Assembly (NCBI RefSeq): GCF_012952295.1
Contig: NZ_JABBCH010000003.1
Span: forward strand, 62,001-126,000
From: Crystallibacter degradans
GTDB lineage: Bacteria > Actinomycetota > Actinomycetes > Actinomycetales > Micrococcaceae
Reading direction: 5' to 3'
Length of the DNA: 64,000 nt
In this document: piece by piece, positions 1 to 64,000 of the stretch
How the letters are laid out: every line of letters starts with the position of its first letter
How positions within the stretch are numbered: position 1 is the stretch's first letter
The notes under the pieces: generated by a model
The model's database searches: none
What the model saw: the letters and a program-made list of their open reading frames with translations, nothing else
Told to the model about the DNA's origin: nothing
Position numbers and translations under genes: made by a program

Positions 1-338
1 GAGCCAACCTCGAGGCCAGCGGCCTGCAGCGAACGGATTGCAGTCTCGCGTCCGGATCCCGGACCCTTCACGAAAACGTCGACCTTCTTCAGGCCATGCT
101 CCTGGGCACGCTTTGCAGCGGACTCAGCAGCCATCTGCGCTGCGAACGGGGTGGACTTACGCGAACCCTTGAAGCCAACCTCGCCGGCCGAAGCCCACGA
201 GATGACAGCACCGTTCGGGTCCGTGATGGACACGATGGTGTTGTTGAAGGTGCTCTTGATGTGCGCCTGTCCGAGCGCAATATTCTTTTTGTCCTTGCGA
301 CGCGGCTTACGTACCGCTCCACGAGTCTTGGGGGGCAT
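1..338 (-). CDS. rpsK: 30S ribosomal protein S11 (C-terminus cut by window edge)
   Basis: S11 is a small-subunit platform protein that binds 16S rRNA near the mRNA exit. The translation starts [19 protein letters not shown] and contains the family core [15 protein letters not shown] and [13 protein letters not shown]. About 112 residues are visible; the last 20 or so and the stop lie beyond base 1. The ATG at 336-338 has GGAGAA about six bases upstream. The gene follows rpsM after a 43-base gap and ends the visible infA-rpmJ-rpsM-rpsK operon, which normally continues into rpsD and rpoA. Confidence 0.96.
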
Positions 339-381
339 ATATTTCTCCTACAAAGTTGGTTGGTAGCTAGCAGACCGCTGT

Positions 382-756
382 TTAGCGAGTCTTCTTCTTA
401 CCGGCGACGGTGCGCTTCGGGCCCTTACGGGTGCGAGCGTTGGTCTTGGTGCGCTGACCGCGAACGGGCAGTCCACGACGGTGGCGAATACCTTCGTAGC
501 TACCGATCTCAACCTTGCGGCGGATGTCGGCGGCAACCTCACGGCGGAGGTCACCTTCTACCTTGTAGTTGCCCTCGATGTAATCACGCAGCTGCACGAG
601 CTCTGCATCGGTGAGGTCCTTGACGCGGGTGTCCGGGCTGATGCCGGTTTCCGCGACGATCTGCTCTGCACGGGTCTTACCCACGCCGTAGATGTAAGTC
701 AGGGCGATAATTACCCGCTTTTCGCGGGGAATATCTACGCCAGCGAGACGAGCCAT
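382..756 (-). CDS. rpsM: 30S ribosomal protein S13
   Basis: S13 sits in the head of the 30S subunit and contacts the P-site tRNA and the 50S bridge. The 124-residue product starts [15 protein letters not shown] and ends in a basic tail ([14 protein letters not shown]), with the family signature [15 protein letters not shown] before it. The frame stays open upstream to 858, but the ATG at 754-756 has a strong AAGGAGAA site and matches the conserved N-terminus, so the longer version is rejected. It lies 152 bases downstream of rpmJ and 43 bases upstream of rpsK. Confidence 0.97.
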
Positions 757-908
757 ATGGCGGTTCTCCTTGTTGTATCCGGAGGTCTGAAGCAATGCAT
801 CCCTGTTACCAGGTCCCCGGCCTCCGAGCCCGGGGGTGTGCAGGAAATCCTGCTGCACTGCCTATTGAATTACTACGCGTGGGTAGTTCCTGCTTCGAAG
901 CAGGAAGC

Positions 909-1022
909 TTAGCCCTGGCGCTGCTTGTGGCGCGGGTTCTCGCAGATCACAATGACGTTGCCCTTGCGACGAATCACCTGGCACTTATCACAGATCCGCT
1001 TGACGCTCGGCTGGACCTTCAT
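909..1022 (-). CDS. rpmJ: 50S ribosomal protein L36 (zinc-binding form)
   Basis: A 37-residue gene reading [20 protein letters not shown] and ending in [11 protein letters not shown]. Cysteines 11, 14 and 27 and histidine 32 form the CXXC...C...H zinc site of the C+ type of L36. L36 binds 23S rRNA near the peptidyl-transferase region. The start is the ATG at 1020-1022. It lies 72 bases after infA and 152 bases before rpsM, the usual actinobacterial order. Confidence 0.96.
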
Positions 1023-1094
1023 GGTTATCCTTTGCGTTTGCAGTTGTCGCTTGCGTAATTACCTATTACCGCGGTGTCCCGCGGAGCTAAGTCT

Positions 1095-1316
1095 TTACTT
1101 GTAGCGGTAGACGATACGGCCCCGTGAGAGGTCGTACGGGCTGAGTTCCACTACAACACGGTCCTCTGGGAGGATCCTGATGTAGTGCTGACGCATCTTT
1201 CCCGAGATGTGAGCAAGCACAACGTGTCCGTTAGTCAGCTCAACGCGGAACATCGCGTTGGGCAGAGCTTCCTGCACAGTGCCTTCAATCTCTATGACAC
1301 CGTCTTTCTTAGCCAT
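1095..1316 (-). CDS. infA: Translation initiation factor IF-1
   Basis: IF-1 is a single OB-fold protein that occupies the 30S A site during initiation. The 73-residue product starts [19 protein letters not shown] and ends [16 protein letters not shown], full length for the family. The frame is open to 1451, but the ATG at 1314-1316 sits behind AGCGGAGGA and gives the conserved N-terminus. It is the first gene of the infA-rpmJ-rpsM-rpsK operon. In most actinobacteria map lies immediately upstream; here map is more than 8 kb away. Confidence 0.97.
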
Positions 1317-1457
1317 ATCCTCCGCTAACGTCAGTAACCACCACTTGCGTGGGGCTAGTTTTTGGGTGTTGCTTGCCACTAGACTTCCGGTGGAATGCGC
1401 TCGTTGAGCGGCCCCCGGCCCGGGAACGGGCACGAAAGTAGAGACAACCAACAGATA

Positions 1458-1486
1458 ACTGTACTCCGCGAGCCGCTTTAAGTTAA
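1458..1486 (-). promoter_or_regulatory. Candidate promoter for the infA operon
   Basis: On the minus strand TTAACT (1481-1486) and TACAGT (1458-1463) are separated by exactly 17 bases; each matches the sigma-70 consensus at four of six positions. Transcription would start near 1451, giving a leader of about 135 bases to infA. The -35 box overlaps the last codons of the upstream peptidase gene. The infA operon is cut off from map and secY here, so it needs its own promoter. The call rests on motif and spacing only. Confidence 0.4.
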
Positions 1487-2482
1487 ATCGGGATGCTTTG
1501 CAAGTACGACGGCGGGGGTCTCCACAGTCTCGGCACTCGCCACCGCGTCAAGAATGGCAAGGCGGACGGCTTCCGCCGCCAAAATCTGCAGTTCAAGGAC
1601 CGGGGTCACCGGGCCCTCTTGCACCAGCTGCTTCTCGCCGGTGGCCAGGCCGAAGACCACGTCCCCGTCGCCCAGCGTGTGGGACGGGTTGAGCGCCCGC
1701 GCCAGCCCCGCGTGCGAGGCGGACGAAGTGCGCTTGACCTGCGCGGGATCCAGCACGGCGTTGGTAGCTACGACGCACAGCGTAGTGTTCAGCGGCGCCT
1801 GGCCGGGTGGTGGAGCCTGAGTATCAGTAGATCGCTGTGTCTGGCCGGGCAGCGGCGGCAGCTCGGGGGCAGCGCGCAAGACCTGTTCCGTGCCGAGTCC
1901 GACAGGTGCACCGGCTGCATTGACCACGGCGATCGCGCCGATGACCACTTCGGAGTTGACGCCGCTCATCCGCAGCGAAGCGCTGCCCACTCCCCCTTTA
2001 TAGCGCTGGTAGTCCAGCGCGGCTCCGGTGCCGGCGCCGGCGTTGCCTCGCTGTACCGGCGCAAAGTCTGGGGAGGCACCTGCTGCAGCGGCGGCGTCGT
2101 ACCCCATCTGCTCGGTTGGTCGGGCCTTGGCGTCGCCGCCGCGGCCGAGGTCGAAGATGGCTGCCGCGGGCACGATGGGCACCACGCCGGCATCGGTCCG
2201 GAAGCCCCTGTCCTGCTCCTCGAGCCAGCGCTGCGCACCGTGGGCGGTAATCAGCCCGAAGGCGCTGCCGCCGGTAAGGACCACCGCATCCACCGTGGGG
2301 ACCAGCGTGGTCGGGTCGAGCGCATCGGTTTCATGGGTGGCCGGGCCTCCCCCGCCCACGTGCACGGACCCGATGGTTCCCGGCGGCGGCAGCACCACGG
2401 TCACGCCGGACAGCCAGCCCTCGCCGATCCGCTGGACCTGGCCGACTTTGATTCCGGGAACATCGGTGATGGAGGAAGTCAT
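1478..2482 (-). CDS. P1-family N-terminal-nucleophile hydrolase (DmpA/NylC-like)
   Basis: A 334-residue member of the P1 (S58) family, which includes the aminopeptidase DmpA and the 6-aminohexanoate-oligomer hydrolase NylC. Family blocks are VGQVQR near the start, [10 protein letters not shown] (68-77), GRGGDAK (113-119) and GNAGAGTGA (146-154). The self-cleavage site is most likely N232-T233 in [14 protein letters not shown], as in NylC, which would leave Thr233 as nucleophile. Residues 207-230 are a Pro/Gln-rich linker that would be freed or looped out at that cut. There is no signal peptide, so it is probably cytoplasmic. It is co-directional with the phosphotransferase-like gene nine bases upstream. 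The substrate (beta-peptide, D-amino-acid amide or nylon-type oligomer) cannot be told from sequence. Confidence 0.85.
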
Positions 2483-2491
2483 GCCTTCACT

Positions 2492-3298
2492 CTAGAGGGC
2501 GGCCCGGATCAGATCGGCGTTGTCGCTGAGCCAAGCTTCGGCCCTGGGCATCCGGTCCTTCACGCCTTCGTCCCACCAGCGCCGGAAGACAGGGTCGGCG
2601 TCGGCGGCAGCCTTGGCGGTGAGCGAGGCGTTGCGGCCGCGCTGAATGGCGACGTCAACCAGCCGGCTTCTTTGCTCGGCGTTCATGCCGTAGGCGTCGA
2701 CGAACAGCCGCACCCGTGCCGGGATGTCCGCTTCCTTCAGCGAGGGCCCCCGGTCTGTCGGATGCAGGAGCGGCGCCCACCAGTAGAGCGCGTTGACGAT
2801 GTCGGCGACCCGGGTAGTCGGCCTGGCCAGGTCGAAGTCGATCAGGGCCGCCGGAACGCCGTTGCGGAAGACGACATTGCCCGGGCAGTAGTCCTGATGG
2901 GAGACCAGTTCGGGCGTAGCGAACAGTGGCTTAACGCCTGGCGGACGGATACCGGGGAGGCTGCCGAACACCGCGCCTTCCGGCGGCGCCCATCCCTGTG
3001 CAGCATCATGCAACCGGCGGATGAGCCGGGCCAGCGCGGCCAGTACCTCCGGGCCCGTTGCCTCTGCGGGCAGCGGTTCCACCGGGATGTCGCCCGGGAC
3101 ATAGGAGAGGACTTCCCGTCCGGCGTCGTCGTAACCGAGCGGGACCGGAGCGGCCTCGAAGCCTTGGGCGTGCAAGTGCGCCAAGTACTGCTGGACGGTA
3201 GCGGTGAACGGGCGGACCGGACGGCGGACCGTGTCCCCGTTTCTGACCACCTCGGTCCAGCCGCCCTCCCCCAACTGCCGCCCGCCGTCGTCGTTCAT
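2492..3298 (-). CDS. Aminoglycoside phosphotransferase (APH)-fold protein
   Basis: A 268-residue kinase-like protein. The APH/choline kinase catalytic loop is HQDYCPGN (H134, D136 as catalytic base, N141 as metal ligand), followed by the metal-binding IDFD (D154). The N-terminal half lacks an obvious glycine-rich loop, which is common in this superfamily. The frame extends upstream to 3358, but the ATG at 3296-3298 has GAGGA at the right distance and is preferred. It is nine bases upstream of the P1-family hydrolase and probably co-transcribed. Members phosphorylate antibiotics, choline, homoserine or sugars; nothing here fixes the substrate, so a resistance role should not be assumed. Confidence 0.8.
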   Translation of the reverse strand: MNDDGGRQLGEGGWTEVVRNGDTVRRPVRPFTATVQQYLAHLHAQGFEAAPVPLGYDDAGREVLSYVPGDIPVEPLPAEATGPEVLAALARLIRRLHDAAQGWAPPEGAVFGSLPGIRPPGVKPLFATPELVSHQDYCPGNVVFRNGVPAALIDFDLARPTTRVADIVNALYWWAPLLHPTDRGPSLKEADIPARVRLFVDAYGMNAEQRSRLVDVAIQRGRNASLTAKAAADADPVFRRWWDEGVKDRMPRAEAWLSDNADLIRAAL

Positions 3299-3423
3299 TG
3301 GATCCTCGATCGTGTGAACCCTTCCACAGCTCCGTCGTGGGGCTTTTGAAACGGCCATTCGTTCGCCCAGCGCCCCGTCCGCCTATCGACAGCAACAACG
3401 CCGAAGGCAATAGGACACAATTA

Positions 3424-3457
3424 TCTAATGTTGTCTTGGACCCTGAACACCGAAAGG
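3424..3457 (+). promoter_or_regulatory. Candidate -10 box and Shine-Dalgarno of the nuclease gene
   Basis: In the divergent gap, TCTAAT (3424-3429) matches the -10 consensus at five of six positions, with no good -35 partner. AAAGG (3453-3457) lies ten bases before the TTG at 3468. An in-frame TGA at 3444 closes the frame upstream, so TTG 3468 is the only start near a ribosome site; the next in-frame ATG is at 3567. Confidence 0.35.
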
Positions 3458-3467
3458 CGCAACTGAA

Positions 3468-5567
3468 TTGACCGAGGATACCGTCGCATCATCGCCCAAC
3501 GAACAGGCCGTTGTGAGTGAACAGTCAACAGTTGTCCCGCTCCCATGGTCCTCTAGGATTCTTGCAATGCCCTACATGCCAGGTGGTGGCAAGAACCAGG
3601 TCCAGACCTTGGAGACGTTATTGTCAGCTGTCGTTACCCAGGAAGGGCGCGTTGCCGCCATGGTGGACTTGGGCGACGGAGTTCAACGCGAGCTCCGTGA
3701 CGCTGTGAAACAGGTCGCACCGGCAGGGCTTATCGCCCATCTGGATCGAGAGCACTTGGACGTATCTGAGGAGGCGCGGTTATGGATGTATTCACGTGAC
3801 CCCCATGACCTCCTCGCAATCTTCCACCGTCATGTGCGATTCGTCGGTGAACTCCTCCATGCCCTTGCAGATGGGGCTAGGACGGTGCGAGAACTAATGG
3901 ATGTGGCAGCGAGGGAGTACCAGTTGCAGTGGACGACACTGGATCAGGTCCGAAGACGCGTCACCTGGATGTCGGCTTTGGGGCTAGTGGAGTACAAAAC
4001 CAACACGCACATCGGATTGACCGACGCTGGGCGGAAGGCGGTGACTGGCTTGCAACTTGGCGGCCCCGAGCAAAGGCCACGGACGGCAGCAACCGTCACG
4101 AACGTCCCTGAGCCGCCTCAACCGATCGCTGCGCTCGTCAAGGGCCTGACACCGGAGGTCCTGATGGGCAGAAACTCGTCCCTTGGGTACATACCACGCG
4201 GGAACGGTGAAACCGAGATTGTCGAATCCCTATACCTGCTGGTCAATGCTTCATCCCCAAGCATCTCAAGGGCCGACCTACTCGCCTTTGCACAAAGAAC
4301 TTTCGAATTGTCTGAGAGCTCCTTCAGCGCTGTCATGACAACCCTCAATAAGTCAGGCCTCCTCGAACAGACCGGGTTTAATATTTACTCCCCGTCCGAG
4401 CCCGCCACCGCATGGCTGGAGACTCAAAGCACCTTAGACCTCGTGCTCATCCTGCACCGCAGATTCCTGTTCATGCTAGAGATCATTCCGTTGCTGGCAG
4501 AGTTTGATAGGGCTCCCGACCTCGCTCGGGCTGCGTACGCGCACTACGGTATGGCAAGGGTGGATGTTGGAGGGGTCAGAACCCGACTTCAGCTTCTCAA
4601 GGCAGCCGGCCTCATCGAGGAGCGTGCTAACTGGAGGTACCAGCCAACGCCGTTGGGAGAACGCATTGCCCTCGAAATTCCTATACAGACTGCTTTAGAC
4701 GAGTATGACGACGAGACCAATGGTTTTGACCAGCCGTCGAGAGACCACGGCCCGTCGCCGGCAAACAAATTGGCTCTCGAGTTGGAATCTGCGGCAGTGG
4801 CCGGCGATTCCCCGATCCGTTTGGAGAAGGCTGTGGCTGAATCCTTCTCCTACCTGGGATTCGAGGCGCGGCACATCGGAGGTGGAGGTAAGACAGATGT
4901 GCTCGCCACCGTCGATAATCCCGACGGGAAACCGGTGCGGGTGATTCTTGATGCGAAGGCTGCCCGCAGTGGGACGGTTAATGAAGGAGCAGTCTCTTTC
5001 GACACTCTCTCGGAGCATAAGGAGAAGCACCACGCCGACTTCGTCGCCCTCGTCGGGCCAGGTTTCGATAGTGGCCGTGTCCGCGCTCGGGCCGAACAAA
5101 ACGGCGTTGCCCTCGTCACGGTGAATGAACTCTGCCGGACACTTCGACGACATGAAACGACGCCACGGTCCCCCTCTGCTTACCTGGGTCTCGTGGATTC
5201 CCGCCCAGGGGCGCGAAAGGACCTTGAAAGTGGGTGGTCGCATGCCGAGCGCCGGATCATGCTGCTCTCTCAGGTCGTGGCAGTGCTCGCTCAGGAAGCC
5301 CGTGAAGCAGATGATGTAACGCACGGTGCCCTATCTGCGGACCAGATCTACCTCATCGTCAGGGACGAAATCGACCCCCGGCCCTCAACCAAAGACATCG
5401 AAGAGGTATTGCAATTTCTCGAACACCCCCTGATCGCTTCCATTGCCCACGCGACTGGAAGTGCGGGACGATCCATCACCTATCGGCTGATCGATGCCCC
5501 GGGGTTGGTCGCAGCCAAGGTTGAGGCGCTCGGACGAAGCATCGCCCGCGTTGATATGGAGAACTAA
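3468..5567 (+). CDS. Solitary FokI-like endonuclease with duplicated winged-helix DNA-binding half
   Basis: A 699-residue protein. Residues 47-194 and 252-405 look like two copies of one module about 210 residues apart: APAGLIAHL pairs with NKSGLLEQT, IFHRHVRFVGELL (118-130) with ILHRRFLFMLEII (328-340), and GLVEYKTN (172-179) with GLIEERAN (381-388). Each ends in a winged-helix pattern. A linker (406-440) leads to a PD-(D/E)XK domain with GGGGKTD (D477) and VILDAKA (D495, K497). Spacing and flanks resemble the FokI cleavage domain (D450, D467, K469), including a later strand FVALVGPGF and ALVTVNELC. Residues 600-675 look like another winged helix, absent from FokI. Start is TTG. GC is visibly lower than in neighbouring genes, suggesting transfer. 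No methyltransferase is present. It could be a type II/IIS-like, modification-dependent or repair nuclease. Confidence 0.8.
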   Translation: MTEDTVASSPNEQAVVSEQSTVVPLPWSSRILAMPYMPGGGKNQVQTLETLLSAVVTQEGRVAAMVDLGDGVQRELRDAVKQVAPAGLIAHLDREHLDVSEEARLWMYSRDPHDLLAIFHRHVRFVGELLHALADGARTVRELMDVAAREYQLQWTTLDQVRRRVTWMSALGLVEYKTNTHIGLTDAGRKAVTGLQLGGPEQRPRTAATVTNVPEPPQPIAALVKGLTPEVLMGRNSSLGYIPRGNGETEIVESLYLLVNASSPSISRADLLAFAQRTFELSESSFSAVMTTLNKSGLLEQTGFNIYSPSEPATAWLETQSTLDLVLILHRRFLFMLEIIPLLAEFDRAPDLARAAYAHYGMARVDVGGVRTRLQLLKAAGLIEERANWRYQPTPLGERIALEIPIQTALDEYDDETNGFDQPSRDHGPSPANKLALELESAAVAGDSPIRLEKAVAESFSYLGFEARHIGGGGKTDVLATVDNPDGKPVRVILDAKAARSGTVNEGAVSFDTLSEHKEKHHADFVALVGPGFDSGRVRARAEQNGVALVTVNELCRTLRRHETTPRSPSAYLGLVDSRPGARKDLESGWSHAERRIMLLSQVVAVLAQEAREADDVTHGALSADQIYLIVRDEIDPRPSTKDIEEVLQFLEHPLIASIAHATGSAGRSITYRLIDAPGLVAAKVEALGRSIARVDMEN

Positions 5568-5591
5568 CTCGCTGCGCGTGAAACGCCCACA

Positions 5592-6059
5592 TTAGTGCGC
5601 GTTGGCCAGTTCGGTCCGCAACTCCTCTTCAAGGGCAGCGAGTGCCTCGGCAGCGCCCACGATGGCCTGGATTTGCTCGGCCGGAAGCTTCAGCAGGGCC
5701 GTGCTGATGGATCCGGACCACGCTTCCTCAATGAGCCTCTTGTTTTTCTGTGCCTTTTCACTCGGGTGCAGCAAGGCCAGCCGACGGTCGGTCGGGCTGG
5801 TTCTCCGCTCAACCAGCCCGCGGTCAGCCAGCGCCTTCACGGCAGCGCTGGCATTACTCTGGCGCAACCCCAGTTGCAGGGCAAGCTCTGAAACGGTCAG
5901 GCCCGGTTCCCGGTGGACGCGCATGAGCACCACCAGCTCGGAGGTGGGCAGCGGATCAAGGCCGGCCGCCGAGGGAAGAATGCGGTGGATGGTCCAGGAA
6001 AGGGAGTGGAGCAGCGAGCCCAATTCGTGGGAGGGAACGCTGGTTGTGGTCAACGGCAT
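5592..6059 (-). CDS. MarR-family transcriptional regulator
   Basis: A 155-residue winged-helix regulator. The recognition region LTVSELALQLGLRQSNASAA and the wing LVERRTSPTDRR, with the conserved DRR, are typical of MarR, and N- and C-terminal helices would form the dimer. It is divergent from the MFS exporter at 6151 with an AT-rich gap of 91 bases between them. That is the classic layout in which a MarR repressor controls itself and a drug pump until a ligand binds. The stop lies 25 bases from the end of the nuclease gene, which converges on it. Confidence 0.93.
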   Translation of the reverse strand: MPLTTTSVPSHELGSLLHSLSWTIHRILPSAAGLDPLPTSELVVLMRVHREPGLTVSELALQLGLRQSNASAAVKALADRGLVERRTSPTDRRLALLHPSEKAQKNKRLIEEAWSGSISTALLKLPAEQIQAIVGAAEALAALEEELRTELANAH

Positions 6060-6077
6060 AGCCCAATCTTAGTCCAC

Positions 6078-6107
6078 ATCTTGATATATATATAAAAACA
6101 TAATTAA
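6078..6107. promoter_or_regulatory. AT-rich divergent promoter/operator between marR-type gene and MFS gene
   Basis: The gap holds TTGATATATATATAAAAAC, a striking AT run in a high-GC genome, with an imperfect palindrome (TTGATATATATA) of the size MarR dimers bind. TTGATA (6081-6086) could serve as a -35 box for the plus-strand pump. On the minus strand TATATA elements lie about 19 bases from TTGGCC for the regulator. No single promoter is clearly best. Confidence 0.35.
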
Positions 6108-6150
6108 GTTGGAGGCCAACCCAATTCTCTTCCTGGTTAGGAATCCCGCT

Positions 6151-7416
6151 ATGACCATGGCTCCCCCACGCGATGCCCCACGTTTGACGGGCGCGGTGAT
6201 CGGGGTGCTGGCCCTGCTGACCGCGGTGAGCCCGCTTGCCACCGACATGTACCTGCCGGCCTTCCCGCAAATGGCAAGCGACCTGGGGGCTTCGGCCACC
6301 AGCATCCAGTTGACCCTGACGACGTTCCTGATCGGGCTGGCGCTCGGCCAGCTAATCATCGGTCCCTTGTCCGACGGCACGGGACGGCGGAAGCCGCTGC
6401 TGATCGGCACTGCCATCTGCCTGCTGGCCAGCATCGGCACTGCCGTTGCGCCCAGCGTCGAACTCCTCATCACAGCGCGCTTCGTGCAGGGTTTGAGCGG
6501 CGCCGCAGGCGTGGTGCTCGCCCGCGCCGTTATCTCCGACTCCGCCAAGGGTATCCAGGCTGCCAAGGTGCTGGGGGTCATGATGATCATCCTTGGCATT
6601 GCTCCGGTTCTGGCTCCGGTGCTCGGCGGCGCCATCATCGCCGGCTTGGGCTGGCGCGGTGTCTTCTGGGTGGTTGCGTTCCTGGTTGCCCTGATGTTCA
6701 TCGCCGCACTGTGCTTCATCAAGGAAACGCTCCTGGCGTCCGAGCGCCAGGGCGGCGGGCTCAAGGCCATGCTCCGCAGCGGCAGGACCGTGCTCGCCAA
6801 CCGGAACTACGTGGGCTACCTGGTCACCTTCTGTTTCGCCTTCGGCGCCATGTTCGCCTACATTTCGGCGTCGCCGTTTGTCCTGCAGAACATCCTGGGC
6901 CTGTCCACCACCACGTACTCGCTGGTCTTCGGGCTCAATTCCCTGGCCATCATGATCTCCGCGATCATCGCCACCAAGCTGGCCGGGCGCGTGGACTTCC
7001 GCAAGATGCTGGGCGGTGGCGTCATCGCCCTCGTCCTGGCAACCCTAGCCCTGCTAACAGTGGTGTTCACCGGCGTCGCGATGACCCCCACCCTGCTGCT
7101 GCTCTTCGTCTTCCAAGGCTCGCTGGGGTTCATCTACGGCAACGCCACCGCCCTTGCCCTGGGTGAAGCGCGGCACCACGCGGGCACCGGCTCGGCGTTC
7201 CTCGGTGCTTTCCAATTCATCCTTAGCGCCGCGGTTTCCCCGCTCGTCGGATTGGCGGGCGAGCACGATGCCCGCCCCATGGCGATCGCCATGGCCTTAG
7301 CCGCGCTCATCTCCGCAGCCGGCTTCTTCCTGCTGACCTGCAGCCGCTCCACTGAGGCGAGCGACGCCGAAACAGAGCCTGCCCAGCCCGAAATGAGCGA
7401 AGCGGCAGCCCGCTGA
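6151..7416 (+). CDS. MFS multidrug exporter, Bcr/CflA type
   Basis: A 421-residue, 12-helix major facilitator protein. The N-terminal SPLATDMYLPAFPQMA and the loop 2-3 motif GPLSDGTGRRKPLL are hallmarks of Bcr/CflA drug/H+ antiporters, and RFVQGLSGAAGVVLARAVI is the usual helix-5 region. The frame opens at 6109 with a TTG, but GGAGG there is too close to serve it. The ATG at 6151 has AGGA about nine bases upstream and is chosen; ATG 6157 is also possible. Likely controlled by the divergent MarR protein. Its stop nearly touches the convergent gene at 7418. Substrate unknown. Confidence 0.9.
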   Translation: MTMAPPRDAPRLTGAVIGVLALLTAVSPLATDMYLPAFPQMASDLGASATSIQLTLTTFLIGLALGQLIIGPLSDGTGRRKPLLIGTAICLLASIGTAVAPSVELLITARFVQGLSGAAGVVLARAVISDSAKGIQAAKVLGVMMIILGIAPVLAPVLGGAIIAGLGWRGVFWVVAFLVALMFIAALCFIKETLLASERQGGGLKAMLRSGRTVLANRNYVGYLVTFCFAFGAMFAYISASPFVLQNILGLSTTTYSLVFGLNSLAIMISAIIATKLAGRVDFRKMLGGGVIALVLATLALLTVVFTGVAMTPTLLLLFVFQGSLGFIYGNATALALGEARHHAGTGSAFLGAFQFILSAAVSPLVGLAGEHDARPMAIAMALAALISAAGFFLLTCSRSTEASDAETEPAQPEMSEAAAR

Positions 7417-7417
7417 C

Positions 7418-7957
7418 TCAGAGCTTGGTGACGTCGATGGTGCCGGGCTTCATGTCGATGGCTTCGCAGAACTGCTCGACGTTGGCGGGCAGACCGTCCG
7501 GCGTGGCGAAGACGGCGTAGCGCCAGTCGTCCCGGATGCAGGTCACCATGGCCGGCGGCTCGTTTCCCGGCGACTGCTGGTCCTGCCCTTCCAGCGGTGC
7601 TTCGCTCCAGAGTGCCCCGCAGAGTTCCTGCGGGTCGATCCGCTGCGGCACGCCGGACAGGTCCACCATGACGCTGCCGTCCGGATTGGTGCCCACTATC
7701 TCGCCGCCGCTGGCAAAGCCGGCCTCCTGCTGCGGGACATCGGGTGTGGAGCCCATGTAGCAGATGGCGGTGAAGCGCTTCTGGTCGTCGGTGAGGTTCA
7801 GAATGGCAAAGCCCGCGGTGGCGGAACCGGCCAGCACCGGCACGGCGACCGCGGCGGTGAGCACCCGCCGTCGTCGTTTGTGGCGGGCGATGTCCTGCGT
7901 AATCCGGGCACTCAGCGCCGAGCGCACCCGCGCTTTACTGACCTGGAGTTCGTCCAT
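7418..7957 (-). CDS. Single-pass membrane protein, probable ECF sigma partner (anti-sigma-like)
   Basis: A 179-residue protein with a basic cytoplasmic N-terminus (MDELQVSKARVRSALSARIT, then RHKRRRR), one membrane helix (about 32-54) and an exported C-terminal part of about 120 residues holding four cysteines that could form disulfides. It begins two bases after the sigma factor gene stops, so the pair is translationally linked. The topology fits an anti-sigma factor, but there is no HXXXCXXC zinc motif and the N-terminal segment is short (about 30 residues). It could instead be a sensor or a regulon product. Anti-sigma function is inferred from position only. Confidence 0.6.
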   Translation of the reverse strand: MDELQVSKARVRSALSARITQDIARHKRRRRVLTAAVAVPVLAGSATAGFAILNLTDDQKRFTAICYMGSTPDVPQQEAGFASGGEIVGTNPDGSVMVDLSGVPQRIDPQELCGALWSEAPLEGQDQQSPGNEPPAMVTCIRDDWRYAVFATPDGLPANVEQFCEAIDMKPGTIDVTKL

Positions 7958-7959
7958 TC

Positions 7960-8556
7960 CTATTCACCTTCTTCCGCTGTGAGCACGTCCGAAAACTGGT
8001 TCTTCAGCCGGGTGCGCAGGCGCAGCACCCGGTTCTTGACCGCGGCCTTGGTCAGGCCGAGTTCCTTGGCAATATCACCGTGCGGGCGGCCGCCGACGAA
8101 GTGGACCAGGAAGATCCGCTGGTCTGCTTCCGGCATGGCCGACACCGCGCGGTGGACCCGGTTGAGGGTGTCCTGCGCGATGACTTTCTCTTCGGTCGAG
8201 ACCTCGGCAAGAACGCGCCCGATGTCCAACCGGTCGATGTCCAGCATGTGCTGATTGCCCTTTTTGCGCAGGTGGTTCGCCGCCAAGTATTTGGCTGTGG
8301 TGTAAAGCCACGGAAAGACAGAGCCGTTGATGCACTTGATCCGCTTCGCCTTCTCCCACATGAGGAAGAACGTTTCCTGCGCCAGCTCCTCCGCGGCCCC
8401 GACGTCGCCGGTGATCCTGCCCAGGTACCGCAGCACACCGTCGGCATGGCGATCGTAGAGCACACCGAACGCGTCTTCGTCCCTGCGCCCGCACCGCCGG
8501 AGCAGCGCGGACTCATCCGGCGGCGCTTCGGCCGCCGGCTCGTCATTGGCTGCCAT
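7960..8556 (-). CDS. ECF-type RNA polymerase sigma factor
   Basis: A 198-residue sigma-70 family protein with region 2 (LYDRHADGVLRYLG, then AEELAQETFFLMWEKA and FPWLYTTAKYLAANHLRKK) and region 4 (MPEADQRIFLVHFVGGRPHG, then KELGLTKAAVKNRVLRLRTR), and no regions 1 or 3. This is the extracytoplasmic-function layout. Its ATG directly abuts the stop of the crystallin-like gene upstream, and the membrane protein follows two bases downstream, so the three genes form one transcription unit. Target promoters cannot be read from this window. Confidence 0.93.
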   Translation of the reverse strand: MAANDEPAAEAPPDESALLRRCGRRDEDAFGVLYDRHADGVLRYLGRITGDVGAAEELAQETFFLMWEKAKRIKCINGSVFPWLYTTAKYLAANHLRKKGNQHMLDIDRLDIGRVLAEVSTEEKVIAQDTLNRVHRAVSAMPEADQRIFLVHFVGGRPHGDIAKELGLTKAAVKNRVLRLRTRLKNQFSDVLTAEEGE

Positions 8557-9243
8557 TTAGCCGAAGAAACTGGCTGACGAAGCCCGGTCATTGAAGGCAC
8601 CGATCCAGCTCGAGAACCGGTAGTCACCATAGGTCGCCCCTTCGCCGTCGCGGTTTTCGTGCAGCCGCACCGTGCAGCCGTTGTAGCCGCGGAAGGATGT
8701 CACCCGGTCATTCCAACCGACATCGGCCAGATTGATGAAGGCCGAGCCGCCTGCGGAGCAGCCCCCGTAGTTCAGGATCCGGTATGAGGCGCCGGAGTAC
8801 CCAGCGTTCGCGTACACAATTCCCGCCGTAACCAACGACGACGACGACGGCGCCTCCTCGGTCACGGGCGCCGGCTCAGCTGCTGGCTGGGTTGCCATCG
8901 CGGGCTCTGCTGTTGCCAGCGATGCCGCGGCCGGTTCGACGGTTCGCTGCGTGGCCGCTGCCGGCTCCATCGTCTGGGTCCTTGTGGCCTGCTGGTCCAC
9001 ACCGAGCTGCTCCAGCGCCGTGTCCAATGCGGCTTCAGTTCCATAGCATTCGGACGCGGAGGTAGCGGCGTTGAACCAGCAATGTTCCGCCCCGGTGGAC
9101 TGCTGAACCGAGGTTGTCTCCGAGGTTCCGGCGGGAGCCGGGCTGGCGGCGACCGCCGGAACGGCGCCTATTCCCATCAGTCCTGCTGTGATCACTGCCG
9201 CGAAGACGGCATGCTTGCGCTGTTTCAGTACTTTGCGGCCCAT
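8557..9243 (-). CDS. Secreted beta/gamma-crystallin-like (I36 inhibitor-like) protein
   Basis: A 228-residue exported protein. The signal peptide is MGRKVLKQRKHAVFAAVITA and onward, with a likely cut after AVPAVA (about residue 32). A mature N-terminal part with two cysteines is joined by a low-complexity linker of Ala/Pro/Thr/Glu repeats (about 95-135) to a C-terminal domain of about 85 residues with Greek-key features: YANAGYSGASYRILNYGG, NDRVTSFRGYNGCTVRLHEN and the final NDRASS. This is the fold of microbial beta/gamma-crystallins and the I36 (SMPI-type) protease inhibitors. GGTGG lies close to the ATG. It is first in an operon with an ECF sigma factor, an unusual link between an exported Greek-key protein and a sigma system. 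Confidence 0.75.
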   Translation of the reverse strand: MGRKVLKQRKHAVFAAVITAGLMGIGAVPAVAASPAPAGTSETTSVQQSTGAEHCWFNAATSASECYGTEAALDTALEQLGVDQQATRTQTMEPAAATQRTVEPAAASLATAEPAMATQPAAEPAPVTEEAPSSSSLVTAGIVYANAGYSGASYRILNYGGCSAGGSAFINLADVGWNDRVTSFRGYNGCTVRLHENRDGEGATYGDYRFSSWIGAFNDRASSASFFG

Positions 9244-9583
9244 AATTCCACCATATAAGAGCCCCTTCCCGGGCTCCTAAAGCCCTGTGGATTGGAAGGA
9301 AAAGGGTGTGGCCGGCCAACGGAGCGGTGAGCCGTTCGCTCCCACCGCCCCGCGGCCATACCCTCGATGACCCTCTCTCCATGCAATGCATCCTGACGGG
9401 CCAAGGCCGTTCGTTCCTCAGCCGGAATCAGGTCCCTTGCGGGCCATCTACTTGCTTAATGTGCCGGGGACGCAAAAGGTCTCGCCTGGAATGAAAGTTT
9501 TTTCATCCCGGGCGAGACCCGCGGAACGTAACGCTCGAAGGCCAGCCAACGGCCGCCGTCGTTCGCTTGAAAATTGGGGCCGG
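9244..9583. other. Intergenic region between map and the crystallin-like gene
   Basis: 340 bases without a credible gene. It holds the map terminator (9474-9519) and, toward the crystallin-like gene, a small hairpin GAGCCC(6)GGGCTC at about 9259-9276 just ahead of the ribosome site. I see no convincing -35/-10 pair; if the ECF factor drives its own operon, its promoter should lie within 9260-9470. Confidence 0.6.
9474..9519 (-). terminator. Rho-independent terminator after map
   Basis: A long hairpin has arms GGTCTCGCC (9478-9486) and GGCGAGACC (9511-9519), extended inward by TGG/ATGAAA-type pairing with only an A-C mismatch and wobbles, about 20 pairs in total. On the minus strand it is followed by TTTT (9477-9474). 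It lies about 65 bases after the map stop and closes the secY-adk-map unit. Confidence 0.8.
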
Positions 9584-10411
9584 TCAGTCCAGCGGAACCG
9601 GTGTGACGCCCAGCGGCGCCAGTTTGGCAGCGCCACCATCTTCGGCGGTGAGAACCCAGATGCCCTTGTCGTGCACGGCTACCGTGTGTTCCCACTGGCA
9701 TGAGCGCGAGGCGTCGGTGGTGACGACGGTCCAGTCATCGTCCAAGGTTTTGGTCTCGATGTCTCCGCGGACCAGCATGGGTTCGATGGCCAGGCACAGG
9801 CCCGGACGGATCTTCGGCCCGCGGTGGCCGGTGCGGTAGTTCAGCACGTCCGGCGCCTGGTGCATGGCGGTGCCGATGCCGTGGCCCACGTAGTCCTCGA
9901 GGATGCCCAGCGGCTTGCCCTCGACGCTGCTGACGTAGTCATCGATGGCGTTGCCGATGTCGCCGACGCGCGAGCCGTTGGCCAGGGCAGCGATCCCCCG
10001 CCACATGGCCTCCTCGGTCACGTCGGAGAGCCGCTGGTCTTCGGGATCGGCCGTACCCACGATGACGCCCCGTGCGGAGTCCCCGTGCCAGCCGTCGATG
10101 CTGCAGCCGCCGTCGATGGAGAGGATGTCCCCGTCCTGGAGAACCCTGGGGCCGGGGATGCCGTGGACAACTTCCTCGTTCACCGAAACGCAGACGGTGG
10201 CCGGGAATCCGTGGTAGCCCTTGAAGTTGCTCTTGGCGCCGGCCTCATTGATCACGGCTTCGAAGGCAGCGTCCACATCGCTGGTGGTGGCACCAACGAC
10301 GGCGGCGGCCACCGCAGCGTCGAGGGCGCGGCTGACCACCAGACCCGCTTTGCGCATTTTGCGGATCTGGTCCTTGGTCTTGTACTCGATGCTGGGCTGG
10401 CCGAATGCCAT
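9584..10411 (-). CDS. map: Type I methionine aminopeptidase
   Basis: Removes the initiator methionine from nascent proteins. The product is 275 residues from MAFGQPSIEYKTKDQIRKMR. The pita-bread metal site is complete: D100 (LSIDGG), D111 (GWHGD), H177 (VGHGIG), E210 (AIEP) and E241 (WEH), with H83 (VVHGIPG) as the substrate histidine. The frame extends to 10558, but that part overlaps the end of adk and the ATG at 10409-10411 matches the family. It lies 100 bases downstream of adk. infA, the usual next gene, is separated here by an 8-kb accessory block. Confidence 0.95.
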   Translation of the reverse strand: MAFGQPSIEYKTKDQIRKMRKAGLVVSRALDAAVAAAVVGATTSDVDAAFEAVINEAGAKSNFKGYHGFPATVCVSVNEEVVHGIPGPRVLQDGDILSIDGGCSIDGWHGDSARGVIVGTADPEDQRLSDVTEEAMWRGIAALANGSRVGDIGNAIDDYVSSVEGKPLGILEDYVGHGIGTAMHQAPDVLNYRTGHRGPKIRPGLCLAIEPMLVRGDIETKTLDDDWTVVTTDASRSCQWEHTVAVHDKGIWVLTAEDGGAAKLAPLGVTPVPLD

Positions 10412-10511
10412 GGTTTCTGTGTTCCTTCTGTTCTGCGAAATGCCGCAGGCCCCGTCCAACGAATCCGAAGGATCAGGGCCTGGGCCTAGGTTGGAGCGGC
10501 AGCTCCGTTGA

Positions 10512-11087
10512 CTAAGCGGTAACGCTCTTAAGCGCGTCCATAATGCGGTTGGTGACATCGTCGATGGCGCCCAGTCCGTCTACCTTGGTCACGATGCCGC
10601 GTCCCTGGTAGCGGGAGACGACTGCCTCGGTCTGCTCGTGGTACAGGTCCAGACGGTGCCGGATGACGGTTTCGTTGTCATCGGCGCGGCCTTCCTGCTC
10701 CGCGCGGCCCAGCAGGCGCTTGACCAGTTCCTCGTCGTCGGCAGTCAACTGCAGGACAACGTCCAGCTGGTCTTCGCTCTCGGCCAGGATGCTGTCCAGC
10801 TCATCCACCTGTGCCGTGGTCCGCGGGTAGCCATCGAGGAGGAAGCCCGGTTCGACGTCGTCCTTGGAAAGGCGGTCGCGAACCATGTTGTTGGTGACGC
10901 TGTCCGGGACGAAGTCGCCGTTGTCGATGTACTTCTTGGCTTCGAGGCCCAGCGGGGTCTCTTCCTTGACGTTGGCGCGGAAGATATCACCGGTGGAAAT
11001 GGCGACGATGCCCAGCCGCTCGGAGATACGTGATGCCTGGGTTCCTTTGCCGGATCCGGGCGGGCCGATAATGAGCATCTTTGTCAT
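10512..11087 (-). CDS. adk: Adenylate kinase (short-LID form)
   Basis: Catalyses ATP + AMP to 2 ADP in the cytoplasm. The product is 191 residues with the P-loop GPPGSGKGTQ (8-17), the AMP-binding STGDIFRAN and the arginine motif LLDGYPRTTAQ. The LID is short (GRAEQEGRADDN) with no zinc-finger cysteines, as in other high-GC actinobacteria. Its ATG overlaps the secY stop (ATGA), so translation is coupled. Confidence 0.96.
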   Translation of the reverse strand: MTKMLIIGPPGSGKGTQASRISERLGIVAISTGDIFRANVKEETPLGLEAKKYIDNGDFVPDSVTNNMVRDRLSKDDVEPGFLLDGYPRTTAQVDELDSILAESEDQLDVVLQLTADDEELVKRLLGRAEQEGRADDNETVIRHRLDLYHEQTEAVVSRYQGRGIVTKVDGLGAIDDVTNRIMDALKSVTA

Positions 11088-12397
11088 CGCAGTAGTCCTT
11101 CATAGTGACGTTGCTGTAGCTGGGCATTTATCTGTTTCACGGTTTCCAGACCAACACCAACCATGATGAGGATCGAGACGCCGCCAAACGGGAAGTTCTG
11201 GTTCGCGTTGATCAGCACCAGGGCGATCAGCGGAATCAGAGAAATCACGCCGAGGTAGAGCGCGCCCGGAAGGGTAATCCGGGACAGCACGTAGGAGAGG
11301 TATTCCTCGGTGGGGCGGCCGGCCCGGATCCCCGGGATGAAACCGCCGTACTTCTTCATGTTGTCCGCCACTTCTTCAGGGTTGAAGGTGATGGCCACAT
11401 AGAAGTATGTGAAGAAAACGATCAGGCCGAAGTACACGGCCATGTAGACCGGGTGGTCGCCGCTGACCAGGAAGGTGTTGATCCAGTTGACCCATTCCGG
11501 CGGCGGGGTGGTGCCGTCCGTCGGGGTGTTGAACTGGGCTACCAGCGAGGGCAGGTAGAGCATCGACGAAGCGAAGATGACCGGGATAACGCCGGCCATG
11601 TTCACCTTGATCGGAATGTAGGTGCTGGTGCCGCCCAGCGTGCGGCGGCCGATCATACGCTTGGCGTACTGGACCGGGATGCGGCGCTGGGACTGCTCCA
11701 CGAAGATGACCGCGGCCACGGTGAAGAGGCCGATGATGATCACGCCGATGAAGATGTTGACGCCCTGTGCGCGCAGGATTTCACCCAGCGAGCTCGGGAA
11801 GCCTGCGGCGATGGAAACGAAGATCAGCAGGGACATGCCGTTGCCGACGCCCTTTTCCGTGACCAGTTCGCCCATCCACATGATCAGGCCGGTACCGGCC
11901 GTCAGGGTCAGGATGAGCAGCACGATAACCATCAGGCTGTCTTCCGGGATGATCGGCACCGGGCAGTCGCCCAGGAGGGCGCCGGAGCGGGCCAGCGAGA
12001 CGAGTGTGGTGCCGTTGAGCAGGCCAAGGGCTATGGTCAGGTAGCGGGTGTACTGGGTCAGCTTGGACTGACCCTGCGCGCCTTCCTGATGCAGCTCCTG
12101 GAAGCGGGGAATGACCACCCGCAGCAACTGCACGATGATGCTCGCCGTAATGTACGGCATGATGCCGAGGGCAAAGATGGACACCTGTAGCAGGGCGCCG
12201 CCGCTGAAGAGGTTGACGAACTGGTACAGCCCGCCGCTGGTGTTGCCGAGCGCCAAGCATTGCTGCACGTTTCCGTAATCAACACCGGGGGCAGGGATGA
12301 AGGCACCCAGGCGGTAGATGGTGATGATACCGAGGGTGAACAACAACTTGCGCCGCAGGTCCGGCGTCCGGAAAACCCGGCCAATTGCGCTGAGCAA
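11084..12397 (-). CDS. secY: Preprotein translocase channel subunit SecY
   Basis: SecY forms the membrane channel for protein export and insertion. The 437-residue product has ten hydrophobic segments. It starts MLSAIGRVFRTPDLRRKLLF with the plug region AFIPAPGVDY, and the basic loops QRRIPVQYAKRM and IPGIRAGRPTEEYL are the conserved C4 and C5 loops used by SecA and the ribosome. The start is TTG (12395-12397) behind AGGAGGA. It is separated from rplO by a hairpin terminator, so secY-adk-map probably has its own promoter in 12400-12516. Confidence 0.96.
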   Translation of the reverse strand: MLSAIGRVFRTPDLRRKLLFTLGIITIYRLGAFIPAPGVDYGNVQQCLALGNTSGGLYQFVNLFSGGALLQVSIFALGIMPYITASIIVQLLRVVIPRFQELHQEGAQGQSKLTQYTRYLTIALGLLNGTTLVSLARSGALLGDCPVPIIPEDSLMVIVLLILTLTAGTGLIMWMGELVTEKGVGNGMSLLIFVSIAAGFPSSLGEILRAQGVNIFIGVIIIGLFTVAAVIFVEQSQRRIPVQYAKRMIGRRTLGGTSTYIPIKVNMAGVIPVIFASSMLYLPSLVAQFNTPTDGTTPPPEWVNWINTFLVSGDHPVYMAVYFGLIVFFTYFYVAITFNPEEVADNMKKYGGFIPGIRAGRPTEEYLSYVLSRITLPGALYLGVISLIPLIALVLINANQNFPFGGVSILIMVGVGLETVKQINAQLQQRHYEGLLR

Positions 12398-12516
12398 GCG
12401 TCCTCCTGAAAAGTCTTTGATGCCGCCGAGCGGCGATGCACAAGAACCGAGTCTATCTGCTCGGCCGCGTCCGGAATAACTCGCGGACTAAAAAGTAAAC
12501 TGCCTTTAACCCAACG

Positions 12517-12556
12517 AAACTCTTGGTGGCCGGAATACACCGACCACCAAGAGTTT
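12517..12556. terminator. Hairpin terminator between rplO and secY
   Basis: Perfect 13-base arms AAACTCTTGGTGG (12517-12529) and CCACCAAGAGTTT (12544-12556) with a 14-base loop, about 40 bases after the rplO stop. The T run is short. It splits the usual spc operon and implies separate control of secY-adk-map. Confidence 0.65.
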
Positions 12557-12595
12557 AGTCATTGGTTGTGAGAGATCACTACCGAAGCCGTTTGG

Positions 12596-13051
12596 CTACA
12601 GCTCCGTGACGGAACCGCCGGCGGCGGCAATCTTCTCAGCAGCACTGGCGGAGAAGGCGTGAGCCTTCACATCAACCTTGACGGTGATGTCGCCGGTGCC
12701 CAGAACCTTGACGAGCTGGTTCTTGCGAACCGCGCCCTTTTCGACCAGGTTATCCACGGTGACCTCGCCACCCTCGGGGAACAGCTCGTTGAGCTTATCC
12801 AGGTTCACAACCTGGAATTCCACCTTGTACGGGTTCTTGAAGCCACGCAGCTTCGGCAGGCGCATGTGCAGCGGCAGCTGGCCGCCCGCAAATCCTGCCT
12901 TGACCTGGTAGCGCGCCTTCGTACCCTTGGTACCACGGCCGGCAGTCTTACCCTTGGAGCCTTCACCACGACCAACACGGGTCTTGGCGGTCTTGGCACC
13001 GGGGGCAGGACGCAGGTGGTGGACCTTCAGAGTGTTGTTCTCTTCTGCCAT
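12596..13051 (-). CDS. rplO: 50S ribosomal protein L15
   Basis: L15 is a 23S rRNA-binding assembly protein of the large subunit. The 151-residue product has the basic glycine-rich N-terminal block [30 protein letters not shown], and a C-terminal domain ending AAGGSVTEL. The start is ATG at 13051, two bases after the rpmD stop. It is the last gene of the spc operon before a hairpin terminator. Confidence 0.97.
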
Positions 13052-13053
13052 CT

Positions 13054-13272
13054 CTACTTCGCCTCCTCGACCTTTACCAGGTGAGAAACAGTGTTGAGCA
13101 TGCCCACGGTCACGGCATCGGCGTTACGGACAACGGTGTGTCCGATACGCTTCAGGCCCAATGAACGCAGCGTGTCGCGCTGATTCTGCTTGCCGCCAAT
13201 GACGGACTTAATCTGGGTGATTTCCAACTGTGCATCAGACGCAACCAAGTTGTTACGAGTCGTCTGGATCAT
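13054..13272 (-). CDS. rpmD: 50S ribosomal protein L30
   Basis: 72 residues; the family core is [20 protein letters not shown] and [13 protein letters not shown]. The start ATG overlaps the rpsE stop by one base (TAATG), so translation is coupled. The roughly ten-residue N-terminal extension before LEITQIKS resembles other actinobacterial L30 proteins. Confidence 0.96.
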
Positions 13273-13988
13273 TACGCACCTGCCTTTTGCTGCTGCATTG
13301 CGCGGAGCAGGATCGGAGGAACAACCTCATCCAGCGGCAGGCCACGACGGGCTGCTACTGCCTGAGGCTCTTCGAGACGGCGCAGTGCGTCTACCGTTGC
13401 GTGCACAATGTTGATCGCGTTGGCCGAGCCGAGCGACTTCGAGAGCACATCGTGGACACCGGCACACTCGAGTACGGCGCGGACCGGGCCACCGGCGATA
13501 ACACCGGTACCGGCAGCGGCCGGACGGAGCATGACGACGCCTGCAGCGGCCTCACCCTGGACACGGTGAGGCACCGTGCCGCCGATGATCGGGACGCGGA
13601 AGAAGGACTTCTTGGCTTCTTCAACACCCTTGGCGATTGCTGCGGGAACTTCCTTCGCCTTGCCGTAACCAACGCCGACCAGGCCGTTGCCGTCGCCGAC
13701 AACTACCAGAGCGGTGAAGCTGAAGCGACGACCACCCTTGACGACCTTGGAAACACGGTTGATGGTGACGACGCGCTCGAGGTACTTGTCCTTCTCGGCG
13801 TCGCGTGCGTTGTCGCGGCCACCACGGCCACCACGCTCGCCACGGCCACCGCGGTCGCCACGCTCTCCACGACGGCCGCCGCGGCGGTCATCCTGGGAAG
13901 AAGCAGCTTTATCGGCGGTACCCGCGGCTGCGGTGGTCTCAGTTGCTTCAGTCACCTGAGTATCCTTTTCGTTATTCTCTGCGGTCAC
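13272..13988 (-). CDS. rpsE: 30S ribosomal protein S5 with Arg/Gly-rich N-terminal extension
   Basis: S5 lies at the mRNA entry site and affects decoding fidelity. The 238-residue product is about 70 longer than the E. coli protein because of an N-terminal extension: an acidic, Thr/Ala-rich stretch followed by an RG-rich tract ([16 protein letters not shown] and onward, about residues 33-58). The conserved core is [32 protein letters not shown] and [17 protein letters not shown]. The start is GTG, overlapping the rplR stop as GTGA. S3 in this window also carries an RG-rich extension. Confidence 0.96.
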
Positions 13989-14356
13989 AGTGCCAGCCCA
14001 CCTTCACGTGCGCCTTCGGCAACAGCTGCGACACGGCCGTGGTACTTGTTACCACCACGGTCGAAGACAACGGCCTCGATGCCGGCAGCCTTGGCGCGCT
14101 CGGCTACGAGCTCGCCAACGCGCTTGGACTTAGCGGTCTTGTCGCCTTCGAATCCGCGCAGATCAGCTTCCATGGTGGAAGCCGAAGCCACGGTGATGCC
14201 CTTGCTGTCATCGACAACCTGGACGAATACGTGGCGTGCGGAGCGGTTGACTACCAGACGCGGACGGACCGCGCTGCCGGTGATGCGCTTACGGACGCGC
14301 AGGTGGCGGCGGCCGCGTGCAGCGGACTTGCTCTTACCCTTAATTCCGAGAGCCAT
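13985..14356 (-). CDS. rplR: 50S ribosomal protein L18
   Basis: 123 residues. L18 binds 5S rRNA with L5. It has the basic N-terminus [40 protein letters not shown] and the C-terminal [16 protein letters not shown]. The ATG follows the rplF stop by two bases and the stop overlaps the rpsE GTG. Confidence 0.97.
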
Positions 14357-14358
14357 GG

Positions 14359-14895
14359 TTACTTACCAGCCTTTCCGACCTTGCGGCGGATCTGCTCGCC
14401 TGCGTAACGGATGCCCTTGCCCTTGTAGGGGTCCGGCTTCCGCAGCTTGCGGATGTTGGCAGCAACCTCGCCGACCTGCTGCTTATTGATTCCCGATACA
14501 GAGAGCTTGGTCGGACCCTCTACTGCAAAGGTGATGCCTTCGGGTGCCTTGATGGCAACCGGGTGGCTGTAGCCCAGGGCGAACTCGAGGTCCGAGCCCT
14601 TGGCCTGTACGCGGTAACCGGTTCCAACAATCTCGAGGTTCTTCTTGTAGCCTTCGGTCACACCGATGATCATGTTGTTGATCAGGGTGCGGGTCAGGCC
14701 GTGGAGGGACCGGGATTCGCGCTCGTCGTTCGGGCGGGACACGGTCAGCGTGCTCTCGTCCAGGGCCACCTGAATCGGGGAAGCAACCGCGTGGGTCAGT
14801 TCTCCCTTGGTGCCCTTGACGGAGACAACGTTGCCGTCGACCTTAACCTCTACGCCGGCGGGAACGGTGATGGGGAGACGTCCAATACGTGACAT
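14359..14895 (-). CDS. rplF: 50S ribosomal protein L6
   Basis: 178 residues. L6 lies near the factor-binding site, with a duplicated alpha/beta fold. It starts [19 protein letters not shown] and carries the C-terminal signature [16 protein letters not shown]. The ATG has AAGGAAGAG upstream. It lies between rpsH and rplR. Confidence 0.97.
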
Positions 14896-14913
14896 TTTAT
14901 CTCTTCCTTTCCG

Positions 14914-15312
14914 TTACCAGACGTAAGCGAGGACTTCGCCGCCCACGCCCTTCTTGCCGGCCTGACGATCAGTCATCAGCCCGGAAGAGGTGGACAGGAT
15001 TGCGATACCCAGGCCACCCAGCACGTGCGGCAGGTTGGTGGACTTCGCGTAAACGCGGAGACCGGGCTTGGAAATGCGGCGGATACCGGCGATAGAACGC
15101 TCGCGGCTCGGGCCGAACTTCAGTTCGATGGTCAGCTTCTTGCCAACCTCAGCTTCCTCTTCCTTCCAGCCGGCGATGTAGCCTTGCTCCTTCAGGATGT
15201 CGGCAACGCGTGCCTTGAGTTTGCTGTACGGCATGGACACGGATTCGTGGTAAGCCGAGTTTGCATTGCGCAGACGAGTCAGCATGTCTGCGACAGGATC
15301 TGTCATAGTCAT
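14914..15312 (-). CDS. rpsH: 30S ribosomal protein S8
   Basis: 132 residues from [21 protein letters not shown]8 is a primary 16S rRNA-binding protein of the central domain and in several bacteria represses the spc operon. The C-terminal signature [20 protein letters not shown] is intact. The frame is open to 15363 but the ATG at 15310-15312 fits the family; a second ATG six bases downstream is possible. The 82 bases up to rplE hold no rpsN, which many bacteria encode here. Confidence 0.95.
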
Positions 15313-15394
15313 TGTGGGCTCTTGCCCTTCCTCGTAACGGTTTCCTTGTTCCGGCAGGCTCAACCAGCGGAACGGGACCTTTTACGTAGTTGAA

Positions 15395-15964
15395 TTAATC
15401 TTCGGTCTTGAACGGGAAGCCAAGCGCCTTGAGCAGCGCACGACCCTCGTCGTCAGTCTTTGCGGTAGTCACTACAGTGATATCCATACCGCGGACGCGG
15501 TCGATCTTGTCCTGATCGATCTCGTGGAACATCGCCTGTTCGGTCAGACCGAAGGTGTAGTTACCATTGCCATCGAACTGCTTGCCGTTGAGGCCGCGGA
15601 AGTCGCGGATACGGGGCAGTGCCAGGCTGACCAGGCGGTCAACGAATTCCCACATGCGGTCGCCGCGCAGTGTTGCGTGCGCACCGATCGGCATGCCTTC
15701 GCGCAGCTTGAACTGTGCGATCGACTTGCGGGCCTTGGTGACCTGGGGCTTCTGGCCGGTGATCTGGGTCAGATCGCGCACTGCACCGTCAATGAGCTTG
15801 GAGTCCTTGGCGGCATCTCCAACACCCATGTTCACAACAACCTTGACAAGGCGCGGAACCTGGTTGACGTTGACGTAATTGAACTCGTCGCGCAGAGTCT
15901 GCTTGATCTCTTCTGCGTAACGGGTCTTCAGACGGGGGACGATCTTGGTGACGGTCTCAGTCAT
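15395..15964 (-). CDS. rplE: 50S ribosomal protein L5
   Basis: 189 residues. L5 binds 5S rRNA and contacts the P-site tRNA. It contains [20 protein letters not shown], the [19 protein letters not shown] block and [20 protein letters not shown]. Its ATG overlaps the rplX stop by one base. The next gene is rpsH, with no S14 gene between. Confidence 0.97.
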
Positions 15965-16332
15965 TACAGATCCTTCCCGGAGCTCTTGGCAACGCGGATA
16001 CGCACAGTGCGCTCACGGCCATCACGCTCGACGGTCTCGGTGCGGTAGCCAACGCGGGTCGGCTTTTTGGTCTCGGGGTCAACAACGGCAACGTTGGAGA
16101 TGTGCAGCGGGGCCTCTACGGTCTCGATGCCACCGGTCTTCGTGCCGCGCTGCGACTGACCGACCTTGGTGTGCTTGGTGACGGTGTTTACGCCTTCAAC
16201 CAGTACGCGGTTGGTCTCCGGGAAAACCTTGAGGACCTTGCCCTGCTTGCCGCGGTCGCCGCCGCGTTCCTGCTTGGCACCGGTGATGACCTGAACCAGG
16301 TCACCCTTCTTGATCTTGAACTTTGCAGCCAT
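15964..16332 (-). CDS. rplX: 50S ribosomal protein L24
   Basis: 122 residues. L24 is an early assembly initiator on 23S rRNA and lies at the tunnel exit. The KOW motif is [20 protein letters not shown], followed by [19 protein letters not shown]. It lies three bases after rplN and overlaps rplE by one base. Confidence 0.97.
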
Positions 16333-16335
16333 GAA

Positions 16336-16704
16336 CTACAGCACCTCCGGAGCAAGCGAGATGATCTTCATGAACTTCTTATCGCGAAGCTCACGGCCAA
16401 CCGGGCCGAAGATACGGGTACCGCGGGGGTCGCCGTCGTTCTTCAGGATCACTGCAGCGTTTTCATCGAACTTGATGTAGGAACCGTCCACACGACGGCG
16501 TTCCTTCTTGGTACGAACGATGACAGCTTTGACGATGTCACCCTTCTTGACGTTGCCGCCGGGAATTGCGTCCTTGACGGTGGCAACGATCACGTCGCCA
16601 ATGCCTGCGTAGCGACGTCCGGATCCACCGAGAACGCGGATGGTCAAGATTTCCTTGGCACCCGTGTTGTCGGCGACCTTAAGCCGCGACTCCTGCTGAA
16701 TCAC
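16336..16704 (-). CDS. rplN: 50S ribosomal protein L14
   Basis: 122 residues, starting [20 protein letters not shown] and ending [10 protein letters not shown], full length. L14 lies at the subunit interface. The start is GTG with AGGAG eight bases upstream. It is the first gene of the spc operon, with nearly 400 bases of non-coding sequence in front of it. Confidence 0.97.
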
Positions 16705-17099
16705 TTATTACTCCTGTCGTCGCGCTGGTTCTCATCATGTGAGCCTTGCGGAACGGATATGGGATACCCCCACCCCGTGCTCCCCCTGCCCGCGCGCAAG
16801 TGCGGACCGAAGGCGGAAGTGGGAATTTGCCTATTCTGTCCATACGGAAAGGTGGATAGTCTTTCCAAACGGCACAGGCAAGATTACTAGTTTATTACTA
16901 AGACACCCCAGACGCGAAATTCACCGGTTTTTCCCGAGAACTAAGCGGCCAGGGGCTCGTATTTTTCAAGAGGATCGCTCCCCTTCAAACCCGGTCCCGA
17001 CCGGCTTGCGGCATCTGCCGCAAACCAGCTATGGGCGGGAAATCTAAGGGGTCGGGCCCGCCCGTCGAAACGGACGGGCCCAACCGTAAACCCTAGGGT
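16705..17099. other. Intergenic region between rpsQ and rplN
   Basis: 395 bases separate the S10 operon from the spc operon. Next to rpsQ is a GC-rich hairpin (17054-17081). The middle (about 16830-16910) is AT-rich on an otherwise GC background. On the minus strand it carries TAGTAATAAACTAGTAAT and TTGCCT-17-TATCCA, possible promoter parts for rplN. A plus-strand reading frame here (16739-17047) looks random. I place the spc promoter here from layout rather than a clear motif. Confidence 0.5.
17054..17081 (-). terminator. GC-rich hairpin after rpsQ
   Basis: Arms GGGCCCGCCCG and CGGACGGGCCC (one C-A mismatch) enclose TCGAAA, about 20 bases after the rpsQ stop. No T run follows on the minus strand, so it may be a weak terminator, a pause site or an RNA 3'-end stabiliser for the S10 operon. 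Confidence 0.5.
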
Positions 17100-17390
17100 C
17101 TACTTGGCCTTTTCGACGATCTCGACCAGACGCCACCGCTTGGTAGCGGACAGCGGCCGAGTCTCGGCGACGACGACCAGGTCGCCGATGCCGGCGGTGT
17201 TCTGCTCGTCATGGGCCTTGATCTTGGAGTTCCGACGAAGAACCTTGCCGTAAAGGGCGTGCTTCTTGCGGTCTTCGATCTCGACGACGATGGTCTTATC
17301 CATCTTGTCCGAGACAACGTAGCCGCGGGCGGTCTTCCGGTTGCCACGAGCCTGTGCTGCTTCAGTCACAGATGCTTCCTTCTCACTCAT
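17100..17390 (-). CDS. rpsQ: 30S ribosomal protein S17
   Basis: 96 residues. S17 is an OB-fold primary 16S rRNA-binding protein. The core is [20 protein letters not shown] followed by [20 protein letters not shown]. It has a short N-terminal extension ([19 protein letters not shown]). The ATG overlaps the rpmC stop (ATGA). It is the last gene of the S10 operon. Confidence 0.96.
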
Positions 17391-17719
17391 TTGGCATCAT
17401 CCTCGGTGGCCGGAGTCTCTGCATCTTCTGCAGGCTCAGCCTTCTTGGACTTCTTTGCCTTCTTCTCGGTCTTAGCTTCCTCAACGGGAGCTACGACGTC
17501 GGGGCGGATGCCCAGCTCGCGCTCACGCAGCACCGTGTAGATGCGGGCGATGTCGCGCTTGACTGCCTTGAGGCGGCCGTGGTTCTCCAGCTGACCGGTG
17601 GCGGACTGGAAACGGAGGTTGAACAGTTCCTCCTTGGCCTTGCGCAGCTCTTCTGTGAGACGGTCCTTATCGAAAGTCTCGAGCTGGTCAGTTGCCAATT
17701 CTTTTGAACCAATTGCCAT
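17387..17719 (-). CDS. rpmC: 50S ribosomal protein L29 with Lys/Ala/Glu-rich tail
   Basis: 110 residues; the L29 domain (about 1-73) has [20 protein letters not shown] and [16 protein letters not shown]. It is followed by a tail of about 37 residues rich in Lys, Ala and Glu ([20 protein letters not shown]). L29 sits at the tunnel exit, where trigger factor and SRP dock. The tail is about as long as half a normal L29 and probably disordered. Start two bases after the rplP stop. Confidence 0.95.
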
Positions 17720-17721
17720 TT

Positions 17722-18138
17722 CTATTCACCACCTTCGCGACGCACAATGCGTGCCTTCAACGGGAGCTTGTGGATCGCCAGGCGCAGTGCCTCGCGAGCT
17801 ACCTCTTCACTGACACCGGAGAGTTCGAACAGAACCCGGCCCGGCTTGACGTTGGCAACCCACCACTCCGGCGAACCCTTACCGGAACCCATACGGGTTT
17901 CGGCCGGCTTCTTCGTCAGGGGGCGGTCCGGATAAATGTTGATCCAGACCTTACCGCCACGCTTGATGTGGCGGGTCATAGCGATACGGGCTGCTTCGAT
18001 CTGCCGGTTGGTGACGTATGCAGGCGTAAGCGCCTGGATACCCCACTCGCCGAAGCTGACCTGGGTGCCGCCCGTTGCAGCGCCGGAACGACCCGGGTGG
18101 TGCTGCTTACGGTGCTTGACTCGACGTGGGATAAGCAT
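17722..18138 (-). CDS. rplP: 50S ribosomal protein L16
   Basis: 138 residues. L16 helps form the A-site tRNA pocket. It starts [20 protein letters not shown] and contains [19 protein letters not shown] and [20 protein letters not shown]. The ATG directly abuts the rpsC stop. Confidence 0.97.
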
Positions 18139-18981
18139 TTAAGCCTGTCCTCCTTCGGCAGCCGGAGCGGCAGCTGCTTCAGCAGCCGGAGCCTCGGCCT
18201 TGGGAGCTGCATCGGCCGAAGCCGGCGCAGGACGGTCATTACGACGACGGCGTTCGCCACCGCGGTCTGCCGGGCCGCGGCCCGGACGGTCTCCGCCACG
18301 GCCGCGGGACGGAGCTGCAGCCTGCTGCGCAGCCAGTTCCTTGGCAGTAACGTCGCCCTTGTAGATCCAGACCTTCACGCCGATGCGGCCGAAGGTGGTC
18401 TTGGCTTCGAAGAAGCCGTAGTCGATGTTCGCGCGGAGGGTGTGCAGGGGCACACGGCCTTCGCGGTAGAACTCCGAACGGCTCATTTCGGCGCCACCCA
18501 GGCGGCCGGAGCACTGAACGCGGATACCCTTGGCGCCGGCCCGCTGTGCGGACTGCATTGCCTTCTTCATCGCGCGGCGGAAAGCCACGCGGGAAGTCAG
18601 CTGCTCGGCGATGCCCTGGGCAACGAGCTGTGCTTCGATCTCGGGGTTCTTGACCTCAAGGATGTTCAGCTGTACCTGCTTGCCGGTCAGCTTTTCGAGC
18701 TCGCCGCGGATGCGGTCAGCTTCTGCACCGCGGCGGCCGATAACAATACCGGGGCGTGCGGTGTGGATGTCCACGCGGACACGGTCACGGGTGCGCTCGA
18801 TCTCAACCTTGGCAATACCTGCCCGCTCCATGCCCGTGGACATAAGCTGGCGGATCTTGACGTCTTCGCGAACGAAGTCCTTGTAACGCTGGCCGGCCTT
18901 GTTGCTGTCAGCGAACCAGTGGGAAACGTGGTCGGTGGTGATACCGAGTCGGAATCCGTGCGGGTTTACTTTCTGTCCCAC
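18139..18981 (-). CDS. rpsC: 30S ribosomal protein S3 with Arg-rich C-terminal extension
   Basis: 280 residues, about 45 longer than the E. coli protein. The KH domain and C-terminal domain are normal ([54 protein letters not shown]). They are followed by an RG/RR-rich tract ([20 protein letters not shown], then RRRRNDRP) and an Ala/Glu/Pro tail. S3, S4 and S5 line the mRNA entry tunnel. The start is GTG, directly after the rplV stop. Confidence 0.96.
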
Positions 18982-19347
18982 TTACTGGTCCTCCTCTTTC
19001 TCCGGGGTAGCGACAACAAGTGTGATGTGGCTGGTCCGCTTGTTGATGCGGTAGGCGCGGCCCTGGGCACGCGGCTGGAACCGCTTCATGGTCGGGCCTT
19101 CATCGACAAATGCTTCGCTGATGTACAGGTCGCTCTCGTCAAAGGCGACGCCGTCACGGTCCGCGAGAACGCGGGCGTTGGCGACTGCCGATGCGAGTAC
19201 CTTGCTGACCGGCTCTGAAGCTGCCTGCGGGGCAAACTTCAGAATTGCCAGAGCCTCATTCGCCTGCTTGCCACGAACAAGGTTGACGACGCGCCGGGCC
19301 TTCATAGGCGTCACGCGAATATGGCGCGCAATAGCCTTGGCTTCCAT
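18982..19347 (-). CDS. rplV: 50S ribosomal protein L22
   Basis: 121 residues. L22 lines the exit tunnel with a long hairpin. It contains [20 protein letters not shown] and the loop region [20 protein letters not shown] with no deletion of the kind linked to macrolide resistance. ATG 39 bases after the rpsS stop. Confidence 0.97.
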
Positions 19348-19386
19348 TGCTTTCCTTCTCTCGTCTTCTGCCGTACGAGCAGGCGC

Positions 19387-19668
19387 CTAGCGGCGCTTGC
19401 CCTTACGGTCGTCCTTCACATGGCCGCGGAAAGTCCGCGTCGGGGCGAATTCGCCGAGCTTGTGCCCGACCATCGACTCGGTGACAAACACCGGAATGTG
19501 CTTGCGTCCGTCGTGTACGGCGATCGTGTGCCCGAGCATGTCGGGGACGATCATCGAACGGCGGGACCACGTCTTAATGACGTTCTTGGTGCCCTTTTCG
19601 TTCTCTGCAGCTACCTTGACAAAGAGGTGCTGATCGACGAAGGGGCCTTTCTTCAGGCTGCGTGGCAT
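19387..19668 (-). CDS. rpsS: 30S ribosomal protein S19
   Basis: 93 residues, starting [19 protein letters not shown], with [20 protein letters not shown] and the C-terminal [21 protein letters not shown]19 lies in the 30S head next to S13. It lies twelve bases after rplB. Confidence 0.97.
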
Positions 19669-19680
19669 GTCTCCAGGCTC

Positions 19681-20520
<840 letters not shown>

Positions 20521-20550
20521 AGTTTATTTCCTCGTTAAAGTGGTCTCCGC

Positions 20551-20856
20551 TTAAGAAAGCGGACCGCCGAAGATGTCGATTGTGCCTTCCTTCAGGGTGA
20601 CAATTGCGCGCTTGGTGTTCTTGCGCTGTCCCCATCCGAAACGGGTGCGCTTGCGCTTCCCGGCACGGTTGATGGTGTTGATCGAGTCGACCTTGACGGA
20701 GAAGATTTTCTCCACGGCCAGCTTGATCTCGGTCTTGTTCGAGCGCGGGTCGACCAGGAAGGTGTACTTACCTTCGTCGATCAGGCCGTAGCTCTTCTCC
20801 GAAACGACGGGTGCAATGACGACGTCGCGGGGATCCTTTGCGGTGGTCGCGCTCAC
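20551..20856 (-). CDS. rplW: 50S ribosomal protein L23
   Basis: 101 residues. L23 is the main docking protein for SRP and trigger factor at the tunnel exit. It contains [20 protein letters not shown] and [20 protein letters not shown]. The start is GTG, overlapping the rplD stop as GTGA. Confidence 0.96.
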
Positions 20857-21455
20857 TTGGCGTCCTCCTTGTTGACGAAAGCCTCGTAGGCTGCCTTGGT
20901 GAAGACCACGTCGTCGGAAACCAGCACGTCGTAGGTGTTCAGCTGATCTACGTAGATCGTGTGAACTTCCGTGATGTTGCGCAGGCTCAGGGCCGCAACA
21001 TCGTTGGCGCGCTCGATAACAACGAGCAGGTTCTTACGGTCAGAGATAGACCGCAGGGACTCGAGGGCACCCTTGGTGTTCGGCTTCTCGCCGGCAACCA
21101 GGGACTCGAGAACGTGGATGCGGCCGTTGCGTGCCCGGTCGGACAGGGCGCCGCGCAGGGCAGCAGCCTTCATCTTCTTGGGGGTGCGCTGGCTGTAATC
21201 GCGCGGGGTCGGACCGTGGACAACGCCACCGCCGGTCATGTGAGGTGCACGGATGGAACCCTGACGGGCGCGGCCGGTGCCCTTCTGCTTGAACGGCTTG
21301 CGGCCTGCACCCGAAACCTCGGCGCGGGTCTTGGTCTTATGCGTGCCCTGGCGGGCGGCAGCGAGCTGCGCGACGACAACCTGGTGCAGCAGCGGCACGT
21401 TGGTCTGTACGTCGAAGATCTCTGCAGGCAGATCGACATTTACAGTGTTAGCCAT
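20853..21455 (-). CDS. rplD: 50S ribosomal protein L4
   Basis: 200 residues. L4 has a loop in the exit tunnel and in some bacteria autoregulates the S10 operon. The loop region [20 protein letters not shown] is intact, and [10 protein letters not shown]-type sequence appears as [21 protein letters not shown] four bases after the rplC stop. Confidence 0.97.
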
Positions 21456-21459
21456 TGAA

Positions 21460-22113
21460 CTAGGCTCCCTTCACAGCGGAACGGACGAGAACGACCGAGC
21501 CGCGGGCACCGGGAACGGCACCCTTGATCAAGAGCAGCGACTTCTCAGTGTCCACAGCATGAACGGTCAGGTTCAGTGTGGTGTGGCGGACGGCGCCCAT
21601 GCGGCCAGCCATCTTGAGGCCCTTGAAGACGCGGCCCGGGGTGGATGCGCCACCGATGGAACCGGGCTTGCGGTGGTTCTTGTGGGCACCGTGGGAGGCA
21701 CCAACACCATGGAAGCCGTGACGCTTCATAACACCGGCGAAGCCCTTACCCTTGGAGGTTCCGACGACGTCGACCTTCTGGCCGGTCTCGAAGGTCTCCA
21801 CGGAGAGCTCCTGGCCCAGCTCGTAGGTGTCTGCATCTGAGGTGCGCAGTTCAACTACGTGGCGGCGGGGGGTAACACCGGCCTTCTCAAAGTGACCAGC
21901 CAGCGGCTTGGACACCTTGCGGGGGTCGATCTGGCCGAAGCCGATCTGGACGGCGGTGTAACCATCAACATCTGCATTGCGCAGCTGAGTGATGACGTTG
22001 GAGTCAGCCTGGACGACAGTTACCGGCACAAGGCGGTTGTTCTCGTCCCAGACCTGGGTCATGCCGAGCTTGGTGCCCAGCAGTCCCTTTACCTGGCGTG
22101 TAGTGGTAGACAT
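21460..22113 (-). CDS. rplC: 50S ribosomal protein L3
   Basis: 217 residues from [21 protein letters not shown]3 is an assembly initiator that reaches the peptidyl-transferase centre. The signature [20 protein letters not shown] (rplC loop) is present. The frame starts at a GTG at 22125, but GGGGAG would overlap it; the ATG at 22111-22113 is spaced correctly and matches homologues. Confidence 0.96.
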
Positions 22114-22129
22114 ATTTATCCGCACTCCC

Positions 22130-22438
22130 CTACAGCTTGATTTCGATGTTCACGTCAGCAGGCAGGTCAAGACGCATGAGCGAGTCAACGGCCTTCGGCG
22201 TGGGGTCAATAATGTCGATCAGACGCTTGTGAGTACGCATTTCAAAGTGCTCACGGCTGTCCTTGTACTTGTGCGGCGAACGAATAACGCAGTACACGTT
22301 CTTCTCGGTGGGCAGCGGCACGGGGCCGACTACCGTTGCGCCTGCACGCGTGACCGTCTCAACGATCTTCCGTGCTGAAACATCAATGACCTCATGGTCA
22401 TATGACTTCAGACGGATGCGGATTTTCTGTCCCGCCAT
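22130..22438 (-). CDS. rpsJ: 30S ribosomal protein S10
   Basis: 102 residues. S10 is a head protein and also the NusE antitermination factor. It contains [20 protein letters not shown] and [20 protein letters not shown]. It is the first gene of the S10 operon (rpsJ-rplC-rplD-rplW-rplB-rpsS-rplV-rpsC-rplP-rpmC-rpsQ), with a long leader upstream. Confidence 0.97.
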
Positions 22439-22539
22439 GGCGTCTCCGCTCTCTTTCTCAGTGCTGCTCTGTTAATTTCCGGTCTGCGCCCCTCCGGCCG
22501 GATCAAGTCCATGCCTGGCGCTCCTCCAACAGACTGAAT

Positions 22540-22553
22540 CCGGAAATTTCCGG
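22540..22553. repeat. 14-base perfect palindrome in the S10 leader
   Basis: CCGGAAATTTCCGG is a perfect inverted repeat about 100 bases upstream of rpsJ. It could be a protein-binding site or part of leader RNA structure. A near copy of one half (CCGGAAATT) occurs about 65 bases closer to rpsJ at about 22476-22484. Confidence 0.45.
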
Positions 22554-22730
22554 GTTCCTCACCCTGCCGAGGCTCCGACCCCCGCGCTCGGGCGTGTCGC
22601 GAATATTCTGCGCACGAAACCCATGCAAAATTGGGGCGGGTTATATTTGGGCTTCTCCGCCTAAGTGGAACCTGACCCTGGCCCCGGGCATTATCCCGGG
22701 CGGGACGCGGTTTCGCACGACGACATAAGG

Positions 22731-22738
22731 AAGCGCTT
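22731..22738. promoter_or_regulatory. Possible LacI-type operator upstream of the beta-glucosidase
   Basis: AAGCGCTT is the central palindrome seen in many LacI/CcpA-family operators. It overlaps a TTGAAC -35-like hexamer about 245 bases upstream of the glucosidase start. Only eight bases are palindromic and no LacI gene is in the window, so this is weak. Confidence 0.2.
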
Positions 22739-22981
22739 GAACAACTCATCTAGTGTGGCAGATATCGGCATGAAACGCCAATCTGCGCCGGGTTGCCGGG
22801 CATCTGCACCGGCCGGGTATACACTCCGGTCCGACCTGAACATCCAATGTGTTCTCTTCCCCAGCATAGCCATTTGTCTGCACACGCCAAAAATTGCCGT
22901 GACGTGACGGGCTTGAAGTGAGATGCTTCTGATTATCGACGGCTCCTTCGGCCGCCGCCTGCTTGTTCTAAGGACATAGTC

Positions 22982-24454
22982 ATGGGCATGACACCGCAGA
23001 GCCTTGCAGCACTGATCCCGCCGGACTTCACGCTGGGAGTTGCCACGGCCGCCTTTCAGATCGAAGGTGCCGTGGCCGAAGACGGCCGCGGGCCCTCGGG
23101 CTGGGACGCCTTCTCCCAGCAGGATGGCCATATCGTCAACGGTGACCGGGCCGACGTCGCCTGCGACCACTATCACCGGATGCCCGAAGACGTTGAACTG
23201 CTGCATGCCCTGGGCGTCGACTCGTACCGCTTCTCCCTTTCCTGGCCGCGTATCCAGCCGGACGGCCGCGGTCAGGTCAACCAGGCGGGCATCGATTTCT
23301 ACGACCGGCTCCTCGATCAGTTGCTGGAGCGTGGCATCTCCCCCATGTGCACGCTCTACCACTGGGATACCCCGCTGCCACTCGAGCAGGCCGGCGGATG
23401 GCTCAACCGCGATACCGCTTACCGACTGGCCGACTTCGCAGGCCTCGCCGCGGAGGCCTTCGGCGACCGGGTCCACCGCTGGGTCACTATCAATGAGCCC
23501 ACCACCGTAACCCTCAACGGCTATGCCCTGGGCATCCATGCCCCGGGTTATCCGGGCCTGTTCGAAGCCTTGCCGGCAGCGCACCATATGATCCTGGCCC
23601 ACGGGCTGAGCATCCAGGCGCTGCGCAGTGCCAATGTTCCCGGTGAGCTGGGCATTACCAACGTGTATTCCCCCGTGGTCTCCGCCCGCGGCGGCTTTGC
23701 CAATGACCTGATGGTGGAGCTCTTCGACATCCTGCACAACGCAATGTTCTCCGACCCGGTCCTGCTGGGCCGGTACTCGGACTTCAATCCGCTGCTGACA
23801 CCGTTCCTGCATTACCTCACAGATGTTTCCCCGGAGGATCTGGCGATCATGAGCCAGCCGCTGGATTTCTACGGGCTCAACTACTACTTCCCGACCAGGA
23901 TTGCGCCCGGCTCGGGACCTAACACCGGTCCAGATGCCATTCCGGAGGGGGTGCCGGAGCACATGCTCGAGGACAGTCCGGACCTGCCCTTCCACATCAC
24001 CGGCTGGCCGCAGTACGATCGCACGGCTTTCGGCTGGCCGATCGCGCCGGAGTACCTCGCCGTGGCCCTGACGGAAATGGCGAACAGGTATCCGGGGTTA
24101 CCGCCGGTCTTCATCACCGAGGGCGGCGCCAGCTTTCCGGATGTTGTGGTCCAGGATGCCCTGACATTGGAGCCACACGTTGCAGATGTAAACCGCATCA
24201 GCTACCTCGGTGACCATCTGGCGGCGGCCCTGAACGCCACCGCTCCCGGCGGACCTGCCGAGTCGATCGACCTGCGGGGCTATTACGTGTGGACGCTGAT
24301 GGACAACTTCGAGTGGGCCGCCGGCTACAGCCAACGCTTCGGGCTGGTGTACGTGGACTTCGAAACCCAGCAGCGCATTCCGAAGTCCTCCTACAACTGG
24401 CTGCAGGAAATCACCTCGCTACGGGCTGCCGACACCAGCAGTCTCCGTCGCTGA
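22982..24454 (+). CDS. Glycoside hydrolase family 1 beta-glucosidase
   Basis: 490 residues, typical for GH1 (beta/alpha)8 barrels. The acid/base is E172 in VTINEPTT and the nucleophile E380 in FITEGGAS. The N-terminal FTLGVATAAFQIEGA glycone-binding signature (Q26), YHWDTPLPL (H127) and WTLMDNFEWAAGY complete the active site. No signal peptide, so it acts in the cytoplasm on imported or phosphorylase-free beta-glucosides such as cellobiose. The ATG at 22982 has AAGGA seven bases upstream. It stands alone with no sugar transporter nearby, and is divergent from the S10 operon. Activity on glucosides versus galactosides or fucosides cannot be resolved. Confidence 0.93.
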   Translation: MGMTPQSLAALIPPDFTLGVATAAFQIEGAVAEDGRGPSGWDAFSQQDGHIVNGDRADVACDHYHRMPEDVELLHALGVDSYRFSLSWPRIQPDGRGQVNQAGIDFYDRLLDQLLERGISPMCTLYHWDTPLPLEQAGGWLNRDTAYRLADFAGLAAEAFGDRVHRWVTINEPTTVTLNGYALGIHAPGYPGLFEALPAAHHMILAHGLSIQALRSANVPGELGITNVYSPVVSARGGFANDLMVELFDILHNAMFSDPVLLGRYSDFNPLLTPFLHYLTDVSPEDLAIMSQPLDFYGLNYYFPTRIAPGSGPNTGPDAIPEGVPEHMLEDSPDLPFHITGWPQYDRTAFGWPIAPEYLAVALTEMANRYPGLPPVFITEGGASFPDVVVQDALTLEPHVADVNRISYLGDHLAAALNATAPGGPAESIDLRGYYVWTLMDNFEWAAGYSQRFGLVYVDFETQQRIPKSSYNWLQEITSLRAADTSSLRR

Positions 24455-24527
24455 TGTGCCGGCGACGGCAGTCCGCAGCCTCCGACGCAGCATCGGCCGG
24501 CACTTCGCGCCCCGACCGCGTACGCGC

Positions 24528-24668
24528 TTAGCGTTCGCCGTCCTGGTTGGCGCGACGGATCCGCTTGGCCCGGTCGATTTCATGCCGGAAGTACTTGCGG
24601 CCCCACACGGCGGCCCCGGCTACAGCCACCACAATGCCGATAACGATCCAAAAGACTATCCACTCCAT
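24528..24668 (-). CDS. 46-residue single-pass membrane protein
   Basis: Reads MEWIVFWIVIGIVVAVAGAA, then VWGRKYFRHEIDRAKRIRRA and NQDGER, followed by a stop. One hydrophobic helix (3-22) is followed by a highly basic cytoplasmic tail. AGGA lies seven bases before the ATG. It begins nine bases after the giant membrane protein gene ends, on the same strand, so it is probably co-translated and may be a small subunit of that complex. I do not recognise a family. Confidence 0.65.
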   Translation of the reverse strand: MEWIVFWIVIGIVVAVAGAAVWGRKYFRHEIDRAKRIRRANQDGER

Positions 24669-24677
24669 GGTCCGATC

Positions 24678-27600
24678 CTACTGCCGCTCCGCGTCCTGCT
24701 TGCCGTGCCGCATCAATTTCCAGACGGCGAAGGCCAACAGAGCCAATGCGGCGAAGGCCAGCAGCAGGAACGTAAAGCCGCGCATAAACCACAGCAGCGC
24801 CAAAGCAATGCCCACCGCTCCCCACACGGTGAACAGTCTCCGCGACAGCACAACTCCCGCTACGAGCAGCCCGCCATGGCCCAGCAACGCCCAGATCTGT
24901 TTGCCGGCGTCGCTCAGAATGATCGTTCCGAAGCCGGACAGCGACAGCCCGCCGGCAGCGGCGGCCAGCACGATCGTCCCACGTTGATCCCGACCGCGGA
25001 CGAACTCGTAGGCAGCAACCAGAGCGCCGGCAACAATCCACCATTGCAACGCCCAGAACGGATCGATCCAGCCGGCGGCAACTGCATAGAGCCGTTGCAC
25101 AGCAAGGACGAACACAAAGAAGGCGCCCTCAGCCGCCGCCTCGCGTGCCCGCTCCGGCGTTTCGATCACAGCCAGAGCGGCCGCCACGATGATGGACAAG
25201 GATGCCGCAATAGCAGTAGGCCCGGGGAAGATGGCCAGCATTGACACCAGACCCAGCACACTAAGAGCCACACCGGTCAGGATGACCGCCCGCACCGGAT
25301 CCGCATCTTCGCGTTCACGCAGCGTGAGCCGGAAGCCGTACAGCAGTACTGCCGTGAGCCATGCTGCGGCCAGCCATTGTGCGGGCCCACTGGCAAAGTC
25401 CAGCAGTGCCACTTCCTGCAGTCGCTGCATCAAGGCAAACGCGGCTGCCAGGACTGAAACGGCACCACCGGCGTAGAGCCAGGGCAGCTGCTCGCGGTGC
25501 GACAGTACGAAGAACAGCACCGCCGCCCCGAACAGGGCCACCGGCGTCATCCAAGCATCTTCCACCAGCGACAACGCCAATGCCTCCAACATGAAAACGG
25601 CCGTGGCGGCAAGGAGCAGATAGCGCAGCCGCTCCCCCCGCCTGAGCACGCGCAGAACTGCGGCAACGGCCCCGAACAGCAGCGCTGCCAGCGCGCCGCC
25701 GTCCGCCGACAGCAGGGCCGGCAGCCAGCCCGTCTCTGCCAGCGGCGCCGCGTCGGTGATCACGGCAGTAAGGGTAGCCAAGCCGTACACGCTGACGTAC
25801 CCGCTGGGCCCGGCGCCCTGCTGCTGCCGTAACCGGGCAGCGGCTACGGCGATCAACAGGAGCAACTGCACTACGACGACGCCCCGCTGCGGCGCAGCAA
25901 CTGCCGCGCTATAGACCCACGGCAGAACCACGAGCAGAACAAGGCCCAGCCACGCAGAGACTCTCTGCAGCCCGTACTCCCCCAGCCGCCCCCGGGCGAG
26001 CAGGCGCGCGGCCTCCTGGAGTGCCGTTGTGCAGGCGACAAGGACGAAAAGCACATGGATGCTGGCGTCCAGATCCTGCCCGATCAATGCCACCAGCCCG
26101 GTCAGCGACAGCTGGGCCGCGAGCAGATACACGCCTTTGCCTCCACGGTTCCGCAAGATGGCTACCATGGCCGCGGCGTAAACCAAGACGACGCCGACCA
26201 GGATCTCGTATCCCCGGACGCCGAGGAAAGATGTCCCCAGCAGCGCGCCGGCGGCCAGGATAACGGGAGCCAGCGGTTCCATCAGTCCGGCCGGGGCATC
26301 CAGCGTGGTCTCTGCCCGTTTGCCGAGGTTGGCGGGTTGGTGCCGGCTACGCGGCGTCAGCACGAAGGAAGACGCCACTCCGGCGGCAGTCCAGGCCCAG
26401 AACACCAGGTACCCCAGGTGGACGCCGCCGTCTTGAACACCCGGGTCTGCAGGGAGTTCCGCGGCTATGAGCCCGCATGTGGTCGCGAAGCCCAGTACTG
26501 CGGAGACGAGCACAGTCAGCCGGGGTGCCGCACTGCCGACCCCGCGGTCCAGCAGCACGGTGCTGGCGACCTGGTTCACCACCAATCCCAGAGCCAGGAC
26601 AAGCAGCGCCGTGCGTCCGGCCAGGTCCTGTTCCATGCCGAGTTGCGGCAGATGGGTCAGGGCCGTGGTCGGCAATAGCAGCGTCGCCGCGCCGCGCGCC
26701 GCGGAAACGACCCAAAGGCGCTCCTGCCCGGCCGACGCGCGGATGCGGGCCAGCAAATAGACCAGGGCCAGTCCCAGTAGCAGTTCCTGCCGCCATGGAT
26801 TACTCCACTCCAGCAGGACCGCGGCTGATAGGGCCGGCAGCGCTATCAGCGACTCCGCCCAGCCACGGAATTTCCAAGCGATGGTGAAGGCGGAAGCGGC
26901 AAGGACCAGCAGTATGAGCACCGGCTCCGGCCCGGGTCTGCCTGTTGCGCCGATGCCATCGAGGACCTGGAGCAAGGTCAGCAATGCCTGCAGGGCGAAG
27001 ACCGTTCCCAGATCAATACGGAAGATCGATGCGGCCAGTCCGGCACCGTCCGCCGTCCGGTGCCGGACCCACGGACGGTCCTTGAGGAACCGAAGCCAGA
27101 CCGGGGCGAACACCGCCAACGCCGCCGCCTGAACCGCCAGCACTGCGGCCACGGTGAACAACGCCCAGGGCCAGTTGCCGCCGGCCGCCACAACCAGATA
27201 CATGGCGGCCAAAGACACCGCGATGCGGAGCCCATAGATATTGGCTAGTTTGTCCTGCGCTCCGCCTGTGAACAGCATGGCGCCGTAGTAGCCGACAGCC
27301 ATGGCGAGCAGCAGCGCGTAGTCGCCCGCCTGCAACTGGTCCCCCACGAAGAACGCGGCCAGCACGGCCAGGGGTGTGAGGTAACGGTGCACCGCTACCA
27401 GGGCCGCGCCATACACGCCGGGCACCCACCGGGGGCGGAAGTAGGAGACGAGGCTGAACGTGGCCGCCAAGGCAATGGAAAAGGTGAAGTACCAGACCAA
27501 TGCACCGCCCAGCACGGCCACGGCCGACCAGGCGATGGAGATAAAGAACGGCAAGCTCAGGTATGCCACCACCCGGCTTTGCATCCGCACGGCGGCGTAG

Positions 27601-28418
27601 GCGTAGGCTGCCGTGCCGACGAGTGCCGTTATCAACCAGCTACCGGCGGCGTCGGCGAGGACGAAATTATACAGCGCCAGGCCGGCCACGGGCAGCAGTG
27701 CCAGTCCGGTGCCGGTGAAGGCAATGCCGGCCGGACGCAGCCGTGGTGCTCGCGTATAAACCGCCAAGCCGGCAGCGTAAAACAGCAGAGTTACGGCAAA
27801 TATCGTCACCGCCCGGGCACTGGCAGGCAGGGCGGAACCGATGAACAGCGCCGCCGCGGCCACGAGCAGCAGGCTCGCCGAGTAGAGGGTGATGTTGATA
27901 TTGCGCAGGTCCCGCCGCTGCTTGGCCCGTACCCGCTCTCGTTCCTCTTCTTCACGATGACGCGCGGCCACTGCAGGATCGAGGACGGGAGCCGCCTGCT
28001 CCGAAACGTTCGGAACGGGGTGTTGCCCTGGCACGGGATGGTAGCCGGGCAGAGGCTGTTCCGGGTGAAGGCCGGGCTGATGCCCAGCCAGAGGCCCCTG
28101 CGGCAAGTCCTGCGAAGGCGGCCCGAAGGCGGGGTTTGGCTGCGCCGTTGTGGTCTGCGGTGCAGGTTCCAGTTGCGTAGCAACCGGGGGTTCCGGAGCC
28201 TGTCCTGCGGATTCCGTTTGAACACCGCCCGCGGGCACCATGGCCGCCTGTGCATCCAGGTACCCCTGGTGGTAGCCCTCCTCGTAAACCTGGGCCGGCG
28301 GAGGCAACTTGGCCGCCCAGGTTCCCTGGACTTCATTGGCACCGGCGCGGCGGAGGCTGATGAACCATCCCGCAATAAACGCCACGCCGGCCAGCAGGAT
28401 GACCGCGAATAGCTCCAT
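24678..28418 (-). CDS. Giant polytopic membrane protein of unknown function
   Basis: 1246 residues. An N-terminal membrane helix (MELFAVILLAGVAFIAGWFI) is followed by a Pro/Gln/His-rich cytoplasmic stretch (about 50-150, PGYHPVPGQHPVPN-type repeats), a charged segment (HREEEERERVRAKQRRD) and then a near-continuous series of hydrophobic segments, probably 30 or more, to a basic C-terminus (KLMRHGKQDAERQ). No catalytic motif is apparent. The layout is reminiscent of DUF2339/DUF2157-type bacterial membrane proteins, but I cannot assign it. The ATG at 28418 is preceded by GAGG. A 46-residue membrane gene follows directly. Polytopic proteins of this size with no recognisable domain are rare, so it deserves structural prediction. 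Confidence 0.75.
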   Translation of the reverse strand: MELFAVILLAGVAFIAGWFISLRRAGANEVQGTWAAKLPPPAQVYEEGYHQGYLDAQAAMVPAGGVQTESAGQAPEPPVATQLEPAPQTTTAQPNPAFGPPSQDLPQGPLAGHQPGLHPEQPLPGYHPVPGQHPVPNVSEQAAPVLDPAVAARHREEEERERVRAKQRRDLRNINITLYSASLLLVAAAALFIGSALPASARAVTIFAVTLLFYAAGLAVYTRAPRLRPAGIAFTGTGLALLPVAGLALYNFVLADAAGSWLITALVGTAAYAYAAVRMQSRVVAYLSLPFFISIAWSAVAVLGGALVWYFTFSIALAATFSLVSYFRPRWVPGVYGAALVAVHRYLTPLAVLAAFFVGDQLQAGDYALLLAMAVGYYGAMLFTGGAQDKLANIYGLRIAVSLAAMYLVVAAGGNWPWALFTVAAVLAVQAAALAVFAPVWLRFLKDRPWVRHRTADGAGLAASIFRIDLGTVFALQALLTLLQVLDGIGATGRPGPEPVLILLVLAASAFTIAWKFRGWAESLIALPALSAAVLLEWSNPWRQELLLGLALVYLLARIRASAGQERLWVVSAARGAATLLLPTTALTHLPQLGMEQDLAGRTALLVLALGLVVNQVASTVLLDRGVGSAAPRLTVLVSAVLGFATTCGLIAAELPADPGVQDGGVHLGYLVFWAWTAAGVASSFVLTPRSRHQPANLGKRAETTLDAPAGLMEPLAPVILAAGALLGTSFLGVRGYEILVGVVLVYAAAMVAILRNRGGKGVYLLAAQLSLTGLVALIGQDLDASIHVLFVLVACTTALQEAARLLARGRLGEYGLQRVSAWLGLVLLVVLPWVYSAAVAAPQRGVVVVQLLLLIAVAAARLRQQQGAGPSGYVSVYGLATLTAVITDAAPLAETGWLPALLSADGGALAALLFGAVAAVLRVLRRGERLRYLLLAATAVFMLEALALSLVEDAWMTPVALFGAAVLFFVLSHREQLPWLYAGGAVSVLAAAFALMQRLQEVALLDFASGPAQWLAAAWLTAVLLYGFRLTLREREDADPVRAVILTGVALSVLGLVSMLAIFPGPTAIAASLSIIVAAALAVIETPERAREAAAEGAFFVFVLAVQRLYAVAAGWIDPFWALQWWIVAGALVAAYEFVRGRDQRGTIVLAAAAGGLSLSGFGTIILSDAGKQIWALLGHGGLLVAGVVLSRRLFTVWGAVGIALALLWFMRGFTFLLLAFAALALLAFAVWKLMRHGKQDAERQ

Positions 28419-28500
28419 ATCCCCCGGACCTCTTCATTATTGAGACTGTTCTGCTCAGTATATGAGCCATCTGGCGGGGCACCACACCGGATTCCGGGGC

Positions 28501-28526
28501 TGTGGATAAGCCGGAGCTTGTCCACG
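28501..28526. repeat. Inverted pair of DnaA-box-like nonamers
   Basis: TGTGGATAA (28501-28509, the complement of TTATCCACA, a perfect consensus DnaA box) faces TTGTCCACG (28518-28526, one base from the actinobacterial box TTGTCCACA), eight bases apart. The site lies in the divergent gap between the giant membrane gene and the VOC gene. Two boxes are too few for an origin; they could titrate DnaA or regulate a neighbour. Confidence 0.4.
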
Positions 28527-28651
28527 ATCCCGGTCCTATCGAGCAGCCTGTGGCGTGCTGAAAATTGTCGCTAATCGGCAGGTTCATCGCGCCCGCGGAA
28601 GACTATTCTGTAGATGTCCGCACGCCGATTGCACGAAGGGAGTTGGACGCA

Positions 28652-29032
28652 GTGCTCAGCACTACCAAAATGACAGCGGTCCTGCCCGTGAAGGATCTGG
28701 ACCGCGCACGCGATTTCTATGAGAAGTCGCTTGGTCTCGACCCTCAGGGCCTCATGGACGACGACACGTTCATTTTCTCCACCGACGGAGCCACTGCACT
28801 CGAACTGCTGCGCCGGCCGGATGCCACTCCGTCGCAGAACACGGCCGTCAGTTTCGAGGTAGCGGATCTGGAAGCCGAGATGAAGGATCTCGAGGGCCGG
28901 GGCATCAGGTTCGAAGACTACGACCTGCCGGGTCTGAAGACCATCGACCACATCGCGACCAGCGACAACCTCCGTTGCGCATGGTTTGCCGACCCGGAAG
29001 GGAACGTTCTCTGCCTCCACCAACCCGTCTGA
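28652..29032 (+). CDS. VOC-superfamily (glyoxalase/dioxygenase fold) protein
   Basis: 126 residues from a GTG with GGGAG nine bases upstream; an ATG at 28670 is an alternative, and the longer open frame to 28565 is not supported by a ribosome site. The beta-alpha-beta3 pattern is clear: TAVLPVKDLDRARDFYEKSL at the N-terminus and AWFADPEGNVLCLHQPV at the C-terminus, the usual VOC ending with E as a metal ligand. One polypeptide holds two modules, so it would act as a dimer. Substrate unknown; candidates are methylglyoxal-type detoxification or antibiotic binding. It converges on tuf across a bidirectional terminator. Confidence 0.85.
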   Translation: MLSTTKMTAVLPVKDLDRARDFYEKSLGLDPQGLMDDDTFIFSTDGATALELLRRPDATPSQNTAVSFEVADLEAEMKDLEGRGIRFEDYDLPGLKTIDHIATSDNLRCAWFADPEGNVLCLHQPV

Positions 29033-29100
29033 GAGGAGTTCAGCCAGTACGACCGTCCCGGGCCGGTATCGGCCGGAGCCAGCCAACGGGAGTTAAGACA

Positions 29101-29132
29101 GAAAACCCCCGCTGTAAACAGCGGGGGTTTTC
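29101..29132. terminator. Bidirectional terminator between the VOC gene and tuf
   Basis: Perfect 14-base arms GAAAACCCCCGCTG and CAGCGGGGGTTTTC around the loop TAAA, with A and T runs on either side. It works in either direction, ending the plus-strand VOC gene and the minus-strand tuf. Confidence 0.92.
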
Positions 29133-29142
29133 CTGATCTCAA

Positions 29143-29162
29143 ACCGGTGCAACTGCACCGGT
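29143..29162. repeat. Inverted repeat just after tuf
   Basis: ACCGGTGCA and TGCACCGGT are separated by two bases, 24 bases past the tuf stop and ahead of the main terminator. As RNA it would form a second tight hairpin and may protect the tuf 3' end; as DNA it is a near-perfect 20-base palindrome. Confidence 0.5.
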
Positions 29163-29185
29163 ACGATTACCCAGGAACCAAGTAA

Positions 29186-30376
29186 TTACTTGATGATCTT
29201 GGTAACGCGACCTGATCCAACGGTGCGGCCACCCTCACGGATAGCGAAGCCGAGGCCCTCTTCCATAGCGATCGGCTGGATGAGCTCAACGGTCATCTCA
29301 GTGTTGTCGCCGGGCATAACCATTTCCGTGCCTTCCGGCAGGGTGATAACGCCGGTTACGTCCGTGGTACGGAAGTAGAACTGCGGGCGGTAGTTCGAGT
29401 AGAACGGGTTGTGGCGTCCGCCTTCATCCTTGGACAGGATGTAGACGTTGGCCTCGAAGTCGGTGTGCGGGGTGATGGAACCCGGCTTCACAACAACCTG
29501 GCCACGCTCTACGTCTTCGCGCTTGATGCCGCGGAGCAGCAGACCACAGTTCTCGCCGGCCCATGCCTCGTCGAGCTGCTTGTGGAACATCTCGATACCG
29601 GTAACCGTGGTCTTCTGGACCGGACGGATACCGACGATCTCGACCTCGGAGTTGATGGCGAGGGTACCACGCTCGGCGCGGCCGGTAACAACGGTACCGC
29701 GGCCGGTGATGGTGAAGACGTCCTCGATCGGCATCAGGAACGGCTTGTCCTTGTCGCGGACCGGGTCCGGAACGTTTTCGTCAACGGCTTCCATCAGGTC
29801 CTCAACGGACTTGACCCACTGCGGGTCGCCTTCCAGAGCCTTCAGGCCCGAAACGCGGATGACCGGAGCGTTGTCGCCGTCGAAGTCCTGCGAGCTGAGC
29901 AGTTCGCGAACTTCCATTTCGACGAGGTCGAGGAGCTCTTCGTCTTCAACCATGTCGGACTTGTTCAGCGCGACCAGCAGGTAGGGAACACCAACCTGGC
30001 GGGCCAGCAGAACGTGCTCGCGGGTCTGAGCCATCGGACCATCGGTAGCGGCAACCACGAGGATTGCGCCGTCCATCTGAGCTGCACCAGTGATCATGTT
30101 CTTGATGTAGTCAGCGTGACCGGGGGCGTCTACGTGTGCGTAGTGGCGCTTCTCGGTCTGGTATTCGATGTGCGAGATATTGATGGTGATACCGCGCTGG
30201 CGCTCTTCCGGGGCAGAGTCGATAGCTGCGAAGTCACGCTGCTCGTTGAGATCGGGGTACTTGTCAGCAAGCACCTTGGAAATAGCAGCGGTCAACGTGG
30301 TCTTACCGTGGTCAACGTGACCGATGGTGCCGATGTTGACGTGCGGCTTAGTCCGCTCGAACTTTGCCTTCGCCAC
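29186..30376 (-). CDS. tuf: Elongation factor Tu
   Basis: 396 residues. EF-Tu delivers aminoacyl-tRNA to the ribosome with GTP. The G domain has [10 protein letters not shown] (P-loop), [13 protein letters not shown] (switch I), DAPGHADY and NKSDMV; domains 2 and 3 end in [15 protein letters not shown]. The start is GTG with a strong AGGAGG. It is the last gene of the str operon but has its own leader hairpin and promoter-like boxes, which would allow extra expression. Confidence 0.97.
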
Positions 30377-30411
30377 GGGTTCCTCCTAGAACGTTTTGAG
30401 AAGAATTGCTC

Positions 30412-30436
30412 TTCGGTAACGCTTTTCGTTACCGAA
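30412..30436 (-). promoter_or_regulatory. Leader hairpin of tuf
   Basis: TTCGGTAACG (30412-30421) and CGTTACCGAA (30427-30436) form a perfect 10-base stem with a five-base loop about 35 bases before the tuf GTG. No T run follows on the minus strand. It may stabilise the tuf RNA or be a binding site. Confidence 0.5.
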
Positions 30437-30445
30437 ACCTGAACA

Positions 30446-30475
30446 AGTCTACTTCGGGCTTTTGTATTTGGTGAA
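30446..30475 (-). promoter_or_regulatory. Candidate tuf promoter
   Basis: On the minus strand TTCACC (30470-30475) and TAGACT (30446-30451) are 18 bases apart, each matching consensus at four of six positions. The start would fall near 30439, just ahead of the leader hairpin. A separate tuf promoter inside the str operon is common. Confidence 0.4.
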
Positions 30476-30527
30476 ATTACAGATTTCTTCAGGTACCGGC
30501 AACTTGCCGTTACCCTCGGCCTGCGGT

Positions 30528-30563
30528 GCAGTGGGCCGTCCACCGGAGTGACCGGCCCACTGC
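30528..30563 (-). terminator. Hairpin between fusA and tuf
   Basis: GCAGTGGGCCG (30528-30538) pairs with CGGCCCACTGC (30553-30563), 14-base loop, 40 bases after the fusA stop. No T run follows, so partial termination or RNA stabilisation is more likely than a full stop. Confidence 0.5.
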
Positions 30564-30602
30564 CTTTGGTGTTGTCCCGGCGAACCGGGACGCTACCGAA
30601 AT

Positions 30603-32717
30603 TTACTCGCCGCGCGTCTTCTGGATGATCTCGTCGGCAACTGCCTTCGGGACCTCAGAGTAGCTGTCGAACTGCATCGAGTACACAGCACGACCCTGCG
30701 TCTTGGAACGCAGGTCGCCGATGTAACCGAACATCTCGGACAGCGGCACGTTGGCGCGGACAACCTTTACGCCCGAGGCATCTTCCATGGACTGGATCAT
30801 GCCGCGGCGGGAGTTCAGGTCACCGATGACGTCACCCATGTATTCCTCAGGGGTACGTACTTCAACGGCCATCAGCGGTTCGAGCAGGACCGGGTTGGCG
30901 CGCTTGACGCCTTCCTTCAGCACCTGGGAACCGGCGATCTTGAACGCCATTTCCGAAGAGTCGACGTCGTGGTAGGCGCCGTCAAGCAGAGTGGCCTTCA
31001 CGCCGACCAGCGGGTAGCCGGCCAGCACACCGAGCTGCAGGGCACTCTGGATACCTTGGTCCACCGAGGGAATGTACTCGCGGGGGATACGGCCACCAGT
31101 GACCTTGTTCTCGAATTCGTAGAAGACGCCTTCGGAAGTGTCCAGCGGCTCGAAGGCCACCTGGACCTTTGCGAACTGGCCGGATCCACCCGTCTGCTTC
31201 TTGTGGGTGAAGTCGACCTTGTCGACAGCCTTCTTGATCGTTTCGCGGTACGCCACCTGCGGCTTACCGACGTTGGCCTCGACCTTGAATTCGCGGCGCA
31301 TGCGGTCCACCAGGATGTCCAGGTGGAGCTCGCCCATGCCGCCGATTTCGGTCTGGCCGGTATCTTCGTTCAGGCTGACGGTGAACGTCGGGTCCTCAGC
31401 GGAGAGTTTCTGGATAGCTGTGGACAGCTTCTCCTGGTCGCCCTTGGTCTTCGGCTCGATGGCCACGAAGATCACCGGCTCCGGGAAGGACATCGATTCG
31501 AGGACGATCGGGGCATCGGGTGCACACAGGGTGTCGCCGGTGGTGGTGTCCTTGAGGCCGATGACGGCGTAAATGTGGCCGGCATGCAGCTCGTCGACCG
31601 GCATCTCCTTGTTGGCGTGCATCTGGAACAGCTTGCCCAGACGCTCCTTCTTGCCCTTGGTGGAGTTCAGCAGCTGCTGACCCGCCACGGCCTTACCGGA
31701 GTAAACGCGGATGAAGTTCAGCTGACCGAAGAACGGGTGCGCGGCAATCTTGAACGCAAGCGCGGAGAACGGCTCGTCCTCGCTCGGCTTGCGCGTCAGT
31801 TCCTTTTCCTCGTTCTGCGGGTCGTGGCCGATCATCGACGCAACGTCCAGCGGGGAAGGCAGGTAATCGATGACGGCGTCCAGCATCGGCTGCACACCGC
31901 GGTTCTTGAACGCGGAGCCACAGAAGACCGGGTAGATCTCCGAGTTGACAACCATCTTGCGGATGCCGGCCTTGAGCTCCTCGATCGAGGGCTCTTCACC
32001 TTCGAGGAACTTGGTCATCAGTTCGTCGGAAGATTCTGCAACAGCCTCGACCAGCAGGGCGCGGTATTCCTCGGCCTTGGCCTGCAGGTCCGCCGGGATA
32101 TCGCCGGTCTCGTAGGCGGCACCCATGGTGACGTCACCCTTGGAGTCGCCGGGCCAGGTCAGGGCCTTCATGGTCAGCAGGTCCACAACACCGACGAACT
32201 CGCTCTCGGCACCGATCGGCAGCTGCATAACCAGCGGCTTGGCACCCAGGCGGTTGATGATGGTGTCGACGGTGAAGTAGAAGTCCGCACCGAGCTTGTC
32301 CATCTTGTTGACGAAGCAGATACGCGGCACTTCGTACTTATCGGCCTGGCGCCACACGGTCTCGGACTGCGGCTCGACGCCTTCCTTGCCGTCGAAGACT
32401 GCAACGGCACCGTCGAGGACCCGCAGGGAGCGCTCGACCTCAACCGTAAAGTCCACGTGGCCCGGGGTGTCGATGATGTTGATCTGGTTGTTGTCCCAGA
32501 AGCAGGTCACCGCGGCAGAGGTGATGGTGATGCCGCGTTCCTTTTCCTGTTCCATCCAGTCGGTCGTCGAAGCGCCGTCGTGCGTTTCGCCGATCTTGTG
32601 GCTGACACCCGTGTAGAACAGGATGCGCTCAGTAGTGGTGGTCTTGCCGGCATCGATGTGGGCCATGATGCCGATATTGCGGACCTTATTAAGGTCGGTA
32701 AGCACGTCGAGTGCCAC
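30603..32717 (-). CDS. fusA: Elongation factor G
   Basis: 704 residues. EF-G drives translocation using GTP. Motifs are [15 protein letters not shown] (P-loop), [12 protein letters not shown] (switch I), DTPGHVDFT and [12 protein letters not shown]. Domain IV follows with [12 protein letters not shown] and the C-terminal [18 protein letters not shown]. The start is GTG behind GGGAG. It lies 84 bases downstream of rpsG. Confidence 0.97.
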
Positions 32718-32749
32718 AGTTTCTCCCTTTTTAGGTGAGCCCCAACCAA

Positions 32750-32787
32750 CGACGGCGGTGGGCAGCTGAGCGATCCAGCCGCCGTCG
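32750..32787 (-). other. Hairpin between rpsG and fusA
   Basis: CGACGGCGG (32750-32758) and CCGCCGTCG (32779-32787) can form a nine-base stem with a 20-base loop in the str-operon transcript, just after rpsG. In E. coli the S12/S7-S7/EF-G intercistronic region is the S7 autoregulatory site; this hairpin is in the same place, but similarity of function is inferred. Confidence 0.35.
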
Positions 32788-32801
32788 TCGGTAAAGGTTT
32801 T

Positions 32802-33272
32802 TTACCAGCGGTAGTGGGCGAAGGCCTTGTTGGACTCGGCCATCTTGTGGGTGTCTTCGCGACGCTTCACAGCGGCACCGAGACCGTTCGAGGCGTCCAG
32901 AATCTCGTTCATGAGACGCTCGGTCATGGTCTTCTCGCGGCGGGCCTTGGAGTAGCCAACCAGCCAGCGCAGGGCCAGAGCCGTGGCACGGCCCGGCTTG
33001 ACCTCAACGGGAACCTGGTACGTGGCGCCACCGACGCGGCGGGAGCGGACCTCGAGGGTAGGCCGGACGTTGTCCATGGCCTTCTTCAGAGCGGCAACGG
33101 GATCGCCGCCGGTCTTGGTCTGGACACCTTCAAGGGCACCGTAAACGATGCGCTCCGCGGTGGACTTCTTGCCGTCGACCAGAACCTTGTTGATCAGCTG
33201 GGTGACCATGGGGGAACCGTGGACGGGATCTACAACTAGCGGCCGCTTGGGGGCCGGACCCTTGCGGGGCAT
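32802..33272 (-). CDS. rpsG: 30S ribosomal protein S7
   Basis: 156 residues. S7 organises the 30S head and lies near the E site. It starts [20 protein letters not shown] and contains [20 protein letters not shown] and KKRE-type C-terminal sequence [20 protein letters not shown]. One base separates its ATG from the rpsL stop. Confidence 0.97.
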
Positions 33273-33273
33273 A

Positions 33274-33648
33274 TTACTTCTTCTCCATCTTCGCGCCGTA
33301 GCGGCTACGAGCCTGCTTGCGGTTCTTCACGCCCTGGGTGTCAAGTGCACCACGGACGATCTTGTAGCGGACACCCGGCAGGTCCTTAACACGGCCGCCG
33401 CGAACGAGCACGATGGAGTGTTCCTGCAGGTTGTGGCCTACACCGGGGATGTAGGCGGTAACTTCGATGCCACCGTTGAGGCGGACACGGGCTACCTTAC
33501 GAAGAGCGGAGTTCGGCTTCTTCGGGGTGGTGGTGTAAACGCGGGTGCAGACGCCGCGCTTCATGGGGCTGCCCTTAAGCGCGGGCGCCTTGGTCTTATT
33601 GACCTTGGGTGAGCGGCCCTTGCGGACCAGCTGCTGAATCGTAGGCAC
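33274..33648 (-). CDS. rpsL: 30S ribosomal protein S12
   Basis: 124 residues. S12 monitors decoding accuracy. It starts [20 protein letters not shown]. The streptomycin-contact segment [11 protein letters not shown] is wild type, and the second region reads [11 protein letters not shown]. The start is GTG. It is the first gene of the str operon. Confidence 0.97.
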
Positions 33649-33914
33649 TTTCGTGATCTCCGTTTTTCTAGGCTTTGCCCCGCCACTGTTGCGAGGCCAG
33701 GCACTTTCCAGTCGTCTCCACGCCTACTGCGGAATGAAACGACCGTAGGCATGCAAAGGTGTGGCATTCACCGCGCAAGAACCCCGCGGACCGGAAACAG
33801 GCTCCATCCCCAAATTCCCAACCTGCGGAAACTTCGGAACGGCCTTCATCCACTGCCACACAAAACAATCGGGTAATAGTCTATCAGAGATTAGGGAAGC
33901 GGCTGACCGCAGGC
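33649..33914 (-). promoter_or_regulatory. Upstream region of the str operon
   Basis: 266 bases between rpsL and the acyltransferase gene. On the minus strand an AT-rich TGATAGACTATTAC (about 33876-33889) could hold the -10 box (TAGACT or TATTAC), which would give a long leader of over 200 bases. No convincing -35 partner was found. Confidence 0.3.
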
Positions 33915-36068
33915 TCACTGCGCCTCTTCCATGGCTGCCAGCAGCTCCTGCTCAAGCCGCGGCGCCAGCGTCTTCATGTAGGTTCTGGTGATGTGGTTCT
34001 TGTCCGCGTAGAGCAGCACGTTGCCGATCACGGCCGGGCAGGAATCCTCCCCGCAGAAGGCGTCCGAGAGGTCCAGCACCCGGGCCCGGGGCGCCAGTTC
34101 CGCGGCTTCCCGTGTGAGGTCCTGGTCGTCGAACCCTTCGCTGCGCGGCTGGCCGCACTCCTGCGGATCCTCATAGGACTGCGAGACGCAGTCCGGGACT
34201 ATGGCCCCTTCGCGCGGCCGGGGCGTATCCATCAGGGGATAGACCTCGATCCTGGCGTCGGCCAGCGCGTTCCAGTTCTCGGCAAAGCCGGCAGCTCCCG
34301 GGCGGTGTTCCGTACCGGAAGCCACGAAGTTCACGTTGGCGTAGTAGGAGGTCACGACGGTGTCCACGTCTCCCCTGTCGATGATCCGGTCCAGGGTTCC
34401 GCGGTTCGGCTCGGTGCACTGCAGGTCCTCGTCCCGTTCGGCCACCCGCATTTCCGTGGTGAAGGGGCACGAGTTGTGCAGGTATGTCACCAGCCGCCAG
34501 TCCTGCTTCTTGGCAACCGGCTCCAGCGCGGCAAACCATTGCGCGGCGTGCGAGTCCCCGACCAATGCCACGGTCTTCTCCGCGTCCTCGTCCCCGAATT
34601 CGCACTCCTTCGTGTCGGGGTCCGATGCCAGCGAAGCGCAGTCGCCGACGTCGAAATTATCTTCCTTCGCCACCGTAGGGTCCGGCACGATCACATCGGA
34701 CTCAGCGGCGAACGCGCGGTCCGCTGCCGGTGACATTGCCTCTGCTCCGAAGTCCTTCGGAGGTGCGGCCAGCAGGGCCGAGGTCTGGACCGCGCGCTCC
34801 GCCAGGATCCGCTGCTGCTGGTTGCCCGGGACGAAGGCCATCGTGCCCACCAGCGCGGTGGCGGCAGCTCCCGCGGCCAGCGGGCGCCAAGCCTGGGCAT
34901 TCAGCCAACCGAACCGGCGCACAGGGCTCTCCACGTAGTAGTAACTCAACGCGGCCAGGCCGTAGGACACCGCCAGCAGCATCAGGCTGGCCACCGGCCC
35001 GGGCTCGCGGCCGGCCACCGTCTTGTAGAAGACGATCAGCGGCCAGTGCCACAGGTAGAGGGAGTAGGAGATGTTGCCGGTCCACTGCACGGGCTTCAGG
35101 TCGACCAGCCGGTGCAGCGACAGCTCGCCGCAGGTGCGGCCGGCGGCAATGATCGCCATTGTGCCCAGGACCGGGAGCAGCGCGGCGGTGCCGGGGAAGG
35201 GCGTCGAACCGTCCAGCAGGAAGGCCGCTGCCAGGATCGCGGCCAGGCCCGCGGCCGCCAGGAGGCTGCGCAGGTGGGGCAAGCGGTCCGTGTAGGTCAG
35301 GGTGAGTGCCAGCAGCCCGCCCAGCCCGAGTTCCCAGATCCGGGTGGGCGTAATGAAGTAGGCAGCCGGGCTGCCGCCTGCGGTGTACCAGATCCCGAAA
35401 ACCAGCGAGGCCGCGGTGACCAGCGCGAAGAGCAGGCCCGCGCAGCGGGTGACCGAGTAACTTGCCCGGCGCAACTGCCCGCCGGACTGCAGCCGCGCAT
35501 TGGACTTGCGGACCAGGTAGGCCGCCAGCAGGACCAGCAGCGGCCAGAACACATAGAACTGTTCCTCCACAGCCAGGGACCAGAAGTGCTGCAGGGCGGT
35601 GGCGGACTCCGTGGCAGCAAGGTAGTCCACCGAATTGGTGGCTAAGGCCCAGTTCTGCACATAGAACGTCGAGGCCAGCGCCTGGATACCGATCTGCGGC
35701 CACTGCGTCATCGGAGCGATCATCAGCGTGACCACCAGGACAACGACGACGGTGAGCAGCGCCGCGGGCAGGATGCGCCGGATGCGTGCGGCCCAGAAGT
35801 GGCGCAGCGAGATGGTGCCGGTTTTTGCCACCTCGCGCAGCATGTGTCCGGTGATCAGGAAGCCGGAAATCACGAAGAAAACGTCGACGCCGACAAACCC
35901 GCCGGGCAGCCACCGCGGCTCAAGGTGATAGGCCACCACCATGAGCACCGCCAGAGCCCGCAGGGCCTGGATTTCGGGCAGGAACTTGCGTACTTTTCCT
36001 TCCGTCTGTTTGGTCTCCATGGGTGCTAAGTCAGTCATGCCCAGATAAACAGACGGTGCATTCGACAT
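33915..36068 (-). CDS. OafA-type acyltransferase fused to SGNH domain (copy 1)
   Basis: 717 residues. The N-terminal acyltransferase-3 domain (about 25-400) has some ten membrane helices and the family motifs RALAVLMVVAYHL (catalytic His) and GGFVGVDVFFVISGFLITGH. The C-terminal SGNH domain faces outside and carries VALVGDSHAAQW (nucleophile Ser) and DKNHITRTYM (catalytic His). Such proteins O-acetylate surface polysaccharide or wall glycans. The start is uncertain: ATG 36068, or the ATG ten codons later (MTDLAPMETK), neither with a strong ribosome site. It is the second of two tandem paralogues, 26 bases after copy 2. Confidence 0.9.
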   Translation of the reverse strand: MSNAPSVYLGMTDLAPMETKQTEGKVRKFLPEIQALRALAVLMVVAYHLEPRWLPGGFVGVDVFFVISGFLITGHMLREVAKTGTISLRHFWAARIRRILPAALLTVVVVLVVTLMIAPMTQWPQIGIQALASTFYVQNWALATNSVDYLAATESATALQHFWSLAVEEQFYVFWPLLVLLAAYLVRKSNARLQSGGQLRRASYSVTRCAGLLFALVTAASLVFGIWYTAGGSPAAYFITPTRIWELGLGGLLALTLTYTDRLPHLRSLLAAAGLAAILAAAFLLDGSTPFPGTAALLPVLGTMAIIAAGRTCGELSLHRLVDLKPVQWTGNISYSLYLWHWPLIVFYKTVAGREPGPVASLMLLAVSYGLAALSYYYVESPVRRFGWLNAQAWRPLAAGAAATALVGTMAFVPGNQQQRILAERAVQTSALLAAPPKDFGAEAMSPAADRAFAAESDVIVPDPTVAKEDNFDVGDCASLASDPDTKECEFGDEDAEKTVALVGDSHAAQWFAALEPVAKKQDWRLVTYLHNSCPFTTEMRVAERDEDLQCTEPNRGTLDRIIDRGDVDTVVTSYYANVNFVASGTEHRPGAAGFAENWNALADARIEVYPLMDTPRPREGAIVPDCVSQSYEDPQECGQPRSEGFDDQDLTREAAELAPRARVLDLSDAFCGEDSCPAVIGNVLLYADKNHITRTYMKTLAPRLEQELLAAMEEAQ

Positions 36069-36094
36069 GAACGCGGCATATTTCCGCTTAGGTT

Positions 36095-38206
36095 TTACTC
36101 CGCCTTGGCGGCCGCGAGCTCCTCCCCCAGCCGGTCGACCAGGGTCAGCATGTAGGTCCGGGTGACGTGGTTAAAGTCCCGGTAGAGCATGACGTTGCCG
36201 ATCACCATCGGGCAGGAATCCGCGCCGCAGAACTTGTCCGAGAGGTCGACCACCCGGGCCCGCGGCGCCAGGGCGGCCGCCTCGCGGGTGATGTCCTTGC
36301 CGTCGAAGCCCTCGTCCCGCGGCTGGCTGCAGCGCTCGGGCTCGCCATAGTGCAGGTCCACGCAGTCCCGCGGGTCCGCTCCGGGCCGCGGTGCCGGCGT
36401 GTCGACGATCGGATAGACATCGACGCCGGCATCGGCCAGCGTGTTCCAGTACCCGGCCATGCCTGCAACTCCGGGACGATGGCCGGTGTCCGTGTCCTCG
36501 AAGACCGACGAAGAGAAGTAGGACGTGATGACCGCGTCCACATCGCCCCGGTCGACCAGCCGCTCCAGGGTCCGCATGTTGGGTTCGGTGCAGACGGATT
36601 TGCCCTCGGCCTCAAGCACCCGCCGCTCCGGCGTGAAGGGGCACGAGTTGTGGATGTAGGTGACCAGGTTCCAGCCACGCTCCTTGGCCAGGACGTCCAG
36701 TGCGGGCGCCCACTGCCCCGCGTGGGAGTCCCCCACCAGCGCAACGGTGGGTCCGCCGTCGTTCTTGCGGTAGTCGAATTCGCATTCCGGCGTCTCGGCG
36801 TCGCGCTGCTGCGCCACGCAGTCGCCGAAGTCGAATTCGTCCTCCACGGCCTTGTTCGGATCCGGCACGATGGCTTCGTTCGCGCCGGCGAAGCTCTTGT
36901 CGGCACTGGCATCCATCGCCTTCGCCCCGAATTGCGACGGCGGGGCGTCCAGCAACTGCTGCGTCTGCACGGCGCGCTCGGCCACCAGCTGCTCGCGCTG
37001 CTGCCCCGGGGCCAGTGCCAGCGTCCCGATCAGCCCCATCGCCACAATCCCCGCGCCGATGGGACGCCACGGGTGCGCCGACAGCCAGCCGGCTTTGCGG
37101 ACCGGAGTCTCGATGAAGTAGTAGCTTGCCGCCGCCAGTCCCAGCGAGGCCGCCAGCAGGAGCAGGCTCTCCCACGGTCCCGGCGGCCGGTCCGCGAGCG
37201 TGCGGTAGTACACCACCAGCGGCCAGTGCCAGAGATAGAGGGAGTAGGAGACGTTCCCCAGCCACTGCACGGGCCTGCGGTCGACGACGGTGTGCAGCGA
37301 CGCGGTGCCGGTGGTGCGGCCGGCGGCGATGACGGCCATGGTCCCGAGCACGGGCAGCAGCGCGGCGGCGCCGGGGAAGGGCGTGGTGCCGCTGAAGACC
37401 AAGGCAGCGGTGAGGATGGCGGCGGCTCCGGCCAGCGCCAGGACCTTGCGGGTGCGCAGCCAGCGGTCTGTGTAGGTCAAGGTCGCGGCGAGCACGCCGC
37501 CGAGGGCGAGCTCCCAGATCCGGGTGGGGGTGATGAAGTACGCGGCCGGATTGCCGGTGGCCGTAAACCACATGTTGAAGACCAGCGACGCCGCCGCCAC
37601 CGCGGCGAAGACCGGCACCACGGCAGGCAGTTGCTGCCCGCGTTTGACCCGCCAGCGCCGGCCGAGTGCCACGGCGAGGAGCATCAGCAGCGGCCAGAAC
37701 AGGTAGAACTGTTCCTCCACAGCCAGCGACCAGAAGTGCTGCAGCGGTGTGGCGCTGTTGCCGGCCGCCATGTAGTCGGTGGAGTCGGCGGCGAGCAACC
37801 AGTTCTGCGTGTAGAACGTGGAGGCCAGCGCCTGCGAGCCTATCCTGCCCCACTGGGTTGCAGGGCTCAGCAGGAAGGTGGCCAGGCAGACCGCGGCAAT
37901 GGTCACCAGGGCTGCGGGCAGGATGCGCCGGGCCCGCGCGGCCCAGAACGCGGACAACGAGAGCTTGCCCGTCCGCTGGACTTCGCGCAGCATGTGCCCG
38001 GTGATCAGGAAACCGGAGATGACAAAGAAGACATCGACCCCGACAAACCCGCCGGGCAGCCAGCCGGGCTGCAGGTGGTAAATCACCACGAGGAGTACGG
38101 CGAGGGCGCGCAGGGCCTGCACTTCGGGCAGGAATTTGCGCCGCTGCGGCTTGGCAGCGGGCTGCTGTCCCCCGGTTTCGGCGGCTTGTCTGGTCAGTTC
38201 AGGCAT
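36095..38206 (-). CDS. OafA-type acyltransferase fused to SGNH domain (copy 2)
   Basis: 703 residues from MPELTRQAAETGGQQ; the frame is open to a TTG at 38224 but this ATG is preferred. The architecture matches its downstream neighbour: FLPEVQALRALAVLLVVIYH, GGFVGVDVFFVISGFLITGH, PLQHFWSLAVEEQFYLFWPL, then an SGNH domain with VALVGDSHAGQWAPAL and a terminal FNHVTRTYML. The two proteins align along their whole length, so a tandem duplication is the simplest origin. They have diverged mostly in the C-terminal domain and linker, which may mean different acceptor glycans. Confidence 0.9.
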   Translation of the reverse strand: MPELTRQAAETGGQQPAAKPQRRKFLPEVQALRALAVLLVVIYHLQPGWLPGGFVGVDVFFVISGFLITGHMLREVQRTGKLSLSAFWAARARRILPAALVTIAAVCLATFLLSPATQWGRIGSQALASTFYTQNWLLAADSTDYMAAGNSATPLQHFWSLAVEEQFYLFWPLLMLLAVALGRRWRVKRGQQLPAVVPVFAAVAAASLVFNMWFTATGNPAAYFITPTRIWELALGGVLAATLTYTDRWLRTRKVLALAGAAAILTAALVFSGTTPFPGAAALLPVLGTMAVIAAGRTTGTASLHTVVDRRPVQWLGNVSYSLYLWHWPLVVYYRTLADRPPGPWESLLLLAASLGLAAASYYFIETPVRKAGWLSAHPWRPIGAGIVAMGLIGTLALAPGQQREQLVAERAVQTQQLLDAPPSQFGAKAMDASADKSFAGANEAIVPDPNKAVEDEFDFGDCVAQQRDAETPECEFDYRKNDGGPTVALVGDSHAGQWAPALDVLAKERGWNLVTYIHNSCPFTPERRVLEAEGKSVCTEPNMRTLERLVDRGDVDAVITSYFSSSVFEDTDTGHRPGVAGMAGYWNTLADAGVDVYPIVDTPAPRPGADPRDCVDLHYGEPERCSQPRDEGFDGKDITREAAALAPRARVVDLSDKFCGADSCPMVIGNVMLYRDFNHVTRTYMLTLVDRLGEELAAAKAE

Positions 38207-38323
38207 AGACAGCCAATATAACAAAAAGATAACAGGCAGCAGCCGGGCGCGGTCCGGATCGTCCGCGGAATGGCCGTGGATTCCGCCGCGGGCAGAAAAC
38301 CGCCGCGAAGCTGGCGGCAGAAA

Positions 38324-38351
38324 ACTAGTGCTGGGCTACTAGTGCTGGGCT
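38324..38351. repeat. Perfect 14-base tandem duplication across the IclR stop codon
   Basis: ACTAGTGCTGGGCT occurs twice in direct tandem (38324-38337 and 38338-38351). The copy inside the gene encodes its last residues AQH and the stop; the other copy lies just outside, so a second in-register C-terminus follows the first. Confidence 0.85.
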
Positions 38352-39130
38352 CGCAGGGCGTCGGTGATCTTGGCGGAGACAGCCTGGAGCTTGGGCAGCG
38401 CCTCGACGACAGCCTGGTCCAGGTCCGTGCCGTCGGCCAGCGAGGCTTGCATGGACATGTTCAGCGCGGCCACCACCGTGCCGTCCGGCTGCAGGATCGG
38501 GACGGCCACGGAACGCAGGCCGTTTTCGAGCTCCTGGTCCACCAGCGCCCAGCCCTGCCCGCGGACGTTGTCCAGTTCGGTGCGGAGCCGCGCGGGATCG
38601 CTGATGGTCCGCGGGGTGAGCGGTTTGAGTTCCGCATGGGACAGGTATTCGTCCAGCTGGTCGGCCGGCAGCCCGGCGAGCAGCACCCGCCCCATCGACG
38701 TGGCGTAGGCCGGGAACCGCGTGCCCACCGTGATGCCCACCGTCATGATCCGCCGGGTGTGGATGCGTGCGATGTAGACGATGTCGTCGCCGTCGAGAAT
38801 TGAGGCCGAGGTAGATTCGTGCAGTTCCTCGGAGAGCTCTTCGAGCAGTGGCTGCACCAATTGGGGAAGGGACTGCCCGGACAAGTAGGAGTATCCGAGC
38901 TGTAGCACCAGGGCCGTCAGTTCGAACACCCGGCCGTCCGTCCGCACGTACCCCAGATCAACCAGGGTGTGCAGGAAACGGCGGGCGGTGGCGCGGGTCA
39001 GTCCCGTTCGTTTGGAGACCTCACTGAGGGTCATGCTGATGTGATCGGCGTCGAAAGCACGGATCACGGCAAGGCCACGGGCGAGCGACTGGACGAACTG
39101 GTCGCCCGGCAGTTTGGTCTCGGTCATCAT
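38339..39130 (-). CDS. IclR-family regulator, probably PcaR-type
   Basis: 263 residues. N-terminal winged helix: SLARGLAVIRAFDADHISMT and SKRTGLTRATARRFLHTLVD; C-terminal effector domain: HESTSASILDGDDIVYIARI and GTRFPAYATSMGRVLLAGLP. The closest known group is PcaR/PcaU/PobR, which control beta-ketoadipate genes with beta-ketoadipate or protocatechuate as effector. It lies 32 bases after pcaJ on the same strand and is probably co-transcribed with pcaFIJ. The palindromes in front of pcaF are the obvious target. The start may be either of two adjacent ATGs. Confidence 0.88.
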   Translation of the reverse strand: MMTETKLPGDQFVQSLARGLAVIRAFDADHISMTLSEVSKRTGLTRATARRFLHTLVDLGYVRTDGRVFELTALVLQLGYSYLSGQSLPQLVQPLLEELSEELHESTSASILDGDDIVYIARIHTRRIMTVGITVGTRFPAYATSMGRVLLAGLPADQLDEYLSHAELKPLTPRTISDPARLRTELDNVRGQGWALVDQELENGLRSVAVPILQPDGTVVAALNMSMQASLADGTDLDQAVVEALPKLQAVSAKITDALRAQH

Positions 39131-39162
39131 TCCCTACTGCGCAGTACGCAGGTCAGTTGCGG

Positions 39163-39804
39163 TTATTCGGCCGGAAGCAGCTTCACTTCCATCTTGGCCT
39201 GCAGTTCCTCGATGGTGGTTCCGAAGGTTTCGCGCACGCGGACGCCGTCCTTCGTAATCAGGAATACAGCCTCATTAGTGTATATGCGGGTCACGCAGTT
39301 CACGCCCGTCACCGGGTAGGTGCATTCCGGCACCAGCTTGGACTGGCCGTCCTTGGTGAACAGGGACATCATCACGTAGACGTCCTTGGCACCGGTGGCC
39401 AGGTCCATGGCCCCGCCCACGGCCGGGATGGCGTCCGGGGCGCCGGTGTGCCAGTTGGCCAGGTCGCCGGTGGCGGAGACCTGGAAGGCTCCGAGCACGC
39501 AGACATCCAGGTGGCCGCCGCGCATGATGGCGAACGAGTCCGCGTGGTGGAAGTAGGACGCCCCGGGCAGTTCCGTGACCGGAATCTTGCCCGCGTTGAT
39601 CAGATCTTCGTCGATCTCGTCGCCCTGGGCTACCGGGCCCATGCCCAGCATGCCGTTCTCGGTGTGCAGGGTGATGCCCTGCTCCGGGGTCAGGTAGTTC
39701 GAGACCAGCGTCGGCTGGCCGATGCCCAGGTTCACGAAGGATCCCGGTTTGATGTCCTTGGCTACAAGTTGGGCCAGCTCGTCGCGGCCGATTTTCTCGC
39801 TCAC
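39163..39804 (-). CDS. pcaJ: 3-oxoadipate CoA-transferase subunit B
   Basis: 213 residues, starting at a GTG (MSEKIGRDELAQLVAKDI) that overlaps the pcaI stop as GTGA. With PcaI it moves CoA from succinyl-CoA to beta-ketoadipate. The signature VNLGIGQPTLVSNYL and the active-site region HTENGMLGMGP (E in TENG) are present. The same frame is open far upstream through pcaI, which is an artefact. Next step in the pathway is PcaF. Confidence 0.95.
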   Translation of the reverse strand: MSEKIGRDELAQLVAKDIKPGSFVNLGIGQPTLVSNYLTPEQGITLHTENGMLGMGPVAQGDEIDEDLINAGKIPVTELPGASYFHHADSFAIMRGGHLDVCVLGAFQVSATGDLANWHTGAPDAIPAVGGAMDLATGAKDVYVMMSLFTKDGQSKLVPECTYPVTGVNCVTRIYTNEAVFLITKDGVRVRETFGTTIEELQAKMEVKLLPAE

Positions 39805-40499
39805 TTGCTTACCTTCTGTTCTGCCGCGGCGGTTGCGGGCGCCGCAATCTTGACGACGGTGTCCACGTAGATGCCCGGGGTGACGACCACCTCGGGATCC
39901 AGCTGCCCGGTTTCCACAATCTCGGAAACCTGCACGATGGACTTCTTGGCGGCGGCGGCCATGATGGGGCCGAAGTTGCGGGCGGTCTTGCGGTAGACCA
40001 GGTTGCCGGTCTTGTCCGACTTCAGGGCCTTGATCAGCGCGAAGTCCGCGTGGATCGGGGTCTCGTAGACGTAGCCCCGGCCGTCGATCTCGCGGGTTTC
40101 CTTGCCCTCGGCCAGCATGGTGCCGTAGCCAGTGGGGGTGAAGAAGCCGCCGATGCCGGCTCCGGCGGCGCGGATGCGCTCGGCCAGGTTGCCCTGCGGC
40201 ACCAGTTCCAGCTCGATCTCGCCGGCCCGGTACGCGGTGTCGAAGTGCCAGGAATCGGACTGCCGCGGGAAGGAGCAGATGATCTTCTTGACCCGGCGCT
40301 CCTTGATCAGCAGCGCCAGACCGGCGTCGGCCTGGCCCGCGTTGTTGTTGACAACGGTCAGGTCCGTGGCGCCGCATTCGAGCAGCGCGTCGATCAGCTC
40401 CATGGGCTGGCCGGCGTTGCCGAAGCCGCCGATCAGCACGGTGGCGCCGTCATGAACGCCCGCCACCGCTTCCTGGGCTGTTTGTGCAATGTTGAGCAT
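39801..40499 (-). CDS. pcaI: 3-oxoadipate CoA-transferase subunit A
   Basis: 232 residues from MLNIAQTAQEAVAGV; a TTG two codons upstream is possible but the ATG at 40497-40499 is better spaced from AGGAG. Family signature: VLIGGFGNAGQPMELIDALL and NNNAGQADAGLALL. It forms a heterodimer or higher complex with PcaJ, whose gene overlaps its stop. Lies 21 bases downstream of pcaF. Confidence 0.95.
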   Translation of the reverse strand: MLNIAQTAQEAVAGVHDGATVLIGGFGNAGQPMELIDALLECGATDLTVVNNNAGQADAGLALLIKERRVKKIICSFPRQSDSWHFDTAYRAGEIELELVPQGNLAERIRAAGAGIGGFFTPTGYGTMLAEGKETREIDGRGYVYETPIHADFALIKALKSDKTGNLVYRKTARNFGPIMAAAAKKSIVQVSEIVETGQLDPEVVVTPGIYVDTVVKIAAPATAAAEQKVSK

Positions 40500-40520
40500 G
40501 CTCAAGCCTCTCCTAATTAC

Positions 40521-41726
40521 TTACTTGGCGTTGACGTTTTCAAGCACGACGGCGAGGCCCTGGCCCACGCCGATGCAGATTGCGGCCACGCCCCAGCGCT
40601 GGCCGCTGGCTTGCAGCCGGCGGGCCAGGGTGCCGAGAATGCGGATGCCGGAGGCGCCCAGCGGGTGGCCGATGGCCACGGCGCCGCCCCAGGCGTTGAC
40701 GACCGCCGGGTCGATGTCCCAGGCGTCGATGCAGGCCAGCGACTGCGCGGCGAAAGCTTCATTGAGTTCGACGGCGGCAACGTCGCCCCAGCTGATGCCG
40801 GCCCGTTTGAGGGCCTGGTTGGCGGCCTCGACCGGCGCGAACCCGAAGAACTGCGGTTCCAGGGCGGCGGCGCCGCGGCCGGCGATGCGGGCCAGCGGTT
40901 CCATGCCGAGCACCTCGGCGCCGGCCTCGCTGCCCAGCAGTGCCGCGGAGGCGCCGTCGTTAAGCGGTGACGCGTTGCCGGCGGTGACGGTGCCGCCCTC
41001 GGGGCCGTCACCGGCCGGGCGGAACACGGTCTTCAGCCCGGCCAGGACGTCCGGCGTGCTGGTGGGGCGGATGCTCTCGTCCCGGGTGAGGTCCGTGCCG
41101 GGGACGGGAACCACGAGGTTCTCGTACTTGCCCTCGTTCCAGGCGGCATCGGCCAGCCTGTGCGAGCTGTAAGCGAATTCGTCCTGGCGTTCGCGGCTGA
41201 TGCCGTGCCGTTCACGCAACTGCTCGGTGGCCTCGCCCAGCGAGACGGTCCATTCCTTGGGCATGTTCTTGTTCACCAGGCGCCAGCCGAGCGTGGTGGA
41301 CGCCAGCGTCATATCGCCGGCCGGGTAGGGCTTGGCGGTTTTCGGCAGCACCCAGGGGGCGCGGCTCATGGACTCGACGCCGCCGATCAGCGTGACGTCG
41401 GCTTCACCGGCGTTGATCTGGCGGGAGGCGATGATGGCTGCGTCCAGGCTGGAGCCGCAGAGGCGGTTCACGGTAGTGCCCGGGATGGAGGTGGGCAGGC
41501 CTGCCAGCAGGGTGGCCATGCGGGCCACATTGCGGTTTTCCTCGCCGGCACCGTTGGCGTTGCCGAAGATGACTTCGTCGATGCGCTCCGGGTCCAGACC
41601 CGGCGCCCGCGATACGGAGGCCTTGACTACCTCGGCGGCCAGATCGTCAGGCCTGACGCCTGCCAAACCACCGCCGAATTTGCCGAAAGGGGTACGGATA
41701 GCGTCATAGAGGTACGCCTGGTTCAC
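40521..41726 (-). CDS. pcaF: 3-oxoadipyl-CoA thiolase
   Basis: 401 residues. It cleaves beta-ketoadipyl-CoA with CoA to succinyl-CoA and acetyl-CoA, the last step of the pathway. Thiolase residues are C90 (NRLCGSSLDA), H354 (AIGHPLGASG) and C384 (AICIGVGQG), with LNEAFA at 321-326. The start is GTG with AAGGAG upstream. A gap of 186 bases with IclR-type palindromes separates it from pcaC, so pcaFIJ probably has its own regulated promoter. Confidence 0.93.
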   Translation of the reverse strand: MNQAYLYDAIRTPFGKFGGGLAGVRPDDLAAEVVKASVSRAPGLDPERIDEVIFGNANGAGEENRNVARMATLLAGLPTSIPGTTVNRLCGSSLDAAIIASRQINAGEADVTLIGGVESMSRAPWVLPKTAKPYPAGDMTLASTTLGWRLVNKNMPKEWTVSLGEATEQLRERHGISRERQDEFAYSSHRLADAAWNEGKYENLVVPVPGTDLTRDESIRPTSTPDVLAGLKTVFRPAGDGPEGGTVTAGNASPLNDGASAALLGSEAGAEVLGMEPLARIAGRGAAALEPQFFGFAPVEAANQALKRAGISWGDVAAVELNEAFAAQSLACIDAWDIDPAVVNAWGGAVAIGHPLGASGIRILGTLARRLQASGQRWGVAAICIGVGQGLAVVLENVNAK

Positions 41727-41856
41727 TACGGGCTCCTTAGACCGCCGCCCTTCGCTCGGGCGCGGATTCAGTCCCGGCCCGGCCGCGCAGCCTTGCTCAG
41801 GTTGTGCGGCCGGGCCGGATGAGGTGCTGAAAAGTTCTCGCCTCTGTCCGCAGGCT

Positions 41857-41889
41857 GAACACCGAGACTAGGTGTTCGCTTTACGAACA
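41857..41889. promoter_or_regulatory. Candidate IclR-type (PcaR) operator before pcaF
   Basis: Three linked half-sites: GAACACC (41857-41863) and GGTGTTC (41871-41877) are a perfect inverted repeat with a 7-base spacer, and TGTTCG (41873-41878) pairs with CGAACA (41884-41889) over CTTTA. Three GTTC-type half-sites, two in palindrome and one displaced, recall PcaU/PcaR sites in proteobacteria. The site lies 130-165 bases upstream of pcaF, next to an IclR regulator gene in the same cluster. Confidence 0.6.
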
Positions 41890-41912
41890 GATGTACGTGA
41901 TATGAACTATAG

Positions 41913-42338
41913 CTACTTCGCCTGATCCTCGTCAAGGGTGGCGAACACGCCCTGGGCCACCTTGAAGGCGACATTGGCGGCGGGAACACCGCAGTAAATG
42001 GCGGACTGGAGGATGACTTCCTTGATCTCGTCCCGCGTCATGCCGTTGGTGAGTGCGGCCCGCACATGCATGGCCAGCTCCTCCCAGTAACCGTTGGCGA
42101 TCATCGCGGTCAGCGTGATGGCGCTGCGCGTGGTCCGCGGCAGCCCCTCACGGGTCCAGATGGTCCCCCACGCGTAACGCGTGATCAGTTCCTGGAACTC
42201 CTGGGTGAATTCGTCGATCGAGCTGTTGGCCCGGTCCACGTGCGCATCGCCGAGCACTTCGCGGCGTACCTTCATGCCGCCGTCGTACACGTCCTGCTGG
42301 GTCTGGGCCGGATCGAATATCGGGGTTGTCTCGCTCAC
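41913..42338 (-). CDS. pcaC: 4-carboxymuconolactone decarboxylase
   Basis: 141 residues. It converts gamma-carboxymuconolactone to beta-ketoadipate enol-lactone. The CMD/AhpD-like fold shows in GMKVRREVLGDAHVDRANSS, WGTIWTREGLPRTTRSAITL and EIKEVILQSAIYCGVPAAN. The start is GTG with AAGGAG upstream. It is a stand-alone protein, not fused to PcaD (the PcaL fusion found in some actinobacteria), and follows pcaD by 75 bases. Confidence 0.95.
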   Translation of the reverse strand: MSETTPIFDPAQTQQDVYDGGMKVRREVLGDAHVDRANSSIDEFTQEFQELITRYAWGTIWTREGLPRTTRSAITLTAMIANGYWEELAMHVRAALTNGMTRDEIKEVILQSAIYCGVPAANVAFKVAQGVFATLDEDQAK

Positions 42339-42413
42339 CGGTGGTGCTCCTTGTTGGCTTGATGGTGGTGGTTCTCTTCAGGTGGCTTGCGTTGGGTGGC
42401 TTGGTGTTGGCTG

Positions 42414-43208
42414 CTAGCCGGCGAGGAAGAATTCGCGCAGCAGCTTGGCCGTCTCCTCGGGCGCCTCCAGCGGTGCCTGGTGTGCTGCCGAATCGACGAC
42501 GGCGGCACGGCCGTTGCGTACGCCGGCCGCCGTTGCTTCGGCGAAGGGCGGCGGGCAGACCTCGTCCTGGCCGCCGGCAATCGCCAGCACCGGGGTGGAG
42601 ATTCCGCCCAGCTGCTCGCGCACGTCGAAACCGGCCAGCGCTTCGCAGCAGTGCGCGTAGGCAAAGCGGTCCGCGTCCTGCAGGGTGTGCAGCAGGCGGG
42701 TGGTGGCCTCCGCGTTCTTCTCGATGAAGCCCGGGGCGAACCAGCGCTGCGCCGACCCGGTCACCATGGTGGGCGTGCCGGAAGCCCGGACGGTCTCCGC
42801 GCGGTCCAGCCAGGACTGCGGCTCGCCGATCTTGGCTGCCGAGCAGATGACGCCGATGCCGGCGAAGAACTCGGGGTAGTCCAGGCCCAGCTGCAGCCCC
42901 AGGGCGCCGCCCAGCGAGACGCCGGCGTAATAGACCTTCTGGTCCGCGGCGATGTCACCGGCCGCGCGCAGCTTCTCCACCGCATTGACGACGCCGGAGG
43001 CGAGCTCGGCCACGGTGAAGGTTTCGGTTGAAGCTGGGCTGGCACCGTGGCCGGGCAAGTCCACGCCGACTACCTGGAAGTCATCCAGGAACGGCACGGC
43101 GTCGATCCACAGGGCCTTGGTCCCTGTGCCGAGGCCGGCGCCGGCGATCAGGACCGGCTTGCCGCGGCCCTCGGACAGCAGGGTGGGGGTGATCTGGGGA
43201 ATACTCAT
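42414..43208 (-). CDS. pcaD: 3-oxoadipate enol-lactonase
   Basis: 264 residues, alpha/beta hydrolase. It hydrolyses beta-ketoadipate enol-lactone to beta-ketoadipate. Nucleophile S98 in AGVSLGGALG, acid D in AGGQDEVCPP and base H in SAAHQAPLEAP; oxyanion region GAGLGTG near residue 23. The ATG at 43206-43208 overlaps the pcaB stop (ATGA). A TTG four codons upstream is less likely because it sits inside the GGAG ribosome site. Confidence 0.93.
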   Translation of the reverse strand: MSIPQITPTLLSEGRGKPVLIAGAGLGTGTKALWIDAVPFLDDFQVVGVDLPGHGASPASTETFTVAELASGVVNAVEKLRAAGDIAADQKVYYAGVSLGGALGLQLGLDYPEFFAGIGVICSAAKIGEPQSWLDRAETVRASGTPTMVTGSAQRWFAPGFIEKNAEATTRLLHTLQDADRFAYAHCCEALAGFDVREQLGGISTPVLAIAGGQDEVCPPPFAEATAAGVRNGRAAVVDSAAHQAPLEAPEETAKLLREFFLAG

Positions 43209-44629
43209 GCTTGGCTCCAATCTGAAAAATGTTCAATGATCCGGGTGATCAGTTCGTCGCTTTGGCCCAGGTAGCCGGCCGGGTCCAGCAGCGCCTGCAG
43301 GTCCGCCTCGGACAGCTTGTGCTGCGGCACGGCACCGCGCAGCAGCTGCGTGAACGGTGTCCCGCCGGAGAGGGACTCGTTGACCAGTGCCTGCACCTTG
43401 GGCTTGCCGGATCCGGCCGCACCGTCGTCCAGCAGCGGGGCGACGGTGGCCATGATCTTCTCGCTCACGACCAGCGGACCGGTGATGGCCAGGTTCTCCT
43501 GCATCCGGTCCGCGTGCACCACCAGGCCGTCCGTGAGTTCGGCCAGTTTGGCCGCCGCTCCCCCGGCCAGCCGCAGCAGCTGGCGCAGGGCCTGCCACTC
43601 CACATGCCAGGAACCGTCCGGCCGCTCGTCGATGGCCCCGGCCGCGGCGGCCTGGACCTGGGCCAGGTGGCCCGGGGCGGCCAGGGCGGCGCTGCGGATC
43701 AGGACGGAAAGCACCGGGTTCTGTTTCTGCGGCATGGCCGAGGAGACTCCGCGCCCCTCCGCCCGGGGTTCGGACAGTTCGCCGAATTCGGGGCGGCTGA
43801 GGAGCAGCACGTCATTGGCCACCTTGCCCGCGGCGGCGAGCACGTCGGCCAGGGCCGCGGCCAGAGCGGTGACCGGCAGCCGGTTGGTCTGCCACGGCGC
43901 CACCGGGTCGGCCAGCCCCAGGCGTCCGGCGAGCTGCGCGGCCAAAGCCAGCGCCCCGCCGTCGTTATTTGCGGTTTTGTTTTGGGGGCCCTTGGCGGCC
44001 ATGGCCGTCAGTGCTGCCATGGTTCCGGCGGCGCCGCCCCACTGCAGCGGCAGCCTGCCGGCCACCTCGGACAGCTGCACACCGGCCTGGCCGACACCTG
44101 AAAGCCAGTTCGCGGCCTTGAGCCCGAAGGTGCTCGGCAGCGAGTGCTGGGTCAGCGTACGCGCCACCGTGACGGTGCCGCGGTGCGTATCGGCGAGCCG
44201 CGCCAGCGCCGAAGCGGTGGTCTTGAGGTCCGCGAGAATGACCTCGAGGGTACGGCTGGCCATCAGCAGCAGGGCGCTGTCCAGGATGTCCTGGCTGGTG
44301 GCGCCCTTGTGGATGGCCGCCGCGGCCGCGGGTGAGGCCTCCTTCACGCGGGCGCGCAGGTCGCCGAGCAACGGAATAACCGGGTTGCCGCCGCCCTGCG
44401 CACGTTCGGCCACGGACGCCGCATCGTACTGCTCGGCGGCGGAGGCCGCTTCGACCGCGGGGACGAGGCCGGCGTCGATATAGCCCGCATCCGCGAGGAC
44501 GCGGACCCACTCGAGTTCGACGTCGAGCATGGCCTGGATGAACTGGTAATCGCTGGTTAAACGGGATGCTGCTGTCCCGGCCGAAGCCGGGGACAGCAGC
44601 CCGAAATCAGCGTTGTCCGCTGGATTCAT
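43205..44629 (-). CDS. pcaB: 3-carboxy-cis,cis-muconate cycloisomerase
   Basis: 474 residues of the fumarase/aspartase superfamily. It lactonises beta-carboxymuconate to gamma-carboxymuconolactone. The superfamily signature SSAMPQKQNP is present, with TSDYQFIQAMLDVELEW at the N-terminus and HKGATSQDILDSALLLMASR, which carries the conserved TSQD. The ATG lies six bases after the pcaG stop, so pcaH-pcaG-pcaB-pcaD is one tightly packed unit. Confidence 0.94.
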   Translation of the reverse strand: MNPADNADFGLLSPASAGTAASRLTSDYQFIQAMLDVELEWVRVLADAGYIDAGLVPAVEAASAAEQYDAASVAERAQGGGNPVIPLLGDLRARVKEASPAAAAAIHKGATSQDILDSALLLMASRTLEVILADLKTTASALARLADTHRGTVTVARTLTQHSLPSTFGLKAANWLSGVGQAGVQLSEVAGRLPLQWGGAAGTMAALTAMAAKGPQNKTANNDGGALALAAQLAGRLGLADPVAPWQTNRLPVTALAAALADVLAAAGKVANDVLLLSRPEFGELSEPRAEGRGVSSAMPQKQNPVLSVLIRSAALAAPGHLAQVQAAAAGAIDERPDGSWHVEWQALRQLLRLAGGAAAKLAELTDGLVVHADRMQENLAITGPLVVSEKIMATVAPLLDDGAAGSGKPKVQALVNESLSGGTPFTQLLRGAVPQHKLSEADLQALLDPAGYLGQSDELITRIIEHFSDWSQA

Positions 44630-44635
44630 CTGTAG

Positions 44636-45208
44636 TTATGCTCCCGGGTAGCTCAGGAAGACCGTCTCGTTTTCACCCTGCAGGCGGATGTCGAAGTACA
44701 GATCTCCGTTGGCCTCGCGGGTGGCGATCAGGGTTTTGCGGCGCTCTTCCGGCAGCGAGGAAAGCAGCGGATCGTTGGCCAGTGCGTCGGTGTCCTCCGG
44801 CAGATAGATGCGGGTGTGCAGCTTGTTCAGCAGGCCGCGGGCGAAAACCACCAGCGAGATGAACGGGGCTTTGCCCTCCTGCGTGGCGCCCGGGTTGACC
44901 GTGGTGAAGGTGTAGTGGCCCTCGTTGTCCACCGCCGCCCGGCCGAAGCCGGTGAAGGTATGGTCATCGCGCACCAGCGAGCCGGTCTCCCGGGAAATGA
45001 CGCCGGTTTCGTCGGCCTGCCAGATTTCCAGCAGGGCGTCGGGGATGGGTGTGCCCTGGCCGTCGTAGACCACGCCGTGCAGCCGGATGGAGCCGGCGTG
45101 CGCGCGGTGGACCAGCTGGCTGTCCTTCTCGTACGGCAGCGCATAACCGTAGAACGGGCCGATGGTCTGGCCGGGGGTTGCTACAAGCTGTGTGGAGTTC
45201 TGCGTCAT
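44636..45208 (-). CDS. pcaG: Protocatechuate 3,4-dioxygenase alpha subunit
   Basis: 190 residues from MTQNSTQLVATPGQTIGPFY; the ATG overlaps the pcaH stop by one base (TAATG). The intradiol dioxygenase fold is clear (GTPIPDALLEIWQADETGVI, FTTVNPGATQEGKAPFISLV), but as in all alpha subunits the iron ligands are not conserved. With PcaH it opens protocatechuate between the hydroxyls. Confidence 0.95.
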   Translation of the reverse strand: MTQNSTQLVATPGQTIGPFYGYALPYEKDSQLVHRAHAGSIRLHGVVYDGQGTPIPDALLEIWQADETGVISRETGSLVRDDHTFTGFGRAAVDNEGHYTFTTVNPGATQEGKAPFISLVVFARGLLNKLHTRIYLPEDTDALANDPLLSSLPEERRKTLIATREANGDLYFDIRLQGENETVFLSYPGA

Positions 45209-46053
45209 TACTCTGCGTCCTCGTCTTCCATCCAGGTGCGGTTGCTGCCGGAGAGCACAATGTCCCAGGTGTAGCCGGTGGCCCACTCGTGGCTGGTCAC
45301 ATTGTGGTCGTAGGTGGCGACCAGGCGGTCGCGGGCCTGCTGGTCCGTAATGGACTGGTAGATCGGATCCAGGGAGAAGAGCGGATCACCCGGGAAGTAC
45401 ATCTGTGTGATCATGCGCTGGGTGAAGTCGGTGCCGAACAGCGAGAAGTGGATGTGCGCCGGGCGCCACGCGTTGTGGTGGTTCTTCCACGGGTACGGTG
45501 CCGGCTTGATGGTGGTGAACTCGTACGAGCCGTCGTCGCCGGTCAGGCAGCGGCCCACGCCGGTGAAGTTAGGATCGATCGGGGCCGGATGCTGGTCGCG
45601 CTTGTGGATGTAGCGGCCGGCGGCGTTGGCCTGCCAGATTTCCACCAGCTGGTTGCGGACCGGGCGGCCGGCGCCGTCGAGCACCTTGCCGCGGACCACG
45701 ATGCGCTCACCGAGCGGCTCACCGTTGTGCTGGATGGTCAGGTCCGCTTCCAGCGCGTGCACATCGCGGTGGCCGAAGGCGGGCGACCACAGTTCGATGG
45801 TTTCCGGATCCGCATGGTGCAGGTCCTTCGTGGGGTGGCGCAGCACGGAGCTGCGGTACGGGGCGAAGTCGATCCGCGGCTGCGTTTCCTCCGGCCTCCC
45901 CTCGGCCTTGCCCTGCTGGTACTCATCGTGGATCTTGTTGATCTGGTTGGTGATGAAGTCCTGGCTGTCAGCGGCTGCGTCGGAATCAATCACGGCGCTG
46001 TCATTTTCGATCACGTGGCTCTCGTCGAACGTCTCGTCGGTATTTGCTGTCAT
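45208..46053 (-). CDS. pcaH: Protocatechuate 3,4-dioxygenase beta subunit
   Basis: 281 residues; the iron-bearing subunit. Ligands Y148 (GRYIHKRDQ), Y187 (APYPWKN), H200 and H202 (PAHIHFSLFG) show exactly the 39/13/2 spacing of the Pseudomonas enzyme. The core matches homologues (VVRGKVLDGAGRPVRNQLVE, GVGRCLTGDDGSYEFTTIKP). An acidic N-terminal extension of about 35 residues precedes the domain. It follows pobA by 37 bases. Confidence 0.96.
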   Translation of the reverse strand: MTANTDETFDESHVIENDSAVIDSDAAADSQDFITNQINKIHDEYQQGKAEGRPEETQPRIDFAPYRSSVLRHPTKDLHHADPETIELWSPAFGHRDVHALEADLTIQHNGEPLGERIVVRGKVLDGAGRPVRNQLVEIWQANAAGRYIHKRDQHPAPIDPNFTGVGRCLTGDDGSYEFTTIKPAPYPWKNHHNAWRPAHIHFSLFGTDFTQRMITQMYFPGDPLFSLDPIYQSITDQQARDRLVATYDHNVTSHEWATGYTWDIVLSGSNRTWMEDEDAE

Positions 46054-46090
46054 GGTCTCGCTCCTTTCCTGGAATGTTCAGTGGTATCCG

Positions 46091-47281
46091 TTAGCTGTGC
46101 GGCCAGCCCGTGTAGGACTCGGCAAGGTACTGCTGCCCGTAGCGCGAGCTGGTCACGGTCTCCAACTCCCCGAGCGCGCGCTTGAGCGTAAACGCGTCGG
46201 CGTTCGGCGAGGTGTGCAGCATGGAGGTCATCCAGTAGGAGAAGTTCTGCGCCTTCCAGACGCGCTTGAGCGCCAGGTCCGAGTACCCCTGCAGCAGGGC
46301 GTCATCCTTGGTGGAGTAAAAGGAGTCGATCGCCTCGAAGAGGACCTTCACGTCGGCCAGCGCGAGGTTCAGGCCCTTGGCGCCCGTCGGCGGAACGGTG
46401 TGCCCGGCGTCGCCGACGAGGAACATGCGCCCGTGGCTCAGCGGTTCACGGACGAAGGAACGGAAGCCCAGGACCGTCTTGTCGAAGATCGGGCCGGTCT
46501 TCAGCTCGAAGCCGTCCGGTCCGTGCACGCGCTTCTGCAGCTCGGTCCAGATCCGGTCATCGCTCCACTGGTTGACGTCCTCGTCCGGGCTGCACTGGAA
46601 GTACATGCGCTGGACGGTCTCGCTCCGCTGGGAGATCAGCGCGAAGCCGTGCGGGGAGTTGGCGTAGATCAGTTCCGGGGCGCTCTTCGGTGCTTCGGTG
46701 AGGATGCCGAACCAGGCGAAAGGGTATTCGGTCTTGTAGTCCTGGGTGCCGGGAACGGCGCGGCGGCAGAAGCTGCGGGAGCCGTCCGCGCCCACGAGGA
46801 TGTCGCAATGGACTTCGAAGGCGGCGCCGTCCTTGTCGGTGAAACGGAACTTCGGCGTCTCGGTCTCCAGGTCAAACACCTCGGTGACCGCGGATTCGTA
46901 ACGTACGTCGCCGCCGTCGCGCTTGCGGGCCGCTGCCAGATCGACGAAGACCTCGTTCTGCGCGTAAAGGGTGACGGTGGCGTCAACCAGATCGCGGAAG
47001 TCCAGCGGGTGCGACTCGCCGTTGAACCGCAGGTCGATGCCGGCGTGCTCATCGCCCTCGGTCAGCACGCGGCCGTCCACGCCGGTATCGGTGAGGAGCT
47101 TGACCGAGCCTGCCTCAAGAATGCCTGCGCGATGGGTGTGGGTGATCGTGTCGTGGTCGCGGGATTCGACCACGATGTTCTCGACGCCGCTCTTCGCCAG
47201 CAAGTGCGAGAGCAGCAGGCCGGCCGGGCCGCCGCCGACAATCCCGACCTGGGTCTTGATGATCTGAGCATTGGCAGCCAT
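46091..47281 (-). CDS. pobA: 4-hydroxybenzoate 3-monooxygenase
   Basis: 396 residues from MAANAQIIKTQVGIVGGGPA. An FAD aromatic hydroxylase that makes protocatechuate from 4-hydroxybenzoate. The FAD motif is GIVGGGPAGLLLSHLLAKSG, the second FAD/NAD(P)H motif DILVGADGSRSFCRRAVPG, and the third RMFLVGDAGHTVPPTGAKGL. The frame extends to 47419 but the ATG at 47279-47281 has GAGGAG upstream. The upstream IclR gene and a palindrome at 47356-47372 suggest local control. Confidence 0.95.
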   Translation of the reverse strand: MAANAQIIKTQVGIVGGGPAGLLLSHLLAKSGVENIVVESRDHDTITHTHRAGILEAGSVKLLTDTGVDGRVLTEGDEHAGIDLRFNGESHPLDFRDLVDATVTLYAQNEVFVDLAAARKRDGGDVRYESAVTEVFDLETETPKFRFTDKDGAAFEVHCDILVGADGSRSFCRRAVPGTQDYKTEYPFAWFGILTEAPKSAPELIYANSPHGFALISQRSETVQRMYFQCSPDEDVNQWSDDRIWTELQKRVHGPDGFELKTGPIFDKTVLGFRSFVREPLSHGRMFLVGDAGHTVPPTGAKGLNLALADVKVLFEAIDSFYSTKDDALLQGYSDLALKRVWKAQNFSYWMTSMLHTSPNADAFTLKRALGELETVTSSRYGQQYLAESYTGWPHS

Positions 47282-47355
47282 AGAGAATCTCCTCGAGGAA
47301 TGTGGGGCACGTCTTGAACCAGTGTGACTGCGGCGACAGCGTTCCCGCGCCCCTG

Positions 47356-47372
47356 TTCGCATTGAATGAGAA
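47356..47372. promoter_or_regulatory. Candidate IclR-type operator before pobA
   Basis: TTCGCATT and AATGAGAA form an inverted repeat with one mismatch around a single G, preceded by TG (TGTTCG, as in the pcaF site). It lies between the stop of the second IclR gene and pobA, 75-91 bases upstream of the pobA start. Confidence 0.4.
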
Positions 47373-48137
47373 TTACGACGACGACGCCGGCAGCTCCCCC
47401 ACGGCACGGGCGATGCCACGGGCCCCGGCCATCAACACCGGAACAATCGCGGAAAGGTTCTCCAGGCCCAGCGGCAGCACCACGCCGATCGCGGCGATGG
47501 CCTGCCCGTGCTTGCCCAGGACGGGAACAGCCAGCCCGGTAGTGTCGGTGTCCACCCGCCCGTCGAAGGCGGCATAGCCCCGCTTGCGGATGTCCGCCAG
47601 ATGCCGGCGGAAGTCGAAGGAAACCGCGTCCACCACGGCCACCGCCTCGGGGTGCCGGGCGAGGTAGGACTCCTGCACGTGGTTGGGCGCATAGGCCAGC
47701 AGCACCATGCCCATCGCCGTGCGGTGTACCGGCATCCGACCGGCGATTTTGGCCTGGTTCACAACCGATCCCCTGCTCGAAAGCCGCTCAATGATCAGGA
47801 CCTCATCGTCCTTGAGCACCGCCAGCTGGGTGTGCTGGCGGACCACGGACTGGATGTCCTCCATAAATGGCATGGCCGCCTGGCGCAGGTCGACCGCCGG
47901 CGAGCTGCGGTTGGCCAGCTCCCACAGCCGCAGCCCGAGCCGGACCTCCCCCGACGGCTCCCGGCTCAGCAGTTCATGACGTGCCATTTCGTCCACCAGC
48001 CGGTAGGTGGTGGCCAGCGGTACCTCTGCACGCCGTGCCAGCGTGGCCACGCTCATGGAGGAACGGGTGGCGTCGAAGGCGCTGAGGATGCGCACAAACC
48101 GCTCCAGCATGGAGTCACCCGAACGCGAATTGGCCAT
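47373..48137 (-). CDS. IclR-family regulator, probably PobR-type
   Basis: 254 residues. Winged helix: MLERFVRILSAFDATRSSMS and RRAEVPLATTYRLVDEMARH; effector domain: HTQLAVLKDDEVLIIERLSS, GRMPVHRTAMGMVLLAYAPN and GLAVPVLGKHGQAIAAIGVV. It lies upstream of pobA in the same direction with a 91-base gap that carries a candidate operator, so it probably controls pobA and perhaps the pcaHGBDC unit. It is clearly distinct in sequence from the IclR protein at 38339, so the cluster has two separate regulators. Confidence 0.88.
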   Translation of the reverse strand: MANSRSGDSMLERFVRILSAFDATRSSMSVATLARRAEVPLATTYRLVDEMARHELLSREPSGEVRLGLRLWELANRSSPAVDLRQAAMPFMEDIQSVVRQHTQLAVLKDDEVLIIERLSSRGSVVNQAKIAGRMPVHRTAMGMVLLAYAPNHVQESYLARHPEAVAVVDAVSFDFRRHLADIRKRGYAAFDGRVDTDTTGLAVPVLGKHGQAIAAIGVVLPLGLENLSAIVPVLMAGARGIARAVGELPASSS

Positions 48138-48221
48138 GGCATCAGGTTCTCACAACTGCCAGCTCCCGCGGGAAGGGTGCACGCAGCCCACCCCAAGCAA
48201 AAAGCGACCCCGTGGTTAACG

Positions 48222-48265
48222 CAGAGCACCCCTTGCGCCCGTTTCCGGGTACAAGGGGTGTTCTG
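48222..48265 (-). terminator. Hairpin terminator after rpoC
   Basis: CAGAGCACCCCTTG (48222-48235) pairs with CAAGGGGTGTTCTG (48252-48265) with one wobble, and an inner CCCG/CGGG pairing shortens the loop to TTTC. It lies about 60 bases after the rpoC stop. No T run follows, as often in actinobacteria. Confidence 0.65.
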
Positions 48266-48325
48266 TTGCTACGTGCCTAGAGGGCCCCGGGGTGGCGGCA
48301 AAGCCGACACGCCCGGGTCCGGTTC

Positions 48326-52219
<3,894 letters not shown>

Positions 52220-52294
52220 ATGGTCCCTGTTCTCTCTTGTTCTCTAAATCTGAATGTCTTGTGTCGGGTACGGAAAGAGGTACGACGGCGGCAA

Positions 52295-52324
52295 CTGGCA
52301 CGGGTTCCGAAGGTTCCGTGCCAG
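52295..52324 (-). other. Hairpin between rpoB and rpoC
   Basis: CTGGCACGG (52295-52303) pairs with CCGTGCCAG (52316-52324), 12-base loop, directly after the rpoB stop at 52334. It has no T run and probably acts in RNA processing or stability within the rpoBC message. Confidence 0.45.
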
Positions 52325-52333
52325 CCCGCTCAT

Positions 52334-55300
52334 CTAGACCTCTTCGACGGAGCTGGGCTCTGCACGGGACAGATCGATACCCAGTTCCTCCGCGGCCCGG
52401 AAGACTTCTTCATCCGAGTCACGCATTTCAATCGTGGTGCCGTCGGTGGAAAGGACTTCCACGTTCAGGCACAGCGACTGCATTTCCTTGATCAAGACCT
52501 TGAAGGACTCCGGAACACCCGGTTCGGGGATGTTCTCGCCCTTGACGATGGCTTCGTAGACCTTGACGCGGCCGTGGATGTCATCGGACTTGATGGTCAG
52601 GAGTTCCTGCAGGGTGTACGCGGCACCGTAGGCTTCCAGCGCCCACACTTCCATCTCACCGAAGCGCTGGCCACCGAACTGGGCCTTACCACCAAGCGGC
52701 TGCTGGGTGATCATGGAGTACGGACCGGTGGAGCGTGCGTGGATCTTGTCATCGACAAGGTGGTGCAGCTTCAGGATGTACATGTAGCCCACGGCGATCG
52801 GGTCCGGGAACGGCTCGCCGGAGCGGCCGTCGAACAGACGCGCCTTGCCGGAGGAACCGATCAGACGTTCGCCGTCGCGGGTCTTGTTGGTCGAGTCCAG
52901 CAGGCCGGTGATCTCGTACTCGGAAGCACCGTCGAACACCGGGGTGGCCACCGTGGTGGAACCGCTCTCGCGGGGCAGGTTCGGCAGGTTCTTGACCCAT
53001 TCCGGGTCCCCTTCGATGGTCCAGCCCTGCTTGGCGGCCCAGCCAAGGTGGATTTCCAGTACCTGACCGACGTTCATACGGCCCGGAACACCCAGTGGGT
53101 TCAGGACGATGTCGACCGGGGTGCCGTCTTCCATGAACGGCATGTCCTCGATCGGCAGGATCTTGGAGATGACGCCCTTGTTGCCGTGGCGGCCGGCGAG
53201 CTTGTCGCCGTCGGTGATCTTACGCTTCTGTGCCACGTAGACGCGGACCAGCTGGTTCACGCCCGGGGGCAGTTCGTCGTCGTTGTCGCGCTCGAAGATG
53301 CGCACGCCGATGACCGTACCGGACTCGCCGTGCGGAACCTTCAGCGAGGTGTCGCGGACTTCGCGGGACTTCTCACCGAAGATGGCGCGCAGCAGGCGCT
53401 CTTCCGGAGTCAGCTCGGTTTCACCCTTCGGGGTCACACGGCCAACCAGGATGTCTCCTGCTTCGACCTCGGCACCGATGTGGATGATGCCGCGCTCGTC
53501 CAGCTGGGAGAGGACCTCTTCGCTCACGTTGGGGATATCGCGGGTGATTTCCTCGGCACCAAGCTTGGTGTCGCGGGCGTCAACCTCGTGCTCCTCGATG
53601 TGGATGGAGGTCAGCACGTCGTCGGAGACGATGCGCTGGCTCAGGATGATCGCATCCTCGTAGTTGTGGCCTTCCCAGGACATGAACGCAACGAGCAGGT
53701 TCTTGCCCAGGGCCAGTTCGCCCTGGTCCGTGGAGGGACCGTCGGCGATGATGCTCTTGACCTCAACCCGCTGGCCTTCGGCAACCAGCACACGCTGGTT
53801 GTAGGCGTTGCCTTGGTTGGAGCGCGCGAACTTCATGATCGGGTAGTGCGTTTCGGTGCCGTCGTCGTTCAAGGTGGTGACCATGTCAGCCGAAACCTCG
53901 GTGACCACACCGGCCTTGGCGGCAACCACGGAGTCGCCGGCGTCAACAGCGGCGTAGCGCTCCATGCCGGTACCAACCAGCGGAGCCTCCGAACGCAGCA
54001 GCGGCACAGCCTGGCGCTGCATGTTCGCACCCATGAGGGCGCGGTTGGCATCGTCATGCTCGAGGAACGGGATCAGGGCGGTTGCCACGGACACCATCTG
54101 GCGCGGGGAAACGTCCATGTAGTCGATCTCGGCCGGCTCGGTCAGGATCGGCTCGCCACCGCCACCGCGTTCGCGGCAGAGGACCAGTTCTTCGGAGAAG
54201 CGGTTGTCTTCGTCCAGCGGCGCGTTGGCCTGGGCGATGACGCACTCGATCTCGTCGTCTGCAGTCAGGTAATCGATCTGGTCCGTGACCAGGCCCTCCA
54301 CGACCTTGCGGTACGGGGTCTCGATGAAGCCGAAAGCGTTGATGCGGCCGTAGGAAGCCAGCGAACCGATCAGGCCGATGTTCGGGCCTTCAGGGGTTTC
54401 GATGGGGCACATACGTCCGTAGTGCGACGGGTGGACGTCACGGACTTCCATGCCTGCACGGTCACGGGACAGACCGCCCGGGCCCAGCGCGGACAGACGG
54501 CGCTTGTGCGTCAGGCCGGCGAGCGGGTTGTTCTGGTCCATGAACTGGGACAGCTGGGAGGTTCCGAAGAACTCCTTGATAGCTGCCACAACGGGGCGGA
54601 TGTTGATCAGGGTCTGCGGAGTGATGGCCTCCACGTCCTGGGTGGTCATCCGCTCGCGGACGACGCGCTCCATACGGGAAAGACCGGTGCGGACCTGGTT
54701 CTCGATCAGCTCACCGACGGCGCGGATACGGCGGTTACCGAAGTGGTCGATGTCGTCGACCTCGACGCGGATCTCGTGGTCCTCGCCGTCGCGCTTGCCT
54801 GCGATGGACTTATCGCCGGCGTGCAGGGCAACGAGGAACTTGATCATGGCGACGATGTCGTCATTGTTCAGGACCGATGCGTCCGGATCATCCAGCGGCT
54901 TGTCGATGCCCAGCTTGCGGTTGATCTTGTAGCGGCCAACCTTGGCCAGATCGTAGCGCTTCGGGTTGAAGTAGAGGTTGTCCAGCAGGGACTGGGCAGC
55001 TTCCACCGTGGGCGGCTCGCCCGGACGGAGCTTGCGGTAGATGTCCAGGAGTGCGTCTTCCTGGGTCTCGGTGGTGTCCTTCTCCAGCGTGGCGCGGATG
55101 GAGTCGTACTCGCCGAAGGTCTCCAGGATCTGGCCTTCGGTCCAGCCGAGGGCCTTCAGCAGGACGGTGACGGACTGCTTGCGCTTGCGGTCGAGGCGCA
55201 CGCCGACCTGGTCGCGCTTATCGATCTCCAGCTCGAACCAGGCACCGCGGGACGGGATGATCTTGGCGGTGAAAATGTCCTTGTCACTGGTCTTGTCGGC

Positions 55301-55852
55301 GGAACGCTCGAAGTAGGCGCCCGGGGAACGGACCAGCTGGGAGACGACAACACGCTCGGTGCCGTTGATGACGAAGGTACCCTTGTCGGTCATCAGCGGG
55401 AAGTCGCCCATGAACACGGTCTGCTGCTTGATTTCGCCCGTGTTGTTGTTCATGAACTCCGCCTTGACGTACAGCGGAGCGGAATAGGTGGCGTCGCGGT
55501 CCTTGCACTCCGCCATCGTGTACTTCGGGTCAGCGAACTCCGGCTCGGAGAAGCTCAGGGACATAGTGCCCTGGAAGTCCTCGATCGGGGAGATCTCTTC
55601 GAAGATGTCCGCCAGACCCGACGTGGTGGCCATGCCCTTCTGGCCTTCGGCCAGCGCCTGCTGAAGGCGGGTCTTCCAGCGCTCGTTGCCGACCAGCCAA
55701 TCGAAGCTGTGGGTCTGCAGGGCGAGAAGATTGGGAACGTCCAGAGGTTCGTGAATCTTAGCGAATGAGATCCTGCGGGTGGCGCCATCGTTCGATGAAG
55801 CGTCAAGCAGGCTGTTAGCGGTATCAGTATTAGAGGTGCTCGAGGCGACCAA
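52334..55852 (-). CDS. rpoB: RNA polymerase beta subunit
   Basis: 1172 residues from a TTG start ([18 protein letters not shown]) with GGAAGGA eight bases upstream; the frame extends to 55927 without support. The rifampicin region reads [20 protein letters not shown] and [16 protein letters not shown], wild type at the positions equivalent to D435, H445 and S450 of M. tuberculosis, so rifampicin sensitivity is expected. Other core motifs include [18 protein letters not shown] and [14 protein letters not shown]. In this genome rpoB is separated from rplJ-rplL by two plus-strand genes. Confidence 0.97.
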
Positions 55853-55939
55853 GAGAGGGATCCTTCCACAGACCTTCAGGCTTGTACGCGCTTCCGCACT
55901 ACCGGCATCATGAGATGCCAAGCACAACCAGACCGGATC

Positions 55940-56011
55940 CGCTATATGATCCAGGCCCGCCCGAATTCCTGTTAAATACAGGAAGGCGTGGCAAAGCCCA
56001 CCGCTATATGA
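55940..56011. repeat. Two direct copies of CCGCTATATGA in the rpoB leader
   Basis: The 11-mer occurs at 55940-55950 and 56001-56011, 61 bases apart start to start, both within the transcribed leader inferred for rpoB. In this GC-rich genome an AT-containing 11-mer repeated at this distance is unlikely by chance. Its role is unknown. Confidence 0.6.
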
Positions 56012-56045
56012 AGGCTGAAGGTTAAGAGGGAAGACGCAGATTTAT

Positions 56046-56074
56046 ACTCTACGCCACGTCCCCTAAATTGTCCA
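56046..56074 (-). promoter_or_regulatory. Promoter of rpoB-rpoC
   Basis: On the minus strand TGGACA (56069-56074; five of six) and TAGAGT (56046-56051; four of six) are 17 bases apart, followed by an AT-rich stretch TATAAATC. The start would be near 56039, about 187 bases before rpoB. This is the clearest sigma-70 type promoter in the window. Confidence 0.65.
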
Positions 56075-56366
56075 GCAGGCAGACTATCCCCTTGCCTGTC
56101 CGTGCCGGTGAACTGCATCCGGCGTGTCGGGCGGCGGAAGCCGAATCGTAATCTCCGGCCCCGGCCCTGCTCCCCTGCCAACGGAGCGCCTGTCTTCCGC
56201 GCGGCTCCCCTACAGCAGCTTCCCTGCTTATCCTGCGGCGGCCATCCCGCGGAACATCTGCGGCTGTTGCCGCGTTCCACAGATTGGAAGCTTATCGAAC
56301 TCCCGCGCCAGCTAACTGTAGCCTGTCGGGAACAGCTATTTCAAGGATGAAAGCGAGTACAGGACA

Positions 56367-57566
56367 GTGTCAGGTAACAGAAACGACGTGGTAATTCTCG
56401 GCGGCGCCCGCACTCCCCAGGGCCGGCTCAACGGACAGCTGGCAGGTTTCAGCGCCGTCGAACTCGGCAGCAAGGCCATCGCGGCGGCCCTCGAGCGCTC
56501 CGGCGTGCCGGCGGAGAACGTCGACTCGGTCATCATGGGACAGGTGATCCAGGCCGGCGCCGGGCAGAATCCGGCCCGCCAGAGCGCCATCGGAGCCGGC
56601 ATCGGCTGGGACGTCCCCACCGTGACCATCAACAAGGTTTGCCTCTCCGGCCTGGCAGCGGTCACCGATGCAGCCCGCTTGATCCGCGCAGGCGAGGCAG
56701 AGGTAGTAGTTGCCGGCGGCCAGGAGTCCATGACCAACGGACCGCACGTCCTCCCCGGTTCCCGGCAGGGCTGGACCTACGGCAACATCAACGTCGTCGA
56801 CTCGGTGGCCCATGACGGACTGACCGATGCTTTCGACCACGAATCCATGGGCGCCTCGACGGAACGGCGGAATGCCGAACTTGCCATCGACCGCACCGCC
56901 CAGGACGAGGTTGCCGCGGCATCGCACCAGCGCGCCGCCGCTGCCACCGAGTCCGGGGTGTTCGCTGCGGAGATCGTCCCGGTCACTGTCCCCCAACGCA
57001 AGGGCGATGCCCTGGTACTGACCAAGGACGAAGGTATCCGCCCGCAGACCACGGTGGAATCGCTGGCACCGCTGAGGCCGGCCTTCGACAAGGACGGCAC
57101 CATCACGGCGGGCAACTCCTCACCGCTTTCCGACGGCGCAGCCGCCGTTGTGCTGGCGACCCGCGGTTATGCCGAGGACAACGGACTTGAGTGGCTCGCT
57201 GTCGTCGGCAAACCGGGTCAGGTGGCCGGACCGGACACCTCCCTGCACTCACAGCCGTCCAACGCCATTGCCCAGGCCCTGAAGCGCGCCGGCTGGAGCA
57301 CTTCGGACCTCGACTTCATCGAAATCAACGAGGCCTTCGGTTCCGTTGCCGTGCAGTCCCTGAAGGACCTGGATTACCCGCTGGAGAAGTGCAATCTCCA
57401 TGGCGGTGCCATCGCACTTGGACACCCGATCGGCGCTTCCGGCGCACGGCTGGCCCTGCATGCGGCCAACGAGCTCAAGCGCCGCGGGCAGGGCAAGGCT
57501 GCCGTTTCACTGTGCGGCGGCGGAGGGCAGGGCGAGGCGCTGCTGCTGTACCGCGACGAGGAGTAG
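56367..57566 (+). CDS. Acetyl-CoA acetyltransferase (thiolase)
   Basis: 399 residues. Thiolase residues are C92 (NKVCLSGLAA), H353 (ALGHPIGASG) and C383 (SLCGGGGQG), with INEAFG. The end pattern and lack of a trifunctional partner point to the biosynthetic/acetoacetyl-CoA type rather than the degradative FadA. It condenses two acetyl-CoA or cleaves acetoacetyl-CoA. The start is GTG at 56367; the ribosome site AGGA is close (two bases), so initiation may be weak. ybaK follows four bases downstream. Distinct from the pcaF thiolase in this window. Confidence 0.9.
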   Translation: MSGNRNDVVILGGARTPQGRLNGQLAGFSAVELGSKAIAAALERSGVPAENVDSVIMGQVIQAGAGQNPARQSAIGAGIGWDVPTVTINKVCLSGLAAVTDAARLIRAGEAEVVVAGGQESMTNGPHVLPGSRQGWTYGNINVVDSVAHDGLTDAFDHESMGASTERRNAELAIDRTAQDEVAAASHQRAAAATESGVFAAEIVPVTVPQRKGDALVLTKDEGIRPQTTVESLAPLRPAFDKDGTITAGNSSPLSDGAAAVVLATRGYAEDNGLEWLAVVGKPGQVAGPDTSLHSQPSNAIAQALKRAGWSTSDLDFIEINEAFGSVAVQSLKDLDYPLEKCNLHGGAIALGHPIGASGARLALHAANELKRRGQGKAAVSLCGGGGQGEALLLYRDEE

Positions 57567-57570
57567 GCCT

Positions 57571-58050
57571 GTGGCTGACATCGTTGCCGGCAAGGACAGG
57601 TTCCTGGCCGACGCGGGCGACCGAGGGCTGGACGTGGAGCTGATCGCACGCCCGGCCGCTCGGAGCCTGGTGGAGGCGGCGCAGCTGCTCGGGATCGCAC
57701 CGGCGGACATCGTTAAGTCCCTCGTGGTAAAGCACAAGGACGGCACGTTCCTGTTTGCCCTGATTCCCGGTGACCGGCAGATTTCCTGGCCGAAGCTGCG
57801 TGCCCTGATCGGGGTGAACAAGCTGTCCATGCCTGCTGCCGACGTCGCCTTCGAGGCCACCGGCTACCAGCGTGGCACCATCACGCCGCTGGGCAGCACC
57901 ACGGCCTGGCCGGTCTATGCAGATGCCGCGATCACCGGGCGGCGCATCTCCATGGGCGCCGGGGAGCACGGCTACTCGGCTTTTGTGGATTCGGATGCCC
58001 TGATCAAGGCACTGGATGCTACCGTCGCGGACATCAGCGACCCGGAATAA
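57571..58050 (+). CDS. ybaK: YbaK/ProX-type aminoacyl-tRNA deacylase
   Basis: 159 residues from a GTG with GAGG overlapping the thiolase stop. YbaK proteins hydrolyse mischarged Cys-tRNA(Pro) or related species in trans. The fold signature is ADIVKSLVVKHKDGTFLFAL with the conserved lysine, and GYQRGTITPLGSTTAWPVYA with the GxxP-type loop. Tightly coupled to the thiolase gene with no obvious functional link. The stop is followed by a strong terminator. Confidence 0.85.
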   Translation: MADIVAGKDRFLADAGDRGLDVELIARPAARSLVEAAQLLGIAPADIVKSLVVKHKDGTFLFALIPGDRQISWPKLRALIGVNKLSMPAADVAFEATGYQRGTITPLGSTTAWPVYADAAITGRRISMGAGEHGYSAFVDSDALIKALDATVADISDPE

Positions 58051-58076
58051 CGCCCCGGCATTCCGCCAGAGCACAC

Positions 58077-58110
58077 AAAAGAGCCCCGCACCTGGGTGCG
58101 GGGCTCTTTT
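58077..58110. terminator. Bidirectional terminator between ybaK and rplL
   Basis: AAAAGAGCCCCGCACC and GGTGCGGGGCTCTTTT form a perfect 16-base stem around two bases, with A and T runs on the two sides. It ends ybaK on the plus strand and rplL on the minus strand. Confidence 0.95.
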
Positions 58111-58126
58111 GGATGTTGCGGAAAGC

Positions 58127-58504
58127 TTACTTGACCGTGACGGTGGCGCCGGCAGCTTCGAGAGCTTCCTTGGCCTTGTCGGCAGCTTCCTTGGTTGCAC
58201 CTTCGAGAACAGCCTTCGGAGCGCTGTCGACAACGTCCTTGGCTTCCTTCAGACCCAGCGAAGTCAGGGCGCGAACTTCCTTGATCACTGCGATCTTCTT
58301 GTCGCCAGCGGCTTCGAGGATGACGTCGAATTCGGTCTGCTCTTCAGCAGCCTCAGCGGCGCCACCGGCAGCGGGGCCGGCAACGGCAACGGCAGCAGCC
58401 GTGACGTCGAAGGTCTCTTCGAAGAGCTTCACGAAGTCGGAGAGCTCGATGATGGACAGTTCCTTGAAAGCTTCAATGAGCTCTTCGTTGGTGAGCTTCG
58501 CCAT
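58127..58504 (-). CDS. rplL: 50S ribosomal protein L7/L12
   Basis: 125 residues. The stalk protein recruits translation GTPases. The N-terminal dimerisation part is [20 protein letters not shown], the Ala-rich hinge follows, and the C-terminal domain has [20 protein letters not shown] and ends AAGATVTVK. Start ATG at 58504, 74 bases after rplJ. Confidence 0.97.
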
Positions 58505-58578
58505 GATTGGCGTCCTTCCTATAGGTGGTGTTCAGCGCATTGGCCGCGCACCAAGAGATTTGGATTGGGAAGAGAGTC

Positions 58579-59181
58579 TTACTTCTCTTCGGCAGCAGCC
58601 TCGGCCGGAGCCTCGGTTGCCTCGGCAGCGGGAGCTTCTTCAGCAGCAGGTGCTTCTGCGGCCGGAGCTTCGGCAGCAGCAGTGTCTGCCGCACCGCCGT
58701 TCTCCTCCTGCTTGACGCGCAGTGCCTCGACAGTGCGGGCCAGGGCAGCCATCGGAGCCTTGAGGACGCCGGCAACGCGTGCCAACTGGAACTCACGGGA
58801 CTCGAGTGCGGCCAGCGCTGCAACACCGGGTGCATCCAGGGCTTTGCCCTCGAAGAAACCGGTCTTGATGACGAGCTGCGGGTTGGACTTTGCGAAATCC
58901 GTCAGGGACTTTGCGGCTGCAACAGCGTCACCCTTGATGAAGGCGATAGCAGTGGGTCCGGAGAGCTGGTTATCGAATGCATCGATGCCGGCTTCCTTGG
59001 CTGCAATGCCAGTCAGGGTGTTCTTGACGACAGAGAACTTGGTCTCCTGGCCGAGAGAAACACGCAGCTCCTTGAGCTGTGCAACGGTAAGCCCGCGGTA
59101 TTCGGTTAGGACTGCAGCGTTGGATTCTTTGAAATCAGTGGTGATCTCTTCAACTGCTGCCACCTTGTTTGGCGTTGCCAT
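58579..59181 (-). CDS. rplJ: 50S ribosomal protein L10 with acidic Ala/Glu tail
   Basis: 200 residues. L10 anchors L7/L12 dimers at the base of the stalk. The core has SNAAVLTEYRGLTVAQLKEL and VVKNTLTGIAAKEAG, and the C-terminal helix is followed by a tail of about 40 residues of Ala, Glu and Pro ([20 protein letters not shown]). The tail begins after the expected L12-binding helix and is probably disordered. It sits behind an L10 leader with an attenuator; the ATG has AAGGAGG. Confidence 0.96.
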   Translation of the reverse strand: MATPNKVAAVEEITTDFKESNAAVLTEYRGLTVAQLKELRVSLGQETKFSVVKNTLTGIAAKEAGIDAFDNQLSGPTAIAFIKGDAVAAAKSLTDFAKSNPQLVIKTGFFEGKALDAPGVAALAALESREFQLARVAGVLKAPMAALARTVEALRVKQEENGGAADTAAAEAPAAEAPAAEEAPAAEATEAPAEAAAEEK

Positions 59182-59227
59182 AACCCTCCTTCCGGGGAAT
59201 AGTGCCGGTGGTTCGGGTCACACGCAT

Positions 59228-59256
59228 AAAAAACGCCCCGGGCAGATGCACGGGGC
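59228..59256 (-). terminator. Attenuator terminator in the rplJ leader
   Basis: On the minus strand GCCCCG (59256-59251) pairs with CGGGGC (59240-59235) across a 10-base loop, followed by six U (59233-59228). It lies 47 bases before rplJ. This is a typical intrinsic terminator inside the leader, expected to respond to free L10 or L10-L12. Confidence 0.75.
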
Positions 59257-59386
59257 TTGGCCTTCACACATCCGGCAGTACCGGAAATGGAGGATTGCTT
59301 CGTTCACCTGCGCAGGCCGTCCCAGGCATGGGACTTTCGGTTGAATTCTTAGGGGAAATCAACGACCGACGGTCTTTGGTAGTTCA
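59228..59386 (-). promoter_or_regulatory. L10 leader RNA
   Basis: The minus-strand RNA between the promoter and the attenuator contains conserved parts of the ribosomal L10 leader as I know it: a purine-rich AAAGACC near the start, a hairpin GTCCCA/TGGGAC (59319-59334), CCUGCGCAGGUGAACGAAG and then the attenuator. Free L10-L12 binding would favour termination and reduce rplJL expression. The family call is by memory of the consensus, not a covariance search. Confidence 0.7.
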
Positions 59387-59415
59387 AGCTTACGCGAAGG
59401 GGTGACCACGGCCAA
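59387..59415 (-). promoter_or_regulatory. Candidate rplJ promoter
   Basis: On the minus strand TTGGCC (59410-59415) and TAAGCT (59387-59392) are 17 bases apart. The start would fall near 59380, at the beginning of the conserved leader. The matches are four and three of six, so support comes mainly from spacing and location. Confidence 0.4.
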
Positions 59416-59484
59416 ATCGACCGTTCCTGCCACCTCGCTGTGATTGCTGCCGCATGGCGTGCAGTTACCGCCGCACCGTACCTG

Positions 59485-60696
59485 TTACGCAGTCTCGGGC
59501 GCGGATACCTTCCGGGACGGCTGCCGCTTCAGGTAGAGCCAGGTGTACAGCAGCGCCACCAAGGCCGTGGCCGCGAGCAGGAGCAGCCCGATGGCATAGC
59601 TGTTGTCCTCCGCGTTGTACGTGGCGCCCATGACCAGCGGCGGGAAGTAGCCGCCCAGTCCGCCGGCCGCGCTCACAATTCCGGTTACGGACCCTACCCG
59701 TTCGGGCGGGGAACTGGTGCCGACCCAGGCAAAGACACCTCCGGTGCCCAGCCCGAGGGCAAAGGCCATGCCCAGGAATGTCAGGCCTGCTGGGATTTCG
59801 CCGTCGGGCCGCAGGTTGACGACGAAGGCCAGTACCGCCACGGCAGCCAGCGAGACCAGTACAACGGGCTTGGACCCGATCTTGTCGGCAAGGATGCCGC
59901 CTACCGGCCGCGCCAGCACGGCCGCCAACGCGAACCCGGCCGTGCGCGTGCCGGCTCCCGTGGGGTCCATCTCGTAGATGTCCCGCAGGTAGGTCGGCAG
60001 GTAGTTGCTGAACGAGACAAAGCCGCCGAAGACCACGGCATAAAGGAAGCACATCTGCCATGTCACCTTAAGCTTGGCGGCTGCCAGCAGCTTGGGCACA
60101 ACTGGTTTCGTATTCGGTGTCCAGCCCGGGGCTTCACGCAGGAAGAACCATACGACGGCGGCCATCGCCACCAGCAGGACCGCGACCAGCAGGTGCGTGG
60201 GAAAGTAGCCGATCCAACCCACCAGGCGCGGGGTCAGAAACGCGGCCAGCGCCGTGCCGCCCATGCCCGCACCGAACACGCCGGTAGCAAAGCCGCGTCG
60301 GGACGCCTCGAACCAAGGACTGACAAAGGGAATACCGACGGCGAAGATGGTGCCTGCCACGCCGAGCAGGAAGGCGAAAATGACCAGCAGCAGGTAGGAC
60401 TGCAGGACACCGGCCAGCGCGACCAGCAGGACTGCCGGCGTGGTAGCCAGCAGGACAGCCGTGAACATCACCCGTCCGCCAAAGCGGTCCGTCAGCGCTC
60501 CCATAACAATGCGGCCCAGCGAACCGACGAAGACCGGCATCGCGACGACGATGGACGTCTGGGTGGAGCTCAGGTCCATCTGCTGCGTGTAGCTCGCGCT
60601 GAGCGGGGCGATGATGGTCCAGGCCCAGAAGGCCATGACCGAGGCGAGAGTGGCAAGGACAAGGTTACGGGTCTGGCCCGGAGCGCCTTTTTCCAC
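59485..60696 (-). CDS. narK: Nitrate/nitrite MFS transporter NarK
   Basis: 403 residues, 12 helices. The nitrate-nitrite porter signature is recognisable in FGAGMGGTALAAFLTPRLVG (helix 5) and GATYNAEDNSYAIGL, plus GLGTGGVFAWVGTSSPPERV and GIVSAAGGLGGYFPP (helix 11), the two Gly-rich nitrate signatures. It imports nitrate and/or exports nitrite for the reductase encoded just upstream. The start is GTG, 12 bases after narI. Confidence 0.9.
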   Translation of the reverse strand: MEKGAPGQTRNLVLATLASVMAFWAWTIIAPLSASYTQQMDLSSTQTSIVVAMPVFVGSLGRIVMGALTDRFGGRVMFTAVLLATTPAVLLVALAGVLQSYLLLVIFAFLLGVAGTIFAVGIPFVSPWFEASRRGFATGVFGAGMGGTALAAFLTPRLVGWIGYFPTHLLVAVLLVAMAAVVWFFLREAPGWTPNTKPVVPKLLAAAKLKVTWQMCFLYAVVFGGFVSFSNYLPTYLRDIYEMDPTGAGTRTAGFALAAVLARPVGGILADKIGSKPVVLVSLAAVAVLAFVVNLRPDGEIPAGLTFLGMAFALGLGTGGVFAWVGTSSPPERVGSVTGIVSAAGGLGGYFPPLVMGATYNAEDNSYAIGLLLLAATALVALLYTWLYLKRQPSRKVSAPETA

Positions 60697-60708
60697 CGGA
60701 GATCCTTT

Positions 60709-61461
60709 CTACTTCCGGTCGCGGTCCCGGGTGCCTACCGGCTGCCAGCCCGGCTGCCGTGCCCGGCTTCCGGGGGCGGGGCCGACATCGCGGCTGCGGT
60801 AGACGATGTAGGGCCGGAACAGGTAGTGCAGGGGCGCTGTGAAGGCGTGCACCAACCGGGTGAACGGCCAGATGCAGAACAGCAGCATGCCCACCAGGGT
60901 GTGGAGGTGGAAGGAGAACGGAGCGGCGGCCATGGACGCGATGTCAGGCTGGAAGATGAACAGGGACCGGAACCACGGCGAGACGGTTTCGCGGTAGTTG
61001 TGGCCGTGGTCGCCTAGGAAGACGCTGGCCAGCGTTGTCCACAGCCCGAACACTATCGCCGCTACCAGCACCACATACATGAGCTTGTCGTTCTTCGTGG
61101 TGGCCATGAAGACAGGGCCCGTAGTGCGGCGGCGGATGATCAGAAGGATGATGCCGCCCAATGTGCCGATGCCAGCGATGCCGCCGACAAACAGGGCATT
61201 GAAGTGGTAGAAGTCCTGGCTCATGCCGATCGCTTCGGTCCAGGACTTCGGAATGACCAGGCCGAAGAAGTGCCCGGCGATGACCGCCAAGATACCGAAA
61301 TGGAAAATCGGCGAGCCGATGCGCAACAGCTTCGACTCGTAGAGCTGCGAGGAGCGCGTGGTCCAGCCGAACTGGTCATATTTGTAGCGCCAGATACTGC
61401 CGCCGACCAAGATGGCGACCATGACATAGGGCAGCACGCCCCAGAGCAGAATATCCATCAT
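60709..61461 (-). CDS. narI: Respiratory nitrate reductase gamma subunit (cytochrome b)
   Basis: 250 residues, five membrane helices. NarI takes electrons from menaquinol and binds two b hemes. Candidate heme histidines lie in IFHFGILAVIAGHFFGL and SFHLHTLVGMLLF. Helix order and length fit; the C-terminal tail (about 25 residues after IVYRSRDVG) is Arg/Pro-rich and longer than usual. It overlaps the narJ stop (CAATGATGG), and the first of two adjacent ATGs is annotated. Confidence 0.95.
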   Translation of the reverse strand: MMDILLWGVLPYVMVAILVGGSIWRYKYDQFGWTTRSSQLYESKLLRIGSPIFHFGILAVIAGHFFGLVIPKSWTEAIGMSQDFYHFNALFVGGIAGIGTLGGIILLIIRRRTTGPVFMATTKNDKLMYVVLVAAIVFGLWTTLASVFLGDHGHNYRETVSPWFRSLFIFQPDIASMAAAPFSFHLHTLVGMLLFCIWPFTRLVHAFTAPLHYLFRPYIVYRSRDVGPAPGSRARQPGWQPVGTRDRDRK

Positions 61462-62081
61462 TGCCCTCCCTGCATCGGAAGCAAACGGGGATCATACGGT
61501 TCCAGACCCACACTTTCAGTGGGCGGGCCGTAGCCAGCCATCTTCATCACTTCCTGCCGGTCAGTCGGCGAGGCGCCCGGCAGGGTATCGCAGATAGCTT
61601 GCAGGACCTGTGCGTACGGGAGGTTGTCGTCGACCAGCGCCAGGCGCAGCATTTCGAGACTCGGCCGGTACTGGATCAGCAGTTCCCGCCCGGCTGCCAT
61701 GTCCACCGTTGCCGCGAATTCCAGGACCATCGGCAGGTAGTCGGGCAGTTCGCCGTGTGTATTGACCAGCATTCCGCTGTCCCGGTAGACCTGCTTGAAG
61801 CCAATCAGGACCTCACCGCGGCGGCGCGTATCGCCGTCGGTCCAGTAGGAAAGGTGCAGGGCGTGCCTCTTGCTGAGGTCAAACTCCTGGACGTACCAGG
61901 CCTGCACTTCGGCGAGCGGTTTGGCGGTAAGCGCGTTCAGGACGTCGTCGAACGAGCCGTCAAGCCCATTGAACTCAGCCAGCGCGGACCGGATGAGAGG
62001 CATCCGTTCCAGCAATTCCTCATCCGGGTACCCCAGGCACCAGGATGCTGCCAGGTAGGTTACTCGTTGCCGCTGCATCAT
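61458..62081 (-). CDS. narJ: Nitrate reductase molybdenum cofactor assembly chaperone
   Basis: 207 residues, a TorD/NarJ-type chaperone that holds NarG until the Mo-bisMGD cofactor is inserted. It has the family features LAASWCLGYPDEELLERMPL, WYVQEFDLSKRHALHLSYWT and ELPDYLPMVLEFAA. The ATG overlaps the narH stop (ATGA). Confidence 0.95.
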   Translation of the reverse strand: MMQRQRVTYLAASWCLGYPDEELLERMPLIRSALAEFNGLDGSFDDVLNALTAKPLAEVQAWYVQEFDLSKRHALHLSYWTDGDTRRRGEVLIGFKQVYRDSGMLVNTHGELPDYLPMVLEFAATVDMAAGRELLIQYRPSLEMLRLALVDDNLPYAQVLQAICDTLPGASPTDRQEVMKMAGYGPPTESVGLEPYDPRLLPMQGGQ

Positions 62082-63868
62082 GGCTCCCGGGGTGGTTGGC
62101 TCTCCAGCGGGTTTCCGCTCGGTCCGGCTTGGGAACTGGGCCCTCCATAGTCCGGCCCCGGACCTGCTGCACCACCGCCATGGGCAGGAGAGTCAGGTGA
62201 CATTTGCGGATTGTCCTCGGTTTTTGGGAACAGCCCCCGCGGGACGCCCCGGCCGTCCCAGTTAAGCAGGTTGACCCTTCCCCGCAACTCCCCTGGTTCC
62301 GTCTGGCCATCGGTGGTCTGCCGTTGTTTCAGTGCGTAGAAGTTCTCCACTGCTACAGGTGTGGGCTTGCCGCTGGCTTCACCGAAGGGATCGGAGGGAT
62401 ACATGCCCGGTCCGTCGTCGAAATCCAGGGAGCAGCCCATCTCTTCGAGATTGTGCGCCTGTTCAACGTGGGCCTTGGGGATGACGTAGCGTTCGTTGTA
62501 TTTGGCAATCGCCATCAGCCTGTACATCTCGTACATAGCCTCCGGTTCCATGCCCACGGCTTCCGGTATTGAATCATCCGGATCATTGCCCAGGCTGATC
62601 CCGCGCATGAAGGAACGCATGGCGGCAAGCTTGCGGAGTACACCGGTGACAATCTCGGTGTCCCCGGCGGTGAAGAGCTCCGCCAGATATTCAACCGGGA
62701 TGCGCAGCGATTCGATGGCCCCGAACAGGTTCCCCGCGTCCTCGGCGTCGTGGCCCTGCTCGCTGAGCAGATCGACGACCGGGGACAGCGGCGGCACGTA
62801 CCAAACCATCGGCATGGTGCGGTACTCCGGATGGAGCGGCAGTGCGACCTTGTAAACCTTGGCCATCTTGTAGACCGGCGAGCGCCGCGCGGCGTCCATC
62901 CAGTCTTCCGGGATGCCCTCGGCGCGCGCTCCGGCGATCACTTCCGGATCATCGGGGTCCAGCATGAGGTCCAGCTGGGCCTGATAGAGCTCCTTCTCAT
63001 CTTCGATCGAAGCGGCCTCGGTAACCCGGTCCGCGTCGTAGAGGAAGATGCCGATGTAGCGCAGGCGGCCCACGCAGGTTTCGGAACAGACCGTCGGGAT
63101 GCCCACCTCGATGCGCGGGTAGCAGAACGTACACTTTTCGGCTTTGCCGGTCTTGTGGTTGAAATACATCTTTTTGTACGGGCAGCCCGTGATGCACTGC
63201 CGCCAGCCGCGGCAACGGTCCTGATCCACCAGGACGATGCCGTCTTCTTCTCGCTTATAGATGGCTCCGGATGGGCAGGAAGCCATGCAGGACGGGTTAA
63301 GGCAGTGTTCGCAGATCCGGGGCAGATAGAACATGAACGTCTGCTCGAACTCGAACTTGATCTTTTCCTCGGACTCCTTGCGGATCTTCTCGACAATGGG
63401 GTCCAGATGGCCCAGCTGCGAGGTGCCGCCCAAGTTGTCATCCCAGTTCGCAGACCACTCGATCTTCATGTCGTTGCCGGTGATGAGCGACTTGGGTCTG
63501 GCCACCGGAAAGTCGTCCCCGAGCGGGGCATCCGTCAGCGTTTCGTAGTCGTAGGTCCAGGGCTCGTAGTAATCGTCCAGCTCCGGCTGGACGGGGCTGG
63601 CGAAGATGCCGAAGAGCTTCTTGAGCCGGCCGCCGCCCTTGAGCTTGAGGCGGCCCCGCCGGTTCAGCTCCCAGCCGCCCCGCCATTTCTCCTGGTCCTC
63701 GTAGCGGCGCGGATAGCCCTGCCCCGGCCGGGTCTCAACATTGTTGAACCAGACGTACTCGGTGCCGGCGCGGTTGGTCCAAGCCTGTTTGCAGGTCACC
63801 GAGCAGGTGTGGCAACCGATGCATTTGTCGAGGTTCATCACCATGCCTACTTGAGCCATGACTTTCAT
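62078..63868 (-). CDS. narH: Respiratory nitrate reductase beta subunit
   Basis: 596 residues. NarH carries iron-sulfur clusters linking NarI to NarG. Cysteine motifs: MNLDKCIGCHTCSVTCKQAW (N-terminal), ICEHCLNPSCMASCPSGAIY, CRGWRQCITGCPYK (the W-containing three-iron site) and KCTFCYPRIEVGIPTVCSET. The C-terminus has an unusual Gly/Pro/Ser tail (about 555-596), longer than in the E. coli protein. Overlaps narG (ATGA) and narJ. Confidence 0.96.
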   Translation of the reverse strand: MKVMAQVGMVMNLDKCIGCHTCSVTCKQAWTNRAGTEYVWFNNVETRPGQGYPRRYEDQEKWRGGWELNRRGRLKLKGGGRLKKLFGIFASPVQPELDDYYEPWTYDYETLTDAPLGDDFPVARPKSLITGNDMKIEWSANWDDNLGGTSQLGHLDPIVEKIRKESEEKIKFEFEQTFMFYLPRICEHCLNPSCMASCPSGAIYKREEDGIVLVDQDRCRGWRQCITGCPYKKMYFNHKTGKAEKCTFCYPRIEVGIPTVCSETCVGRLRYIGIFLYDADRVTEAASIEDEKELYQAQLDLMLDPDDPEVIAGARAEGIPEDWMDAARRSPVYKMAKVYKVALPLHPEYRTMPMVWYVPPLSPVVDLLSEQGHDAEDAGNLFGAIESLRIPVEYLAELFTAGDTEIVTGVLRKLAAMRSFMRGISLGNDPDDSIPEAVGMEPEAMYEMYRLMAIAKYNERYVIPKAHVEQAHNLEEMGCSLDFDDGPGMYPSDPFGEASGKPTPVAVENFYALKQRQTTDGQTEPGELRGRVNLLNWDGRGVPRGLFPKTEDNPQMSPDSPAHGGGAAGPGPDYGGPSSQAGPSGNPLESQPPREP

Positions 63869-64000
63869 CAGTACCTGACCTCCTGCGAGCGCTTGCGGAT
63901 TGTCGTGACCATGTCCCGCTGGTTTCCGGTGGGGCCAAGGTAGTTGAAGGCATAAGCCAGCTGGCCATACCCCCCGATGAGATGCGAAGGCTTGACCAGC
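63868..64000 (-). CDS. narG: Respiratory nitrate reductase alpha subunit (C-terminus only)
   Basis: Only the last 43 codons lie in the window: LVKPSHLIGGYGQLAYAFNY, LGPTGNQRDMVTTIRK and RSQEVRY. This matches the end of NarG, the Mo-bisMGD catalytic subunit that reduces nitrate to nitrite on the cytoplasmic face. The stop overlaps the narH ATG, which confirms narGHJI order. The rest lies beyond base 64000. Confidence 0.9.
   Translation of the reverse strand, partial: LVKPSHLIGGYGQLAYAFNYLGPTGNQRDMVTTIRKRSQEVRY

Follow-up and report, generated by a model that had tools for sequence, protein, structure and literature searches.

The gene at 3468..5567 (plus strand) of the window, the whole 64,000-nucleotide stretch of Crystallibacter degradans DNA analysed here, encodes a protein of 699 residues, P0001, which on the evidence of sequence comparisons is rather probably a stand-alone modification-dependent (type IV) restriction endonuclease, with a duplicated double-winged-helix module in place of the usual sensor. 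We propose that the two tandem modules would bind double-stranded DNA and check it for a base that is modified and lies within some sequence context, and that this binding would release or position a FokI/Mrr-like PD-(D/E)XK domain; with one active site per chain, a second chain would be needed for a double-strand break near the site. A host lacking the targeted modification would have no need of a protective methyltransferase, and the nuclease gene could therefore move by itself, as defence cargo consisting of one gene. The parts of this proposal that we infer are DNA binding by the modules, dependence on a modification and its kind, dimerisation and cleavage outside the site.

Gene and coding constraint

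The reading frame opens with a TTG codon, 10 nt ahead of which stands GAAAGG, a ribosome-binding-site-like hexamer (3452..3457, plus strand). Both the hexamer and the TTG are conserved in the nearest relative of P0001, a protein of Pseudarthrobacter oxydans CC185 (L002) with 80% identity over the full length. The comparison of the two genes gives an overall dN/dS of 0.118, indicative of purifying selection. By part, the ratio is 0.136 for the first module (R1), 0.053 for the second (R2), which is the lowest of the parts, 0.138 for the nuclease and 0.084 for the C-terminal domain, with 0.59 for the first 24 codons and 0.31 for the second linker. Since the gene is constrained in this comparison, it is presumably functional.

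Tandem modules in the N-terminal half

A preliminary description of this DNA had reported a 699-residue protein with a nuclease core and an internal duplication in its N-terminal half. We confirm this observation, the duplication being established by a profile-profile alignment (hhalign, with profiles of residues 24-205 and 215-412 from 11 proteins) in which R1 and R2 match with an E-value of 1.4e-22 over 173 columns. The two homologous copies, of about 180 residues each, lie in tandem: R1 spans residues 25-202 (3540..4073, plus strand), with a domain E-value of 3.7e-63 against a module HMM whose construction included the P0001 sequence, and R2, recognised by the same HMM, spans residues 229-411 (4152..4700, plus strand). 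A module model made from both copies finds two of them in each of 12 proteins (P0001, L002, L003-L007, L009-L012 and L019). When 35 modules are arranged in a tree, the 12 first copies fall on one side of a branch with weak support (75/56), the 12 second copies on another branch (92/93), and the 11 single modules apart. Because first and second copies group separately, the duplication is probably older than the split between the actinobacterial and the staphylococcal/Priestia copies.

A pair of winged helices seems to make up each module. Among the relatives, winged-helix models exceed the Pfam cut-off in L010, L011 and L012 (HTH_45) and in L005 and L009 (Mrr_N); in P0001 itself the Pfam scan gives none over cut-off. 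Sso10a models match the module below cut-off, and in the search of PDB sequences with the module profile Sso10a again ranks first (E 6e-4). DpnI is absent from these sequence-level PDB profile searches of the modules, as is FokI from the matches of the DNA-reading half up to E 10; for this half the PDB profile searches detect no sequence relation to the FokI recognition domain. The domain scan of P0001 reports none of the modified-base sensors EVE (up to E 1), SRA or YTH.

The nuclease domain

Residues 429-568 (4752..5171, plus strand) form a nuclease domain of the PD-(D/E)XK type, FokI-like/Mrr-like. Its putative active site comprises D477 (4896..4898, plus strand) and the D495-A-K497 motif (4950..4958, plus strand), which align with D450 and D467-T-K469 of FokI, respectively, taking the catalytic residues of the latter to be numbered D450, D467 and K469. 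D477 is found in all 20 aligned nuclease domains, the D/E and the K of the motif likewise in 20 of 20, and E453 (4824..4826, plus strand) is a further glutamate invariant in the same 20. Against the FokI cleavage domain the P0001 nuclease gives 64 matching columns with 31% identity and an E-value of 1.8e-6, compared with 0.074 for the best of 60 shuffles.

The Pfam model FokI_cleav_dom is not reported for P0001 and exceeds its cut-off in none of ten scanned same-layout relatives, the best score being 13.0 bits (L009) against a cut-off of 25. Mrr_cat (PF04471) exceeds its cut-off in six of these ten (L003, L005, L007, L010, L011 and L012) and stays below it in L002, L006, L009 and L019, L004 lying outside the scan; for P0001 itself neither Mrr_cat nor a PADLOC match is reported up to E 1. 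Thus, the FokI-like core claimed at the outset stands as far as the catalytic residues and the pairwise similarity are concerned, but by Pfam the relatives belong with Mrr_cat and not with FokI. The broader PD-(D/E)XK assignment is not contradicted by the structure comparison that had been set as its test, where restriction enzymes of this fold take ranks 1, 2, 3 and 6, with weak scores and with unrelated rows between them. The weak fold matches include MspJI, described as a 5mC-dependent enzyme (PMC10101028).

Related architectures

Both the module and the nuclease recur in other combinations. In three actinobacterial proteins (L020-L022) an EVE domain, over the Pfam cut-off in all three, is followed by one module and the same nuclease (nuclease HMM E 1e-37 to 5e-41), and the C-terminal domain is detected in two of them. 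The module is fused to HNH in L016, L017 and L053 (E 1e-15 to 2e-14), stands together with an SRA-like match (below cut-off) and HNH in L054 (module E 9e-14), is joined to a McrB-like AAA protein in L056 (module E 9e-10; the NCBIfam McrB model stays below its cut-off there, at E 2e-12), and lies behind an Mrr nuclease in L024 (E 1e-16) and L026 (E 3e-14). As a control, the module HMM run on 2403 ORFs, duplicates included and drawn from loci chosen around family members rather than at random, returned only such proteins and two weak matches, at E 0.002 (L008) and E 0.02 (an ORF of L009).

EVE is described as a reader of modified bases and EVE-PD(D/E)XK as a predicted type IV class, with EVE appearing as a specificity domain alongside PD-(D/E)XK, HNH and McrB (PMC7641849). 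We favour modification dependence because the module and EVE are exchanged in L020-L022 and because the module is fused to type IV-like proteins. Among the three options first considered, dependence on modified DNA, activation by a trigger, and a site absent from or blocked in the host, it is the first that these domain swaps favour. The swaps speak, however, to the behaviour of the cousins and not to what P0001 reads, and in the EVE-type enzymes the module could be a plain DNA-binding adaptor. A further step, which we put forward tentatively and with some doubt, is that the module would be an undescribed portable reader of DNA modification, used singly after EVE and alongside partners of the SRA-like, HNH, Mrr and McrB-like kinds, and that the tandem pair of P0001 would act as a two-site (half-site) sensor which makes PUA-type sensors unnecessary.

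Several of these proteins are of archaeal plasmid origin. The module/SRA-like/HNH protein (L054:3001-4707) is encoded on a Halocatena marina plasmid, and the McrB-like one (L056:4001-7174), with the module N-terminal to the AAA domain, on a Halorubrum ezzemoulense megaplasmid; upstream of the latter lies an annotated DNA adenine methylase and downstream an overlapping gene (7174-8535) with no Pfam match, for which McrC is a guess. In Haladaptatus halobius a lone module makes up a protein of 193 aa (L055:2983-3564) adjoining a TcmP-annotated gene. Five haloarchaeal plasmid proteins (L013:7443-8762, L014:7428-8762, L015:7407-8753, L058:5413-6714 and L059:3419-4348) carry a different N-terminal domain ahead of the same nuclease; this domain resembles the N-domain of the HNH enzyme L017:5602-6561 (E 3.5e-15) and has no detectable likeness to EVE. 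Two further proteins, L023 and L025, whose N-termini we take to be GHKL ATPase-like, carry the nuclease domain at their C-terminal side (HMM E about 1e-13).

The C-terminal domain

A conserved domain occupies residues 575-698 (5190..5561, plus strand). Its HMM matches all 12 same-layout proteins and, weakly (E 2e-10 to 8e-4), two of three EVE-type and three of five haloarchaeal relatives; L059, one of the two haloarchaeal proteins that it misses, is an incomplete piece. The segment at residues 600-675 is no more than a putative third winged helix. The presence of this domain in relatives with a differing N-terminal part, together with its low dN/dS, would fit an arrangement in which the modules merely attach the protein to DNA and sensing is left to the C-terminal domain. 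We consider this very unlikely: the EVE-bearing relatives keep the domain too, as expected of a dimerisation or linker part, and R2 has the lower dN/dS. The C-terminal domain is possibly a dimerisation part.

Comparison with known systems

With FokI (type IIS, 2fok), P0001 shares the D...D-x-K residues in the same order and a winged-helix-like half before the nuclease. It differs from FokI in that no adjacent methyltransferase was found, in not exceeding the Pfam FokI cut-off, in the extra C-terminal domain and the internal duplication, and in a reading half which is not detectably homologous by sequence. The EVE-PD(D/E)XK endonucleases, as outlined in PMC7641849, are represented among the relatives by the sister proteins L020-L022; P0001, however, has a second module copy in the place of EVE.

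Winged-helix fusions have been described as m6A-dependent type IV enzymes, and 87% of more than 1,000 such genes lack a methyltransferase within a distance of three genes in either direction (PMC11037411). In one of them, HHPV4I, Gm6ATC is reported to be bound by the winged helix with help from HNH, and not by the SRA domain (PMC10101028). P0001 resembles this group (DpnI, HHPV4I/HhiV4I, HtuIII and PD-(D/E)XK-wH, as presented in PMC11037411 and PMC10101028) in being a stand-alone combination of winged helix and nuclease, within a combinatorial set that includes PUA, HNH and NTPase domains. In DpnI, by contrast, the nuclease comes first and is followed by one winged helix, whereas P0001 has two modules, that is about four winged helices, before a FokI/Mrr-like nuclease.

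The remaining comparison is with Mrr and with PDC-S02, a PADLOC candidate for single-gene defence that has been reported in a Paenarthrobacter genome (PMC11719660). The likeness lies in the Mrr_cat matches of the same-layout relatives. The PDC-S02 model also matches the Priestia relative (residues 273-428, E 1.9e-8) and the Mrr fusion L024 (6e-49), from which matches we infer that PDC-S02 consists of a winged helix and an Mrr-like nuclease. The N-terminal half of P0001 is longer than in Mrr or PDC-S02, and duplicated. P0001 would be a variant within the solitary type IV-like endonucleases and not a new category.

If our proposal is correct, a modified-DNA sensor would be built from winged helices only, duplicated into a two-module array, and mounted on a relative of the FokI nuclease, a much-used tool of genome engineering. 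Such an enzyme would offer a single, manageable protein with which to map a base modification, and would account for an obstacle to foreign DNA in its probably Arthrobacter-like hosts. The shared module links EVE-, Mrr-, HNH- and McrB-type restriction, and one assay of the module could explain several uncharacterised families.

Distribution and acquisition

The preliminary description knew of no described family with this exact layout. P0001 is not an isolated oddity: besides the cousin architectures there are 12 proteins with the two-module layout, in Actinomycetota and Bacillota, four of them encoded on plasmids. Within the bacterial family 7 of 395 genomes match; one match (G390) is a short weak piece, which leaves six genomes with the layout, including that of the window. 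Across the phylum 9 of 396 genomes match at E 1e-10 or better: two with the two-module layout (the window's own and G564), three EVE-type (G468, G490 and G544), two of a one-module Mrr type (G580 and G633) and two with the nuclease domain only (G438 and G672). Among plasmid records there are 13 matches, five of which cover at least 80% of the query, namely Gordonia p174 (54%) and Priestia aryabhattai together with three staphylococcal plasmids (24-29%); one of the staphylococcal records was left out of the further comparisons. No relative was found in the phage records and viral contigs searched.

In the genus, 10 genomes of which were searched, only the window's own genome has the gene. It lies in an insert of 2286 bp (3308..5593) that replaces about 23 bp: in two of the nine other genomes the left flank, ending at 3307, and the right flank, starting near 5594, are 23 bp (G007) and 20 bp (G001) apart, that is, the site is empty. 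The neighbouring genes, both on the minus strand, are phosphotransferase-like on the left (probable extent 2492-3298) and MarR-like on the right (5592-6059), labels read off the sequence without a domain scan. The insert has a GC content of 58.3%, lower than that of the two flanks (64.0% and 64.7%). The L002 copy is situated at a different genomic place, its gene matching the window and its flanks not. The single-gene insert is a recent acquisition, and that the gene was acquired had been suspected in the preliminary description; inspection of its ends by eye revealed neither a transposase gene nor a target duplication. The site is variable within the genus, as in G003 the left flank is joined directly to sequence corresponding to window position 7417 onwards, so that this genome lacks 3308-7416, comprising the insert and the MarR-like and transporter-like genes. 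In the remaining six genomes a contiguous flank match is absent.

The nuclease might instead be a triggered one, self-harming (abortive) or engaged in conflict between plasmids or with phages, and held inactive until it meets a structural trigger, for instance replication intermediates or a phage protein, and not a base modification. The nuclease domain of FokI is sequestered until DNA is bound, which offers a precedent, the related domain in the GHKL ATPase-like L023 and L025 suggests other triggers in the superfamily, and the plasmid-borne copies would agree with such a role. The insert, however, is a single gene without a partner, and the domain scans report no signalling domain in P0001, and we hold a triggered nuclease to be distinctly improbable.

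Methyltransferases and genomic surroundings

A motif screen, which can miss members, found no amino- or C5-methyltransferase motif in the flanks of any of 12 same-layout loci (the first 20 kb of the window, L002, L009-L012 and L042-L047, with only one flank screened in L042, which starts 20 bp ahead of the gene), and none in the 14 kb adjoining the window on the left. The same screen was positive in five of eight other loci, including the annotated methyltransferases of L013 and L015. The gene is thus solitary, as originally described, and the loci do not have the composition of an ordinary type IIS system with a linked methyltransferase. In G132 (L046), about 11 kb separate the nuclease gene from a type I methyltransferase.

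Seven carrier genomes were scanned throughout (the window's own, G190, G077, G166, G233, G132 and G564). PF01555 occurs in six of them, PF02384 in five and PF00145 in one (G564). As PF01555 also turns up in 228 of 245 family genomes, it is uninformative on a partner; its occurrence suggests that the mark is tolerated by the hosts. PF00145, the C5-methyltransferase family, is found in none of seven carriers (six of the family plus the L002 genome), compared with 100 of 245 genomes in the family background (one-sided p 0.027; excluding the carriers from the background gives 0.024); for the six family carriers alone (0/6) p is 0.041, and the addition of G564, from outside the family, gives 1/8 and p 0.09-0.10. 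One of three EVE-type carriers (G468) has it. The target of the enzyme could be a cytosine modification, for which this depletion is only a weak hint because three methyltransferase families were tried.

These data also bear on an orphan enzyme of type IIS kind, in which the modules would read unmodified sequence in the manner of FokI, the host being protected by a distant methyltransferase or by rarity of the site. The order of a winged-helix reading half and a FokI-like nuclease would suit such an enzyme, and the window's own genome has three amino-methyltransferase (PF01555) matches, all located on other contigs, one of them apparently the family-wide copy. We nevertheless find it unlikely, given the lack of a methyltransferase motif beside the 12 screened genes, the protection of the site that plasmids and chromosomes of Actinomycetota and Bacillota would all need, and the interchange of module and EVE sensor within the family. 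A modification-dependent enzyme therefore remains our preferred reading.

The surroundings of the other copies are varied. The Priestia copy adjoins ABC-three-component (ABC-3C) genes and an AbiH gene, and the Gordonia copy TnsA-like, Mu-transposase-like, AAA and arsenic-resistance genes. The L046 copy adjoins HerA, DUF4297 (by the PADLOC model only) and type I HsdR, and these three were the only recognised defence genes among ten neighbouring proteins scanned (eight of them also with PADLOC), the seven from four other loci not being so recognised. The defence genes near the Priestia and L046 copies speak for our preferred reading. Around the G077 copy (L043:6472-14449) ORFs of 830, 627 and 431 aa, unmatched by Pfam and PADLOC at E 1e-4, may form an undescribed operon.
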